From assembly GCF_011617245.1 (NCBI RefSeq), contig NZ_CP050152.1, forward strand, positions 2,532,503-2,596,502: a stretch of 64,000 bases of DNA, written 5' to 3'. Positions 1 to 64,000 of this stretch are shown here, piece by piece. How positions within the stretch are numbered: the first letter of the stretch is position 1; the number at the start of each line of letters is the position of its first letter. Made by a program: the position numbers and the translations under genes. A model generated the notes under the pieces. The model saw only the letters and a program-made list of their open reading frames with translations. It was not told the origin of the DNA and made no database searches. Source of the DNA: Brevibacterium atlanticum (GTDB lineage Bacteria; Actinomycetota; Actinomycetes; Actinomycetales; Brevibacteriaceae).

Positions 1-3000
1 TCGCCGAGGCGGCCGTGACCGGTGTCATCACCGCCGGGTCACATATCGAATCCCGGAACGACCGCGGGCCCCTGGAGCGAGCGCAGCTGCGTTCTCCCAC
101 ACCCGACGACGACTGCTGGGTGATCTTCACCTCCGGTTCGACCGGCACTCCGAAGGGTGTGGCCGTGACCCATCGCAGCGCCGCTGCCTTCGTCGACGCC
201 GAGGCGGCTCTGTTCTGCCGGCCTGAACCGCTGGGTCCCGGTGACCGGGTGCTCGCGGGTCTGTCCGTGGCCTTCGACGCCAGCTGCGAGGAGATGTGGC
301 TGGCGTGGCGCAGCGGTGCCTGCCTCGTCCCCGCTCCACGCGCGCTCGTGAAGTCCGGGATGGATCTGGGTCCGTGGCTGTCCTCACGCCAGATCACTGT
401 CGTCTCAACCGTGCCGACCCTGGCCGCACTGTGGCCGGCCGAGAGCCTCGACAACGTCCGCCTGCTCATCTTCGGCGGCGAGGCCTGTCCGCCGGAGCTC
501 GGCCGCAGACTCAATGACAACGACCGCGAGGTGTGGAACACGTACGGGCCCACCGAGGCGACCGTGGTCGCGTGCGCGGCCATGCTCGACGGCTCCGACC
601 CTGTGCGCATCGGTCTGCCGCTGAGCGGTTGGGCTCTGGCCGTCGTCGATGCCGATGGTGTTCCCGTGGCTGAAGGCGAGACCGGTGAGCTCATCATCGG
701 CGGGGTCGGCCTCGCCCGCTATCTCGACCCGGCCAAGGATGCCGAGAAGTTCGCTCCCATGCCCACTCTCGGCTGGGAGCGGGCCTACCGGTCCGGTGAC
801 CTCGTGGTCAACGATCCCGAAGGTCTGGTCTTCGTCGGGCGTGCCGATGAGCAGATCAAGCTCGGGGGTCGGCGCATCGAACTCGGCGAGATCGACGCCG
901 CCCTGCAGGCCCTGCCCGGCGTCGAAGGGGCAGCGGCCGCGGTGAAGACGACCCCGGCGGGCACGGACATCCTCATCGGCTACCTCGCCCTTGGTGGCTT
1001 GGGCGGTGCCGGTGATGGCGCCGGGCCCGGAGCCGGCGTCAGCACCGGCGCCGGTGCCGACGAATCCGACTTCCCCGGTTGGGAGGCCCGGCTGCGCGAG
1101 GAGCTTCCGGCGGCTCTCGTGCCCCGACTCGTCCTCGTCGACGAACTGCCGACGAAGACCTCGGGCAAGGTCGACCGCAATGCGCTGCCCTGGCCCCTCG
1201 GCGACGGCGATGAGTCCGGCGGAACCGATGAGACCTTCGATGCGGACACCGACTGGGTCGCACAGCAGTGGGCCGCCGTCCTCGGCGCCCGGCCGGGCAG
1301 CGACACGGACTTCTTCACCGCGGGCGGCGGGTCGCTTGCCGCCGCGCAGCTGGTCTCTCGCCTGCGCACCCGCCATCCCAGCGTGACCGTCGGCGACATC
1401 TACGCGCATCCGCGCTTCACCGCCCTGGCCAGGCTCTGCCTCGGCGAAGAGGGGTCGGGGATCGGCCCGGCGGGACCCAGACGCACGATCGGACGCACTT
1501 CGCGGGGGATGCAGATCTTCCAGGTCCTGCTCGGGATTCCGGTGCACATCCTCGGCGGGGTTCGATGGGTCGTGCTCGCAATGCTCGCGGCCAACCTCGG
1601 CGTCGGTCTGGGTGCGGATCTGCCGTTCACCCCGTGGCCGGTCGTCATCGTCCTCTTCCTCCTCTTCGTCACGGCGTGGGGTCGGATGCTCATCTCAGCA
1701 GGTGCCGCACGGCTGCTCATGGTCGACATCCGGCCCGGTGCCTATCCGCGGTCGGGGTGGGTGCACAAGCGGCTGTGGCTGGCTGAGCACATCGCCGACC
1801 TCGCCGCGGCCGTCTCGGTGGCGAGCGCCCCTTGGGTGACCTGGTACGCGAAGCTGTTGGGCAATCGGATCGGGGCCGACGCCGACCTGCATTCGGTGCC
1901 TCCGGTGACCGGGTTCCTCACCCTCGGCAAGGGGGCAGCCGTCGAACCCGAGGTCGACCTCAAGGGCTGGTGGGTCGACGGGGATCTGCTGCGCATCGGC
2001 CGCATCGACATCCGCAGCGGTGCCACCGTCGGTGCACGCTCGACGCTCATGCCCGGCGCCGAGGTGGGGTCCGGGGCACTCGTCGAAGCCGGCTCGGCGG
2101 TGACCGGGCAGGTGCGGAAGAACCAGATCTATTCGGGATCACCCGCCGTGCGGGTCGGGAAGGCGAAGAAGGCGTGGCCCGCTCCCCCGCCGAGGCGGCG
2201 TCTGCCGTTCCTGTTCTATGCCGCAGGCTCGCAGCTCAATGCGGCACTCCCCTATCTGGCGGTGATCCCGGGCCTCGCACTCATGCTCGGCGTCTCCGGG
2301 GTCGAGGTGCTCGAGTCACCGTGGCTGCTGCTGGCGTGGTCGCCTGTGCTGGCGTGCCTGTGGTTCGTCACCACGGCGCTGCTCATCCTCGTCTCCGTCC
2401 GGATCCTCGCGATCGGGATGGAGGAGGGAGAGTTCCCTGTCCGTTCGGCGCGCGGGTATCGGGTGTGGGCGACGGAGCGGCTGCTCGATCTGGCCCGCGA
2501 TCTGCTCTTCCCGCTCTATGCCTCGATGCTCACCCCGGTCTGGCTGCGGCTGCTCGGGGCGAAGGTGGGGCCGGGCACGGAGATCTCGACGGTCGTGTTC
2601 GTTCCGACGATGACGACGATCGCCGCCGGGGCCTTCCTCGCCGATGACACCATGGTCGCGAGCTACGAGCTCGGGCGCGGGTGGATGCGAGCGGGTCGTG
2701 CGAAGGTCGGCAAACGTGCGTTCCTCGGGAATTCGGGCATCGCCTCGCAGGGTCGGAGGGTACCGAAGAACGCTCTGGTGGCGGTGCTCTCGGCGGCTCC
2801 GGCGAAAGCGAAGAAGGGCTCGTCGTGGCTCGGGTCTCCCCCGGTGCAGCTGCGTCGTGCCGCCGTCGAATCCGATGAGTCGCTAACCTACTCCCCTACT
2901 ATCGGGGTGAAGGCGGCGCGCGGGTTCTGGGAGACGCTGCGGATCACCTCGGTGATTGCCGGCGGTGTCCTCATCACGGCGGTCGTGCTCACGATCTGGT

Positions 3001-3680
3001 TCCTCCTCGGTCTGCCCGGCGGGGTGGCGGCGGAGGCCACGGGCTTTGTCGCTTCGGTCGCTCTCGCCCTGCTCACCTCGGGGGTCGTGATGATGGCCGC
3101 GGGTGCGGTGGCGGCGGGTCTGGCCGTGGCCGCGAAGTGGATCCTCGTCGGTCGCATCTCGGCCGGGGAGCATCCGCTGTGGTCGTCGTTCATCTGGCGC
3201 AACGAGGTCGCCGACTGCTTCGTCGAGCTGGTAGCCGCCCCGTGGTTCACTCGCAATGCCGTGGGTACTCCCGCGATCGTGTGGTATCTGCGGGCGATGG
3301 GGGCGCAGATCGGGCACGGAGTGTGGTGTGAGAGCTATTGGCTGCCGGAGACCGATCTCGTCCGTCTCGGCGACAATTCGACGATCAACCGCGGCTGCGT
3401 CGTGCAGACGCACCTGTTCCACGACCGGGTGATGAGCCTCGATGACGTCGAGCTCGAGCCGGGAGCCACGCTGGGGCCCAACAGCGTCATCCTGCCCGCG
3501 TCGACGCTGGGCGAGAATGCGACGGTCGGGGCCACCTCGTTGGTCATGCGTGGGGAATACGTTCCGGCGCATGCCTATTTCAGCGGGAATCCTGTCATAC
3601 CCTGGGTGGATGCCCCAGAACTTCCCACACTCGAGCACGAAGGGCGCGACGATGCTGACTCACAGCGGTCACACGCTTGA
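1..3680 (+). CDS. Pls/PosA-type non-ribosomal peptide synthetase (poly-amino-acid synthetase-like), 5' truncated
   Basis: The gene is already open at the window edge (codons in phase with base 3), so part of the adenylation domain is missing. Visible adenylation motifs in order are the P-loop-like FTSGSTGTPKG, FDASCEEMW, NTYGPTEATV, YRSGDLV, GRADEQIKLGGRRIEL and the catalytic lysine in PTKTSGKVD. A carrier domain follows with its phosphopantetheine serine in TAGGGSLAA (codon at 1332). The rest, about 750 residues, alternates hydrophobic segments with three soluble blocks of hexapeptide-repeat (left-handed beta-helix) character. This is the architecture of epsilon-poly-L-lysine synthetase: A-T, then membrane segments with tandem C-like domains, and no classical condensation or thioesterase domain. 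The binding-pocket code I read by alignment to GrsA is DAESIGTVVK, close to lysine codes. The stop lies 29 bases inside the next gene. Family assignment is strong; the polymer made is inferred. Confidence 0.88.
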   Translation, partial: AEAAVTGVITAGSHIESRNDRGPLERAQLRSPTPDDDCWVIFTSGSTGTPKGVAVTHRSAAAFVDAEAALFCRPEPLGPGDRVLAGLSVAFDASCEEMWLAWRSGACLVPAPRALVKSGMDLGPWLSSRQITVVSTVPTLAALWPAESLDNVRLLIFGGEACPPELGRRLNDNDREVWNTYGPTEATVVACAAMLDGSDPVRIGLPLSGWALAVVDADGVPVAEGETGELIIGGVGLARYLDPAKDAEKFAPMPTLGWERAYRSGDLVVNDPEGLVFVGRADEQIKLGGRRIELGEIDAALQALPGVEGAAAAVKTTPAGTDILIGYLALGGLGGAGDGAGPGAGVSTGAGADESDFPGWEARLREELPAALVPRLVLVDELPTKTSGKVDRNALPWPLGDGDESGGTDETFDADTDWVAQQWAAVLGARPGSDTDFFTAGGGSLAAAQLVSRLRTRHPSVTVGDIYAHPRFTALARLCLGEEGSGIGPAGPRRTIGRTSRGMQIFQVLLGIPVHILGGVRWVVLAMLAANLGVGLGADLPFTPWPVVIVLFLLFVTAWGRMLISAGAARLLMVDIRPGAYPRSGWVHKRLWLAEHIADLAAAVSVASAPWVTWYAKLLGNRIGADADLHSVPPVTGFLTLGKGAAVEPEVDLKGWWVDGDLLRIGRIDIRSGATVGARSTLMPGAEVGSGALVEAGSAVTGQVRKNQIYSGSPAVRVGKAKKAWPAPPPRRRLPFLFYAAGSQLNAALPYLAVIPGLALMLGVSGVEVLESPWLLLAWSPVLACLWFVTTALLILVSVRILAIGMEEGEFPVRSARGYRVWATERLLDLARDLLFPLYASMLTPVWLRLLGAKVGPGTEISTVVFVPTMTTIAAGAFLADDTMVASYELGRGWMRAGRAKVGKRAFLGNSGIASQGRRVPKNALVAVLSAAPAKAKKGSSWLGSPPVQLRRAAVESDESLTYSPTIGVKAARGFWETLRITSVIAGGVLITAVVLTIWFLLGLPGGVAAEATGFVASVALALLTSGVVMMAAGAVAAGLAVAAKWILVGRISAGEHPLWSSFIWRNEVADCFVELVAAPWFTRNAVGTPAIVWYLRAMGAQIGHGVWCESYWLPETDLVRLGDNSTINRGCVVQTHLFHDRVMSLDDVELEPGATLGPNSVILPASTLGENATVGATSLVMRGEYVPAHAYFSGNPVIPWVDAPELPTLEHEGRDDADSQRSHA

Positions 3681-5013
3681 CCCCTACACGCCCGGAGTCG
3701 GCAGCGCCGATCTGAGCATCGACCACTACGACCTCGATCTCGACTACCGGATCGGGCCGAATCGACTCTCGGGCAGGGCGGTACTCACGGGACGGGTGCT
3801 GACCGAGACGAAGACGATCGTCCTCGACCTCACGGGACTGCGGGTGAGCAAGGCCAGCGTCAACGGGACGAAGGTCCGGTTCTCCGCCCGAGGGAAGAAG
3901 CTGCGGCTGACGACACCGCAGCTGACCAGGGACCAGCCTGTGCGCATCGAGATCAGCTATGCGGGCAATCCGCAGCCGGCGATCGGCACGTGGGGCGACA
4001 TCGGGTGGGAGGAACTCGAGGACGGGGTGCTCGTGGCCGGTCAGCCGGTCGGAGCGTCGACGTGGTTCCCGTGCAATGATCACCCCTCGGACAAGGCGAA
4101 GTACCGCATCAGGGTGCTCGTCGAAAGCGAGTACACGGTCGTGTCCAATGGCGCGCTGACGGAGAAGGTACGCAAGGCCGGGCGCACGCAGTGGACGTAT
4201 GAGTCGACGACTCCCCTGGCGACGTATCTGGCGACGGTGCAGATCGGCCGGTACCGAAACGGGACGATCCCTGTGGGCTCGGGGGCGACGGGTGGTGCGA
4301 GGGCCTCAGGGGCGAGGGGAGTCGGTGCCGCGGAGTCCCCCGTTCCGCTCGGCCTCTACGCCGCTGACCATTGGGATGCGGCGCTGGACCGGCTCGGCGT
4401 GCAGCACGGGATGATGAACCTGTTCATCGACCGTTTCGGGCCGTACCCGTTCGACGTCTACGACGTGGTCGTCACCGATGACGAGCTCGAGATTCCCCTC
4501 GAATCGCAGCCGTTGTCCGTGCTCGGACCCAATCATCTGGGCACCGACTGGGAAGCTGAGCGCCTCGTCGCCCATGAGATGGCCCACCAGTGGTTCGGCA
4601 ATTCGCTGACCCCGTCGCGGTGGCAGGACATCTGGCTCAACGAGGGCTTCGCCTGCTATGCCGAGTGGCTGTGGTCGGAGGAGTCGGGCCGGGCGACGGC
4701 GCACGAACGGGCAGAGGAATGGTGGGAGGACCTGTCGGCCCAGCCGCAGGACCTCCTGCTCGGCGATCCGGGCGGACCGGACATGTTCGACGATCGCGTG
4801 TACAAGCGCGGGGCGCTGTGCCTGCACGCTCTGCGTCGGGAGATCGGCGATGCCGACTTCTTCGCCAGCCTCAGCGAGTGGACGACGAAGCACCGCCATT
4901 CCTCGGTGAGCACCGAGGACTTCATCGCCTGCGTCTCGCAGGTGACCGGCCGCGATATCGCCGAGGTGGTCCGGCCCTGGCTCGACGAGTTCGAACTCCC
5001 CGACTTGCCGTAG
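3652..5013 (+). CDS. M1-family zinc aminopeptidase (short form)
   Basis: A 453-residue M1 metallopeptidase with the zinc-binding HEMAHQW (His308, Glu309, His312) and the downstream Asn-Glu-Gly-Phe supplying Glu331. The substrate-anchoring GxMEN motif is replaced by ELEIPLESQ (residues 278-286), and the catalytic tyrosine is probably Tyr384 in RVYKRG. It ends soon after the catalytic domain, so it lacks the long C-terminal helical domain of PepN. The ATG at 3652 is chosen because homology starts there; a longer in-frame opening upstream is only the shadow of the synthetase. Its first 29 bases overlap the synthetase 3' end, which implies co-expression. M1-type enzymes (Pld) are known to degrade epsilon-poly-lysine in Streptomyces albulus, so a polymer-trimming or self-protection role is a reasonable inference. 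Confidence 0.9.
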   Translation: MLTHSGHTLDPYTPGVGSADLSIDHYDLDLDYRIGPNRLSGRAVLTGRVLTETKTIVLDLTGLRVSKASVNGTKVRFSARGKKLRLTTPQLTRDQPVRIEISYAGNPQPAIGTWGDIGWEELEDGVLVAGQPVGASTWFPCNDHPSDKAKYRIRVLVESEYTVVSNGALTEKVRKAGRTQWTYESTTPLATYLATVQIGRYRNGTIPVGSGATGGARASGARGVGAAESPVPLGLYAADHWDAALDRLGVQHGMMNLFIDRFGPYPFDVYDVVVTDDELEIPLESQPLSVLGPNHLGTDWEAERLVAHEMAHQWFGNSLTPSRWQDIWLNEGFACYAEWLWSEESGRATAHERAEEWWEDLSAQPQDLLLGDPGGPDMFDDRVYKRGALCLHALRREIGDADFFASLSEWTTKHRHSSVSTEDFIACVSQVTGRDIAEVVRPWLDEFELPDLP

Positions 5014-5035
5014 GGGTACGTGGGCCGTTTGGTGA

Positions 5036-5055
5036 GGCCGGCCGGTGGGCCGGCC
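5036..5055. terminator. GC hairpin between convergent genes
   Basis: GGCCGGCC, a four-base loop GGTG, then GGCCGGCC, placed between the end of the plus-strand peptidase and the end of the minus-strand acetyltransferase. It has no T tract. It probably serves as a bidirectional terminator. Confidence 0.55.
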
Positions 5056-5062
5056 GTCGAGT

Positions 5063-5908
5063 TCAGACGAGCCGGCGGACGAGGACGTCGGAGTCCCCGT
5101 TGCGCCCCACGGAGACGAAGCCGTGATCGGTGTAGAGCTTCGCGGCCCCGTTCCCATCGGCCACGGACAGGCTCACGGCCGGGAAGCCGCTCATCCGCGC
5201 GAGCGCACACACAGTGTCGACGAGCGCCCCACCGATGCCCTGGCCCTGATGATCGGGCAGCACTGCGATCGAGAGTTCGGGGATGTCTGCGGCGACCCAT
5301 CCATAGCCGGTGAACGGCGCACCGTTCTCGGCCGGCATCAGGGTCGCGGCCGATTCGTGATCGGCGGAGATCCCGCCGTCGGACCGCCCATCACCGGACT
5401 GCCGATCAGAAACCTGTCCACCGGCATCCCCGTCATCGGGCTGCCCCTCGCCAGCCTTCCCGGCGAGGACGACCTCACTGCGGACCACCTCGGCGCCGGT
5501 CTTGCCCAAAGCCGCGGCGAAGTCCCCGCCGACGCGCTCCTCGGCCCTGCCCACGACGTCGGCGATGTCAGCCAGCCGCACCCAGGCCAACCCGACGATC
5601 GGTGACTCAGGATCGGCTTCGGCGTGGGCGGCGACCGCGATGTCGCCGTCCCGACCCCAACCGCGATAGTAGAAGGCGGCGTCGCTGCGTCCGCGGAGCT
5701 CGTCGATCTCGATGCGCGGTGTGTCCATCGACCAGTTGAAGCACAGGTCGAGGAACGGGAGGAAGGTCTCGTCGTCGGTATCGGCCGGCAGCGGACGGAT
5801 CCGGCCACGCAGGGAGGACGCGGATTCCGCGGCCCCCGCCCCCACCTCGGCGGGTGTGTCGTTCGACTCGGACGCTTCGGGTGCACCGTGATTCGGCTCA
5901 GCGTTCAT
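5063..5908 (-). CDS. GNAT-family N-acetyltransferase
   Basis: A 281-residue protein with the acetyl-CoA pyrophosphate-binding motif LPDHQGQGIGG (about residues 218-227) and a typical GNAT C-terminal half ending in KLYTDHGFVSVG. The N-terminal half (about 36-147) looks like a second, degenerate GNAT-like segment. The halves are joined by a low-complexity Gly/Asp/Ser linker (about 148-195). The ATG overlaps the stop of the upstream MATE gene as ATGA, indicating translational coupling. The substrate cannot be read from the sequence. Beside a putative cationic polymer synthetase it could acetylate amines, but that is speculation. Confidence 0.82.
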   Translation of the reverse strand: MNAEPNHGAPEASESNDTPAEVGAGAAESASSLRGRIRPLPADTDDETFLPFLDLCFNWSMDTPRIEIDELRGRSDAAFYYRGWGRDGDIAVAAHAEADPESPIVGLAWVRLADIADVVGRAEERVGGDFAAALGKTGAEVVRSEVVLAGKAGEGQPDDGDAGGQVSDRQSGDGRSDGGISADHESAATLMPAENGAPFTGYGWVAADIPELSIAVLPDHQGQGIGGALVDTVCALARMSGFPAVSLSVADGNGAAKLYTDHGFVSVGRNGDSDVLVRRLV

Positions 5909-7221
5909 GAGATTCCTTTCTCGACGGCGCGATCGATCCACGCCCGGTTGCGGACTCGCCAGCCCAGGGTCAGCGCTCGGAATCCCACGAATCCGATGCA
6001 GAAGGCGGCCCAGAGTCCCGGTGCTCCTGGCCAGATCGAGACGATCGGGACGAGCAGGATCACATACCCGACCACAGCGACCAATTGTGCCAGAGCGAGG
6101 TAGCGAGCGTCCTCGGCTCCCATCAGGACCCCGTCCAGGACGAAGACGTACCCGGCGATCGGCATGCTCAGCGCGAGCACCGGCAGGAGGGCGCTGAGCG
6201 CGCTGACGACCGCAGGATCGGAGGCGAAGGCGCGCGGGATGATTCCGGACCCGGCGAACAGGATGACGCCGACGATGATGCCGAACGCGATCCCCCACAG
6301 GCACAGGCGCCGGTTGATCGCGGCCACGGCGTCGATGTTCCGCGCGCCGAGTTCGAGCCCGATCATCGCCTGACCTGCGATGGCCAGGGAATCCAAAGCC
6401 AGCGCGAGAGCGAAGAAGAGGCTCTGCGCGACCTGGATCGCTGCGAGATCGGTCGTGCCCAGAGAGGTCGCGATGAACACGAGGATGATGAGCGCCGCAC
6501 GCAGGGAGGCATTGCGCACAAGCAGCCATCCCGACGTCTTCGCCGAGGTGAACACGCCCGACCAGTCGGGACGGACGCTGGCGTGGAGGCGCTTTGCCGC
6601 CCGCACGGAGATGATGAGATAGACGGCGCACATGCCGGCCTGGGCGATGACGGTTCCCATCGCCGATCCGGCCACGCCCATGCCGAGACCGTAGATGAAG
6701 ATCGCGTTGAGGCCGATGTTCGCCACACATCCGGCGGCAGCGACGATCAGCGGGGTCTTCGTGTCCTGGAGCCCGCGCAGCAGACCGGTGGCAGCGATGA
6801 CCGTGAGCATGAACGGCAGCCCCCACCACGAGATCGCCAGGTAGGCATGCGCACCGTCGGTGATCCCCGGCCCCGGATCGAAGGCTGCGATCACCGTGCT
6901 GAGCAGGGGCAGGCCGATGATGATGAGCAGCACCGAGGTGCCCAATGCGAGCCAGATCCCGTCGAACCCCGCCGTGATCGCCCCCGCCCGGTCCCCCGAT
7001 CCGATGCGTTTCGCTACCCGCGGCGTCGTGGCGTAGGCGAGGAAGATCATCAGTCCCAGCACCGTCTGCAGGATCGTCGAAGCGATCGCGAGCGATCCCA
7101 GGGCATGCGCGCCGAGGTGGCCGACCATGGCCGTGTCAGTGAGCAGGAAAATCGGTTCGGCGATCAGTGCTCCGAGGGCCGGAAGTGCCAAACGGAGAAT
7201 GTCCTTGTCGATCGCTGCCAC
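5905..7221 (-). CDS. MATE-family efflux transporter (DinF-like)
   Basis: A 438-residue polytopic membrane protein with about twelve hydrophobic segments in two homologous halves. It opens with LALPALGALIAEPIFLLTDTA, the typical N terminus of DinF/MATE exporters. These are Na+- or H+-coupled drug and metabolite exporters of the inner membrane. It starts with GTG and its 3' end overlaps the GNAT gene by four bases, so the two form an operon. The upstream region is the repeat-rich spacer at 7222-7588. It converges on the peptide synthetase block; export of that product is possible but unproven. Confidence 0.88.
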   Translation of the reverse strand: MAAIDKDILRLALPALGALIAEPIFLLTDTAMVGHLGAHALGSLAIASTILQTVLGLMIFLAYATTPRVAKRIGSGDRAGAITAGFDGIWLALGTSVLLIIIGLPLLSTVIAAFDPGPGITDGAHAYLAISWWGLPFMLTVIAATGLLRGLQDTKTPLIVAAAGCVANIGLNAIFIYGLGMGVAGSAMGTVIAQAGMCAVYLIISVRAAKRLHASVRPDWSGVFTSAKTSGWLLVRNASLRAALIILVFIATSLGTTDLAAIQVAQSLFFALALALDSLAIAGQAMIGLELGARNIDAVAAINRRLCLWGIAFGIIVGVILFAGSGIIPRAFASDPAVVSALSALLPVLALSMPIAGYVFVLDGVLMGAEDARYLALAQLVAVVGYVILLVPIVSIWPGAPGLWAAFCIGFVGFRALTLGWRVRNRAWIDRAVEKGIS

Positions 7222-7275
7222 ACCCCGATTCTAGCGAAGGGGTCGGACACCGTCGGTGACGTACCTGGTGGGGTG

Positions 7276-7365
7276 GGTTGTGTGGCGTGGGCTGGTGGTG
7301 GGGTGCGGGCAGGTGGTGGGGTGCGGACGAGTAGTAGGGCGGGGACAGGTGGTGGGTTGGCGGCA
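7276..7365. repeat. 18-bp G-rich tandem repeat array (5 units)
   Basis: Five consecutive 18-base units. The best two, at 7294 and 7312, share GGTGGTGGGGTGCGG; the units at 7276, 7330 and 7348 are more diverged. G runs are confined to the plus strand, so the array could form G-quadruplexes. It lies upstream of the GTG of the MATE gene and upstream of the HNH gene. Because the unit is a multiple of three, every frame across it reads as a hexapeptide repeat; I do not regard these frames as genes. Confidence 0.8.
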
Positions 7366-7588
7366 GGTGAGTGCGATCTCATGTCAGTGGCGAAGGATAC
7401 AGTTGAGGAACAAATCGATCAGGCGTTGGCAGAATGTTCTTAGAACTGCATATTGCGCATGTTCTTGCTCTTCCGTTCTATTTGTAATCGTATTGTGATG
7501 TTAATTATTAGGCTGAATCCGTATAATTGAGATAGGCAACGATCCTGACGATCAACATCCACAGCGACGTGGAGAGGGGGAAGCACCG
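7366..7588 (+). promoter_or_regulatory. AT-rich upstream region of the HNH-endonuclease gene
   Basis: After the G-rich array the composition shifts sharply to AT-rich around 7440-7560, unlike anything else in the first 40 kb of the window. This is the probable promoter region of the downstream gene. Just before the ATG at 7589 there is a purine-rich Shine-Dalgarno, GAGAGGGGGAAG. I could not place a convincing -35/-10 pair. Confidence 0.45.
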
Positions 7589-10397
7589 ATGAAGAATATC
7601 GGCGACGGCGGCAACTCTGCGTCGAACCTGCCCCCAGCTCCCCCCTTCCGACGCGAGCGTCGCCACTCTGTCCGAGTACCGCCGTGCACACGGCCGTCGG
7701 CTCGAAGTCGCCGAGGACTACGAACTCGTCGACCTGCTCCAGGCCTACGCGGAGAGCAGCATCGCTCAGATCAACTCGCTCGTCGCTACCAGCAAGGTCG
7801 TCGTTCAGGACGTCGCCTACGTCCTCGGGCTCACAGGCAGCGAGCTCGACGACGTCTACGAGTTCGCGTCGTTCACCGAGACTGTCGCTCGCCACCGCAG
7901 CGCCGAAAGCGACGGACCGGCCATTGCTGAATCGTCCGACGCGCCCGCCGGCGCAGAAGCATCCGCCGTCGAACCAGACGCCGACCGCTTCCCACCCGCA
8001 TCGATCGCGGCCCTCACGGCCGCCGAGGCAGCTGCGTGGGCCGCAGCCAAGGCACGGGTCGAGGCCGAGACCGGCACGATGTTCGCCAAAGGCAAGGGTC
8101 AGAAGAAGAACCGTGCGGCGGGCCGCCTCCTTCGTCGTGCCGCCGAGCTGGCCGAAGAGATCCTCGCCACCCCGGCTCCCCTGCCCGACTTCCCGGGGTA
8201 CGACCCGACCCAGACGTTCTTCACCTGGTTGCGCAGCAACCTCGAACCGACCGAGGCAGGTGTGTATTCGAGCCTGCTCGGAGCCACGACGAGCAATGCC
8301 CTTAAGCACATGACCGCGTCGATGACGCTCGCTCACGGACTGCCGAAGTTCCTGCGCCGCTGCCTCGACGGCGACTTCACCATCGAGCACGTCGACTGCG
8401 TGACCCGGGCCTGCCGTGACCTCCATTTCGAGAACCTGCCGACCATCGACGAGTTCCTCGGTCAGAGGCGTGCAGACATCACGATCGAAACGTTCAAGCG
8501 CTCGCTCGCGCTCAAGATCGCCGCAACCCAGGCTCCCGAAGACACGCTCAAGAACGTCGCTCTGCGTCGGCGCGTCGACCTCACCACCGGCGACGACGGC
8601 ACCGCCTACCTCACCCTGACCGGTCCCGCGCCGGAGCTGCAGGCGTGCTTCCGCCGGCTCGATGCGTTCGCTCGCGCCGTGTACAAGAGCAACACCAGTG
8701 CGTTCTCCGATCAGCTCAAGGCCGGAGACTGCTTCGACGAGGACCGGTCGATCTCGGCGCTGATGTTCGACATCCTCACCCGCACGAGGCCGCAGATGAA
8801 GCTGCGCATCATCAGCACCAATGACGCCGACGGCGCGTCGACGAGCACCGACTTCCCGCTCGACGGACTCTTCGCCGGACCCGACGGAGTCCCCATGCAC
8901 GAAGGCGAGTCACTGCTCGACTACATCGAACGCGTCTTCGACGACCTGCACGAGACCGGGTATGCCGAGGCTTCAGGGGAGAAGTCTGTCTCGACAGAGG
9001 CTGCGGACGGGGCGGAGACTGAAGTCGCCGGAACGACCGGGTCGACGCCGACTGGCACTGACCCGACGACCGTTGCCGAGGCGATGACCGGCGCCGACTC
9101 GACGACCCCGGCCGATCGCGCCTTCGAGTCACAGATCCTCGAAGCGATCCTCAGCAGCAGCACCACGTCAAACCACGCAGATGGCAACCCCACGAGCGAC
9201 GCCGCGGACATTCGCACGACCACCCGCTGCGGTGCACCGAACGGTGTGAACCGCACCGCCGTCAGTGACGCACTCTCATCGCTGATCGGATCCCGTGCCA
9301 GAGGAGCTCGCCCCGCCGCCGAAGGACATGCCGACGCCACTGACGGCGCAGTCGACGCCTTCGGAAACACCATCCACTACGAGGGCGGTCACCGGATCAG
9401 CTTCGAGTTCCTCCTCGACATGCCCACCAGCGAGTACTGGCTGGCAAACCAGGCCAGCACGTTCATCACCGTGCCCATGCTCACCCTGCTGAGCCAGGTC
9501 ACGGAGGATGCAGGCAGCGCGGGCGACCGAGCAGCCGCGGAGACAACCGAATCGGAGGACCATCCGACACCGACCGCCGAAGCGCACACCGCCGAAGTAC
9601 AGACCACAAGCACCGACCCGACGAAGCGAGCCGCAAAACGGCTGTCCTCAGGAGAAGTGTGCGATCTGGCCGGCATGCTTCCGGACGGTTCGCCGATTCC
9701 GGCCGACATGGCGCGCAGGGTCGCGGGCTACTCCACCACGTGGACGCGCCTGCTCACCGACCCTGCGACCGGGACGCCGATCGACGCCAAGGCGAAGACG
9801 TACGCCATACCCAACAACGTGCGCAAAACGCTCGTCGCACAGTACGCGACCTGCACGTTCCCCGGCTGCACCCTGCCGGCCGAGACTTCGGAAGTCGATC
9901 ACATCGACCCGTTCGACAAGGCCGACCCCAGCCGGGGAGGCCTCACCCGTTTCGGCAACCTCCATTGTCTATGCAAGCTGCACCACAGCCTCAAGACCGC
10001 GAAGAAGTTCGACGTCCGGATGACCGAGCCCGGGCACCTCGAGTACGTGCTCCGCCGTGGTGTCACCGTCGAGGTGACTGCTCCGGACAACCCGCTCAAC
10101 GTCGAGCACGCCCGCCAGTTCCTCGAGCGCTTCGGCACTGCCCTGCCACGAGCAAACCGACCGCTCGCGTCGGAGCCCGTCACGGACGAAGCATCGACGG
10201 CCGAAGAGACCCCTGCACGTGGAAGGCGGCGGCAGGCACGGGAGTGTCCCGAACCTGCCGCCGCCGAAGGACAGCCGGGGTGGCGCGAGGCCCCGTCCGA
10301 CCCCTTTGCAGGGTTCGCCGATACGCCCGATGCGCACACGGCCTCTGTCGAGCTCCGTGATTGGTTCTGGGACTCCGGCGAGCCTCCGCCGTTCTGA
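7589..10397 (+). CDS. DUF222/HNH-endonuclease domain protein with apparent +1 frameshift near its start
   Basis: The main reading frame (phase of 7647 to 10397, about 916 codons) encodes an N-terminal DUF222 region and a C-terminal HNH nuclease: paired cysteines in CTFPGC, then EVDHIDPFD, then GNLHCLCKLHH. Between them is a long Thr/Ala/Glu-rich insertion (roughly 8950-9640) that makes the protein unusually long for the family. The conserved frame has no ATG, GTG or TTG between the upstream stop at 7590 and codon 8079, yet reads convincingly as protein throughout (LSEYRRAHGRRLEVAEDYEL). The only start with a good Shine-Dalgarno, ATG 7589, is in another frame. The two frames join if one base is skipped at the C6 tract 7640-7645. 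So the gene is a pseudogene, carries a sequencing error, or is phase-variable. DUF222/HNH genes are multicopy in many actinobacteria; their role is poorly known. Confidence 0.8.
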
Positions 10398-10419
10398 TGT
10401 GTGTCCGGGCCGCGCCCGA

Positions 10420-10509
10420 CCGACGTTTCGGTATCAGCCGAACTCTCAGCATCAGCCGACGGTTCGGGACCAGCCGACCTTTCGGTATCAACCGACCTTC
10501 AGGCTCTGC
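10420..10509. repeat. 18-bp tandem repeat array (5 units)
   Basis: Five 18-base units beginning CCGAC or CCGAA, for example CCGACGTTTCGGTATCAG at 10420 and CCGACCTTTCGGTATCAA at 10474. It fills the gap between the stop of the HNH gene and the stop of the convergent thiolase gene. It has the same unit length as the array upstream of the HNH gene but unrelated sequence. It may act in transcription termination or be a scar of replication slippage or mobile DNA. Confidence 0.85.
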
Positions 10510-10540
10510 TGACTCCGCAGACCCGCCTGATCATTCGGGC

Positions 10541-11740
10541 TCAGCAGACCTCGAAGAGACCTGCAGCGCCCTGACCGCCGCCGATGCACATCGTCACGAC
10601 TACGTACTTCACGCCGCGACGACGACCTTCGATCAGCGCATGTCCGACCAGACGAGCTCCCGTCATTCCATACGGATGGCCCACAGAGATGCCACCGCCA
10701 TCGACGTTGTACTTCTCGGGATCGATCCCGAGACGATCGCGGCAGTAGAGGGCCTGCACGGCGAATGCTTCGTTGAGTTCCCACAGTCCGATGTCATCGA
10801 TCGACAGACCATGAGTCTTCAGCAGCTTCGGAATGGCGAAGACCGGTCCGATGCCCATCTCGTCCGGAGCGCAGCCGGCAACCGCCATCCCACGGTAGAT
10901 TCCCAGAGGTTCGAGACCACGGCGGCTGGCCTCCTCGCTCGACATCAGCACCGAAGCCGAAGCACCATCGGAGAGCTGAGACGCATTGCCGGCCGTGATC
11001 GACGGAACCTTCGACGCCACGCCAGGGTCGAGGACCGGGTTCAACCCGGCCAGGCTCTCCAGCGTCGTCGACGGACGGTTGCCCTCATCGGCTTCGAGGA
11101 GCACTTCCTGCTTCGACGTCTCCTTCGTCTCTTTGTCGACGACGACCTTCGTCGTCGGCAGCGGCACGATCTCGTCGTCGAATCGACCGGCTTCCTGAGC
11201 AGCCGCGGTGCGCTGCTGAGAGCTCAGCGAATATTCATCCTGCGCTTCCCGGCTGACGCCGTAGCGCTCAGCCACCACCTCGGCGGTGGCCAGCATCGGA
11301 TAGTAGATTCCGGGAACGTTCTCCTCGAGCCACGGATCCTTGGCCCGGAAGTTGTTCATCTTGTCGTTCTGCACCAGCGAGACGGACTCGACGCCGCCGC
11401 CGACGGCGATCTCCTGACCGTCGACGAGGATCTGCTTCGCGGCCGTCGCGATGGCCATCAGCCCCGACGAGCACTGCCGGTCGATCGACATGCCTGGGAC
11501 CGTCACGGGGAGTCCGGCACGCAGCGCAGCCTGCCGGCCCACGTTCGTGCCCTGGCTGCCCTGCTGCAGAGCGGCGCCGAGGATGACGTCCTCGACCTCA
11601 CCGCCTTCGAGACCGGCCCGAGCGACCGCGTGCTTGACCGCGTGTCCGGCCAATTCCTGGGCCTGGGTGTCATTGAACGCACCCCTGTAGGCCTTGCCGA
11701 TCGGCGTGCGCGCCGTCGAAACGATTACTGCTTCCCTCAT
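10541..11740 (-). CDS. Acetyl-CoA C-acyltransferase (thiolase)
   Basis: A 399-residue thiolase with both catalytic cysteines and the histidine: Cys90 in DRQCSSG (acyl-enzyme), His355 in [14 protein letters not shown] and Cys385 in [14 protein letters not shown] (323-327) is also present. It performs the thiolytic step of beta-oxidation or the reverse condensation. The loop sequence [10 protein letters not shown] differs from the common AIGHPLGASG and suits a degradative 3-ketoacyl-CoA thiolase of the FadA/FadI type. The ATG is preceded by AAAGG. It follows an SDR dehydrogenase on the same strand after 140 bases, so the pair could supply the last two steps of a beta-oxidation cycle. Confidence 0.92.
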
Positions 11741-11880
11741 GGGTCTAACCTTTCAATGAAGTCGAACAATGCGTCCTGATTGTGCGCAACTCGCCCAGAG
11801 TTCGGACGACGTGCCCTGGTGTCGCCAGAATCAGCCCCACTCGCCGTTTGCGGAGTCAGTCCGTGGCCGACTGCCCAGGC

Positions 11881-12624
11881 TCAGTCGCGAGGGCCACCGG
11901 CGACATAGATGACCTGGCCGGAGACGAAACCGGCACCTTCGGAGGCGAGGAAGGACGCGGTGTGGGCGATGTCCTCAGGCTTTCCCGACCGGGCGACGGG
12001 AATCTCTTTGGCGGCAGCCGCGACGAAATCGTCGAAGTCCATTCCCACGCGCTCGGCCGTCGCCTTGGTCATGTCGGTCTCGATGAACCCGGGGGCGATG
12101 GCATTCGCCGTGATTCCGAATTTGCCGAGTTCGATCGCCCAGGTCTTCGTGATGCCCTGGATGCCGGCCTTCGCTGCCGAGTAGTTCGTCTGTCCGCGGT
12201 TGCCGAGCGCCGAAGTCGAGGACATCGAGATGATGCGCCCGAACTTCTCTTCGACCATGTACGACTGGACGGCCTTGGCCATAAGGAAAGCCCCGCCGAG
12301 GTGGACGGAGAGAACCTTATTGAACTCCTCGTAGGACATCTTGAACAAGAGGTTGTCGCGCAGGATCCCTGCGTTGTTGACCAACACGGTGGGAGCACCC
12401 AGAGTGTCAGAAACCTGCTTGACCGCCGCATTGACCGATTCTTCGTTCGACACATCGGCCTCGAGTCCGATCGCCTCTCCCCCGTCGGCCTTGATCGCAG
12501 CCACGGTGTCGTCGGTCGGTCCCATGTCGAGGACGGCGACCTTGTGTCCGTCCGCGCCGAGGCGCTTGGCGATGGCAGCCCCGATGCCGCGTCCGCCGCC
12601 GGTGACGATTGCTGTCCGAGTCAT
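11881..12624 (-). CDS. SDR-family dehydrogenase (FabG / 3-hydroxyacyl-CoA dehydrogenase-like)
   Basis: A 247-residue classical short-chain dehydrogenase with NAD(P)-binding TGGGRGIG (8-15), the structural NNAG (83-86) and the active site Tyr148-x3-Lys152 with Ser135/136 upstream. At the usual catalytic-Asn position the sequence is VHLGG (His108), as I recall it in the SDR part of MFE-2-type 3-hydroxyacyl-CoA dehydrogenases. That favours beta-oxidation over fatty-acid synthesis. The start at 12624 is chosen over a GTG 15 bases upstream because GAGGAG sits seven bases before this ATG. The thiolase follows downstream in the same direction. Confidence 0.88.
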   Translation of the reverse strand: MTRTAIVTGGGRGIGAAIAKRLGADGHKVAVLDMGPTDDTVAAIKADGGEAIGLEADVSNEESVNAAVKQVSDTLGAPTVLVNNAGILRDNLLFKMSYEEFNKVLSVHLGGAFLMAKAVQSYMVEEKFGRIISMSSTSALGNRGQTNYSAAKAGIQGITKTWAIELGKFGITANAIAPGFIETDMTKATAERVGMDFDDFVAAAAKEIPVARSGKPEDIAHTASFLASEGAGFVSGQVIYVAGGPRD

Positions 12625-13071
12625 ATTCGTGCTCCTCACGATGCTGGTCTTCGGTGACTGTTTCGCGTCGCTCAGTCGGCCGCCGTCAGCGATTCCCTCA
12701 CTGTCGGTGTGTCCGAGCTCTCCTGCGCAACTGCCACCACTCTAGCCCATTCTGCCCACTGAACGATTGATTGCTCAGAGTGTGGTCAGGACCTGTCGAG
12801 CCACCTGGCGAGCGTCGTAAGCAGCGACGATTCGATGCGTCCGCATCGGCTCCGACCTCGTCATTCACGGCGGTGAGAGAGCGGATCAGCGCAGATTATC
12901 GAACGTTCAAAAATCTGCCGAAAAACCATTGACTTAGCAATTCGGATTTGGAAAGGTTCAAGTCAGTCGCTGTCGAACCTGTCTCGACAGCGGCTCCGAG
13001 AACGGTCACCGAAGACACCTCGGGCACTGTGCGGAGCGGACTCGCTCCAGGAGCTTTTCAAAGGAGAAAAG
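12625..13071. promoter_or_regulatory. Divergent regulatory region between SDR-thiolase and LIV transporter
   Basis: About 450 bases without a gene, holding the promoters for both divergent units. Candidate operators are TGAACGATTGATTGCTCA (12760-12777, an imperfect inverted repeat), the 8-base palindrome GAACGTTC (12901-12908), and a perfect inverted repeat GCTGTCGA ... TCGACAGC with a 7-base spacer (12969-12991). A TTGACT suitable as a -35 lies near 12929 toward the transporter. An AAGGAG Shine-Dalgarno precedes livK. No regulator gene is adjacent. Confidence 0.5.
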
Positions 13072-14283
13072 ATGAACTCTGTCCCGCGAACCCGCAGTCG
13101 AAGGCTCTTGTCCTCGGCGGCGATCGGCACCCTCGTCTTCACGATCGCTGCGTGCGGCGGTGGAGGCTCCGGCGATGGGGACACCGTCGTCATCGGCTAC
13201 ACCGGACCTCTCAGCGGCGGCGGCGCCGCCTATGGCGAGAATGTGAAGATCGGCCTCGAGATGGCCGTCGACGATCTCAACGAGGACGGCGTCGAGGTCG
13301 ACGGCACACCGGTCACACTCGAGCTGAAGTCTCTCGATGACAAGTACGCTCCCTCGACCGCGGCGAGCAATGCCCAGCGTCTGGCGGATCAGGACAAAGC
13401 ACCGGTCGTCGTCTCCCCCAACGCCGGGGCGATCAAAGCGATTCAGCAGATCAACAGCGGTCGATCGAACTTCCTCATCTCCGCCTACACCTCCGATCCG
13501 GCGATCGTGCAGTCGGACAATCCGCTGACGATGATGATCCCGCCGAACTTCGAGTCCTATGCCTCCGAGTTCACCGAGACAGCGATGAAGCACGGCGGGA
13601 AGAAGCTCGCGCTGCTGGGAACTCAGAGCGAATACGGCCAACAGTGGACGAAGTCGATCACGGATGCCTGGGAACAGGCCGGAGGCTCGGTCGGCGGGGA
13701 CAACAGCGTCGACTATGCCACCGTCTCCGACTTCGCCGGACCGGTCTCCAAGGCTCTGGCGGACAAACCCGATGCGATCTTCGTCGGCGGCCCGTCCCAG
13801 CCGACCGCACTGATCATGGAAGAGGCCCGGAAACAGGGATTCGAAGGAAGCTTCCTCGTCATGGACCAAGCGAAGCTCGATGAGATGGCGACGGTGGCGA
13901 AGATCGACGATCTCACGAATTCTGTCGGTGTGCTCCCTGTCTCGGAGTACGAGGACCCAGGCACCAAGGACTTCATCGACAAGTTCTCGGACAAGACCGG
14001 GGACAAGAAGGTCCCGACGAGCGAAACGGCCCTGAACTATCAGGGCATTGCGATCATCGCCAAGGCGATGGAGGTCGCGGGTTCCACCGATGATCCGGAG
14101 AAGATCCGGGAGTCCATCTCCGATGCTCTGCCCGAAGTCGACGACAAGTACAAGGTCAACGGCTTCCCTGACGAGATCACCGACGAGGGTCATCTTCTCA
14201 ACCCGAACCTCGAAGCGACCTATCTCGACAAGGACGGCGAGTACACGAAGGTGCCCATCGACCAGGTGTCCGACGCCAAGTGA
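13072..14283 (+). CDS. Branched-chain amino acid-type ABC transporter substrate-binding lipoprotein
   Basis: A 403-residue periplasmic-binding-protein type 1 lipoprotein. An Arg-rich n-region and hydrophobic stretch end in the lipobox TIAACGG with Cys28 as lipidation site. Mature-protein motifs include VVIGYTGPLSGGGAAYG and LDDKYAPSTAASNAQRL, typical of LIV/HAAT receptors. Well-placed AAGGAG before the ATG. It is the first gene of a five-gene transporter operon. Family membership is clear; the ligand (branched-chain amino acid, aromatic acid, other carboxylate) is not determinable here. Confidence 0.9.
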   Translation: MNSVPRTRSRRLLSSAAIGTLVFTIAACGGGGSGDGDTVVIGYTGPLSGGGAAYGENVKIGLEMAVDDLNEDGVEVDGTPVTLELKSLDDKYAPSTAASNAQRLADQDKAPVVVSPNAGAIKAIQQINSGRSNFLISAYTSDPAIVQSDNPLTMMIPPNFESYASEFTETAMKHGGKKLALLGTQSEYGQQWTKSITDAWEQAGGSVGGDNSVDYATVSDFAGPVSKALADKPDAIFVGGPSQPTALIMEEARKQGFEGSFLVMDQAKLDEMATVAKIDDLTNSVGVLPVSEYEDPGTKDFIDKFSDKTGDKKVPTSETALNYQGIAIIAKAMEVAGSTDDPEKIRESISDALPEVDDKYKVNGFPDEITDEGHLLNPNLEATYLDKDGEYTKVPIDQVSDAK

Positions 14284-14361
14284 CGCCCCGGCACGCAACA
14301 GGGCAGGGTGCCGACTACACCCTGCCCGTGCCGTCCACCTGCCTGCAGAGGACTCGACTTC

Positions 14362-15228
14362 ATGACTCTCTTCATCCAACAGCTCTTCAACGGTCTCGCG
14401 CTGGGCGGCGTGTACTGCCTTGCCGCCATCGGTCTGACCTTGGTCTTCGGAGTGCTGCGCATTCCGAATCTGGCTCACGGTGCGCTGTACATGCTCGGCG
14501 CCTACCTCACCTACTTCTTCCTCACGACCATCGGCATTCCCTACATCGCCGCGATCGGCATCGCTGCGATCCTGCTCTTCGTCGTCGGCATCGGACTCGA
14601 GCGACTGGTGTTCCATCCGCTGCGGAACTCACCTCACACCCATCACATGATCGCTGCGGTCGGGGCGATGTTCTTCTTCCAGGCTCTGGCTCAGGCGATC
14701 TGGGGAGCGGACTTCCGCCGCATGGACACGCCCATCACCGGTGAGCTGCGCATCCTCGGCGCGGAGATCTCCGCCCAGCGCATCGTCATCATCGTCGTTG
14801 CGGTCATCGTGCTCGCCCTGCTCGCCTGGTTCATCAAACGCTCCATCCACGGGCAGACGATCGAAGCCATCGAGCAGGATCGCGTCGGCGCCTCGCTGGT
14901 GGGGATCAACCCCTCAATGGTGTCGATGCTGACTCTCGGGCTCTCGGCGCTGCTGGCGACGATCGCTGCCGGACTGGTCGCACCGATCAACCTCCTGTCG
15001 CCGACGATGGGTGATGCGCTCAACCTCAAGGTGTTCGCGATCATCATCCTCGGCGGGCTCGGTTCGCTGCCCGGTGCCATCGTCGGAGGATTCGCCTTAG
15101 CGATCGCCGAGACGATGACGGCGACGTACATCTCGTCCGGTGTGGGAGAGGCGGTCGCCTTCATCGTGTTGGTCGCAGTGCTCGCGATCAAACCCACGGG
15201 TCTGTTCACGAAGGCGGTGCAGCGATGA
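14362..15228 (+). CDS. Branched-chain amino acid-type ABC transporter permease (LivH family)
   Basis: A 288-residue integral membrane permease with about eight hydrophobic segments and the family signature around GGLGSLPGAIVGG near the C terminus. The ATG at 14362 is chosen because the LivH-type N terminus (FIQQLFNGLALGGVYCLAA) begins there and AGAGGA lies upstream. The preceding in-frame codons are Cys/Pro-rich and unlikely to be translated. The stop overlaps the LivM start by four bases. Confidence 0.9.
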   Translation: MTLFIQQLFNGLALGGVYCLAAIGLTLVFGVLRIPNLAHGALYMLGAYLTYFFLTTIGIPYIAAIGIAAILLFVVGIGLERLVFHPLRNSPHTHHMIAAVGAMFFFQALAQAIWGADFRRMDTPITGELRILGAEISAQRIVIIVVAVIVLALLAWFIKRSIHGQTIEAIEQDRVGASLVGINPSMVSMLTLGLSALLATIAAGLVAPINLLSPTMGDALNLKVFAIIILGGLGSLPGAIVGGFALAIAETMTATYISSGVGEAVAFIVLVAVLAIKPTGLFTKAVQR

Positions 15229-16337
15229 GTGCACTGAAGAACCCCCGACTCCTCGGCACGTTCGCAGTCGTGATCGTCATCGCCGCGACTCCGATCTTCT
15301 TCGCCGAGCAGAACTACACGATGCGGGTCCTCACTGTCGGAATGTGTGCGGCCATCGCCGTGTACGGACTCAACATCATTCTCGGCTTCACCGGTCAGCT
15401 GTCCTTGGCACAAGGCGGCTTCTTCGGAATCGGCGCCTACGGCGTGGGTCTGCTGACGACCGACTACGACTGGTCGTTCTGGTCGGCGTTCATCGTCACG
15501 ATCATCGGCACCGCGGTCGTCGGCTACCTCTGCGGGCTGATCGCACTGCGCACGAAGGATGAGTACTTTGCCATCTTCACCATGGCGATCGGCTTCATCA
15601 TCTTCTTGGTCATCAGCCGTTGGGAGTCGGTCACCCACGCCCATTCGGGTGTCAACAATGTGAAGTTCCCCGAAGGCGGCGGGATCGTCGACTTCGAATC
15701 CCCGGTCGCCATGTTCTATCTGGTCTTCGTCATCCTCCTCGTCTGCATCTACGTCACCCATGCGATTCGTCGCTCGAGCGTCGGCCGGACGCTGCTGACG
15801 ATCCGCACCAGCGAGGATCTGGCTGATGCGATCGGCGTCCGGGTCGGCTTCAGCAAGCAGCTCGCATTTGCGGCATCGGCAGTGCTCGGCGGAATCGGCG
15901 GTGGTCTCTACGCAACCGTCGTCGGGTTCATCGGCCCCGATTCCGCCTCCATCGACAAGACCTTCGAATTCCTCATGTTCATCCTCGTCGGCGGCATGGG
16001 GACCGTGGCCGGGCCGCTCCTGGGAAGCATGATCGTGACGTTCCTGTTCGAACTCTTCCAGGACTTCCAGGCGTATCGGTTCATCGTGCTGGGCCCGATC
16101 ATCGTCGCCCTCGTCATCTTCGCGCCCCGCGGGATCATCGGCTACCTCGGCGGATTCATCGACCGTCGCGCTCGAAAGAGGAAGATCGCCGAGGCTCGTC
16201 GCAGTTCGGGTGGAAGTGCACCGGAGACCGACTCCGCTCGAGTCGGCACCGCGGCACGCACAGACACTGAGCGGACCGGAAACGATTCGACCACCTCATC
16301 TGCCGGCTCAGGCACCGACCCCGAGGAGACGAAATGA
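15225..16337 (+). CDS. Branched-chain amino acid-type ABC transporter permease (LivM family)
   Basis: A 370-residue permease with hydrophobic segments over roughly residues 10-305 and the LivM hallmarks LNIILGFTGQLSLAQGGFFG and GGMGTVAGPLLGS. After the last membrane segment there is a basic patch (RRARKRK) and a Ser/Thr/Gly-rich cytoplasmic tail of about 50 residues, longer than usual. ATGA overlaps at both ends couple it to LivH and LivG. Confidence 0.9.
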   Translation: MSALKNPRLLGTFAVVIVIAATPIFFAEQNYTMRVLTVGMCAAIAVYGLNIILGFTGQLSLAQGGFFGIGAYGVGLLTTDYDWSFWSAFIVTIIGTAVVGYLCGLIALRTKDEYFAIFTMAIGFIIFLVISRWESVTHAHSGVNNVKFPEGGGIVDFESPVAMFYLVFVILLVCIYVTHAIRRSSVGRTLLTIRTSEDLADAIGVRVGFSKQLAFAASAVLGGIGGGLYATVVGFIGPDSASIDKTFEFLMFILVGGMGTVAGPLLGSMIVTFLFELFQDFQAYRFIVLGPIIVALVIFAPRGIIGYLGGFIDRRARKRKIAEARRSSGGSAPETDSARVGTAARTDTERTGNDSTTSSAGSGTDPEETK

Positions 16338-17107
16338 CACTGCTGGAGATACGCGACCTCGGCAAACGATTCGGTGGACTCGACGCGGTCAAGGACGTCA
16401 GCCTCGACGTGGAAGAAGGCCGGATCACCGCGGTCATCGGCCCCAACGGGGCGGGCAAGTCGACGCTGTTCAACCTCATCCACGGCTACTATCGGCCCAC
16501 GTCCGGGTCGGTCACGTTCAAGGGCGACGACATCACGAACTCCTCCCCTCACCACGCGGTCGCCGACGGGATTGCGCGGACCTTCCAGACCACTCATCTC
16601 TTCGATGACAGCACTCTTCTCGAGAACGTCCTCGCCGGTCGGATCGTCCGGTCGAAGTCGACGATCTTCGACGCCGTCTTCCACACCCCGCGCCATCGCC
16701 GCGAATCACGCATCAATGTGGACAAGGCGATGGAGGCACTGAGGTTCTGCGAGATCGACGACCACCGTCACGATCTCGCTTCCAATGTTCCGCAGGAGGT
16801 GCAGAAGCGGACGGCGGTCGCGATGGCTCTGGCCACCGAGCCGGAGCTGCTGCTCCTCGACGAACCCGCCGGCGGCATCCCTGAGGAGGAGACGACCGAT
16901 TTCGGCAACCTCATCCGCTCCCTGCCGAAGCGCGGTGTGTCCGTGCTTCTCGTCGAGCACAAGATGAGCATGATCATGGGGCTCGCGGACACCATCCTCG
17001 TCCTCGACCACGGACAGAAGCTCGCATTGGGAACACCGGCGGAGATCCAGTCGAATCCGGACGTCATCCGCGCCTATCTCGGCTCGACCGCAGAGGAGAA
17101 GAAGTGA
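16334..17107 (+). CDS. Branched-chain amino acid-type ABC transporter ATP-binding protein (LivG family)
   Basis: A 257-residue ATPase with Walker A GPNGAGKST, Walker B LLLLDEPAGGI and the switch histidine in LLVEHKM. The ABC signature is aberrant: where LivG proteins usually have a form of LPYGQQR, this one reads NVPQEVQKR, so the signature glycine is replaced by glutamate. Its partner LivF has a perfect LSGGQ. The composite ATP site that would use the LivG signature may therefore be weak, as in asymmetric heterodimeric ABC ATPases. Overlaps LivM by ATGA and meets LivF at its stop. Confidence 0.9.
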   Translation: MTLLEIRDLGKRFGGLDAVKDVSLDVEEGRITAVIGPNGAGKSTLFNLIHGYYRPTSGSVTFKGDDITNSSPHHAVADGIARTFQTTHLFDDSTLLENVLAGRIVRSKSTIFDAVFHTPRHRRESRINVDKAMEALRFCEIDDHRHDLASNVPQEVQKRTAVAMALATEPELLLLDEPAGGIPEEETTDFGNLIRSLPKRGVSVLLVEHKMSMIMGLADTILVLDHGQKLALGTPAEIQSNPDVIRAYLGSTAEEKK

Positions 17108-17811
17108 TGCTCACCCTCGACAACGTCAGCACGGGATACGACGCCATCGATGTTCTCCACGACGTGAGCATCACCGCGCGGCCCGGAGAACTCACCGTCA
17201 TCCTCGGCGCGAACGGTTCGGGCAAGACCACACTGTTCAAGACGATCAGCGGACTCATGCCCATCCGCAGCGGTTCGGTGGACTACGAGGGTCGCAGTCT
17301 CAACCGGGCGCGCCCGAACGCGATCGTCAAAGCCGGGATCGCCCATTGTCCGGAGGGGCGGCACCTGTTCGGGAAGATGTCCGTGGAGAAGAACCTGCGG
17401 TTGGGTACGTATCCGCATCGGAACAAGGCCCGCACGGAGGAGATCTTCGCCGAGGTCCTCGACCTGTTTCCGATCCTGGCAGAGAAGGCGAAGCAGCCGG
17501 CCGGGTCGCTCTCCGGCGGTCAGCAGCAGATGGTTGCCATCGGCCGTGCGCTGATGTCGGATCCGAGCCTGCTCATCCTCGACGAACCGTCGATGGGTCT
17601 GGCCCCGATCGTCGTCGAACAGGTCCTCGCCTCCGTCGCGCAGATCAACGGCAAGGGCATCGGGGTCCTGCTCAGCGAGCAGAATGCCAAGGCGTCATTG
17701 GCGATCGCCCACCGCGGCTACGTCCTTGCCGAAGGCCGGATCGTCCTGGCAGACGAAGCCGACACGCTGCTCGACAATCCCGAGGTTCAGGCCGCCTACC
17801 TCGGACTGTGA
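17107..17811 (+). CDS. Branched-chain amino acid-type ABC transporter ATP-binding protein (LivF family)
   Basis: A 234-residue ATPase with Walker A GANGSGKTT, canonical signature SLSGGQQQM, Walker B LLILDEPSMGL and the LivF-typical LLSEQNAKASLAIAHRGYVL. The start is the ATG overlapping the LivG stop; a GTG three bases earlier is an equally coupled alternative. It is the last gene of the transporter operon and is followed by a large palindrome. Confidence 0.92.
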   Translation: MLTLDNVSTGYDAIDVLHDVSITARPGELTVILGANGSGKTTLFKTISGLMPIRSGSVDYEGRSLNRARPNAIVKAGIAHCPEGRHLFGKMSVEKNLRLGTYPHRNKARTEEIFAEVLDLFPILAEKAKQPAGSLSGGQQQMVAIGRALMSDPSLLILDEPSMGLAPIVVEQVLASVAQINGKGIGVLLSEQNAKASLAIAHRGYVLAEGRIVLADEADTLLDNPEVQAAYLGL

Positions 17812-17844
17812 CGGCCGGAGCCAGCCGCTGCGTGGGTGCGCAGA

Positions 17845-17872
17845 CTCGCCGAGGTGGCGCCACCTCGGCGAG
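17845..17872. repeat. Perfect 28-bp palindrome between convergent genes
   Basis: The half-site CTCGCCGAGGTGGC is followed directly by its exact reverse complement, with no spacer. It lies between the stops of livF and of the minus-strand Sua5/YciO gene, so it is a candidate bidirectional terminator. It contains the genome-frequent word CGCCGAGG in both orientations. Confidence 0.8.
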
Positions 17873-17903
17873 GTGAGCATCGGTCCCCGTGGGGACCGTG
17901 CGC

Positions 17904-18530
17904 TCACTCGTCAGTGAATCGGGAGACGTCGCCGGCACCGACGCGGGCCACCTCGGGGAACCCGCCGGTGAAGTCGATGACGGAGGTCGGCACGACTCCG
18001 GGGACCCCGGATTCGATGACGATGTCGACGTCGTTGCCGAGCTGGTCCATGACGTCCTCGGCGTGGGTGAGCGGGTCCTCGTCGCCGGGCAGCAGCAGGG
18101 TCGAGGAGAGGATCGGCTCCCCCATCGCCTCGACGAGAGCCAGAGCAGTGACGTTCTGCGGGATGCGGGCACCGACCGAATGCTTCTTCGGGTGCATCAT
18201 CCGCCGCGGAACCTCCTTCGTGGCCTTCATGATGAACGTGTACGGCCCGGGCGTCATCGACTTGATGGCGCGGAAGTCCGAATTGTCGACGATGACGAAC
18301 TGTCCCAGCTGCGCGAAGTCATGGCACATCAGTGTGAAATGATGCTTCGACCCGAGCTGGCGTATGCGGGTGATCCGCTCGATTCCGTCCTTGTTCTCCA
18401 AGGCGCAGCCGAGCGCATAGCAGGAGTCCGTGGGATAGGCGATCAGCCCTCCGCCTCTCAAGGACTCAGCGGCCTGCTCGATCAGTCGGTTCTGCGGGTT
18501 CTCCGGATGGATATTCAGTAGTGTCGCCAT
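17904..18530 (-). CDS. Sua5/YciO/YrdC-family protein (threonylcarbamoyl-AMP synthase-like)
   Basis: A 208-residue YrdC-fold protein with GGLIAYPTDSCYALG (about 27-41), TPGPYTFIMKAT, and the VGARIP and STLLLPGDEDP segments. True Sua5/TsaC enzymes make L-threonylcarbamoyl-AMP for tRNA t6A37. The length and the sequence PRRMMHPKKHSVGARIP place this one nearer the YciO branch, whose physiological role is less certain. It is the most downstream member of the 26-kb minus-strand block, 22 bases after the AI-2E-type gene. Confidence 0.85.
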   Translation of the reverse strand: MATLLNIHPENPQNRLIEQAAESLRGGGLIAYPTDSCYALGCALENKDGIERITRIRQLGSKHHFTLMCHDFAQLGQFVIVDNSDFRAIKSMTPGPYTFIMKATKEVPRRMMHPKKHSVGARIPQNVTALALVEAMGEPILSSTLLLPGDEDPLTHAEDVMDQLGNDVDIVIESGVPGVVPTSVIDFTGGFPEVARVGAGDVSRFTDE

Positions 18531-18552
18531 ACTTCATGCTAACCACTCAGAA

Positions 18553-19986
18553 TCATGAGGGCGAGGGGTCAGCCGAGTTTCTTCCCATGTCAGAACCAGA
18601 ATTTCCTCTGCTGTCCGCACCCGAACTCGCCGCGTCGTCATCGCGTCGTCCGGTATCCGGGTCCGAGGCGAGCAGGATGTTGACCCATCTCGACCGCGGG
18701 TCGGCGTCGACGAGCAGCGCCTTGAGCAGGAGGGTCGCCGGCAACGCCAGCAGGGCGCCGAGCCAGCCGAGGATCCACACCCAGAACAGCAGCGAGAGGA
18801 ACGAGATCAACGGGGTCACGCCGACCGATTCGCCGGTGAACTTCGGTTGGATGATCGCTTGGATGACGAAGTTGAGCACACTGTAGGCGATGACCACCCA
18901 CAGTGCCGACTGCCAGCCGCTGTCGACCAGCGCCAGCAGCGCCGGCGGGACGAGGCCGATGACGAATCCGATGTTCGGAATGTAGTTCGTCAGGAACGCG
19001 AGCACGCCCCACACCCAGATCAGCGGCACATCGATGATGGCCAGCGCGATGACGTCGAGGAATGCGACGATGAGTCCGAAGACCGTCGCCACCACCCAGT
19101 AGCGGCGCACGCCGACGGCGAAGTCGCCGATCGACGCCGACAGTGAGGGCTTGACCCGCAGCAGCATCGCCATCCGCTTGTCGATGCCCATCGAGTCCAT
19201 CGCGACGAAGAACACGGCCATGATGACCGTGGTCAGCAGGCCCGCAACCGACGACAGATTCGTCAGCAGCGGGTAGATCGCGTCGAGGACGGAGCGAACA
19301 TCGAAGGCTGAGAGCTGCTGTTGGATGACCGAGGACGTCACCCCGATGTCCGAGAGCAGCGCCAGCGTGCTCTGGTAGGTGTAGACGAGTTCGTTGCTGT
19401 AGCTGGGGATGAGGATGACGAGTTCGGCGACGGACCATGCGGTGAGGCCGAAGAACGCGATGATCATGCACAGCACGAGGATGACCGAGATGCACGCGCC
19501 GATCGCGCGCGGGACCTTGAACCGGGTGAGGATCCGCTGCACCGGGTAGACGACGATGTAGAAGTTCAGCGCGAGGAACACCGGTGCCACGATGTCCTGG
19601 AGCCCGCGGAAGAACATCAACGCGTAGGCCAGCCCCGCCATCGTCACCGCGATCATCAGAGCGCGTGCCGGGGTGCGCGTGTACCACGGCGTCACGTCGG
19701 GTTCGCGTCCGGTTGACTCGTGATCCCCCGTCGCCGAGGCTGCCCGGCGGTCCGTACCGATAGCCGAAGACCGAGCAGGTTCAGGCTGAGAGGCACCACC
19801 GTCGACGCTCGTGGCGTCAGTGTCGCCTCCGGCACCTGAGCCGACGTTCGCCCCGGCAGCGCTATGAACGCCCGACAGGTACGACTGATCCACAGCGCTG
19901 TTCTGATCACGCTCGGCGCTGTTCGTGCGTGGATCACCCGTGTGCGACGGCTCCCCCGTACCGTTCGGCGGCTCGTCCTCGTTCAT
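18553..19986 (-). CDS. AI-2E-family (PF01594-type) transporter
   Basis: A 477-residue membrane protein. A disordered Ser/Gly/Asp-rich N-terminal tail (about 1-95) precedes eight or so hydrophobic segments with the family's typical final block (LTNYIPNIGFVIGLVPPALLAL, then IQPKFTGESVGVTPLISF). The C-terminal tail is again Ser/Asp-rich. The family name comes from E. coli TqsA; most members are not autoinducer-2 exporters and several are ion antiporters. The ATG starts immediately after the Der stop codon, so the two are translationally linked. Confidence 0.85.
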   Translation of the reverse strand: MNEDEPPNGTGEPSHTGDPRTNSAERDQNSAVDQSYLSGVHSAAGANVGSGAGGDTDATSVDGGASQPEPARSSAIGTDRRAASATGDHESTGREPDVTPWYTRTPARALMIAVTMAGLAYALMFFRGLQDIVAPVFLALNFYIVVYPVQRILTRFKVPRAIGACISVILVLCMIIAFFGLTAWSVAELVILIPSYSNELVYTYQSTLALLSDIGVTSSVIQQQLSAFDVRSVLDAIYPLLTNLSSVAGLLTTVIMAVFFVAMDSMGIDKRMAMLLRVKPSLSASIGDFAVGVRRYWVVATVFGLIVAFLDVIALAIIDVPLIWVWGVLAFLTNYIPNIGFVIGLVPPALLALVDSGWQSALWVVIAYSVLNFVIQAIIQPKFTGESVGVTPLISFLSLLFWVWILGWLGALLALPATLLLKALLVDADPRSRWVNILLASDPDTGRRDDDAASSGADSRGNSGSDMGRNSADPSPS

Positions 19987-21498
19987 TCAGCGCCGCCGCC
20001 GCTTCTCGCGGATGCGCATCGACACCTCGATCGGGGTGCCTTTGAACCCGAAGGTCTCGCGCAGACGACGGGTGATGAAACGGCGGTATCCGGGATCGAG
20101 GAACCCGGTCGTGAACAGCACGAACTTCGGCGGACGCGACTGCGCCTGCGTGCCGAAGAGGATCCGCGGCTGCTTGCCGCCGCGCACGGGGTGCGGATTG
20201 GCTGCGACGAGTTCGCCGAGGAACGCATTGAGCCGTCCCGTCGGAATCCGGGTGTCCCAGCCGGCCAGTGCAGTCTCCATCGCGGGCACGAGCTTCTCGG
20301 CATGCCGTCCGGTCTTCGCCGAGATGTTCACGCGCGGCGCCCAAGCGACATGACCCAGATCCCGTTCGATCTCACGTTCGAGATAGAACCGGCGTTCGTC
20401 GTCGAGGAGATCCCACTTGTTGAACGCGAGCACGATCGCCCGCCCCGCCTCGACGGCCGTGGTGACGATCCGGACGTCCTGCTCGCTCAGCGGCTCCTGC
20501 ACCTCGAGGAGGACGATGGCCACCTCGGCGCGTTCGAGTGCGGTCTGCGTGCGCAGCGCAGCATAGAAGTCAGCGCCGCTGGCTTGGTGGGCACGACGAC
20601 GGATACCGGCGGTGTCGACGAATCGCCACTGCTTCCCACCGAGCTCGATGAGTTCGTCGACGGGGTCGCGGGTGGTGCCGGCGACATTGTCCACAAGCAC
20701 ACGCTCGGTGCCGATGAGCTGGTTGAGCAGGGATGACTTCCCGACGTTCGGACGGCCGACGAGCGCGACTCGGCGCGGTCCGCCCTCTTCGACGCGGGTA
20801 TCGACGGCCGAGACCTCCGGCAGGATCGTGAGCACCTCGTCGAGGAGGTCGGCGACGCCGCGACCGTGCAGCGCGGACACCGTCCACGGCTGCCCCAGAC
20901 CCAGGCCCCAGAGTTCGGCGGCCATGAGCTCACCGCGTTCATCATCGACCTTGTTCGCGGCGAGGATGACCGGCTTCTTCTTCCGCCGCAGCATCTTCAC
21001 GACCATCTCATCGGTCGAGGTCGGCCCGGTGGTGGCGTCGACGACGAGGACGACGGCATCGGCCATGTCCACGGCGACCTCGGACTGGATCGCGATGCGC
21101 GAGGCCATGCCCTTCGAGTCCTGATCCCATCCGCCGGTGTCGACGAGGGTGAACTCCTTCGTGTTCCACTCCGCCCGGTAGCTCACCCGGTCGCGAGTGA
21201 CTCCGGGAACGTCCTCGACGACGGCCTCACGACGACCGAGCACCCGGTTGACCAACGTCGACTTGCCCACGTTCGGGCGACCGACGATCGCGAGCACGGG
21301 TGCGGCACCGAACTCCTCCTCGTCTTCGTCGTCGAAGCCGTGGGCACGCAGCAGTGCCCGGTCCTCGTCTTCGAGTTCATAGCTCTCGAGTCCGGCCTCG
21401 AGCGCGGTCGCCCGCTGCTCGGCCTCCTCGTCGCTGATGCTCTCGACACGGTCGACGAGGTCCTCGTCGGGTGTCTCGTGGAATTCGGATTCGCTCAT
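19987..21498 (-). CDS. der: Ribosome-assembly GTPase Der (EngA)
   Basis: A 503-residue double-GTPase: first G domain with GRPNVGKST and second with GRPNVGKSS, each with DTAG/DTGG and NKxD motifs (NKVD, NKWD), then a C-terminal KH-like domain. It acts in 50S subunit maturation. The first 65 or so residues are a Glu/Asp-rich extension ([20 protein letters not shown]) of the kind found in actinobacterial Der. It overlaps cmk by four bases, the usual cmk-der pairing. Confidence 0.97.
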
Positions 21499-22154
21499 TG
21501 TGCGTCCTTCACCAGCTGCAGCACCGTCTCGACCACCTGGTCGAAGTCGATGTCGCTGGTATCGAGTGTGTACACTCCGTCGGCGGCTTCCAAGAAGCTC
21601 GTCGTCGCGGAGTCCTTCGCGTCACGGCCGGTGACGAGGTCCTGGGTGGCGGCGATCGCCTCGGCGTCGGCATTGCCGTGCACCTCTTTGGCCCGGCGGG
21701 CCACCCGCACCTCATCGCGGGCGGTCATGAGGATGCGCACCGGCGCGTCCGGGGCGACGACGGTGGTGATGTCGCGGCCCTCGACGACGATGCCCTCGGG
21801 TGCGGCCCTGATGTAGTCGCGCTGCTTCTCGATGAGCTCCTCGCGGGCATCGACGACGCCGGAGACGGTCTGCACGTTCGCCGACACGTCCTCCCCGCGG
21901 ATGTCCTCGGTGACGTCGATGTCGTCGACGGAGACGAAGAACTCGTCGGGGCTCAGCGAGATCTCGAGATCGGCGCCGCGGACCTGCTCGAGCACGTCGA
22001 CGGGATCGGTGACCCCGCGGTTGAGGCACAGCCACGCCATCGCGCGGTACATCGCACCCGTGTCGAGGTACTGGTAACCCAGCCGACGCGCCACCTCCTT
22101 GGCGGTGCTCGACTTGCCCACTCCGGACGGTCCGTCAATGGCTACGACGCTCAT
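21495..22154 (-). CDS. cmk: Cytidylate kinase
   Basis: A 219-residue (d)CMP kinase with Walker [10 protein letters not shown] near the N terminus, then [10 protein letters not shown] and [13 protein letters not shown]. It phosphorylates CMP and dCMP to diphosphates. It is coupled by four-base overlaps to tyrA upstream and der downstream. Confidence 0.97.
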
Positions 22155-23242
22155 GCAGTTCCTTCTCTCTCAATGGCGGATTCGGGGATCTGCCATCCCT
22201 TCGACAGCAAACCGATCTCCAGCTCCTGCTGGATGGCCGGGACCACGGACACATCGACCATGCCGAGCTTCCGGCCGGAGGCATGATCCATCCGGAAGTC
22301 TTCGACATTGACGCCGAGGTCGCCGATGTCCTTGAACAGCCGGGCCAGCATTCCGGGTGTATCCGGAACCAGGATCGTGACAACAGCATAGGTGGTGGGC
22401 GGCTGCCCGTGCTTGCCGGGAATCCGGTCGTGGCCTTCATTGCCCAGCGCGATCGCCTTGGCCAGCAGACCCGTCGACCCCGGCCCGAGTTCGAGGGCGG
22501 CGATGACCTCGTCGAGTTCGGTGCGCAGATCCATGAGCACGGACCGCACCTCGTCGGCGTTGCCGGTGAGTATCTGCGTCCACAGACCCGGGTCGGAGGC
22601 GGCGATGCGAGTGACGTCGCGTAGTCCCTGCCCGGCCAGGGCGATCTCCTCGAGCGGAGCGTGGCGCAGCTGCGAGGCGACGAGGGAGGACACGACCTGC
22701 GGCACATGCGAGACCTTCGCGACCGCAGCATCGTGGATGCGCGGATCGAGGTGGAGCACCGAGGCGCCCGTGTCCTCAGCCATGGTGATGACCTCGCCGA
22801 GGCGGTCGGACGGTGTGTCCTCGTCCGAGCAGATCACCCAGGGTCGGGCTGTGAAGAGATCCGCCTGAGCGGCGATCGCCCCGGACTTCTCCCGCCCGGC
22901 CATCGGATGGCTGCCGATGTACCGATCGAGCTGTGCACCGGTGACCAGCGATTTCACGGATTCCAGCAGGCGGGTCTTGACGCTGGCGACGTCCGTGACC
23001 GTGGCGTGCGGGTAGGTCTCGAGAGACCGGGCGATGACCTCTGCGGCGACATCCGGAGGAGTGGCGACGACGACGATGTCCGGGTCGGTGGCAGCGCCGA
23101 CGACCTGCCCGGCGCCGAGGTCGGCAGCGAGCTGCTGGGCGGTCGGTGAGGCATCTTCGAGGGTCACCTGGTGGCCCTTCGCGCTCAGCGCCAACCCCAG
23201 ACTGGCACCGAGCAGGCCGGTGCCGATGATGTGGACTCTCAC
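22151..23242 (-). CDS. tyrA: Prephenate dehydrogenase
   Basis: A 363-residue TyrA: N-terminal NAD-binding GTGLLGASLG, the prephenate-binding segment YIGSHPMAGREKSG, and a C-terminal ACT-like domain (about 295-360, ILVPDTPGMLARLFKDIGDL) for likely feedback control. It converts prephenate to 4-hydroxyphenylpyruvate for tyrosine. Four-base overlaps join it to the pseudouridine synthase gene and to cmk. The M. tuberculosis rluB-cmk pair, as I recall it, has no tyrA between them, so this is a lineage-specific arrangement. Confidence 0.93.
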   Translation of the reverse strand: MRVHIIGTGLLGASLGLALSAKGHQVTLEDASPTAQQLAADLGAGQVVGAATDPDIVVVATPPDVAAEVIARSLETYPHATVTDVASVKTRLLESVKSLVTGAQLDRYIGSHPMAGREKSGAIAAQADLFTARPWVICSDEDTPSDRLGEVITMAEDTGASVLHLDPRIHDAAVAKVSHVPQVVSSLVASQLRHAPLEEIALAGQGLRDVTRIAASDPGLWTQILTGNADEVRSVLMDLRTELDEVIAALELGPGSTGLLAKAIALGNEGHDRIPGKHGQPPTTYAVVTILVPDTPGMLARLFKDIGDLGVNVEDFRMDHASGRKLGMVDVSVVPAIQQELEIGLLSKGWQIPESAIEREGTA

Positions 23243-24099
23243 AGGCCGACGGCCTCGAAGAGTGAGCCGACCTCGTCGGAGCGCAGCGGGCGGATCTTGC
23301 CCTGCTTCTGTTCGTCGAGGACGATCGGTCCGAAACGCAGACGCACGAGGCGTTCGACGGGATGGCCGATCTCGGCGAGCAGACGACGCACCACCCGGTT
23401 GCGACCGGAGTGCAGGGTGAGTTCGACGACGGAGTGGCCCGGGGTCGAGTCGACGAGTTTGAACGCGTCGACCTTGACGAAGCCGTCCTCGAGGTCGAGT
23501 CCGGCCTTGAGGATGGCACCGGCGTCCTTCGCCAGCTGCCCCTTGACCTTCGCAAGGTAGGTCTTCGGGATCTCATAGCGCGGGTGGGCCAGCCGGTTGC
23601 TCAGCTCACCGTCATTGGTCAGCAGGATGATGCCCTCGGTGTCGGTGTCGAGGCGACCGACGTGGAACAGGCGCTCGGTGTTGCTGCGCACGTAGTCGGC
23701 CAGGCAGGGACGTCCCTCGGGATCGCTCATGGTCGAGACGACTCCGGCCGGCTTGTTGAGCACGAGGTAGACCTTCTTCGTCTGTGTCGAAATTCTCACC
23801 GCATCGACGTACACGGACTGCGCCTCGGGATCGATCCGGGTGCCCAGTTCGGTCACGATCGACCCGTCGACCTCGACCCGACCGTCGGTGATGAGCTGCT
23901 CGCAGGCACGACGCGAACCCAGCCCCGCCTCGGCGAGCACCTTCTGCAGCCGCACACCCCCGCTGACATGGGCATCCGATGCCTGACCCGAGCCGGAAGC
24001 ACCCCGGTTGGAGGGCTTCGAAGAGGTCGATGCGCGCTGTTTTCGGCTCGGTCGGTTCTGGCGCCCGCCGGGCGCACGAGGATCACGGTAGGGACTCAT
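23239..24099 (-). CDS. 23S rRNA pseudouridine synthase (RluB/RsuA family)
   Basis: A 286-residue enzyme with a basic disordered N terminus (about 1-48), an S4 RNA-binding domain (RLQKVLAEAGLGSRRACEQLI) and the catalytic aspartate in GRLDTDTEGIILLTNDG. RluB-type enzymes modify the peptidyl-transferase region of 23S rRNA. It sits after scpB, as in many Gram-positive bacteria, and overlaps tyrA by four bases. Whether the target is exactly that of RluB cannot be read from sequence. Confidence 0.92.
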   Translation of the reverse strand: MSPYRDPRAPGGRQNRPSRKQRASTSSKPSNRGASGSGQASDAHVSGGVRLQKVLAEAGLGSRRACEQLITDGRVEVDGSIVTELGTRIDPEAQSVYVDAVRISTQTKKVYLVLNKPAGVVSTMSDPEGRPCLADYVRSNTERLFHVGRLDTDTEGIILLTNDGELSNRLAHPRYEIPKTYLAKVKGQLAKDAGAILKAGLDLEDGFVKVDAFKLVDSTPGHSVVELTLHSGRNRVVRRLLAEIGHPVERLVRLRFGPIVLDEQKQGKIRPLRSDEVGSLFEAVGL

Positions 24100-24116
24100 A
24101 GGACCATTCTCTCAAA

Positions 24117-24815
24117 TCAATCGTCGGCTCGTGACATCTCAGCCCGCTCAGCCGGAAGATCGTCCCCGGTGTCCTCGGCTATGCCTGTGTCCTGCGCGTT
24201 GGAGATGGCCGGGAGATCGTCGAGATCACTGTCGATCTCAGCGAGGACTTCGGTGTCCTCGGCCCCGAGTTCGGCGACGTCGGCGTCCTCGGGCAGGTAC
24301 GGGGCGATGTCCGGCAGGTCGTCGATCGAGTTCATACCCATCGTGTCGAGGAACTGCGGGGTGGTCGCATAGAGCAGCGCCGAGGTGGACGCCTCCTTTC
24401 CGGCTTCGACGATGAGTCCGCGCAGCAGCAGGGTGCGGATGACACCGTCGACGCTGACTCCGCGGATCGCGGCGATCCGCGGGCGTGAGATCGGCTGCCG
24501 GTAGGCGATGACGGCCAGAGTCTCGAGGGCGGCTTGGGAGAGTTTCGCGCTCTGTCCGGAGGTGAGGAAGTCCTTGACCACCTCGTGGTAGTCCCCGCGG
24601 GAGAAGATGCGGAAACCCCCGGCGACGTGGCGGATCTCGAAGCCGCGCTGCCGGTGGTTCTCGTCCCCGTCGTAGTCGGCCTTGAGTTCGGCGATCGCCT
24701 CAAGCACGGTGTCCTCGTCGAGGCCGAGGGAGGTGGCGAGCTCATCGGCGGTGACCGCCGAGTCGGTGATCATGAGCACTGCCTCGATGCCGGCGAGGAC
24801 CTCGTCGTCGATCAT
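24117..24815 (-). CDS. scpB: Segregation and condensation protein B
   Basis: A 232-residue kleisin-complex partner with two winged-helix domains (AVLMITDSAVTADELATSLG; then ALETLAVIAYRQPISRPRIAAIRGVSVDG). An acidic C-terminal tail of about 60 residues follows. With ScpA it loads and regulates SMC in chromosome compaction. Start overlaps the scpA stop as ATGA. Confidence 0.95.
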   Translation of the reverse strand: MIDDEVLAGIEAVLMITDSAVTADELATSLGLDEDTVLEAIAELKADYDGDENHRQRGFEIRHVAGGFRIFSRGDYHEVVKDFLTSGQSAKLSQAALETLAVIAYRQPISRPRIAAIRGVSVDGVIRTLLLRGLIVEAGKEASTSALLYATTPQFLDTMGMNSIDDLPDIAPYLPEDADVAELGAEDTEVLAEIDSDLDDLPAISNAQDTGIAEDTGDDLPAERAEMSRADD

Positions 24816-25729
24816 GCGTCATCTCCCTCATCGTCGTCTGCATCATGTGCACCGTCCCCGTCTTCGTCGCCGCTCCAGTCGCCCTCGGTGCGCAGGTCGA
24901 CGCCGTCCTCGCTCATCTCGGTGCGGTGGATGAGCAGGCGCCCCAGCGGTTCGGCCTGGTCGAAGTCGCAGAGCCCGACCTTGAACAGTTCGAGCAGGGC
25001 GAGGAAGCGGGCAACGACGACCAGGGTGTTCTCGGACGTCTCCAGCAGGTCAGTGAAGTCGACCTCTCCGACTCGCAGGAGCCCGAGGATGTGCCCGCGC
25101 TGCTCGGACACGCTGACCAGCGGCAGGTGGATGTGGTCGACGGCGACGCTCGGTGGGGTGTGGTCGCGCTGCAGCACGGTCGCGAAGATCCCGGCGAGCT
25201 CGCCCGGACCGATGTTGAGTTCGAGCGGGGGCAGCACGTCCTGGAACTCGGCTTCGAGTCCGACGTCGCGTGGTGCCCGGATCGATCCGGCGGCCATCGC
25301 CTCGGCGAGGTAACCGGACACCGACTTGTACGCCTTGTACTGCAGCAGACGGGCGAAGAGGAGGTCGCGGGCCTCGAGGAGTTCGAGGTCGAGGACCTCT
25401 TCGCCCTCTTCATGCGGCAGCAGCCTGGCGACCTTGAGGTCGAGCAGGGTCGCTGCGACGAGGAGGAACTGCGAGATCTCCGCGAGGTTCGCCCGGTCCT
25501 TGAGTTCGGTGGTGTAGGCGAGGAATTCGTCGGTGACCTCGGCCAAGGCGATCTCCGTGACGTCGAGGCGCCGCTTCGAGATCAGCCCGAGCAGGAGGTC
25601 GAAGGGCCCCGAGAAGTTCTCGAGCGAAACCTGGAAGCCCTGGGTGGGAGCCTCGGCGGCATCTCCGTCGACGGCCGCATCACTCTCTGGTGAGACGACC
25701 TCACTGCCTGCTGTGACGACGTCGTTCAG
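24812..25729 (-). CDS. scpA: Segregation and condensation protein A (kleisin), probable CTG start
   Basis: The kleisin N-terminal signature FQVSLENFSGPFDLLLGLI lies upstream of the first in-frame ATG/GTG/TTG (a TTG at 25546), so that start would delete the SMC-binding region. Reading further upstream, the frame stays open with no standard start, and a CTG at 25727-25729 overlaps the parA stop as CTGA. GGAGG sits six to seven bases before it. I therefore propose a CTG start, giving 305 residues. Other family features are VTEIALAEVTDEFL and the C-terminal winged helix (VVVARFLALLELFKVG). The C terminus is acidic. The protein bridges SMC heads together with ScpB. Confidence 0.88.
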   Translation of the reverse strand: MNDVVTAGSEVVSPESDAAVDGDAAEAPTQGFQVSLENFSGPFDLLLGLISKRRLDVTEIALAEVTDEFLAYTTELKDRANLAEISQFLLVAATLLDLKVARLLPHEEGEEVLDLELLEARDLLFARLLQYKAYKSVSGYLAEAMAAGSIRAPRDVGLEAEFQDVLPPLELNIGPGELAGIFATVLQRDHTPPSVAVDHIHLPLVSVSEQRGHILGLLRVGEVDFTDLLETSENTLVVVARFLALLELFKVGLCDFDQAEPLGRLLIHRTEMSEDGVDLRTEGDWSGDEDGDGAHDADDDEGDDA

Positions 25730-26595
25730 GGTGCGCCTCCGCGGGCGATGAGCTCCCTGGCCAGACGCCGGTAGGCCTCGGAGCCCGCATGTTTGGGCGC
25801 GAAGCTCGTGATCGGTTCGGCGGCGACGGAGGCGTCGGGGAACTTCACGGTGCGGTTGATGACGGTTTCGAAGACCTTGTCGCCGAAGGCCTCGGTGACC
25901 CTCGACATGACCTCCTTCGAGTGCAGGGTCCGCGAGTCGAACATCGTCGCGAGGATCCCGTCGATCTCGAGCGAGGGATTGAGCCGGTCCTGGACCTTCT
26001 CGATCGTCTCGACGAGCAGTGCCACGCCGCGCAGGGCGAAGAACTCCGTCTCAAGCGGAATGACCACGCCGTGGGCGGCGGTGAGCGCGTTGACGGTGAG
26101 CAGGCCGAGCGAGGGCTGGCAGTCGATGAGGATGACGTCGTATTCGTCGGCGACCTTCTGCAGCGCCCGGGCGAGCACCTGCTCGCGGGCGACCTCACCG
26201 ACGAGCTGGACCTCGGCGGCGGAGAGGTCGATGTTCGCCGGCAGGATGTCGATGTCCTCGAAGTCCGTTTCGACGATGACCTCATGCGGATCGAGCCGCG
26301 GGTTCATCAGCAGGTTGTACACGCTGATGTCGAGGTCATACGGGTTGAGCCCGAGACCCACCGACAGTGCACCCTGCGGGTCGAAGTCGACGAGCAGCAT
26401 CTTCCGGCCGTACGCGGCCAGGGACGCGCCGAGGTTGATCGACGACGTCGTCTTCCCGACACCGCCCTTCTGGTTGACCATGGCGATGATGCGGGCGGGC
26501 CCATGCGAATCCAGCGGGGCCGGCTCCGGGAAATCCTGCGGCTCTTCCGCGGTCCTCTGCTGGGGAATGTCCAACGCCTCTTGCGTATTCATCAC
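25726..26595 (-). CDS. ParA-family chromosome-partitioning ATPase
   Basis: A 289-residue deviant Walker A ATPase: MVNQKGGVGKTTSSINLG with the intramonomer lysine, Walker A' VDFDPQGALS and Walker B VILIDCQPSLGLL. The GTG-ATG pair at 26595/26592 is preceded by AAGGTGG; an upstream TTG at 26628 lacks a Shine-Dalgarno. This is the ParA paralogue always found beside scpA in actinobacteria (Rv1708-like), not the ParA of the parABS origin locus. No parB is adjacent. Confidence 0.92.
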   Translation of the reverse strand: MMNTQEALDIPQQRTAEEPQDFPEPAPLDSHGPARIIAMVNQKGGVGKTTSSINLGASLAAYGRKMLLVDFDPQGALSVGLGLNPYDLDISVYNLLMNPRLDPHEVIVETDFEDIDILPANIDLSAAEVQLVGEVAREQVLARALQKVADEYDVILIDCQPSLGLLTVNALTAAHGVVIPLETEFFALRGVALLVETIEKVQDRLNPSLEIDGILATMFDSRTLHSKEVMSRVTEAFGDKVFETVINRTVKFPDASVAAEPITSFAPKHAGSEAYRRLARELIARGGAP

Positions 26596-26630
26596 TCGGA
26601 CGGCCACCTTTCGTTGCTCTTGTTCCAACC

Positions 26631-27578
26631 CTACCGCGCCCGGGGGTGCGAGGTCGCGTACACTTCCCGCAGTGTCTCCTCAGAGACCTTCGTATAGATC
26701 TGCGTCGTCGTCACCGAGGCGTGCCCGAGCAGCTCCTGGACGACGCGGATGTCTGCCCCGCCCTCGAGCAGATGCGTGGCGAAGGAGTGTCTGAATGTGT
26801 GTGGGGAGACCTCCCCGCCGATCTTCGCCGCCTCGGCCGCGTCCTTGACGATCTGCCACGCCGAGACCCGGGAGAGTCGGGTTCCCCGCGCGTTGAGGAA
26901 CAGCGCACCTGCGGAAGACGACTTCGCCTTCGCCGCCATCGACGGTCGCACTCGGGAGACCCAGGCGCCCACAGCGCGGGCCGCATGCGAACCGAAGGGC
27001 ACGATCCTCTCCTTCCCGCCCTTGCCGTAGAGGCGGACGAGCCCGGAGTCGAGATCGACATCGTCGAGGTCGACCCCGACCGCCTCCGAGATGCGGGCTC
27101 CCGTGGCGTAGAGGAGTTCGAGGAGGGCGGCGGCCCGGATCTGTGTCGGCTCCTCCCCTGCCGTGGTCGCGAGCATCGCCTCGATGTCGTCGAGGCCGAG
27201 TGCCTTGGGCAGTCGCAGTCCTTCCTGCGGCGGGCTGACTTCGGAGGCCGGATCGGTGGGTGTGAGGTTCTCCGCGACGGCGAAGGTGTGGAAGCGCCGC
27301 ACCGCCACGAGTGCTCGTGCCCGACTGCGCGGTGCGAGCCCCGAATCGAGCAGATGCAGTGCGTAGCCTTCGACCGTGGCCCGTTCCACCTCGCCGAGGC
27401 TGCCGATCCCCTCCTCGGTCAGCCAGGTTCCGTACCGGGCGAGGTCCCGGGCGTAGGCGTCGATGGAGTTCCGCGACAGGCCCCGTTCGAAGCGCAGGGA
27501 GTTCAGGTACGACTCGAATCCGCGGCGCAGCCCCTCGGGCAGATCGCCTGGCAGCAGTTCGGCCCCGTGCCGAGCCAC
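26631..27578 (-). CDS. xerD: Site-specific tyrosine recombinase XerD
   Basis: A 315-residue tyrosine recombinase with an N-terminal SAM-like core-binding domain (about 17-105) and all catalytic residues: Arg162, Lys186, His260, Arg263, His286 and the nucleophile Tyr295. The position between pyrG-NUDIX and parA-scpAB identifies it as the chromosomal XerD that resolves dimers at dif, rather than a phage integrase. The start codon is six bases after the NUDIX stop. Confidence 0.95.
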
Positions 27579-27584
27579 GGTGTA

Positions 27585-28283
27585 TCAGTCCTCGCCGGGG
27601 CGGGCGGGCCCGGTCGTGTCGACCTCGGCTCCACGGCCGAACTCGGGACGTCCGTCGACGAGGAGCCTGGGCGCGTCGACGGCGCGCAGCTGCACGGGAG
27701 TGCCGGTCGCCTCGGCGCGGAGGATCCGGGAGACCTGAAGGATCGCCAGTTGGGCGATCGCGTTCGTGATCCGCCCCGCGACGACGGCCTCGAGGGCATC
27801 GTCGATGCTCACCCAGCGGAACCGGAATCCGGCTTCCTCCTCGCTGCGCTGATGCCGGTCGGCCTCGGGCACGTCGTGAAGGCCGCGGGCGAGGTAGAGG
27901 CGCAGTGTCTCGCTGCTGCCGCCGGGGGTCAGGCAGGAGTCGCTCAGTACCTGCCAGTGATCGGCGGTGAGGTCGGCTTCCTCGACGAGTTCGCGCTTGG
28001 CCGCGTCCCACGGGTCCTCGCCGGGGACGTCGAGGAGTCCGGCCGGGACCTCCCACAGCCGCGCCCGCACGGGGTGGCGGTACTGCTGCACGAGCAGGAT
28101 CCTCTGCTCATCGTCGACGACGGCCACGCCGACGGCACCGGTGTGGGCCATGAGGTCGCGGACGAGTCCGGGCGCTTCGGGCAGGTCGAAGGTCTCGCGG
28201 CGGATGTCCCAGACGGCACCGTGGTAGGCGATCTCGGATGCGGTGATGGCAGGGTCATACGGTTCGTCGTGCAGTTCGCTCAT
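27585..28283 (-). CDS. NUDIX hydrolase, ADP-ribose pyrophosphatase type
   Basis: A 232-residue NUDIX protein with the box GLLDVPGEDPWDAAKRELVE, preceded by the ADPRase-like VPA segment and followed by proline-containing LTPGGSSETLRLYLARG. The usual glycine after the second EE is aspartate (EEADL). The ATG at 28283 is chosen because TGGAGGCAG lies just upstream; a longer frame adds only unsupported residues. It probably cleaves ADP-ribose. The pyrG-NUDIX-xerD order is conserved in actinobacteria. Confidence 0.9.
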   Translation of the reverse strand: MSELHDEPYDPAITASEIAYHGAVWDIRRETFDLPEAPGLVRDLMAHTGAVGVAVVDDEQRILLVQQYRHPVRARLWEVPAGLLDVPGEDPWDAAKRELVEEADLTADHWQVLSDSCLTPGGSSETLRLYLARGLHDVPEADRHQRSEEEAGFRFRWVSIDDALEAVVAGRITNAIAQLAILQVSRILRAEATGTPVQLRAVDAPRLLVDGRPEFGRGAEVDTTGPARPGED

Positions 28284-28334
28284 CTGCTGCCTCCAAGCAG
28301 GGGTTATCGGCCAAAGTATGTGCATTGAGACGGC

Positions 28335-28366
28335 GAATGCCGCCGGCGCACTCGCCGACGGCATTC
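28335..28366 (-). terminator. Hairpin between pyrG and the NUDIX gene
   Basis: GAATGCCG and its complement CGGCATTC flank a 16-base GC-rich loop in the 171-base gap after pyrG. There is no T tract. This is the largest gap inside the 26-kb minus-strand block, so transcription may end partly here and restart for NUDIX-xerD. Confidence 0.4.
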
Positions 28367-28454
28367 CCATCCATCTCTCCGGTCAGCGACCCGAGAGCAC
28401 CGGTCATCGATCGGGCGCCGAGTCTCCGGTGTCATGTCGTGGACTCTCGGCCTC

Positions 28455-30134
28455 TCACTGACGCTCGAGCGCGGCGGCCACGAGGCCGGCGAACAGCGGG
28501 TGCGGTGAGGTCGGACGCGACTTCAGCTCGGGGTGAGCCTGCGTCGAGACGTAGAAGGGGTGCGTCTCCTGGTTCAGTTCGACGAACTCCACGAGCTCAC
28601 CGTTGGGTGAGGTGCCGGAGAAGGTCAGCCCCGCCTCGGCGAGCTCATCGCGGTAGGTGTTGTTGACCTCGTAGCGGTGACGGTGGCGTTCACTGATCGT
28701 CGTGTCGCCGTAGACGCCGGCGACGACGCTGCCTTCGACCAGCTTCGCCTCATAGGTGCCCAGGCGCATGGTGCCGCCGAGGTCGCCTTCGCCCTCGACG
28801 ATGGAGAGCTGTTCGGCCATGGTCGCGATGACTGGCACGGTCGTCTCCGGGTCGAACTCGGAGGAGGAGGCGCCCTCGATGCCGGCGACGTTGCGCGCGT
28901 ATTCGACGACCATGCACTGCAGTCCCAGGCACAGGCCCAGTGTCGGGATGCCGTGGGTGCGGGTGTATTCGAGCGCGCCGAGCTTGCCTTCGATGCCGCG
29001 GATGCCGAAGCCGCCGGGCACACAGATCGCGTCGAGACCGGCCAGGGCCTTCTTCGCACCGGCGGGAGTGTCGCACTCATCGGACTGGATCCACCGGACC
29101 TTGACCTTCGCGTCGTTGGCGAAGCCGCCGTGGCGCAGGGCCTCGGTCACCGACAGGTAGGCGTCGGGCAGGTCGATGTATTTGCCGACGATGCCGATCG
29201 TGACCTCACGGGACGGATTGTGCACACGTTCGAGTACCCAGTCCCACTTCGTCCAATCGACGTCGCGGAAGGGCAGGTTGAGGGAACGGATGACGAACAC
29301 GTCGAGGCCGCCGTCGTGGAGGACCTTCGGGATGTCGTAGATGCTCGGGGCGTCGACGCAGGAGACGACGGCGTCGGTCTCGACGTCGCAGGCGCCGGCG
29401 ATCTTCGACCGGATCGAATCCGGCAGTTCGCGGTCGGAGCGCAGCACGATCGCATCGGGCTGGATGCCGATGGAGCGCAGGGTGGCCACCGAGTGCTGGG
29501 TCGGCTTCGTCTTCAGTTCTCCGGAGGGCCCGAGGTAGGGCACGAGGGAGACGTGGATGAAGAACACGTTGTCCCGGCCGATGTCGTGACGGACCTGACG
29601 GGCCGCTTCGAGGAAGGGCTGCGATTCGATGTCGCCGACGGTGCCGCCGATCTCGGTGATGATGACGTCAGGACGGTCCGCCTCGGGGCGTTCGGCCTGA
29701 GCACGCATCCGCGCTTTGATCTCATCGGTGATGTGCGGGATGACCTGCACGGTGTCGCCGAGGTAGGCACCACGACGTTCCTTCGCGATGACCGAGGAGT
29801 AGACCTGACCGGTCGTGACGTTCGCAGCTCCGTCGAGGTCGTTGTCGAGGAAGCGCTCGTAGTGGCCGATGTCGAGGTCGGTCTCGGCGCCGTCCTCGGT
29901 GACGAAGACCTCGCCGTGCTGGAAGGGATTCATCGTGCCGGGATCCACGTTGAGGTAGGGATCCAGCTTCTGCATGGCGACCGTGAGGCCGCGCTGGGTG
30001 AGCAGGTGCCCGAGACTCGAGGCCGTCAGTCCCTTGCCCAACGAAGAGGCGACGCCTCCCGTGACGAAGATGTGCTTTGCCGTATGTGTGCCGCCAGGGC
30101 CAGTTCGATTCACCACGGAATTTGATTCTATCAA
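28455..30134 (-). CDS. pyrG: CTP synthase
   Basis: A 559-residue CTP synthetase: N-terminal synthase domain with [19 protein letters not shown] and [20 protein letters not shown], and a C-terminal class-I glutamine amidotransferase domain with PGGFGIRG, the nucleophilic cysteine in LGLCLGLQ and a His-Glu pair near HPEL. It makes CTP from UTP with glutamine. I take the TTG overlapping the stop of the upstream glycosyltransferase gene (TTGA) as start; GTG codons 18 and 21 bases later are alternatives and none has a clear Shine-Dalgarno. Confidence 0.96.
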
Positions 30135-31279
30135 AGACCGGCCGCCGAATCCGAGGCAGATTCGGCTTCGGCGTAGAGATCGAGCAGGGTCGTCGATATC
30201 GCGGCCCCGTTGTTGACGTCGATGACCCGCTTCTTCGCGGCCACCGCGGAGGTGCCGCGCCCGGCTGGGTCGTCGAGAAGATGATTGATCTCACTCAGCA
30301 GCGCGTCCGTGTCGTCGGCGGCGACGCCCTTCGCGGCCTCACCCCAGATGCCGGCGCGACGTTCGCTGCCGATGAAGACGGCGGGCCTCGACAGCTGCAT
30401 GAGATCCTCATGGCTCAACCCGGTCATCGTCTCGCTGGCGATGACGAGGTCAGCCGCGGCGGCCACATCGACGAGGTCGCCGGCCGGTGCGACGATGACG
30501 CCGCGGTCGGAGAACTCCCGCGCGATCGTCGACCGGTCCTTGCCGGTGCCGGTGAGCACCGTGACGACCTTGCGGTCGGGTCGGCGCCTGTTGATCTGGT
30601 CGGCGGCGTCGAGGACGGTTGCCAGGGCCGTGTGGTCGCGCAGGGCGATGGGGCTGGCGATCATCCAGGTGCCCTCGCCGATGCCGAGTTCACGGCGCAC
30701 CTCGGCGCGCGGGGTGCGCACTGTGAGGTCGACGTCGATGTCCGGGTGAACGAGTTCGGCGCGTTCGACGATCGGGACCTTCCCGCCGAAGTAGTCGACG
30801 ACGGGTTCGGTGGTGCCGAGCACCGCGGTGGCCGTACGGCCGACGATCTCGGCCCCGGTCTTCTCGATGACGTTCGCTGCGTCGAAGGACTCGATCGTGG
30901 CGACGACCTTCGGGTGCAGGCGGGCGGGCAGTCCGGTGAAGGCGAGTCCGGCGAGGGTGGCTGCGTGCAGGCCGTGCGCATGGACGACGTCGACGTGCTG
31001 GTAGTACTTGTGAAGAGTGAAGGCGGTGTTCGGGTCGGCCATCGTGAAGCGTCGGCGTGCCGCGAGCTCGATCTCGCGGAATTCGCCGGCGAGCTCCTCG
31101 GGGACTCCGAACGTGCCGAGCAGTGACCGGTGGGCGGCGACGGCGACCTTGTATCCGGCCTTGAGATGACCGAGTACGGCGAGCTTCGCCACTTCGACGA
31201 CCGGTCCAGTGGTTTCGGCGAGCACGTGCAGAATCCTCGTGTCTGCGCTCAGTGTTCTGACCTCGCCGGATTCACTCAT
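30131..31279 (-). CDS. Putative GT-B-fold glycosyltransferase
   Basis: A 382-residue cytoplasmic protein. The N-terminal half has a GT-B opening ([21 protein letters not shown]) and a [15 protein letters not shown] segment typical of GT4-like acceptor domains; the C-terminal half has [10 protein letters not shown] and [19 protein letters not shown], weakly matching a nucleotide-sugar site. The classical E-x7-E motif is not clear, so donor and activity are uncertain. It follows another glycosyltransferase by 33 bases and overlaps pyrG by four. Its place in the flippase cluster suggests a role in an envelope glycan. Confidence 0.65.
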
Positions 31280-31312
31280 TTCCTCATCCTCTACTTTCGT
31301 TCGACGCTGGTT

Positions 31313-32497
31313 CTAGCCTACCCGGGCGGGCCCGAGTTCCGTGTATAGGTTCACCAGTTCTTCGGCGACGTCCTTCTCATCCGGAAGCTCGGCTCCCCGA
31401 GATGCCGCGCGTCGGCCGAGTTCGGCCCGGCGGGCAGGGTCGACGGCGAGTTCGGCGACGGCTTCGGCCAGGGCCCGATCGTCGTCGTCCGCGACGAGGA
31501 TGCCCGCATCGCCGACGAGTTCGGGAGTGCCTCCCGTGGCGGTGGCAACGATCGCCTTGCCCGCCTTCAGCGCCTCCTGCAGCACGAGGGCGCGCGCCTC
31601 CCATACGCTTGTGAGCACGTAGACATCGGCTGCCGCGGCGAGTTCGGCCACATCGTCGCGGGCGCCGAGGAAGTGCAGGGCAGGAATCGCCGAGGCGGCG
31701 CTGAGCTGGTCGTATTGGGCGCGGACCTCGGTGAGCACCGATTCGTCGGCGGCACCGGCGACGAGCACGACCACCGAGGCGGAATGGGCCTGTCCGTCGG
31801 CCCGTCCGGTTCCGGCTGAGGCCTCCCCTTCGCCGAGGCGGCCGAGGGCGCGGATGAGCATCGGGTAGTTCTTCTGCGGTGCCACGCGTCCGACGGCAAG
31901 CACGATGAGCGCACCCTCGTCGAAGCCGTAGTCGGCGGCGAGAGCGGCGCGGGTGGCAGCGGCCGCCTCGGCGGGGATGTGCTCGACCTGCGGAGCCGCG
32001 GCCGGGAGGAAACGGGCATTGTGGGCGCCGAGCTGTCGCGCCCGGTCGACGAGGTCGGTGCTCGCGCCGAGCACGAGGTCGGCGCCGCGGGCGAGCATCG
32101 TCTCGACCTGCGTCTCCACCTTGCCCCGCATGCCCTGTCCGCTGGCCTGGTTGTGCAGGCTGAGGACGAAACGGGGGCGGGACCGCAGTGTGCGCAGGGT
32201 CAGGAGGGTGATGAGTCCGGCGCGGAATCCGTGGGCGTGGACGATGTCGGGGGCGAAGCTGCGCAGCAGCGTGCGCTGGCGGCGGACGAGGGCGGCGTCG
32301 CCGACCCCGATGCCGGTGCCGAGTTCGAGGACGGCGAAGCGGACTCCCGGCAGCAGCGAGAAGCCGAAGTGTTCGTCGGTGGCGGCGGGACCGATCACGC
32401 CGATCTCGTGCCCGGCGGCGGTCAGCTCGCGGGCCAGGGCCCTGACGTGGGTGCCGACTCCCCCGGTGGAGGTGCCGATGACGAAGACGATCCTCAT
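31313..32497 (-). CDS. GT4-family glycosyltransferase
   Basis: A 394-residue GT-B enzyme. The N terminus has GTSTGGVGTHVRALARELTA and DIVHAHGFRAGLI; the C-terminal donor domain has VLAVGRVAPQKNYPMLI and a sugar-nucleotide site near LTSVWEARALVLQEALKAGKA (E-x7-E type). It probably transfers a sugar from an NDP-sugar to a lipid-linked acceptor. The ATG overlaps the stop of the MurJ-like flippase gene, which argues that the two act in one pathway. Confidence 0.83.
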   Translation of the reverse strand: MRIVFVIGTSTGGVGTHVRALARELTAAGHEIGVIGPAATDEHFGFSLLPGVRFAVLELGTGIGVGDAALVRRQRTLLRSFAPDIVHAHGFRAGLITLLTLRTLRSRPRFVLSLHNQASGQGMRGKVETQVETMLARGADLVLGASTDLVDRARQLGAHNARFLPAAAPQVEHIPAEAAAATRAALAADYGFDEGALIVLAVGRVAPQKNYPMLIRALGRLGEGEASAGTGRADGQAHSASVVVLVAGAADESVLTEVRAQYDQLSAASAIPALHFLGARDDVAELAAAADVYVLTSVWEARALVLQEALKAGKAIVATATGGTPELVGDAGILVADDDDRALAEAVAELAVDPARRAELGRRAASRGAELPDEKDVAEELVNLYTELGPARVG

Positions 32498-34329
32498 GAG
32501 TCTCCCTCCCTGTCGTCTCGGGTGTGCGGGTTGTTGGCGGTACCTGTCGAGTGTTCCCTATCCGTCCCGGGTTCGGTGGCCGTCCCTGCCCCGGGTTCCG
32601 TACCTGCCCCGGGTTCCGCGACGGGATGGTGCGCGATGTCTGTGCCCTCTTCGGTCACGGGGTTCTGACCGCCGTCACCGCGGTTGCGGTCGGCGAGCAG
32701 TCCGCGGATCTCTCTGAGGAACCCGTGGTCGATGACGAGGACGATGACCCCGAAGATCACGCAGCCGAGCAGCGCGGCGACGACTCCGGCGATGACCGCC
32801 GAGGATGCCGAGTTGTCGAGCAGTCCGCCGAGCCACTGCGAGGTGACGATGCCTGCGGCACCGGCGACGATGGCCGCACCGAGGGCGAGCAGACCGCGCC
32901 GCCCGACCCTGGCGATGCCGGTGGGTCCGAGCACGCGGCGGATGGACACGAGCAGGAAACCGCCGGCCACGGTCATCCCGAGCACGTAGCCGCAGCAGAT
33001 GGCGACCAGCGTCAGGCCGGGGTCACCGTTGGCGTCAGTGATGAGGATGGCGACGATCATGCCGACGATGACGAGGATCCACCCGGTGGTCGTGGCCGCT
33101 GCAGAATGGCGTGAGCGCTCCACGGCGTAGAAGACCCGGGTGCCCCAGGCGACGAACGACCAGCCGGGCACGGCCAAGGCCATGACCATGATGGCGCGGG
33201 CCATCGAGTCGAAGGGCACGGAGGCGACGTCCTTGGCCGCGTCGATCGCGGTGAAGAAGATCTGCAGGGGCCCGGCGGCTGAGAGCAGGATGACTGCCCC
33301 GAGTCCGCCGATGGTGAGAATGAGGGCGGTCGTCGTCGACGTCACGGCGCGCAGTCGGGTTCCTGCCTCGGCACGGTCGTGCTCGGTCGCCTCGGGGTCG
33401 GTGGACCGTCCGACCCAGGTCGACAGCGTCGGGAACATCACGGTGGCCACCGGTACAGCGAGGACCGCATACGGCAGGAGGTAGACGGCGTTGATGTAGC
33501 TGAAGAGGACGAAGGTGCCTTTGCCGCCCGAATGATTCGACAGAGTCAGGGTGGCAAGCACTGCCGCCTGCTGTGCGAGCAGGGCAGCCATTCCGGCGCC
33601 GGCGAGGCGGAGAGCACGGCGGCCGACTCCGGGAGGGAACGAATAGGTGGGGCGCAGGGTGAGGCCGGTCGTCGACATCGGAAGCGCCAACGGTAGGGCG
33701 AGTGCGGCAACGCCGAGGGTGGTGCCCCAGCCCAGCCAGCCGAGGTGAGTCTGCCACGTGTCATCATTGCCGCCGACGGCGCTGTAGGCGATGTAGCAGC
33801 CGATGACGACGAGGCTGGACAGCAGCGGGGCGAAGGCCGGCCAGAGGAACTTCCGGTGCGCTTGGAGTACACCCGTGAGCACGGCGCCGATGCCGTAGAG
33901 GACGAGCTGCGGGGAGAACATCAGCAGCAGCTGCGCGGTCGCGTGGAGCTCGGTGTCGGTGGACTTCGCGTCGACGAGGAGGCTCGCGATGGGCTCGGCG
34001 AAGACCGCGAGCAGGATCGACAGCGGCAGCGTCACCGACACCGCCCAGGTCAGCAGTCCTGAGGCGATCCGTCCGGCCGTGGCACGATCTGAGCGGGCCA
34101 GCGGGATCGCCAGCAGCGGGATGACGGCCCCGGCCAAGGCTCCGCCCGCGACGACCTCGAAGAGAATGTTCGGAACCTGGTTCGCGCTCTGGTAGGCGGT
34201 GCCGACGGTGCCGGCGCCGACGGTCGGAGAGAACACCAACCAGCGGAGGAACCCGACGAGTCGGGTGAGCAGGGTGATGATCGAGACGAGCAGCGCCGTG
34301 GAGGCGAGGACTCGGACGAGCCTGCTCAC
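32494..34329 (-). CDS. MurJ/MviN-family lipid flippase (MOP superfamily)
   Basis: A 611-residue polytopic protein with about fourteen hydrophobic segments and the MviN hallmarks near the N terminus (LLTRLVGFLRWLVFSPTVGAG) and in the centre. A charged Thr/Glu/Gly-rich C-terminal tail of about 70 residues follows the last segment. MurJ flips lipid II; actinobacteria often carry another copy near the replication origin. This one sits between a WecA/MraY-like protein and glycosyltransferases, so it may flip a different undecaprenyl-linked glycan. Four-base overlaps on both sides couple it to its neighbours. Confidence 0.85.
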   Translation of the reverse strand: MSRLVRVLASTALLVSIITLLTRLVGFLRWLVFSPTVGAGTVGTAYQSANQVPNILFEVVAGGALAGAVIPLLAIPLARSDRATAGRIASGLLTWAVSVTLPLSILLAVFAEPIASLLVDAKSTDTELHATAQLLLMFSPQLVLYGIGAVLTGVLQAHRKFLWPAFAPLLSSLVVIGCYIAYSAVGGNDDTWQTHLGWLGWGTTLGVAALALPLALPMSTTGLTLRPTYSFPPGVGRRALRLAGAGMAALLAQQAAVLATLTLSNHSGGKGTFVLFSYINAVYLLPYAVLAVPVATVMFPTLSTWVGRSTDPEATEHDRAEAGTRLRAVTSTTTALILTIGGLGAVILLSAAGPLQIFFTAIDAAKDVASVPFDSMARAIMVMALAVPGWSFVAWGTRVFYAVERSRHSAAATTTGWILVIVGMIVAILITDANGDPGLTLVAICCGYVLGMTVAGGFLLVSIRRVLGPTGIARVGRRGLLALGAAIVAGAAGIVTSQWLGGLLDNSASSAVIAGVVAALLGCVIFGVIVLVIDHGFLREIRGLLADRNRGDGGQNPVTEEGTDIAHHPVAEPGAGTEPGAGTATEPGTDREHSTGTANNPHTRDDREGDS

Positions 34330-35192
34330 ACGCCCTCGCGGCCGAAGGAGTCGATCTCCCGCAGTCCGGGGGTCGACTCGATGACTGAGGTGAAGGAGAC
34401 CTTTTCGCTGGCCAGGGTCAGTCCGGCGAGGACGGCGAGGATGATCCGGCGCTGTCCTGGGCTCGCGGTCTCGGCGAGGATCGTGCCGATCGCCGCACCC
34501 AGGGCGTTGGCTCCGGTGTCGCCGAGCATGACCTCACCGGCCAGGTCGTCCGGCCAGGCGGCGGCGCTCACTCCGGCGATCGCGGCGCTCGGTGCCCACG
34601 AGACTGCGTGGTCGTGGTCGGTGAACGCCAGGGTGAGCGCTCCGGCCTTGAGTGCGCGGCCGGGGCGGAGATCGAGGAGGTTGAACAGGTTCGCCGATCC
34701 GGCGATCACTCCCCCGGTGACGACGATGTCGCAGGCTGTGCCCACCCATGACGATGCCTCCTGCCGGGAGGCGGTGAAGAAACCGGTCCTGCGGGTGCCG
34801 GTGCGCAGGATCGCGGCGGCCGCGATCGAGGCCAGCGGGATGCCGGTGACCTTGAGGGCACCGGTCGTGATCTCGCCGCGGGCCAGTGCCGACAGGTGCC
34901 CGCGCAGGCCCTTCGACGACCCGGATTCGAGGAAATCGTCGACGGCCCCGAGGCTGCCCGCCGCGCCCGTGGCAAGCAGGGTGGCCACGCGCTGACGTGG
35001 GTCCTCGATGAGCAGGCTGCCGGCGAGCAGACCCGCGGTGACGGCGGGTCCTTCGATGAGTGAGATGTCGCGACCGGCATGGTTGGTGCGCACGACCTCG
35101 GGGCGGGTGCGCAGCCGCGACGTGAGCACGGCAGTCGTCGCGACGCAGCCGGCGAGCCCGGCCACTGCGGAGCTGATGATCGAGCGGATCAT
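34326..35192 (-). CDS. WecA/MraY-like polyprenyl-phosphate glycosyl-1-phosphate transferase homologue (divergent)
   Basis: A 288-residue, mostly hydrophobic protein. Three segments match the polyprenyl-phosphate N-acetylhexosamine-1-phosphate transferase family in order: GAVDDFLESGSSKGLRGH (aspartate-rich loop), ANLFNLLDLRPGRALK (the NLxDG-type loop) and LGDTGANALGAAIG. The match is partial: the family's usual DD pair and NxxDGxDGL are altered, and the protein is shorter than MraY. It could initiate a lipid-linked glycan or be a non-catalytic relative. It is coupled by four-base overlaps to steB-like and murJ-like genes. Confidence 0.65.
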   Translation of the reverse strand: MIRSIISSAVAGLAGCVATTAVLTSRLRTRPEVVRTNHAGRDISLIEGPAVTAGLLAGSLLIEDPRQRVATLLATGAAGSLGAVDDFLESGSSKGLRGHLSALARGEITTGALKVTGIPLASIAAAAILRTGTRRTGFFTASRQEASSWVGTACDIVVTGGVIAGSANLFNLLDLRPGRALKAGALTLAFTDHDHAVSWAPSAAIAGVSAAAWPDDLAGEVMLGDTGANALGAAIGTILAETASPGQRRIILAVLAGLTLASEKVSFTSVIESTPGLREIDSFGREGV

Positions 35193-36163
35193 TCGGCGTC
35201 CTCCTTCTCGGCAGTGGTCTTGCCCGGGAGGATCTCCTCGGCGTCGTCGGCGAAGCCGAAGTGACCGTGGGTGCCGTCCTCACCAGCGGCCAGGGCCCGG
35301 ACGGTGATGACGGGGCCGGCGCCGAGGCCGAGGCCGTCGACGGTGCTGGCCCGGGACTTCTCCGTGCGGAGGATGTTGACGAGTCCGTTCTGTGCCGAGA
35401 CCGCATCGCCGGCGACGACGACCGAGGTGGACTCGGCGGTGAGCGCGGTGATGAAGTCGGTCACGAGGCTGCGGATGGCCTTGTCTCCGCTGGCCTGCGG
35501 GCTCGGCTTGTCCTCCTCCGCCAGGGTCGAGTTCTCGTCGTCGATGACGATGAACAGCGATGTCGTCTTGTGGTCGGTGTCGGTGCGCAGTCGGTCGGCA
35601 TCGACGAAGGCGTCATAGAGCTTCGTCGACTGCTTCTCCGCGGCCTTCCGGTCCTCAGCGTCCTCGAGCATCGAGGCGTTGCCGGTCAGGGCGATGACGA
35701 GAGCCGCGCGGATCGCCGTCGAATCGTCCTGCGGCAGGTCCGGCACGATGGTGCGCAGCTTCTCGAGGAAGTCAGTGGAGTCCTGGAGGCCGAGCGTGTT
35801 GTCCACGAAGGACACGTCCCCGGCGATGGTGCCGTCGGCTTCCTTGACCCGGTTGCTGACCTCCTCGACCTGTTCGGGGTCGGCGTCAGGGGCGGCGATG
35901 ATGCTGACGTCCTGGTCTTTGAGCGCGCCCCCGATGAGTTCGGGTGCGGCCGAGGTGACGAAGTCGTTCTGCTTGTCGATGTTGCCCTTGGCGGCGTCGA
36001 GGTCGGTGCGCAGGTTGTCGCGGTCGGACCGCAATGCGTCGACCTGGCTCTGCAGGGATTCGCCGATCGGCTCCTTGAGCGGCCCCGCACCGAGGACGAT
36101 GCCGACGGCCAGGGCGAGGAACACCGAGACGAGGGAGACGAGGTGGTAGCGGAAGTCAATCAC
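35189..36163 (-). CDS. steB: SteB / MctB-like envelope protein (DUF3186)
   Basis: A 324-residue protein with an N-terminal membrane anchor (LVSLVSVFLALAVGIVLGAG), a coiled-coil stretch (about 35-75) and a large extracytoplasmic domain. This is the family of M. tuberculosis Rv1698 (MctB, linked to copper handling) and C. glutamicum SteB (cell separation). Copper transporter is the usual automatic label, but no copper ligands stand out here. It overlaps steA and the WecA-like gene by four bases each. Confidence 0.85.
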   Translation of the reverse strand: MIDFRYHLVSLVSVFLALAVGIVLGAGPLKEPIGESLQSQVDALRSDRDNLRTDLDAAKGNIDKQNDFVTSAAPELIGGALKDQDVSIIAAPDADPEQVEEVSNRVKEADGTIAGDVSFVDNTLGLQDSTDFLEKLRTIVPDLPQDDSTAIRAALVIALTGNASMLEDAEDRKAAEKQSTKLYDAFVDADRLRTDTDHKTTSLFIVIDDENSTLAEEDKPSPQASGDKAIRSLVTDFITALTAESTSVVVAGDAVSAQNGLVNILRTEKSRASTVDGLGLGAGPVITVRALAAGEDGTHGHFGFADDAEEILPGKTTAEKEDAE

Positions 36164-37395
36164 AGGGTACGTCCTTGGATGAAGCCGGCGGATTCGGTGG
36201 CGGCTGCGGGGTCCCCGCCGAACAGGGAGCCGATCCAGCCGAAGAATCCGTCGAGTTGGGCGCCGATGAGGCCGAGGAAGGTCTGTCCCGCCGAGGTGGC
36301 GAACAGGGCGACGCCGAGGGCGACGAGGCCGGCGACGATGAGCACGGCCAGTTGCAGGCTGGAGATGCGCTGCCGGTAGAGCAGGGAGACGCCCTTCGCG
36401 TCGATGAGCTTCGAGCCCACCCGCAGGCGGGTGATGAAGGTCGAGGCCATGCCTTTGCGTCCCTTGTCGAGGAACTCCATGACGGTGTCGTGGGTGCCCA
36501 CGGCGACGATGAGTTCGGCGCCCTTGTCATCGGCCAGCAGCATCGCGATGTCCTCGCTCGTTCCCGAGGCGGCGAAGGCCACGCAATCGACGCCGAGGGC
36601 GTGCACTCTCTCGGTGCCCGGCGCGGTGCCGTCACGGTAGGCGTGGACGACGATCTCGGCTCCGGAAGTCAGCGCGGTGTCGGACACGGAGTCCATGTCC
36701 CCGACGATCATGTCGGGCCGGTAGCCGGCTTCGATGATGGCGTCGGCTCCGCCGTCGACGCCGATGAGCAGCGGCCGGTATTCGCGGATGTAGGAGGCCA
36801 GCATCGCCAGGTCCTCCTTGTAGTGGTAGCCGCGGACGACGATGAGGACGTGTCGGTCGGTGAAGGTGGTCTTCACTTCGGGGACGACGAGTTCGGCCGA
36901 GAGGAGGTCGGAGTCCTTGCGGATGTATTCGATCGTGTTGTCGATGAAGTCCACGAGCACGGAGTTCATGCCGGCTTCCGCCGCGTGCATGTCCTCGGCG
37001 ATGGTCTCGGGGCTCTGCAGGACTCCAGAGGCGACCTCGTCCTCGCCGAGGTGGACGGTGTTGCCGTCGATGCTGAGCTCTTCGCCTTCGCCGACGGCGT
37101 CGAAGATCTCGGCTCCGGCGGCGTCGATGAGGGGGATGCCGGCGTCGACGATGATGCCCGGGCCGAGGTTCGGGTAGCGCCCGGAGATCGATTTGTCGGC
37201 GTTGATCACCGCGATGGGGCGGCAGGCGACGAGGGCTTCGGCGGAGATGCGGTCGATGTCGGCGTGTTTGATGACGGCGATATCGCCGGGCTGGAGACGC
37301 TTGGTGAGGTCTTTCGTGCGTCGGTCGAGCCGGGCCGGAGCCGGACCGAACCGGTCGGGTGCGGTGGTGTTCTCGCGGTGTCTACGCACTTTCAT
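36160..37395 (-). CDS. steA: SteA-like protein, thiamin-pyrophosphokinase-fold domain with C-terminal membrane anchor
   Basis: A 411-residue protein. The central domain (about 180-330) carries LIGVDGGADAIIEAGYRPDM and VGDMDSVSD, as in thiamin pyrophosphokinase catalytic domains, and the C terminus has one hydrophobic anchor (LAVLIVAGLVALGVALFA). It corresponds to Rv1697 and C. glutamicum SteA, which acts with SteB in cytokinesis and cell separation. Kinase activity is not established. It is encoded between recN and steB, the conserved arrangement. Confidence 0.88.
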   Translation of the reverse strand: MKVRRHRENTTAPDRFGPAPARLDRRTKDLTKRLQPGDIAVIKHADIDRISAEALVACRPIAVINADKSISGRYPNLGPGIIVDAGIPLIDAAGAEIFDAVGEGEELSIDGNTVHLGEDEVASGVLQSPETIAEDMHAAEAGMNSVLVDFIDNTIEYIRKDSDLLSAELVVPEVKTTFTDRHVLIVVRGYHYKEDLAMLASYIREYRPLLIGVDGGADAIIEAGYRPDMIVGDMDSVSDTALTSGAEIVVHAYRDGTAPGTERVHALGVDCVAFAASGTSEDIAMLLADDKGAELIVAVGTHDTVMEFLDKGRKGMASTFITRLRVGSKLIDAKGVSLLYRQRISSLQLAVLIVAGLVALGVALFATSAGQTFLGLIGAQLDGFFGWIGSLFGGDPAAATESAGFIQGRTL

Positions 37396-37410
37396 GGTCC
37401 GCCAATTCTC

Positions 37411-39114
37411 TCATGCGCCCGTCGTCGCCTCCTCCTTGACCTGCCGTGCGGAGTCGAGGAGTTCCGCGGCGTGGGCCCGCGCCGAGGCGGAGTCGTCCAT
37501 ACCTGCCAGCATCCGGGAGAGCTCGGTGACGCGTTCGTCGTCGCTGAGCTCCTGGACGCCCGAGCGCACGGTCTCGGCGTCATCGTCCTTGACGATGGTC
37601 ACGTGTGTGTCGGCCCAGGCGGCGACCTGCGGCAGGTGGGTGACGACGATGACCTGGGCGTTGCGAGCGAGTTTCGCGAGTCTGCGGCCGATCTCGACGG
37701 CGGCTTTGCCGCCGACGCCGGCGTCGACCTCGTCGAAGACGTAGGTGGGGATGGATTCGCTGGCCGCGCGGACGACCTCGATGGCGAGCATGACGCGGGA
37801 GAGCTCACCGCCGCTGGCGATCCTGCCGATGTCGTCCGGGGTCGAGGATTCGTGGGCGGCGAAGGTCAGCCGCACCTCGTCGGCGCCGTGGCTGGTGGGT
37901 TCGCGTGCGGTGATCTCGAAGGCGACGGTGGCCTTCGGCATCGACAGGGCGGCCAGCTCTTCGCTGACATCGGCGGAGAACTTCTCCGCTGTGGCGGTGC
38001 GGATCGTCGTCAGCGCCGAGGCGGCTTCTTCCATGGCGGCGCGTGCTTCCTCGAGTTCGGCGTCGAGTCCGTCGAGGTCGCGGTCCTCAGCCTCGAGTTC
38101 GGCGAGTTCGGCTGCGGACCGGGACTCGAAGTCGAGGACTTCGCTCACGTCCTGCCCATAGGGCGCCAGGGTGCCGAGTTCGGCACGCCGGGCTTCGGTC
38201 TCCTCGAGGGAGGTCTCGCCGAGTTCGTCGAAGCCGGAGAGGTAAGAGGAGAGTTCGGCCGCGGAGTCCGAGAGCCGCAGCACCGCGTCGCCCAGGGCTT
38301 CGCGGATGGTGACGAGTTCCTTGTCGGAGCCTTCGACGTCGGCGACGGCGGAGATCGCCTGGTGGACGAGGTCGACGGCGGCTCCCGCATCGTCGGCCTC
38401 TCCGCCGAGCAGCAGGTCGTGGGCGGTACCGACGGCGCGGGTGATCTCGGCAGCGGCGCCGAGCTTCGCCGACTGGGCGGCCAGGGTCTCGTCCTCACCG
38501 GGCTCGGGGCGGACGGCGTCGATGGCCTCGAGGCAGCCGCGCAGCCAGAGGATGCGCTCCCGGCGGGCTGCGGTGGAGTCCTTGATCCGCAGGACGCGGG
38601 ATTCGGTCTCCTTCCACGAGTCGTAGGCGGCACGGTAACGGTCGGCCACCTCGGCGAGTTCCTGCCCTCCGGCGGCGTCGAGGAGCTGGCGCTGTTGGGC
38701 AGCGCCCTTGAGGCGCAGCTGTTCGGACTGGCCGTGGAGGGTGATGAGGTCGGAGGAGATGTCGGTGAGCACGGAGATCGGCACGGTGCGGCCGCCCGCG
38801 GTGGCGCGGGCACGGCCTTTGAGGGCGACGGTGCGGGAGATGATCGCTTCCTCGTCGGCCGATCCGCCGGCCTCTTCGATGCGGTCGCGCACGGTGTCGG
38901 CCACGGAGGTGAAGATGCCTTCGACCTCAGCTTTCTCTGCTCCTTTGCGGACGACTCCGGAGCCGACTTTGCGGCCCATGAGGAGGGACAGGGCAGAGAC
39001 GAACATGGTCTTTCCGGCGCCGGTCTCACCGGTGACGACGGTGAAGCCGGTGTCGAGTTCGACCTCGGCTTCGGCGATGACGCCGAGGTGGGAGATCCGC
39101 AGTTCGGAGATCAT
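37411..39114 (-). CDS. recN: DNA repair protein RecN
   Basis: A 567-residue SMC-like ATPase: Walker A GETGAGKTM near the N terminus, central coiled-coil arms (about 160-370), then the signature ASGGELSRVMLAIEVV, Walker B YVFDEVDAGVGG and VVTHLPQVAA. It acts early in double-strand-break repair. The ATG directly follows the nadK stop codon. It precedes steA, as in mycobacteria. Confidence 0.96.
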   Translation of the reverse strand: MISELRISHLGVIAEAEVELDTGFTVVTGETGAGKTMFVSALSLLMGRKVGSGVVRKGAEKAEVEGIFTSVADTVRDRIEEAGGSADEEAIISRTVALKGRARATAGGRTVPISVLTDISSDLITLHGQSEQLRLKGAAQQRQLLDAAGGQELAEVADRYRAAYDSWKETESRVLRIKDSTAARRERILWLRGCLEAIDAVRPEPGEDETLAAQSAKLGAAAEITRAVGTAHDLLLGGEADDAGAAVDLVHQAISAVADVEGSDKELVTIREALGDAVLRLSDSAAELSSYLSGFDELGETSLEETEARRAELGTLAPYGQDVSEVLDFESRSAAELAELEAEDRDLDGLDAELEEARAAMEEAASALTTIRTATAEKFSADVSEELAALSMPKATVAFEITAREPTSHGADEVRLTFAAHESSTPDDIGRIASGGELSRVMLAIEVVRAASESIPTYVFDEVDAGVGGKAAVEIGRRLAKLARNAQVIVVTHLPQVAAWADTHVTIVKDDDAETVRSGVQELSDDERVTELSRMLAGMDDSASARAHAAELLDSARQVKEEATTGA

Positions 39115-40056
39115 TCAGGCTTCCTTGATCGGTCCCCGCCAACCGGAGACGGGCAGGCGGAATTTCGCGACGAGTCGGTCGGTGAACGGTCCTGTGTGCA
39201 GGCGGGCGAGACGGATCGGCGAGGCCGATCGGGTGGCTTCGACGCGGGCGCCTGCGGGCAGTTCGAGCGCGCGGCGGCCGTCGCACCACAGGACCGCGGA
39301 GTGTTCGGGGTTGTTCGTTGAGATCTCGACGCCGAGGCGGGAGTTCGGGCTGACGACCAGGGGTTCGGCGAAGAGGGCATGGGCGGAGATGGGCACGAGG
39401 AGGAGGGCTTCGACCTCGGGCCAGACGATGGGCCCGCCGGCGGAGAAGGAGTAGGCGGTGGAGCCGGTGGGGGTAGCGAGGATGACGCCGTCGCACCCGA
39501 AGGAGGACACGGGGCGGGCGTCGACGCCGAGGACGACGTCGATCATTCGGGACTTCGAGGTCTTCTCGATCGTCGCTTCGTTGAGCGCCCAGGCGTTGAA
39601 GATGTTCTCGCCGTCGTGCCATACGGACACGTCGAGGGCGAGACGCTCCTCGACGAGGTAGTCGCGCTGGGAGACACGGTGGACCGCCTCGGCGAGGTCT
39701 TCTCTCTCGCTTTCGGCGAGGAATCCGACGTGGCCTAGGTTGACACCCATGAGGGGGACGCCGGAACCGTGGAAGCGTTCGGCTGCGCGCAGGATGGTGC
39801 CGTCGCCGCCGAGGACGATGACGAGTTCGCAGCAGTCTCTCCACTCCCCCAGTTCGGAGTCGTCGATGATGGTGCAGTGGGCGAGGATGCCGTCGCCTCC
39901 GGTGGATTCGATCTGGCGGGTGCGGATGCCGACGATCTCATCGGAGAGGACGACAGGGGTGACGCCGTCGTCGAGGAGAGCCTTGAATACGCTGACGGCG
40001 GCCACGGCCGACTCTTCGCGCTGGGGGTGCAGGAGCACCATGATGTGTCTGGTCAC
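39115..40056 (-). CDS. nadK: NAD kinase
   Basis: A 313-residue ATP/polyphosphate-dependent NAD kinase with the nucleotide-binding LGGDGTILRAAE, ALNEATIEK and the glycine-rich CDGVILATPTGSTAYSFSAGG. It makes NADP+. It is coupled to tlyA by a four-base overlap, in the conserved tlyA-nadK-recN order. Confidence 0.96.
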   Translation of the reverse strand: MTRHIMVLLHPQREESAVAAVSVFKALLDDGVTPVVLSDEIVGIRTRQIESTGGDGILAHCTIIDDSELGEWRDCCELVIVLGGDGTILRAAERFHGSGVPLMGVNLGHVGFLAESEREDLAEAVHRVSQRDYLVEERLALDVSVWHDGENIFNAWALNEATIEKTSKSRMIDVVLGVDARPVSSFGCDGVILATPTGSTAYSFSAGGPIVWPEVEALLLVPISAHALFAEPLVVSPNSRLGVEISTNNPEHSAVLWCDGRRALELPAGARVEATRSASPIRLARLHTGPFTDRLVAKFRLPVSGWRGPIKEA

Positions 40057-40937
40057 GACTCTCCTCTCATGATCGTCTCCAGGTGGGCGGGGATGGATGC
40101 TTCATCGAGCTTATCGGACGGGGCCGGGGTTCGGCCTGGGCGAACACGCAGGAAGTACTCTCTGTTTCCGCTCGGTCCCGGCAGCGGCGAGGGTGCGATG
40201 TCGATGACGCGCGCATCGTGTTCGCTCACAGCGTCGAGGACGGAGTCGAGCGCGCGGCGACGATTGGTCGGGCTGGTGACGACGCCGTGTTTGTCGAGGG
40301 AGGCGCGAGCGAGTTCGAATTGGGGTTTGACCATGAGCAGGAGCTGGCCGTCTGCGGCGGTGGCCGCGAGCAGCGGGCCGATGAGCAGACGCAGGGAGAT
40401 GAAGGAGACGTCGGCGACGACGAGGTCGACGATGGGCACGTCAGAGGCGGCGAGTTCGCGGAGGTTGAGTCCTTCCCGGACGTGCACGCGCGGGTCGTCG
40501 CGGAGGAGAGGGGCGAGTTGGTCGTGTCCGACGTCCACGGCCCAGACTTCGCTGACGCCGTGATGGAGGAGGACCTGGGTGAACCCGCCGGTGGAGGCTC
40601 CCGCATCGAGCGCGGTGAGGCCGGCGAGTGGGCCTGCGGCGGTAGAGCTGCTCGGATCGGCAGAATGGCTGGGATCGGCAGGGACGCCCGGGGCGGGCGT
40701 GTCCTCAGGTCCGACGAACCCGAAGGAGTCGAGGGCTCCGAGGAGTTTGTGGGCGCTGCGGGCGACCCAGGGATCGGGTTCGGTGACGGTGATTTCGTCG
40801 GATTCGGCCACATCGTGGGAGGACTTCGTCACAGTGCGGCCGTTGACGTCGACGCGTCCGGCGGCGATTTCGCGGGCGGCGCGGGAGCGGGAGGACAGGA
40901 TCCCCCGTTCGACGAGTGCCCGGTCGAGTCTGCTCAC
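40053..40937 (-). CDS. tlyA: TlyA-family rRNA (cytidine-2'-O)-methyltransferase
   Basis: A 294-residue protein with an N-terminal S4 RNA-binding domain (RLDRALVERGILSSRSRAA) and a Rossmann methyltransferase domain with the SAM motif ALDAGASTGGFTQVLL and VADVSFISLR. TlyA methylates 16S and 23S rRNA, and loss of it gives capreomycin resistance in mycobacteria. An insertion of about 25 Pro/Ser/Ala residues separates the two domains (EDTPAPGVPADPSHSADPSS), which is absent from the compact mycobacterial enzyme. Confidence 0.94.
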   Translation of the reverse strand: MSRLDRALVERGILSSRSRAAREIAAGRVDVNGRTVTKSSHDVAESDEITVTEPDPWVARSAHKLLGALDSFGFVGPEDTPAPGVPADPSHSADPSSSTAAGPLAGLTALDAGASTGGFTQVLLHHGVSEVWAVDVGHDQLAPLLRDDPRVHVREGLNLRELAASDVPIVDLVVADVSFISLRLLIGPLLAATAADGQLLLMVKPQFELARASLDKHGVVTSPTNRRRALDSVLDAVSEHDARVIDIAPSPLPGPSGNREYFLRVRPGRTPAPSDKLDEASIPAHLETIMRGES

Positions 40938-41140
40938 AAGGAGCCGACCTGCCCGTCGAGGTCATCGAGCAGAGCGCCGAGGTGCTCGTGACGCTCAGAC
41001 GCGGGCAGGGTCTTCGCGTCCTCGAGTCGGGACCGCCAGGCTTCGACGGGCACGTCCCCACTCACCGAGGCGGGGGTCGGCGTTGGTGTAGGCGACGAGG
41101 TAGGGGTTGGGGCGGAAGTCTGAGCGGAATCGTCGGTCAT
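40934..41140 (-). CDS. Small conserved-position hypothetical protein (68 aa)
   Basis: A short frame from ATG 41140 that overlaps the HAD stop (ATGA) and the tlyA start by four bases each. The N-terminal third is Thr/Pro/Ser-rich; the rest (PVEAWRSRLEDAKTLPASER, then LGALLDDLDGQ) looks like one or two amphipathic helices. A small ORF of similar size, Rv1693, sits at the same position in M. tuberculosis. The tight coupling on both sides is the main evidence that it is translated. Function unknown. Confidence 0.72.
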   Translation of the reverse strand: MTDDSAQTSAPTPTSSPTPTPTPASVSGDVPVEAWRSRLEDAKTLPASERHEHLGALLDDLDGQVGSL

Positions 41141-42192
41141 GTGTCCTCCTCGTGTGCGTCGCTGGCAGTGCCGGTTGAGGTGGTGCCAGGTTCGGCGACG
41201 GCCGGCCCGGCGATGATGCGCGGCAGGCGTCGTTCGGCAAGCACTGCCTCGGCGTCGGTGGTCCCGGCGTCGATGGCGTCCCAGGCGCGGCGCAGTTCGG
41301 CTTCGATGCGTGGGCAGTCCCCGCGGTCGCCGCCGGTGATGAGTGCTTCGAGACCGCGCAGATCGGGCAGGATGAATGTCGGACGACGGTCGGGGTCGGC
41401 GCGCAGGGCAGCGTGGATGTCGTGGATGCCGGTGAGCACGAGCGCGGTGTCGATGCCGGCGGCGTTGCCGCCTTCGATGTCCGTGTTGAGGCGGTCGCCG
41501 ACCATGAGCGGGCGGCGGGCGCCGAGGCGGTCGGCCGCGAATTCCATCATGTGCGGGGCGGGTTTGCCGACGATGACCGGTTCGGAGTCGGTGAGCCTGG
41601 CCATGAGTTCGACGAATGCGCCGTTGCCGGGAACCTTGCCGGTTTCGGTCAGCAGCGAGTAATCGGGGTTGCTCGCCCACCATTCGACGCCGGAGCGGAT
41701 GATCTCGCAGGCAAGCACGATCTTTCGGTAGTCGATCTCGGGGTCGAGCCCCTGGGCGACGGCGACGGGGTCGGCGTCGGCCGAGTCCGTGATCTCGAGG
41801 CCGGCGGCTTCGAGTGCGGTGCGCAGTCCGGTGGTGCCGACCAGGTGGACGTGGGCACCGTGGCCGAAGCGCTCGGCGAGGCGTTCGGCGAGCACCTGCG
41901 CCGAGGTGGTCACCTCGTCCGCGGTCGCCTCGATTCCCATTCCGCTGATCTTCGCGGCGGTCGCTTCAGCGGTGCGCGTAGCGTTGTTCGTCACATAGTT
42001 GACGGGGATCCCGCGGTCATGGAGCCAGTTGATGCCCTCTGCTGCACCGTCGACTGCAGAGGCGCCGTGATAGACGACCCCGTCGAGGTCGAACAGGACA
42101 CAGTCGATGGGCACCCCAGAAGACTCGGGTGCGCCCGAGGGCTCTGGCGCGGAACCATCGGAGGTCTGTGCCTGTTCGGCCGTGAGTGTCAC
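41137..42192 (-). CDS. HAD-superfamily phosphatase (NagD-like, class IIA)
   Basis: A 351-residue HAD hydrolase: motif I VLFDLDGVVYHG with both aspartates, the Thr/Asn motif VTNNATRT, a class-IIA cap, the catalytic lysine near VGKPAPHMMEF and motif IV GDRLNTDIEGG. The family dephosphorylates small sugar phosphates or nucleotides. A disordered N terminus (about 25 residues) and an extra C-terminal domain (from about residue 275) are present. The order TPR protein - HAD - small ORF - tlyA matches Rv1691-Rv1694. Confidence 0.88.
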   Translation of the reverse strand: MTLTAEQAQTSDGSAPEPSGAPESSGVPIDCVLFDLDGVVYHGASAVDGAAEGINWLHDRGIPVNYVTNNATRTAEATAAKISGMGIEATADEVTTSAQVLAERLAERFGHGAHVHLVGTTGLRTALEAAGLEITDSADADPVAVAQGLDPEIDYRKIVLACEIIRSGVEWWASNPDYSLLTETGKVPGNGAFVELMARLTDSEPVIVGKPAPHMMEFAADRLGARRPLMVGDRLNTDIEGGNAAGIDTALVLTGIHDIHAALRADPDRRPTFILPDLRGLEALITGGDRGDCPRIEAELRRAWDAIDAGTTDAEAVLAERRLPRIIAGPAVAEPGTTSTGTASDAHEEDT

Positions 42193-43928
42193 TGCTCTTC
42201 GTCGGCCTCAGCGGACGAGGCGTCTTCAGCTTCAGCGGTTGAGGACTCCCCCGCCTCAGCGTCGGCGAGGATCTCGTCGAGTTCGGCTTCGATCTCGTCG
42301 TCGGTGACCTTGACCGACTTGAGTTCCTTGGCTGAGACATGGGTCTTCGATGAGAAGGCGCGGGCAGATTCCGTGGCGTCCGCAGGCGACTCGGCGGCTG
42401 CGGGCTCCTCAGGGGCAGCCTCGGCCTCGGTGTCGGCTTCTGCGTCGTTCGACTCGTCGGCCGCTTCCGCATCGACGGTCTCAGCATTTCCCTCGGCGTC
42501 AGCTGTCTCGGCAGTCTCCTCGGCAGATTCTGCCTCCGCGTCGTCGGGCTGGTCGTCCGAGGCTTCCGGCTCGTCCTCGATCTCTTCGACTGTTTCGATG
42601 AGGACTCCGGCGTTCGGGTCGGGCTCTTCGTCGCCGAAGAGGGTGCCGGTGGCCTTCGCCGTGCGGCGGGAGAGCTCTTCGTACTTGTCGGCGAGTTCGG
42701 GTTCGCCGTCGATGCGCAGCACCTCGGCGTAGGCGGCCATGAGTCGGACGAGTGCGCCGCTGGGCTTCTGTGTGAAGTCCTCGGCTTCGATGAGTTGGCG
42801 GGCGCCGGCGATGTCCTCGAGGTCGGACTTCGCTCCGGCCGCGACGATGACGAGCTCGGTGCGAGTGTCATTGTCGAGCTCGAGTTCTTCGGAAGACTTC
42901 AGCAGCTCGAGTGCCTTCTCCGGTTTGCCGCGGCCGCGTTCGGCGTCGGCGATGAGCGCGATGTTGTCGTTCGAGCCGGAGATCCGACGGTGGGTGCGCA
43001 GCTCACGCACGGCTTCGTCGTACTTCTCGACGTAGTAGGCGGCGATGCCCAGGGCTTCGCGGACGACGGCGACGCGACCGGCGCGGGCCATCGCTGCTTT
43101 GGCATGGTCGTGGGCGCGTTCCGGGTCGAGGTCGAGCAGGCTGCCGGCCGCGACGAGGTGCTTAGCGACCATCGACGCGTTCTCCTTGTCGAGGGAACGC
43201 AGCTGCCCGAAGATCTCTTTGTCGAGTTCCCGGCCGGTGATCTCTTCAGGGATCTCGGGTTCCTGGATGCGCGGACGACGAGCGCGCTGTTCGCGTGCGT
43301 AGTCGCCGGTGTCGGTCTTGCGCGATGCACGGCGGTCGTTGTCGTTGCGGCCGTATCCTCCGCGACCGCGTCCACCGCGGTCTCCTCGGCAATCTCCTCG
43401 GCGGTCGTCGCGATTGCCCTGGTAGCCGCCACGGCGATCGTCGTCGTTCCGGCGATTCTGTCCGTAGCCGCCACGACGATCATCATCACGGCGGTTCCCC
43501 TGGTATCCACCTCGGCGCTCGTCATCACGGCGGTTGCCCTGATAGCCGCCCCGGCGATCGTCACCGTTCCGGCGATTGCCCTGGTACCCACCACGGCGAT
43601 CATCATCCCGACGGTTCCCTTGGTACCCACCGCGACGATCATCATCACGCCGGTTACCCTGGTACCCACCACGACGGTCGTCATCATTGCGACGGTCCCG
43701 GTTGAAACCGCCCCGACGGTCATCGTCGTTGCGACGGTTGCCCTGGTAGCCACCTCGGCGGTCGGACTGACGTGGCCCGCGGCCGCCCCGGTCATCCGGT
43801 CGACGGTTGCGATTGCTGTCGCGATCTGAGCGGCGACCGCCGTCTGCGCGGCGGTTGTCCTGGCTGTCTCGCGAATCCCCTTGGGCCACGATTCTCCCTA
43901 TGAAGTCTTTTCGATGATTCCGGTCCAT
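42189..43928 (-). CDS. TPR-like protein with N-terminal RGG/RDDRR repeats and acidic C terminus
   Basis: A 579-residue protein in three parts. Residues about 45-195 consist of eight to ten near-identical 13-14-residue units of the form NRRDDDRRGGYQG, i.e. an Arg/Gly/Tyr/Asp disordered region like RNA-binding RGG domains. Residues about 225-430 are helical TPR-like repeats (EIFGQLRSLDKENASMVAKH and following). Residues about 440-579 are very acidic (Glu/Asp/Ala/Ser). The structured centre corresponds to the conserved protein encoded beside tyrS in actinobacteria (Rv1691-like). RNA binding or condensate formation is inferred from composition only. It overlaps the HAD gene by four bases and opens the 26-kb block. 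Confidence 0.8.
   Translation of the reverse strand: MDRNHRKDFIGRIVAQGDSRDSQDNRRADGGRRSDRDSNRNRRPDDRGGRGPRQSDRRGGYQGNRRNDDDRRGGFNRDRRNDDDRRGGYQGNRRDDDRRGGYQGNRRDDDRRGGYQGNRRNGDDRRGGYQGNRRDDERRGGYQGNRRDDDRRGGYGQNRRNDDDRRGGYQGNRDDRRGDCRGDRGGRGRGGYGRNDNDRRASRKTDTGDYAREQRARRPRIQEPEIPEEITGRELDKEIFGQLRSLDKENASMVAKHLVAAGSLLDLDPERAHDHAKAAMARAGRVAVVREALGIAAYYVEKYDEAVRELRTHRRISGSNDNIALIADAERGRGKPEKALELLKSSEELELDNDTRTELVIVAAGAKSDLEDIAGARQLIEAEDFTQKPSGALVRLMAAYAEVLRIDGEPELADKYEELSRRTAKATGTLFGDEEPDPNAGVLIETVEEIEDEPEASDDQPDDAEAESAEETAETADAEGNAETVDAEAADESNDAEADTEAEAAPEEPAAAESPADATESARAFSSKTHVSAKELKSVKVTDDEIEAELDEILADAEAGESSTAEAEDASSAEADEEQ
43391..43790. repeat. Protein-coding tandem repeats (39-42 bp) in the TPR gene
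   Basis: Reiterated DNA encoding the Arg-Gly-Tyr-rich units of the TPR-like protein. Units keep the reading frame. Synonymous differences between units show purifying selection on the peptide rather than very recent duplication. Confidence 0.75.
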
Positions 43929-44460
43929 TCTAGTGCAATCACAGCCTCATCGCCCTGTGGGCGGGGACACGTCGCAGGCTGCATTATCGACCGCCGGCAG
44001 ACGGATCGCCACCCAGGTCACCGCCGTAACGCTCTGTTAGAATCATGGCGAATCGAGTCGACAGGCCAATAGAATTCGTATTGCTTCGGCGGCAGCGGCA
44101 GACCGCGTCGCCTCGGGCACCAGGGGATGAATGAAATCTGACGTGGAAGTGATGCGTGCGGATGACGGATGTCTCCGCCCTTCCACGAGCAGAATCTCCG
44201 CAGCACCCGCCGCCCCAGCGCCGCGGACCCGGCCCACAGAGGCGCCTCTCGCATATCCCATGGATTCGATCAACCTCATCTGCAATTGTGACCAGTGTCA
44301 TCGAATTGCGCATTCGCCCCCACGACTCGCCTATCGTGGTCCCCGAATACGTCGGTTTCGGCGCTGTCGCACCAGGTCAGGGCCGCTGCCGCACCCGCAG
44401 ATCGCCCGAACGTTCACCGGCTGAGAGCCAACTGTCAGCCAGCGAGGAAAAGGAGACATC
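43929..44460 (+). promoter_or_regulatory. Upstream region of the betaine genes
   Basis: About 530 bases without a convincing gene, between the divergent TPR gene and the aldehyde dehydrogenase. It contains an inverted repeat CAATA ... TATTG around an EcoRI-like core (44067-44083) and another, GCAATT ... AATTGC, with a 16-base spacer (44282-44309). Either may bind a BetI-type or other regulator. AAGGAG precedes the GTG start at 44461. The promoter of the TPR operon must also lie here, near 43940-44040. Confidence 0.45.
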
Positions 44461-45939
44461 GTGCCCAACACTCTCTACATCGACGGAAAGTGGGTGTCTG
44501 CCGTCAACGGCGGAACCCGCACGATCAGCAATCCGGCCGACGGCAGCTTCGTCGCCGAGGTGGACGAGGCCAGCCCGGCCGATACCGAACTGGCGATCAA
44601 GGCCGCCCGCCGTGCCTTCGACTCCGGTGTCTGGTCATCCGTGCCCACCAGCGAACGCGGCGATCTGCTCCTGAAGTTCGCGGCGACCCTCCGTGAGCGC
44701 AAGGACGAATTCGCGAACGCCGAGTCCCTGGACACCGGCAAGCGCTTCGTCGAATCGCAGATCGACATGGACGACATCGCGAACTGCTTCGACTACTTCG
44801 GCAAGCTCGCCGCCAATGACGCCGGCCGCGTTGTCGACGCCGGCACCGACACCGTCGCCTCGCGGATCGTGCACGAGCCCGTCGGCGTGTGCGCGCTCAT
44901 CACCCCGTGGAACTACCCGCTGCTGCAGGCGGCGTGGAAGATCGCTCCGGCCCTGGCCGCCGGCAACACGTTCATCCTCAAGCCGGCTGAGCTCACCCCG
45001 CACACCGCGATCCTCACGATGCAGGTCCTCGAGGAGCTCGGTCTGCCGGCGGGCGTCGGCAACCTCATCCTCGGTGCCGGCGCCGATGCCGGTGCTCCCC
45101 TGTCCACGCACGAAGACATCGACATGGTGTCCTTCACCGGCGGACTCGTCACCGGTCGTCTGCTGGCGAAGAACGCCGCGGCGACGGTCAAGAAGATCGC
45201 GCTCGAGCTCGGTGGGAAGAACCCCAACGTCGTCTTCGCCGACGCGGACTTCGACGCAGCGCTGGACAACGCACTCAACGCCGCGTTCGTCCATTCCGGT
45301 CAGGTGTGCTCGGCCGGTGCCCGACTCATCGTCGAGGAATCCATCGCCGAGGAGTTCGTCGACAAGCTCGTCGAGCGTGCCCAGCAGATCCGCCTCGGCG
45401 GGCCCTTCGATGAGTCCGCCGAGACCGGACCGCTGATCTCGAAGGCCCACCGTGAGAAGGTCGCCGCCTACGTCGAAAAGGGCGTCGCCGAAGGCGCACG
45501 CCTGCGCTGCGGCGGAAAGTTCGGCGAGGGCGAGCTGGAGAAGGGCTACTACTACCTGCCGACCGTGCTCGATCAGGTCAAGCGCGGAATGTCCGTCGTC
45601 TCCGACGAGGCCTTCGGTCCCGTCGTCACCGTCGAGACCTTCTCCACCGTCGACGAGGCAGTCGAAATCGCCAACGACACCTACTACGGACTCGCCGGCG
45701 CGGTGTGGAGTCAGGACGCGGGCAAGACCCAGCTGGTCGCGCAGCGCCTGCGCCACGGCACCATCTGGATCAACGACTTCCACCCCTACCTGCCGCAGGC
45801 GGAATGGGGCGGCTACAAGCAGTCCGGCTTCGGTCGCGAACTCGGCCCCACGGGCCTGGCCGAATACCAGGAAGCCAAGCACATCTACCACAACCTCGAA
45901 CCGGCGGTCACCGGATGGTTCCCCGACCACACCAAGTGA
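44461..45939 (+). CDS. betB: Betaine-aldehyde dehydrogenase
   Basis: A 492-residue NAD(P)-dependent aldehyde dehydrogenase with catalytic Cys283 (SGQVCSAG), general-base Glu249 (LELGGKNPN), Asn151 (TPWNYP) and the coenzyme loop SFTGGLVTG. It starts with GTG, six bases after AAGGAG. Being directly upstream of a choline oxidase, its substrate is very likely betaine aldehyde, giving glycine betaine. The coenzyme loop FTGG is slightly unusual (commonly FTGS). Confidence 0.93.
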   Translation: MPNTLYIDGKWVSAVNGGTRTISNPADGSFVAEVDEASPADTELAIKAARRAFDSGVWSSVPTSERGDLLLKFAATLRERKDEFANAESLDTGKRFVESQIDMDDIANCFDYFGKLAANDAGRVVDAGTDTVASRIVHEPVGVCALITPWNYPLLQAAWKIAPALAAGNTFILKPAELTPHTAILTMQVLEELGLPAGVGNLILGAGADAGAPLSTHEDIDMVSFTGGLVTGRLLAKNAAATVKKIALELGGKNPNVVFADADFDAALDNALNAAFVHSGQVCSAGARLIVEESIAEEFVDKLVERAQQIRLGGPFDESAETGPLISKAHREKVAAYVEKGVAEGARLRCGGKFGEGELEKGYYYLPTVLDQVKRGMSVVSDEAFGPVVTVETFSTVDEAVEIANDTYYGLAGAVWSQDAGKTQLVAQRLRHGTIWINDFHPYLPQAEWGGYKQSGFGRELGPTGLAEYQEAKHIYHNLEPAVTGWFPDHTK

Positions 45940-45986
45940 GCCCGGAACCCCGGCACACGCACATCGAGAACTAAGGAGATCAGATA

Positions 45987-47549
45987 GTGAAGACCACTCA
46001 CAGCTTTGACTACGTTGTCGTGGGCGGCGGCTCTGCCGGAGCCGCGGTCGCCGCGCGCCTGAGCGAGGACCCCGAGGTCACCGTCGGCCTGCTCGAGGCC
46101 GGCCCGACCGATGTCGACGAGGACGTCATCCTGCGTCTCAACCGCTGGATGGAGCTCCTCGAGTCCGGATTCGACTGGGACTACCCGATCGAAGAGCAGG
46201 AGAACGGCAACTCGTACATGCGCCATGCGCGTGCGAAGGTGCTCGGCGGCTGCTCCTCGCACAACTCGTGCATCGCCTTCTGGGCCCCACGCGAGGACCT
46301 GGATGACTGGGAGAGCAAGTTCGGCGCGACCGGCTGGGGATCGAAGGACACCTTCGGCCTGTACAAGAAGCTCGAGAACAACGAACTGCCCGGCGACCAC
46401 CACGGCCATGACGGTCCGGTCAGCCTGATGAACGTGCCGCCGGTTGATCCCTGCGGCATCGCCCTCCTCGACGCCTGTGAGCAGGCGGGCATCCCGCGGG
46501 TGCAGTTCAACGAGGGTGAGACCATCATCAACGGTGCGAACTTCTTCCAGGTCAACCGCAAGGCAGACGGCACCCGCTCGTCCTCCTCGGTGTCCTACCT
46601 GCACCCGATCCTCGACCGTGAGAACCTCACCATCCTCACCGACACTCAGGCCAAGGAGCTCGAGTTCGATGAGAATGACGACTGCACCGCTGTGCACGTG
46701 GTCAACAACGCCTTCGGCAAGACCCACCGCATCGAAGCCAAGCGCGAGGTCATCGTCTCCGCCGGTGCGATCAACACTCCGCAGCTGCTCATGCTCTCGG
46801 GCATCGGCCCGAAGGATCACCTCGCCGAGGTGGGCATCGATGCTCGCGTGGATTCGCCGGGAGTCGGTGAGCACCTCGGCGACCACCCCGAGGGTGTCAT
46901 CTCGTGGGAGGCGAAGAAGCCGATGGTCGAGGATTCGACCCAGTGGTGGGAGATCGGCATCTTCTCCCCCACCGAGGAAGGACTCGATCGTCCGGATCTG
47001 ATGTTCCACTACGGTTCGGTGCCGTTCGATATGCACACTCTGCGTCAGGGATACCCGACCTCGGAGAACACGTTCTGCCTGACCCCGAATGTCACGCATG
47101 CGAAGTCGCGCGGCACGGTGCGCCTGCGGTCGAAGGACTTCCGGGACAAGCCGAAGGTCGATCCTCGCTACTTCACCGATCCCGAGGGCCACGACATGCG
47201 CGTCATGGTCGCCGGCATCAAGAAGGCGCGTGAGATCGTGTCGCAGGATGCCATGTCCGAGTGGGCCGGCGAAGAGCTGTTCCCGGGCAAGGATGTCCAG
47301 ACCGACGAGCAGATCGCCGATTACATCAGCCGCACCCACAACACCGTCTACCACCCGGTCGGCACGACTCGGATGGGTGCTCCCGATGACGAGATGTCGC
47401 CGCTGGATCCGCAGCTGCGGGTCAAGGGAGTGAACCGTCTGCGCGTCGTGGATGCCTCGGCGATGCCGGAGATCACCACCGTCAACCCGAACATCACCGT
47501 GATGATGATGGGTGAGAAGTGCGCGGAGATGATCAAGTCCGGTCAGTGA
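45987..47549 (+). CDS. codA: Choline oxidase (GMC flavoenzyme)
   Basis: A 520-residue GMC oxidoreductase with the FAD-binding VVGGGSAGAAVAARLSE. It strongly resembles Arthrobacter globiformis choline oxidase, including long stretches such as NGNSYMRHARAK and HNSCIAFWAPREDLD. All diagnostic residues are present: His92 (covalent FAD attachment; His99 in the Arthrobacter enzyme), Ser94, Glu302, His341, His456 and Asn500 (Glu312, His351, His466, Asn510). It therefore oxidises choline to glycine betaine with O2, releasing H2O2, rather than being the membrane choline dehydrogenase BetA that automatic annotation often gives. AAGGAG lies upstream. It is the last gene of the operon, 47 bases after betB. 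Confidence 0.93.
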   Translation: MKTTHSFDYVVVGGGSAGAAVAARLSEDPEVTVGLLEAGPTDVDEDVILRLNRWMELLESGFDWDYPIEEQENGNSYMRHARAKVLGGCSSHNSCIAFWAPREDLDDWESKFGATGWGSKDTFGLYKKLENNELPGDHHGHDGPVSLMNVPPVDPCGIALLDACEQAGIPRVQFNEGETIINGANFFQVNRKADGTRSSSSVSYLHPILDRENLTILTDTQAKELEFDENDDCTAVHVVNNAFGKTHRIEAKREVIVSAGAINTPQLLMLSGIGPKDHLAEVGIDARVDSPGVGEHLGDHPEGVISWEAKKPMVEDSTQWWEIGIFSPTEEGLDRPDLMFHYGSVPFDMHTLRQGYPTSENTFCLTPNVTHAKSRGTVRLRSKDFRDKPKVDPRYFTDPEGHDMRVMVAGIKKAREIVSQDAMSEWAGEELFPGKDVQTDEQIADYISRTHNTVYHPVGTTRMGAPDDEMSPLDPQLRVKGVNRLRVVDASAMPEITTVNPNITVMMMGEKCAEMIKSGQ

Positions 47550-47593
47550 CCGATCGATGATCGGTACTCCCCGCCGAGGCGGCTGAACTGATC

Positions 47594-47636
47594 ACGACGA
47601 AGGGGCCGTTGCGTGGTGCAACGGCCCCTTCGTCGT
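47594..47636. terminator. Strong bidirectional terminator
   Basis: A perfect 19-bp stem (ACGACGAAGGGGCCGTTGC) with a 5-base loop, lying between codA (plus) and the convergent minus-strand gene at 47704. It likely stops both transcripts. Confidence 0.9.
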
Positions 47637-47703
47637 GTTCGAAGACATCATCCCCGGCGGGATTCGGGTGAGGACGATGTCCCGATCAGGGCGTCTGCAA
47701 GGG

Positions 47704-48603
47704 TCAGTGTTTGGGTTCGGAACCGTCGCTGTCGGGAGGACGGACGTCACCGCGCCGCAGTGACTCCGCATCGATGTCCTGTTCGGACACGTAGCGACCG
47801 TCATCCGCAACGCCGCGTTCGGGCTCGGCAGGAGGGCGACCGTCGCTTTGAACACCCTGTCTCGGTTCGACTGCGTAACCGCCGTCGTCGGCAGCACGCC
47901 GCTCAGGATCAGCGAAGGGACGATCGGCATTCGGAGCTGCGCGACCCGGCTCGGCGACGTTACCGCCGTTATCGGGAACCCGCCGTTCCGTGTCGGCCGC
48001 GTAGTTGCGTTCGTCGGAAACCCGGTGCTCAGGGTCGGCGACGGGACGATCGGCACTCGGACCTGCGCGGTCGTCCTCGGCAGGCCGGCGGACCGATCCG
48101 TCTTCGACTCGATCTCCTTCGGCGACACGGCCGCCGTCAGCCGGTCCGACGTTCTGTTGGCCGTTCGGCACACCGTCGCCTTGACCTCGCTGGCCCTCGG
48201 CTTGGCCCGGGGCCCGTTGCTGTCCAGAGTCCGGATCGAGTTCATCGGCTCGCTCCAGACGACGTTCGTGTTCGAGGCGTTCCTCCCGCACTGCCTGTTC
48301 ACGCTTCTCTGCTTCGGAGTCGAGCTGCGCTGCCTCGGCCGCCTCACGATCAGCTTCGGCTGCACGAGCATCGGCATCGGCTTTCGCCATCTTCGCCTCA
48401 GCGCGCTGCTTCTCGACCTCTGCTTCATGGGCACGGACTTCATGCTCGCTTTCGGCGGCCTGCTGACGCAGCTGGGCCGCTTCTTCTCGTTGCCGTTCGC
48501 GCTTCTTCGCTGCGGCCTTGCGGCTGACGGCAATGATGATTCCCACGACGATCAGGACGACGACAATGGCGACGACGATCCAGATGATGGCTGATGCGGT
48601 CAT
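47704..48603 (-). CDS. Membrane-anchored coiled-coil protein with disordered repetitive C terminus (hypothetical)
   Basis: 299 residues. One N-terminal membrane segment (IIWIVVAIVVVLIVVGIIIA) is followed by a Lys/Arg stop-transfer patch. A long Ala/Glu/Arg-rich coiled coil comes next (about 30-125), then a disordered Asp/Arg/Pro/Gly-rich tail with degenerate units of about 25-30 residues built on forms of DPERRxADDGGYA and PNADRPFADPE. The layout resembles small actinobacterial cytoplasmic-tail membrane proteins of unknown function. It faces the betaine operon across the terminator. I do not recognise a family. Confidence 0.7.
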   Translation of the reverse strand: MTASAIIWIVVAIVVVLIVVGIIIAVSRKAAAKKRERQREEAAQLRQQAAESEHEVRAHEAEVEKQRAEAKMAKADADARAAEADREAAEAAQLDSEAEKREQAVREERLEHERRLERADELDPDSGQQRAPGQAEGQRGQGDGVPNGQQNVGPADGGRVAEGDRVEDGSVRRPAEDDRAGPSADRPVADPEHRVSDERNYAADTERRVPDNGGNVAEPGRAAPNADRPFADPERRAADDGGYAVEPRQGVQSDGRPPAEPERGVADDGRYVSEQDIDAESLRRGDVRPPDSDGSEPKH

Positions 48604-48817
48604 GCGCTCTCTCCCTCGGTATGTATTCGGAAGTCGCTATTCATTTGCATCTGACCTTGCAGACAACTTCATCGTTGCACGCGGTGAGGAGTTCGACAAC
48701 CATCCAGGTGCGGAAGACTGCCAATGACTGGATCTCAACGCTGCATGTTTATCCACTAAACTCCGGCATGATTGAGGAGGGCAAAGCCTCACTTCGAGAG
48801 TCCGGCAGCGGCTCGCC

Positions 48818-49210
48818 TCAGATCGGATCGCCTCGATCCATGAGTTCGATGACCACCCATTTGGCCAGGTCTTCCGGATCCACGGTGAGCATGTGGGGCA
48901 GCCTGACGGTTCGTCGCCGATGCGGGGCATCGGAGTCCCTGATACTCACGTCGACGTAGGAACTGAAGTTCACTTTCCGGATGTGGAGTTCGAGAATCTG
49001 GTCCCATGGGACTCCGCCTGAGGGGAAGCCCTCCACGTTGGCCCAGAGGCCGTAATCGTTGACGATGACCTGCGGTGATTGCACGGCCGCACGACGGAGC
49101 CCAAAGAAAGCAGCAGGGTTGCGGAGGAACTGCTTGGTCCGTCCGAAAGGGATCTCCACCTGCCCTGTGCGGGCGAGTTCATCCGTGAGTAAGTCGATCG
49201 AGTTCGGCAT
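48818..49210 (-). CDS. Hypothetical protein (PH-like fold possible)
   Basis: 130 residues from ATG 49210; a GTG 54 bases upstream would give 148. The central part (GGVPWDQILELHIRKVNFSS, then YVDVSIRDSDAP) has the alternating hydrophobic beta-strand pattern and conserved W-x-x-I of small bacterial PH-like domain proteins, and the C-terminal segment DPEDLAKWVVIELMDRG looks helical. No membrane segment. No functional prediction. Confidence 0.6.
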   Translation of the reverse strand: MPNSIDLLTDELARTGQVEIPFGRTKQFLRNPAAFFGLRRAAVQSPQVIVNDYGLWANVEGFPSGGVPWDQILELHIRKVNFSSYVDVSIRDSDAPHRRRTVRLPHMLTVDPEDLAKWVVIELMDRGDPI

Positions 49211-49312
49211 CGATTCCCATCTTAAGTAGCGAACGGTCGGCCGACTAATCGTCAGCTTATCCACGCACTCTCTGACAGGTTCGACGACGATCTTTGATGG
49301 GCCGTAAGCTAC

Positions 49313-49816
49313 TCAGTCGCCGACGCTGCCGTCGATCAACTCGCGAAGGATATCGGTGTGTCCAGCGTGCCTGCCAGTCTCCAGGATCACGTGCAGGTAC
49401 ACCCACCGCAACGTCAGCGTCCCCTGCGGAGCGTAATCGAGGCTGTGCTGGGCAGCGATTTCGCGGGAGCGGTTGCACTCCGTCTGGTAAGCGCCGATGA
49501 CGTCATCGAGCGTCTCGTCCGGGCCAAGTCGCAGGTCGGCCTCCGGGTCCGAGTCGGTCCACGGCGGGGTGGGCAGCTCCGCAGCGGGGATCTGCCCGAT
49601 CTGTTCGGCGAATCCGCCCACTTCGACCCACCGCAGGTGTTTGATCAGGCCGCCGAGGTTACTGCCGCTCGGTACCGGGCTGCGCCGAGCATCCACCTCC
49701 GACACCCCGCGGGCCTTGCGCACGACAGCGTCGCGCAGGTAGTCCAGGAACGTATCCAACTGTTCACGCTCGCTGGCACCCACCACGCTGCCGAGGACCT
49801 CACTCGGTCGAGTCAT
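49313..49816 (-). CDS. DinB/DUF664-family protein
   Basis: A 167-residue four-helix-bundle protein with histidines placed as in DinB metal sites: LIKHLRWVE (about residue 59) and HVILETGRHAGHTDILRE near the C terminus. DUF664 members of actinobacteria are related to mycothiol-dependent enzymes, but most are uncharacterised. Starts with ATG. Not obviously in an operon; it is followed downstream by the hypothetical gene at 48818. Confidence 0.82.
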   Translation of the reverse strand: MTRPSEVLGSVVGASEREQLDTFLDYLRDAVVRKARGVSEVDARRSPVPSGSNLGGLIKHLRWVEVGGFAEQIGQIPAAELPTPPWTDSDPEADLRLGPDETLDDVIGAYQTECNRSREIAAQHSLDYAPQGTLTLRWVYLHVILETGRHAGHTDILRELIDGSVGD

Positions 49817-49910
49817 TGCCCGAATATAGCACGCAGGCCGATACGGGCACCAGGGTTATCTGGGCTTTGGCCATCGCAGTTGGACACGTAAACCGCAATT
49901 GAGGGTCAAA

Positions 49911-51618
49911 CCTGACTTGCACAAGTGGATGAGGTTTTCAGGGTTCCCGAACATATCGACCCTGGTCAGGCGGCTGCTGGTCTCAGGTTTGGGTAACTAA
50001 TTCTCGCCGTATCATGGGGGAATGAGCCCATTCGTGCGCAAGGTACCCACCGCGTCGGGCGCCACGGCAGTACAGATCGCCGATAAGACCGGCGGGAAGT
50101 ACCGCATCGTCGAGCACCTCGGGTCCGCCCACACGCCCGAGGACCTCGCCGCTCTCGTCGAAGCTGGCAAAGCTAAACTGCGGGACCCCGGACAGGCCAC
50201 ACTCGACTTCGATACCGCGGACAAACCGCGGGTGTCATCGGCAGTCGTGAAGTCCAGCAGGTCCGGGCTTCTTATCGACACGATCCGCAGCGTGTACGAA
50301 AGGCTCGGGTTCGACGTTATTGACGATGAAGCGTTCTTCCAGCTCGTTGCTGCCAGGTTGGTTGAGCCGACGTCGAAGTCTGACAGTGTCAGAGTCCTCG
50401 ACGAGCTCGGTGTCGAGGTTGTTCACCGCAACACGTTCCTCAACTGCCTAGTGCGGGCCAACGAACGCGACTACCGGGCGAAGATCGCTGAGAAATGCTT
50501 CGCTCACAGTGTCGCCACTACCGGCATCAGCCTGCTGCTCTATGACGTCACGACCTTATATTTTGAGGCTGAGAAGGAAGATGCTCTGCGTCAGGTCGGG
50601 TACTCGAAAGAACGCCGTGTCGACCCGCAGATCGTCGTCGGGCTCCTCGTCGACCGGACTGGGTTCCCACTCGAGATCGGGTGCTTCGAAGGATCGAAGG
50701 CCGAGACTCACACGATCATTCCCGTGATCAAAGCCTTCCAAGAACGGCATCACGTCACTGACATGGTCGTCGCCGCCGATGCCGGGATGCTCTCAGCCAA
50801 GAACCTCAAGGAACTCGATGATGCCGGTTTGCGGTTCATCGTCGGGTCCAGGCAGACGAAAGCCCCACACGATCTGGCTACCCATTTTCGGTGGAATGGT
50901 GAGTACACCACCGATGGGCAGATCATCGACACGATCACCCCGAAGGGAGTGAAGCGACTCGACCCAGACCGGGTGAAGAAGAGACGCGAACCCGTCTGGT
51001 CAGCAGAAGAGCATCCGGATGCGTGGCGAGTGGTGTGGCAATACCGCCGCAAACGAGCGATGCGTGATGAGCAGACGTTGAACCTGCAGCGTAACCGGGC
51101 GTTGGCGATCATCGATGGGGATAAGCCGGCGAAGAAGGCCCGGTTTGTGAAGGTCACCGAGGAGGAGAAATCCTTCGACGAGAAAGCTTACGAGCGGGCG
51201 ATGAAGCTGACAGGGTTCAAAGGCTATGTCACGAACATTCCAGCCGGGACTATGTCGGCTGCTGAGGTGATCGGCAGTTATCACGACTTGTGGCATGTCG
51301 AGCAGTCTTTCCGGATGTCGAAGACCGACTTGAGAGCCAGGCCGATTTTTCACCGGAAAAGGGACGCGATCGAGGCGCACTTGACGCTCGTGTTCACCTC
51401 CTTAGCCGTATCGAGGTTCATGCAAGAGGCGACTGGGGCATCGTTGAAGAAGATCATCACGAGTCTACGGCCGTTGCGAGAGTTCACCGGCCGCGTGAGT
51501 GGCCAAGACATCACGTTCACACCCGAAGTGCCCAAGGCCGTCGAGAACATGCTCAAGGCGCTGGAAAAATCGTAAATTCGGTCTTCGGCGGTGGGTAACT
51601 AAAGTTGTGCAACTCAGG
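49911..51618 (+). mobile_element. Complete IS1634-type insertion sequence (about 1.7 kb)
   Basis: Terminal inverted repeats are CCTGACTTGCACAAGT at the left end and CCTGAGTTGCACAACT (reverse complement) at the right, 14 of 16 identical. The element is flanked by an 11-bp direct repeat TGAGGGTCAAA (49900-49910 and 51619-51629), the target duplication. Inside, TGGGTAACTAA recurs at 49990 and 51592. It carries a single intact transposase. The IS1634/IS1549 group is known for longer and variable target duplications, which fits 11 bp. Intact ends and duplication suggest recent insertion, downstream of the rRNA terminator. Confidence 0.9.
50022..51575 (+). CDS. IS1634-family DDE transposase
   Basis: A 517-residue transposase of the IS4 superfamily. 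The first aspartate is in LLYDVTTLYFE, the second in VVAADAGMLS, and the glutamate in the family signature YHDLWHVEQSFRMSKTDL (Y-2-R/V-3-E-6-K type). It is full length with no frameshift. TATCAT lies six bases before a short G-run and the ATG, so the mRNA may be leaderless; alternatively GGGGGA adjoining the ATG is a poorly spaced Shine-Dalgarno. Confidence 0.93.
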   Translation: MSPFVRKVPTASGATAVQIADKTGGKYRIVEHLGSAHTPEDLAALVEAGKAKLRDPGQATLDFDTADKPRVSSAVVKSSRSGLLIDTIRSVYERLGFDVIDDEAFFQLVAARLVEPTSKSDSVRVLDELGVEVVHRNTFLNCLVRANERDYRAKIAEKCFAHSVATTGISLLLYDVTTLYFEAEKEDALRQVGYSKERRVDPQIVVGLLVDRTGFPLEIGCFEGSKAETHTIIPVIKAFQERHHVTDMVVAADAGMLSAKNLKELDDAGLRFIVGSRQTKAPHDLATHFRWNGEYTTDGQIIDTITPKGVKRLDPDRVKKRREPVWSAEEHPDAWRVVWQYRRKRAMRDEQTLNLQRNRALAIIDGDKPAKKARFVKVTEEEKSFDEKAYERAMKLTGFKGYVTNIPAGTMSAAEVIGSYHDLWHVEQSFRMSKTDLRARPIFHRKRDAIEAHLTLVFTSLAVSRFMQEATGASLKKIITSLRPLREFTGRVSGQDITFTPEVPKAVENMLKALEKS

Positions 51619-51696
51619 TGAGGGTCAAATCAGCACATCCAACGCCCGGCAGGCAGTTGAGCGAGCAAAGCCCGCGACACCAGCCGGTGAATACAA

Positions 51697-51728
51697 GTGT
51701 GGCCCCGTCCAACCGGACGGGGCCACAC
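51697..51728 (-). terminator. rRNA operon terminator
   Basis: A perfect 14-bp stem (GTGTGGCCCCGTCC and its complement) with a 4-base loop, 14 bases downstream of the 5S 3' end on the minus strand. Confidence 0.85.
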
Positions 51729-51742
51729 CTTAATAAAGAATA

Positions 51743-51861
51743 TTGCGGCAGTCACCTACTCTCCCACAACCACCAAGTTGCAGTACCATCAGCGCGAATG
51801 GGCTTAGCTACCGGGATCGGAACGGTTAACCGGGCGTTTCCCCACCACTATCACCACCGCA
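51743..51861 (-). rRNA. rrf: 5S ribosomal RNA
   Basis: About 119 bases. The minus strand reads GCGGTGGTGATAGTGG, then GGGAAACGCCCGGTT, and ends GGGAGAGTAGGTGACTGCCG, the standard 5S structure. It is the last gene of the rRNA operon. Ends are good to a few bases. Confidence 0.93.
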
Positions 51862-52028
51862 AAACCACACAGACCACCACCACAACCCCACAAAAAAGAG
51901 GCCTCAGGCGGTAGTGGTCCAAGAACCGCACAGCGAACGCGAACACCCCTGATGCAACACCCCACAAGGAGCGGATCTTCAAACAATCATTCAGAGCAAC
52001 AAAACTCGCACACACACCAACCACAATT

Positions 52029-57107
<5,079 letters not shown>

Positions 57108-57548
57108 AAAATCATGGTACGAATGAATCCCAGCAAGACAGCCAACCCCTCACGGGGTGAGAAGGTTGACCAAAAAACAACCAAACACCACAACTGCTCA
57201 CCCCACTATGTTGTGGGAGGTTCGGCGAAGAACCACCCACACAGGGCGAACACAGATGCTTGGCCGTGTGATTGTCTCACCAGAAAATAAATGTTCTGGC
57301 ATCACAACTTGTTCAAACAAACACGCTATTGGATTCTCAAACCACAAACACACACCCATCACCACACACAAGCGTGTTCACTGGGGGCATCAGTTTCTGT
57401 TGTCTCGGTTCACCTCGACCGAAGCGGCAACCAACTGTTCAAACTGACGTTTGCGCTGGTCACACTCGGTGGAAACTGTTCTCTAAGAGTTCGTTTCCGG
57501 TGAGCCGAACGAGATATAACTCTAGACCACGGAACTCGATGCGTGCAA
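57108..57548 (-). promoter_or_regulatory. rRNA operon promoter and leader
   Basis: The leader includes a boxA-like GTGGTTTGAGAATC (57331-57345), the same block as in the 16S-23S spacer, and sequence able to form a processing stem around 16S. A promoter candidate is TTGCAC (57543-57548) and TAGAGT (57519-57524), 18 bases apart; TATATC at 57512-57517 is an alternative -10. The rest of the stretch up to the yccF stop shows no gene. Confidence 0.6.
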
Positions 57549-57749
57549 CTCGGAAGCCGACCTTTCGCCTGTGACAACGGTCACCGCATTGTCCAGACCT
57601 CGGTCTATTGCCGGATAGTCCGGTCCGTCGGTCGACTGAAGGCCCATCCGTGACGCACAGAACGGGTCTTGTTACGGCCTCTCGAGCGGCCGCACGGAAT
57701 CGGGTCCTCGCTCAACCTCGGCGCTCGGTCTTACCGACAATGCAGCAGT

Positions 57750-58151
57750 TCAGGCTCCGCGGTAGCCGGGCATGAGGGAGTCGCTGTCGACGATCTGCTT
57801 GCCCAGGGGCATGAGCGAGACGGGGATGAGTTTGATGTTCGCCCACCCGAGCGGGATGCCGATGATGGAGACGAACAGCGGGATTGAGGTGACGACGTGC
57901 CCGATGGCCAGCCAGACACCTGCGACGATCAGCCAGATGATGTTGCCCAGGGTGGTCGCCACCCCTGCCGGCCTGGTCTCGATGACCTCACGGCCGAATG
58001 GCCACAGTGCATAGTTGCCGATGCGGAAGGAGGCGATACCCCAGGGGATGGTGACGATGAAGATGCAGGCGATGATGCCGGCGGCCCAGTAGCCCAGTGC
58101 GAGCCAGAGTCCGCTGAAGATGAACCAGATGATGTTGAGCAGCGTTCGCAT
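57750..58151 (-). CDS. YccF-family membrane protein
   Basis: A 133-residue protein made of two similar halves, each with the family pattern: LLNIIWFIFSGLWLALGYWA and LGNIIWLIVAGVWLAIGHVV, each followed by an IPWG/IPLG turn and a P-x-G motif. Four hydrophobic segments. AGAGGAG lies ideally before the ATG. YccF proteins are inner-membrane proteins of unknown function. The gene stands alone between the rRNA promoter and tyrS. Confidence 0.9.
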   Translation of the reverse strand: MRTLLNIIWFIFSGLWLALGYWAAGIIACIFIVTIPWGIASFRIGNYALWPFGREVIETRPAGVATTLGNIIWLIVAGVWLAIGHVVTSIPLFVSIIGIPLGWANIKLIPVSLMPLGKQIVDSDSLMPGYRGA

Positions 58152-58409
58152 GATCTCCTCTTTCGACGGTCAGTCTGATGACAGTCTGGTCGATCTCGGC
58201 GTCGAGTTCCATGATGAAAGCCCCACGCCTCCCGTGGAGTTGCCACCACGACCCCGGCCGGCTCGGACGATGGGCAAGCCGGCCCGAGCTCCGGGCACGC
58301 CCCACCACTGAGATACACAAAGCAAAACCGTGTATTCCGGCGAGACAAGGTGGTCGCTTGTGGTCCTCAACCGCACACGGTTCGAAACAGCACATGACCC
58401 CAGATAGCA
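58152..58409. other. Intergenic stretch without visible gene
   Basis: Between yccF and the tyrS terminator. It must contain the yccF promoter. I see no repeat, RNA gene or coding frame with a ribosome-binding site. Confidence 0.5.
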
Positions 58410-58443
58410 CAGCGCCGTGTCCCGGGAACGGAACACGGCGCTG
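58410..58443 (-). terminator. Hairpin downstream of tyrS
   Basis: CAGCGCCGTGT and its perfect complement ACACGGCGCTG flank a 12-base loop, 18 bases beyond the tyrS stop. Likely the tyrS terminator. Confidence 0.75.
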
Positions 58444-58460
58444 GGTGCGGTGAGGGTTGC

Positions 58461-59747
58461 TCAGTTGACGATGTCAACGGCTCCGAGGGTCTTCTTGCCC
58501 CGACGCAGGAGGATCACTCCCCCGGCTTCGGTGGGGAGCACCTCGGCGGGGGTGATGGTCTGGTCCTCGGCGGTGACCTTGACGTTGTTGACGTACGCGC
58601 CGCCGTCCTTGATGGCGCGGCGGGCTTCGCCCTTGGATTTGACGATGCCAGCCGTGACGAAGGCATCGGCGACGGGCAGACCGTCAGAGAGCTGGGCTGC
58701 GCTGACGTCACCGCGCGGCAGCTCGGCGGTCGCCGCCCCTAGGGTCGAAGCGTCGAGGCCGGCCAGTTCGCCGCCTCCGAAGAGGGCGGAAGCCGCGGCG
58801 ATGGCTTGCTCGTAGGCCTGACGTCCGTGGACGAGGGTGGTGACATCCTCGGCGAGGGCCTTCTGTGCCACGCGGGTGTGCGGGGCCGCGGTGAACTCGG
58901 TTTCGATGGCTTCGATCTCGTCGAGCGGGCGCAGCGAGAACACCTTGAGGTACTTCACTACGTCGCGGTCATCGGCGTTGAGCCAGAACTGGCTGAAGGC
59001 GTACGGGCTGGTCAGGGCCGAATCGAGCCACACGGTGCCGGATTCGGTCTTGCCGAACTTCGTGCCGTCGGCCTTCGTGATCAGCGGGGTGGCCAGGGCG
59101 TGGACGGACTTCTGCTCGACGCGACGGATGAGGTCGACGCCCGAGGTGAGGTTGCCCCACTGGTCGGAGCCGCCGGTCTGCAGGGTGCAGCCGTAGCGGC
59201 GGTTGAGCTCGAGGTAGTCGTTGCCCTGGAGGATCTGGTAGGAGAACTCGGTGAAGGAGATGCCGGCTTCGCTGTTGAGGCGTGCGGAGACGGATTCCTT
59301 CGCGAGCATCCGGTTGACCGGGAAGTGCTTGCCCACGTCACGGAGGAAGTCGATGGCCGAGAGCTGCGACGTCCAGTCGAGGTTGTTGACGATCTGCGCG
59401 GCGTTCGGGCCGTCGAAGTCGAGGAACTTCTCGACCTGGGCGCGGATCTTCGCGACCCATTCCTCGACGACCTCTCGCGGGTTGAGCGTCCGCTCCCCCG
59501 ACATCCGCGGATCGCCGATGAGCCCGGTGGCACCGCCGACGAGCGCAAGCGGATTGTGCCCGGCCTGCTGGAGGCGCGCTGCAGTGAGCAGCTGGACGAG
59601 GTTGCCCATGTGCAGACTCGGCGCGGTGGGATCGAAACCGACGTAATAGGTCAGCGACTCCGTCTCCAGAGCTTTCTGGAGGGCAGCCTCGTCGGTCGAA
59701 ACCGCGACGAGCCCACGGGCCTTGAGTTCACTGAAGATGTCGGTCAC
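58461..59747 (-). CDS. tyrS: Tyrosyl-tRNA synthetase
   Basis: A 428-residue class-I synthetase: HIGH motif as HMGNL, tyrosine-pocket YYVGFDPTAPS, GGSDQWGN, KMSKS motif as KFGKTESG, and a C-terminal S4 domain (GEARRAIKDGGAYVNN). The upstream region is about 100 bases and shows no T-box. In M. tuberculosis tyrS is next to the TPR-HAD-tlyA cluster; here the rRNA operon, IS element and betaine genes lie between them. Confidence 0.97.
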   Translation of the reverse strand: MTDIFSELKARGLVAVSTDEAALQKALETESLTYYVGFDPTAPSLHMGNLVQLLTAARLQQAGHNPLALVGGATGLIGDPRMSGERTLNPREVVEEWVAKIRAQVEKFLDFDGPNAAQIVNNLDWTSQLSAIDFLRDVGKHFPVNRMLAKESVSARLNSEAGISFTEFSYQILQGNDYLELNRRYGCTLQTGGSDQWGNLTSGVDLIRRVEQKSVHALATPLITKADGTKFGKTESGTVWLDSALTSPYAFSQFWLNADDRDVVKYLKVFSLRPLDEIEAIETEFTAAPHTRVAQKALAEDVTTLVHGRQAYEQAIAAASALFGGGELAGLDASTLGAATAELPRGDVSAAQLSDGLPVADAFVTAGIVKSKGEARRAIKDGGAYVNNVKVTAEDQTITPAEVLPTEAGGVILLRRGKKTLGAVDIVN

Positions 59748-59855
59748 TTCGGTCCTTTCGAATCTGTGTGGTGTGCCGGCGCGGAGCCGACGCGGTCAAT
59801 TCTACGTGGTCGCGTCGCAGGGCTAGTGCTTGTGATCTGGGACTGCAGGGCCCCT

Positions 59856-60113
59856 TCATCGATAAACTTCACGACGATGCCCAAGATGGAGCACCAGCAC
59901 GACCAGCTCGTTGTCGAAGACTTCGTAGATCACTCGGTAGTCTCCCACCCGAATCCGGAGCTCGCCGGAGCCACCTTTCAGCTGAATACACCCTGGAGGT
60001 CGGGGGTCGTCGGACAGCTCCTTGATCGCCGAGACCAACCGTCGAGCAATAGGCCGATCAAGCTTCCGTATAGCCTTCGCCGCCGAAGGTACGTAACTGA
60101 TTGAGTACGCCAC
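59856..60113 (-). CDS. RelE/ParE-family toxin
   Basis: 85 residues with the RelE fold pattern: YSISYVPSAAKAIRKLDRP, then KGGSGELRIRVGDYRVIYEV and a C-terminal HLGHRREVYR. The Arg-rich GELRIRVGDYRVIY and terminal His/Arg/Tyr are the residues RelE mRNases use for ribosome-dependent cleavage. Preceded by nine bases after the antitoxin stop, so co-transcribed. Confidence 0.9.
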   Translation of the reverse strand: MAYSISYVPSAAKAIRKLDRPIARRLVSAIKELSDDPRPPGCIQLKGGSGELRIRVGDYRVIYEVFDNELVVLVLHLGHRREVYR

Positions 60114-60122
60114 AGTGACGGC

Positions 60123-60368
60123 TCAGAGACCGAGCTCGTGCTCCAGTTCCTCCTGGGACACTCGGCCACTTTCCTTTCGCGCCGCAACCGCCGCTCGTAC
60201 ATCTGCCTGATCTTCAAGCGCTCGGAGAGCACGATCATAGAAATCAGGAGACACAACCACTGCACGCCGAACAGCGCCGCGGGAGGTGATCTCAACGGGC
60301 TCGCGCTGCGCGGCCGCGATGAGGCTGCTCTGCTGACTGCGGAATTCGGACATCGTTACTGAGCTCAT
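60123..60368 (-). CDS. Phd/YefM-family antitoxin
   Basis: 81 residues: an N-terminal Phd-type DNA-binding domain (MSEFRSQQSSLIAAAQREPV, then EITSRGAVRRAVVVSPDFYD) and a C-terminal helical toxin-neutralising part (RKESGRVSQEELEHELGL). I choose the ATG at 60368 because a -10 element lies exactly six bases upstream; the longer frame would read through the promoter. No Shine-Dalgarno is present, consistent with a leaderless message. Confidence 0.9.
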   Translation of the reverse strand: MSSVTMSEFRSQQSSLIAAAQREPVEITSRGAVRRAVVVSPDFYDRALRALEDQADVRAAVAARKESGRVSQEELEHELGL

Positions 60369-60402
60369 GCCATCATTGTACAACTTGTACAAGTTGCACA
60401 AA
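60369..60402 (-). promoter_or_regulatory. Leaderless promoter and palindromic operator of the toxin-antitoxin operon
   Basis: On the minus strand TACAAT (60375-60380) ends six bases before the antitoxin ATG, placing the transcription start at or beside the A of ATG. The perfect 16-bp palindrome CAACTTGTACAAGTTG (60381-60396) fills the spacer upstream of it, and a second TTGTACAA palindrome (60376-60383) overlaps the -10. This fits autorepression by the antitoxin. Confidence 0.75.
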
Positions 60403-60444
60403 AGAGCCAATGGTTCACTTGCCGAAATCCGCCACGGTCAGTCC

Positions 60445-62018
<1,574 letters not shown>

Positions 62019-62573
62019 TCAGCCCTCGCCGAGCCCGCCGGCCGCGTACTCGAGGAAGGTCGCGGCCACAGTGTCTCCCCCAACCGAGGAATCGGCGATG
62101 ACAAGCACCGTGTCATCGCCGGCCAGCGTCCCGAAGATCCCGGTCATCGAGGACCGGTCGATCGCCGAGGCCAGGTACTGTGCGGCCCCCGGCGGGGTGC
62201 GCAGCACGACCATATTGTCCTGCGCGACAGCGGAGACGAGGAGTTCCTCGAGGATCCGCGGCAGCTTCGCGTCGAGGGACTCCCCCGTCGACTGCTGCAG
62301 GGACCGGTCCCCGCCCTCACCGGGAACGGCGTAGACGGATCCGGCGGTCGATCGGATCTTCACGGCCCCCACCTCGGCGAGGTCGCGCGACAGCGTCGCC
62401 TGAGTGACGGTGATGCCGTCGGTGGCGAGCGCCTCGGCGAGTTCGATCTGGGATCGCACCGACTGGCGGGTGATAAGGTCGATGATCTTCTGCTGGCGGG
62501 CGGTCTTCGTCAGCGGTGCCGAATTCGCCCCGCCACTCGACCCGCCGGTCCCGCCGCTCACGTTCTCGCTCAT
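62019..62573 (-). CDS. argR: Arginine repressor ArgR
   Basis: 184 residues: an N-terminal winged helix ([20 protein letters not shown] and [14 protein letters not shown]) and the C-terminal arginine-binding oligomerisation domain ([16 protein letters not shown], then [16 protein letters not shown]). The N-terminal 22 residues are a Gly/Ser-rich disordered extension. It overlaps argF by four bases. Confidence 0.96.
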
Positions 62574-63493
62574 CGGTTCTCCAGGAGGAAGGTCAGCAGC
62601 GCCTTCTGCGCGTGGAGGCGGTTCTCGGCTTCGTCGAAGACCACCGAGGCGGGGCCGTCGATGACCTCGGCGGTGACCTCTTTGCCGCGGTAGGCGGGCA
62701 GGCAGTGGAGGAAGATCGGGTTATTGCCGAGTTCCATGAGTTCCTGGCTGACCTGATACTTCGTGAAAGGGGAAGCCTCGTCGTCGCGTCCAGCAGAGTC
62801 CTGGCCCATGGACACCCAGGTGTCGGTGACGAGCACGTCGGCACCGTGCGCGGCGGCGACGGGGTCGTCGGTGACGGTGAGCGATCCCCCTGTCGTCTGA
62901 GCCAGTTCGTTGGCTTCGGTCACGATCGCCTCGGCGGGCTGATAGTCGACGGGGGCTGCGATGCGCACGTGCATGCCGGCGGTGACTCCGCCAAGGGCGT
63001 ACGAGTTCGCCATGTTGTTCGCCCCGTCCCCGTAATAGGTCAGGGTCTGCCCGGCCACGTCGCCGCGGTGTTCGCGGATGGTGAGCAGGTCGGCCAGGAT
63101 CTGGCAGGGGTGGAAGTCATCGGACAGGGAGTTGACGACGGGCACGGAGGAATATTCGGCCATCTCTTCGAGCCCGGCCTGGGCGTAGGTGCGCCAGATG
63201 ATCGCCGAGACCATCCGCGACAGCACGCGGGCGGTGTCGGCGATGGATTCCTTGTGCCCGAGCTGCGCCTCACCGGGGTTGATGATGAGCGGCTGTCCCC
63301 CGAGCGCGGCGATGCCGGCGGCAAAGGACACGCGGGTCCTCGTCGAGGTCTTGTCGAAGATGACCGCGGCGGTCTGCGGGCCGGCCAGCGGGGTCCGCGA
63401 GTACGGGGCGGCCTTGAGTTCGACAGCGAGGTCGAGGACCTGCGCCTGCTCGGCCGGGGTGAGGTCCGTGTCCTTGAGGAAGCGGCGTGTCAT
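62570..63493 (-). CDS. argF: Ornithine carbamoyltransferase
   Basis: A 307-residue anabolic OTCase: carbamoyl-phosphate motif STRTRVSF, ornithine-binding HPCQ in [12 protein letters not shown] and the catalytic cysteine in HCLPAYRG. It makes citrulline. The gene sits between argD and argR as in other actinobacterial arg operons. Confidence 0.97.
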
Positions 63494-63553
63494 AACGTGT
63501 CCTTCGGTGTTCAGTGAGTGGTGCCGGCGCCGAGGTGGCCCCGCGGTCCGTGC

Positions 63554-63621
63554 GAACGCTGAGTGGCGGGACGGCTGAGTCTCTGCGACTGCTGATTTCC
63601 TGCGACCGCTGAGTCAGTGGC
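63554..63621. repeat. 17-bp tandem repeat, four units, in the argD-argF gap
   Basis: Four consecutive 17-base units sharing the core CGCTGAGT or GGCTGAGT (starts at 63554, 63571, 63588, 63605). The array abuts the argD stop codon and ends 61 bases before the argF start. The last unit can form a short hairpin (CTGAG ... CTCAG). Confidence 0.7.
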
Positions 63622-64000
63622 TCAGCCGGCGATGAGCCCGGGCAGTGCTTCGACGAACGGGGCGAGTTCTTCGGTCGTGATGGTCAGGGGCGGGGCCAGG
63701 CGCAGGCGGCCGGGGGCGACGGGGTTGATGATGAACCCGGCCTCGAGGGCCCGTGCAGCCACGGCCTTCGAGTCCGGCACCTTCCCATCGGGCCCGGCAG
63801 TGAGTTCGAGACCGAGGAGCAGTCCCTTGCCGGTGATCTCACCGATGCCGTCGACTGCGGCAAGCTGGATCTTCAGCCAGTCGCTGACCTCGGCGACATG
63901 GGTCAACAGGTTGTCTGACTCGATGGTCTCAAGCACGGCGAGTCCGGCAGCGCAGGCGATCGGGTTGCCGCCGAAGGTCGTGCCGTGCTGGCCGGCTTCG
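63622..64000 (-). CDS. argD: Acetylornithine aminotransferase, partial (5' end outside window)
   Basis: The C-terminal 125 or so codons of a class-III PLP aminotransferase. Reading in from the edge, GQHGTTFGGNPIACAAGLAV is the family's conserved block just after the PLP lysine; the end has GKGLLLGLEL and LRLAPPLTITTEE. An internal Met at 63936 is not the start, because the conserved frame continues to base 64000. It is the first gene of argD-argF-argR in this window. Confidence 0.94.
   Translation of the reverse strand, partial: EAGQHGTTFGGNPIACAAGLAVLETIESDNLLTHVAEVSDWLKIQLAAVDGIGEITGKGLLLGLELTAGPDGKVPDSKAVAARALEAGFIINPVAPGRLRLAPPLTITTEELAPFVEALPGLIAG

Follow-up and report, generated by a model that had tools for sequence, protein, structure and literature searches.

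Organization, predicted substrate, and distribution of a probable epsilon-poly-L-lysine synthetase-M1 peptidase gene pair in Brevibacterium atlanticum

A Pls-type synthetase gene overlapping a short M1 peptidase gene

The stretch of DNA analyzed here (64,000 nucleotides, hereafter the window) covers positions 2532503 to 2596502 of the B. atlanticum genome, a single contig of 4.16 Mb. At its left edge lies the 3′ part (1,225 codons; 3 to 3680, plus strand) of a gene for a Pls-type (epsilon-poly-L-lysine) synthetase. The frame is open at the edge, and approximately 385 to 460 bases of the 5′ end fall outside the window, to the left. From the flanking genomic DNA, the complete pls gene was placed at L007:5044 or 5119 to 9183, with 1,379 codons from a TTG start or 1,354 from an ATG; the ATG is the more plausible start. 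The synthetase scored 630.9 bits against NCBIfam TIGR02353 (Pls/PosA family; curated cutoff of 423.1), with the terminal-domain profile aligned over positions 2 to 695 of 695, and Pfam identified AMP-binding and PP-binding (carrier) domains. These matches bear out the A-T-membrane-tandem-C layout proposed in the initial annotation. Most of the adenylation (A) domain lies at 3 to 1205 (plus strand), followed by a thiolation (T; carrier) domain at 1251 to 1436 (plus strand; PF00550, residues 417 to 478) with its GGGS serine (GGGSL at residue 595 of the full-length protein) and by the Pls/PosA terminal region, with the membrane segments and three tandem C domains, at 1518 to 3596 (plus strand; TIGR02353, residues 506 to 1198). 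Hydropathic segments were found at residues ~662 to 712, 903 to 953, 1015 to 1033, and 1138 to 1191 of full-length Pls. The resulting layout, A-T-TM/C1-C3, contains neither an ordinary condensation domain nor a thioesterase domain. The nearest named relatives of this Pls are those of B. iodinum and B. epidermidis (88 to 89%).

The second gene (3652 to 5013, plus strand; about 453 amino acids) begins at an ATG preceded by GAAGGG. A longer open reading frame call, with a start at 3442, was rejected as unlikely in favor of 3652. Pfam matched its product to M1 (PF01433; 107.7 bits) and M1_N (PF17900; 70.3 bits), and a motif search located the zinc site HEMAH-(18)-E at residues 308 to 312 and 331 (4573 to 4644, plus strand). 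With the HExxH-18-E active site intact, a Tyr-containing YKRG stretch present, and the PepN-type C-terminal domain absent, the protein is a short M1 zinc metallopeptidase, as first proposed. The 29-base overlap originally reported between the two genes also held, at exactly 3652 to 3680 (plus strand). Because many other Brevibacterium loci, including the nearest ones, overlap in the same register, this overlap is not due to chance, and it is consistent with translational coupling.

The lysine pocket and the predicted polymer

The ten substrate pocket positions were mapped via the A-domain core motifs known from GrsA. By a wide margin, the best solved structure for the synthetase was 7WEW, the A domain of Streptomyces albulus Pls (E = 8.3e-190; 69% identity over 472 aligned residues), with 82 of 108 residues identical in the core from A3 to A5. 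Alignment to this solved domain reproduced the earlier pocket reading, DAESIGTVVK, and agreed with 7WEW at all ten positions, above the 8 of 10 shared with the bacitracin lysine code on which the initial claim of a lysine-type pocket was based. The structure-based alignment, therefore, returned a lysine pocket and not a non-lysine one. The pocket was invariant across pls-linked loci (110/110 readable; 1 more is truncated ahead of the pocket). S. albulus Pls also has the same domain order and an M1 gene directly downstream; however, the window Pls belongs to a Brevibacterium/Micrococcaceae branch, and whole-protein identity, as measured on S. albulus-clade relatives, is about 53%. S. albulus Pls and Corynebacterium variabile Pls are 51% identical, and the latter has been proved to make epsilon-poly-lysine (PMC8117764).

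Work on PosA, the Acinetobacter delta-poly-L-ornithine synthetase, indicated that side-chain length is set by pocket position 2, where Ala goes with lysine, Met with ornithine, and Phe with diaminopropionate, and that both amines are bound by Asp (position 1) and Glu (position 3) (PMC10522769). Positions 1, 2, and 3 of the window Pls are D, A, and E. PosA is a synthetase of the same kind and the same family (TIGR02353), but its pocket is DMEHNGTVSK and its gene forms a single-gene operon without a peptidase, whereas the window combines DAESIGTVVK with a peptidase gene (PMC10522769). It is very improbable that the window enzyme makes some other cationic polymer, from ornithine, diaminobutyrate, diaminopropionate, or beta-lysine. 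The family does make all of these polymers (PMC10522769, PMC8117764), and Brevibacterium paralogues with other pockets exist; nevertheless, position 2 is in the lysine state and has neither the Met of the ornithine enzyme nor the Phe of the diaminopropionate enzymes (PMC10522769), the pocket is that of 7WEW throughout, and the pldII-type neighbor is the context of pls, three other synthetases compared having different gene contexts (PMC8117764). Judged by the pocket alone, a closely similar diamino acid, for example beta-lysine, may also fit; the identified neighboring genes included no lysine aminomutase.

Some of the Brevibacterium family synthetases differ from the window Pls. In G054, G053, and G043 (L193, L194, and L195), a paralogue with the pocket DAESIGTVIK or DAESIGSVIK has no M1 neighbor; it shares 47 to 49% identity with the window Pls, and its place in the tree is with S. 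albulus Pls. A further family synthetase (L191, in G007) has the pocket DFECLSVVTK, with Phe at position 2 as in diaminopropionate and diaminobutyrate enzymes, and likewise has no M1 neighbor.

We consider it probable (roughly 0.88) that the two genes are a Brevibacterium pls-pld module, in which Pls makes and the M1 peptidase hydrolyzes epsilon-poly-L-lysine. The lysine pocket, together with the peptidase phylogeny described below, supports the functional reading of the pair as synthetase and degrader with which the analysis began. In this module, the A domain would activate L-lysine and load it onto the carrier domain, after which the membrane-embedded tandem C domains would join lysines via the epsilon-amino group to yield epsilon-poly-L-lysine. 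The peptidase, presumably translated from the same message through the overlapping genes, would hydrolyze the polymer, either shielding the producer from its own polycation or recycling it. As judged from sequence, genes for making and breaking down epsilon-poly-lysine are very likely present; the polymer formed, its isopeptide linkage, the substrate of the peptidase, and self-protection are predicted by analogy with published work on relatives.

Distribution of the pair and phylogeny of the peptidase

In every locus examined, both the 80 named ones and those of Brevibacterium, pls is followed on its own strand by an M1 gene. The distance is mostly no more than about 120 bases but reaches 600 to 2,150 bases in some Williamsia and Tsukamurella. 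These loci were picked by Pls similarity, such that they show constancy of the pair among near relatives and not across the whole family. The same arrangement was found in 16/16 fetched Streptomyces loci. A survey of 57 Brevibacterium species, which were counted singly with kinship uncorrected, is less biased than the similarity-picked loci. Pls exceeded the cutoff in 44 species, 43 of which also carry the short M1 gene; 13 have neither gene and hold PepN types only, and one (G054) has only the divergent Pls paralogue and no short M1 gene. The short M1 gene without pls was found in 0 of the 57 species. More broadly, a near Pls A domain was detected in 96 of 395 genomes drawn evenly from the class and in 166 of 393 genomes of a genus taken as Streptomyces, an assignment inferred from its 5 to 7 SsgA paralogues and from its best members being 94% identical to 7WEW. 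Within this genus, one pocket is common to two Pls branches, of which the first is of the S. albulus type (75 to 94% identical to 7WEW) and the second is commoner (66 to 71%). Some genomes (G993, G1063, G981, and G1121) contain the two types together, and every fetched copy is accompanied by an M1 gene of its own (L175 to L190).

The initial annotation correctly placed the pair in an actinobacterium outside Streptomyces, the host being Brevibacterium; the novelty it implied did not stand, since a Pls-peptidase operon outside Streptomyces was described by Jiang et al. in 2021 (PMC8117764). In that study, 14 of 15 Brevibacterium isolates had Pls, and homologues whose pocket was identical or almost identical occurred in Corynebacterium, Brevibacterium, Arthrobacter, Microbacterium, Rhodococcus, and others (PMC8117764). 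Judged from its published description, the C. variabile/coryneform operon is the same module in the same bacterial group, and we saw no relevant difference from the window pair (PMC8117764). Epsilon-poly-lysine is also named in recent Brevibacterium genome papers (PMC12467314, PMC12904602). The pair is therefore real but already described, a very widespread actinobacterial gene pair. A pathway for a food-preservative polycation, together with a coupled PldII-group degrader, would be common and conserved in Brevibacterium as well as in many further actinobacteria.

A silent or nonproductive pair, left as the remnant of a secondary-metabolite locus, is unlikely here. Cultures of C. variabile yielded neither polymer nor detectable Pls, the product of this enzyme being seen only in a Streptomyces host (S. 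coelicolor) (PMC8117764), which makes silence a real possibility in the window strain as well. Against this, both frames are intact, all catalytic motifs are kept, and the pair is retained in most of the Brevibacterium species surveyed.

The relationship of the peptidase to other M1 enzymes was assessed in a tree of 55 rows (31 pls-linked M1 proteins, 22 unlinked short Streptomyces M1 proteins, and two PepN paralogues). One branch (support 92/99; 88% of bootstrap trees) separated all 31 pls-linked rows, five of them from Streptomyces whose Pls is 76 to 94% identical to 7WEW, from the 22 unlinked proteins and both PepN paralogues. A single origin of the pls-linked enzymes is likely, short of proven because the branch lies under the strict 95% mark. 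The window M1 thus groups with the pls-linked/PldII enzymes and apart from general aminopeptidases, the outcome that the original proposal had anticipated of a peptidase phylogeny. M1 enzymes are mostly general aminopeptidases and the function of the window M1 is a prediction; nonetheless, we give little credence to a general aminopeptidase that neighbors pls incidentally, considering its position in the tree, its low identity (29 to 30%) to the genome's two other M1 proteins, which are large PepN types, the survey result that the short M1 never occurs without pls in the genus, and the overlap register kept across the genus.

Leader peptides and the predicted site of the degrader

In S. albulus, pldII adjoins pls and is reported to encode the main degrading enzyme, located outside the membrane (PMC9223678); this enzyme breaks down epsilon-poly-lysine, and its translation is coupled to that of pls (PMC9223678, PMC8117764). 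The window M1 resembles PldII in being short, of similar length, adjacent to pls, and apparently coupled to it (PMC9223678), and the M1 proteins encoded beside S. albulus-type pls group with it in the tree. Identity to the PldII-type enzymes of S. albulus relatives is 43 to 45%. These enzymes have a twin-arginine-like leader and the exopeptidase motif APVENQ (VENQ), whereas the window M1 has no leader and reads IPLESQ (LESQ).

The leader was present in 8 of 8 S. albulus-clade M1 proteins (e.g., MTRCTRRALIRGAALVPLAA in L180), and the other 121 linked M1 proteins scanned, including that of the window and near-duplicates from one genus, all stayed below that hydropathy before the core; the scan was a hydropathy count and not a trained signal-peptide predictor, with start codons inferred. 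The window M1 therefore lacks the leader expected of an enzyme located, like PldII, outside the membrane. Because of this missing hydrophobic leader, we name it a PldII relative, PldII-type by tree and gene position, and not PldII itself. The distribution of leaders suggests that the degrader outside the S. albulus clade stays in the cytosol, and the absence of an S. albulus-type leader likewise points to cytosolic action of the window peptidase. We would give even odds to the broader proposal that in most actinobacteria the Pls-coupled peptidase is a cytosolic epsilon-poly-lysine hydrolase and that the S. albulus clade, with its exported twin-arginine form, is the exception. If true, the module would in general serve to keep the cytosol free of polymer, or to recycle the polymer, and not to destroy what has been secreted. 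Depending on its site, the degrader could serve self-protection within the cell, turnover, or the trimming of polymer outside. A search of the literature for leader peptides of the degrader found nothing.

Elsewhere in the window, a complete 16S-23S-5S rRNA operon (51743 to 57108, minus strand) coincides with a drop in GC; neither its spacer nor the rest of the window contains a tRNA gene. Immediately to the left of the window lies a divergent gene for a cog1228 dipeptidase-like amidohydrolase (L007:3722 to 4936, minus strand), whose solved relatives include an Arg carboxypeptidase. Its candidacy as a third, polymer-finishing part was dropped, as only the five closest Brevibacterium loci of the 80 named ones have it next to pls. 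Convergent with the peptidase gene are genes for a GNAT acetyltransferase and a MATE/DinF-type efflux protein (5063 to 7221, minus strand); among the 80 named loci, these neighbors are kept only within Brevibacterium.
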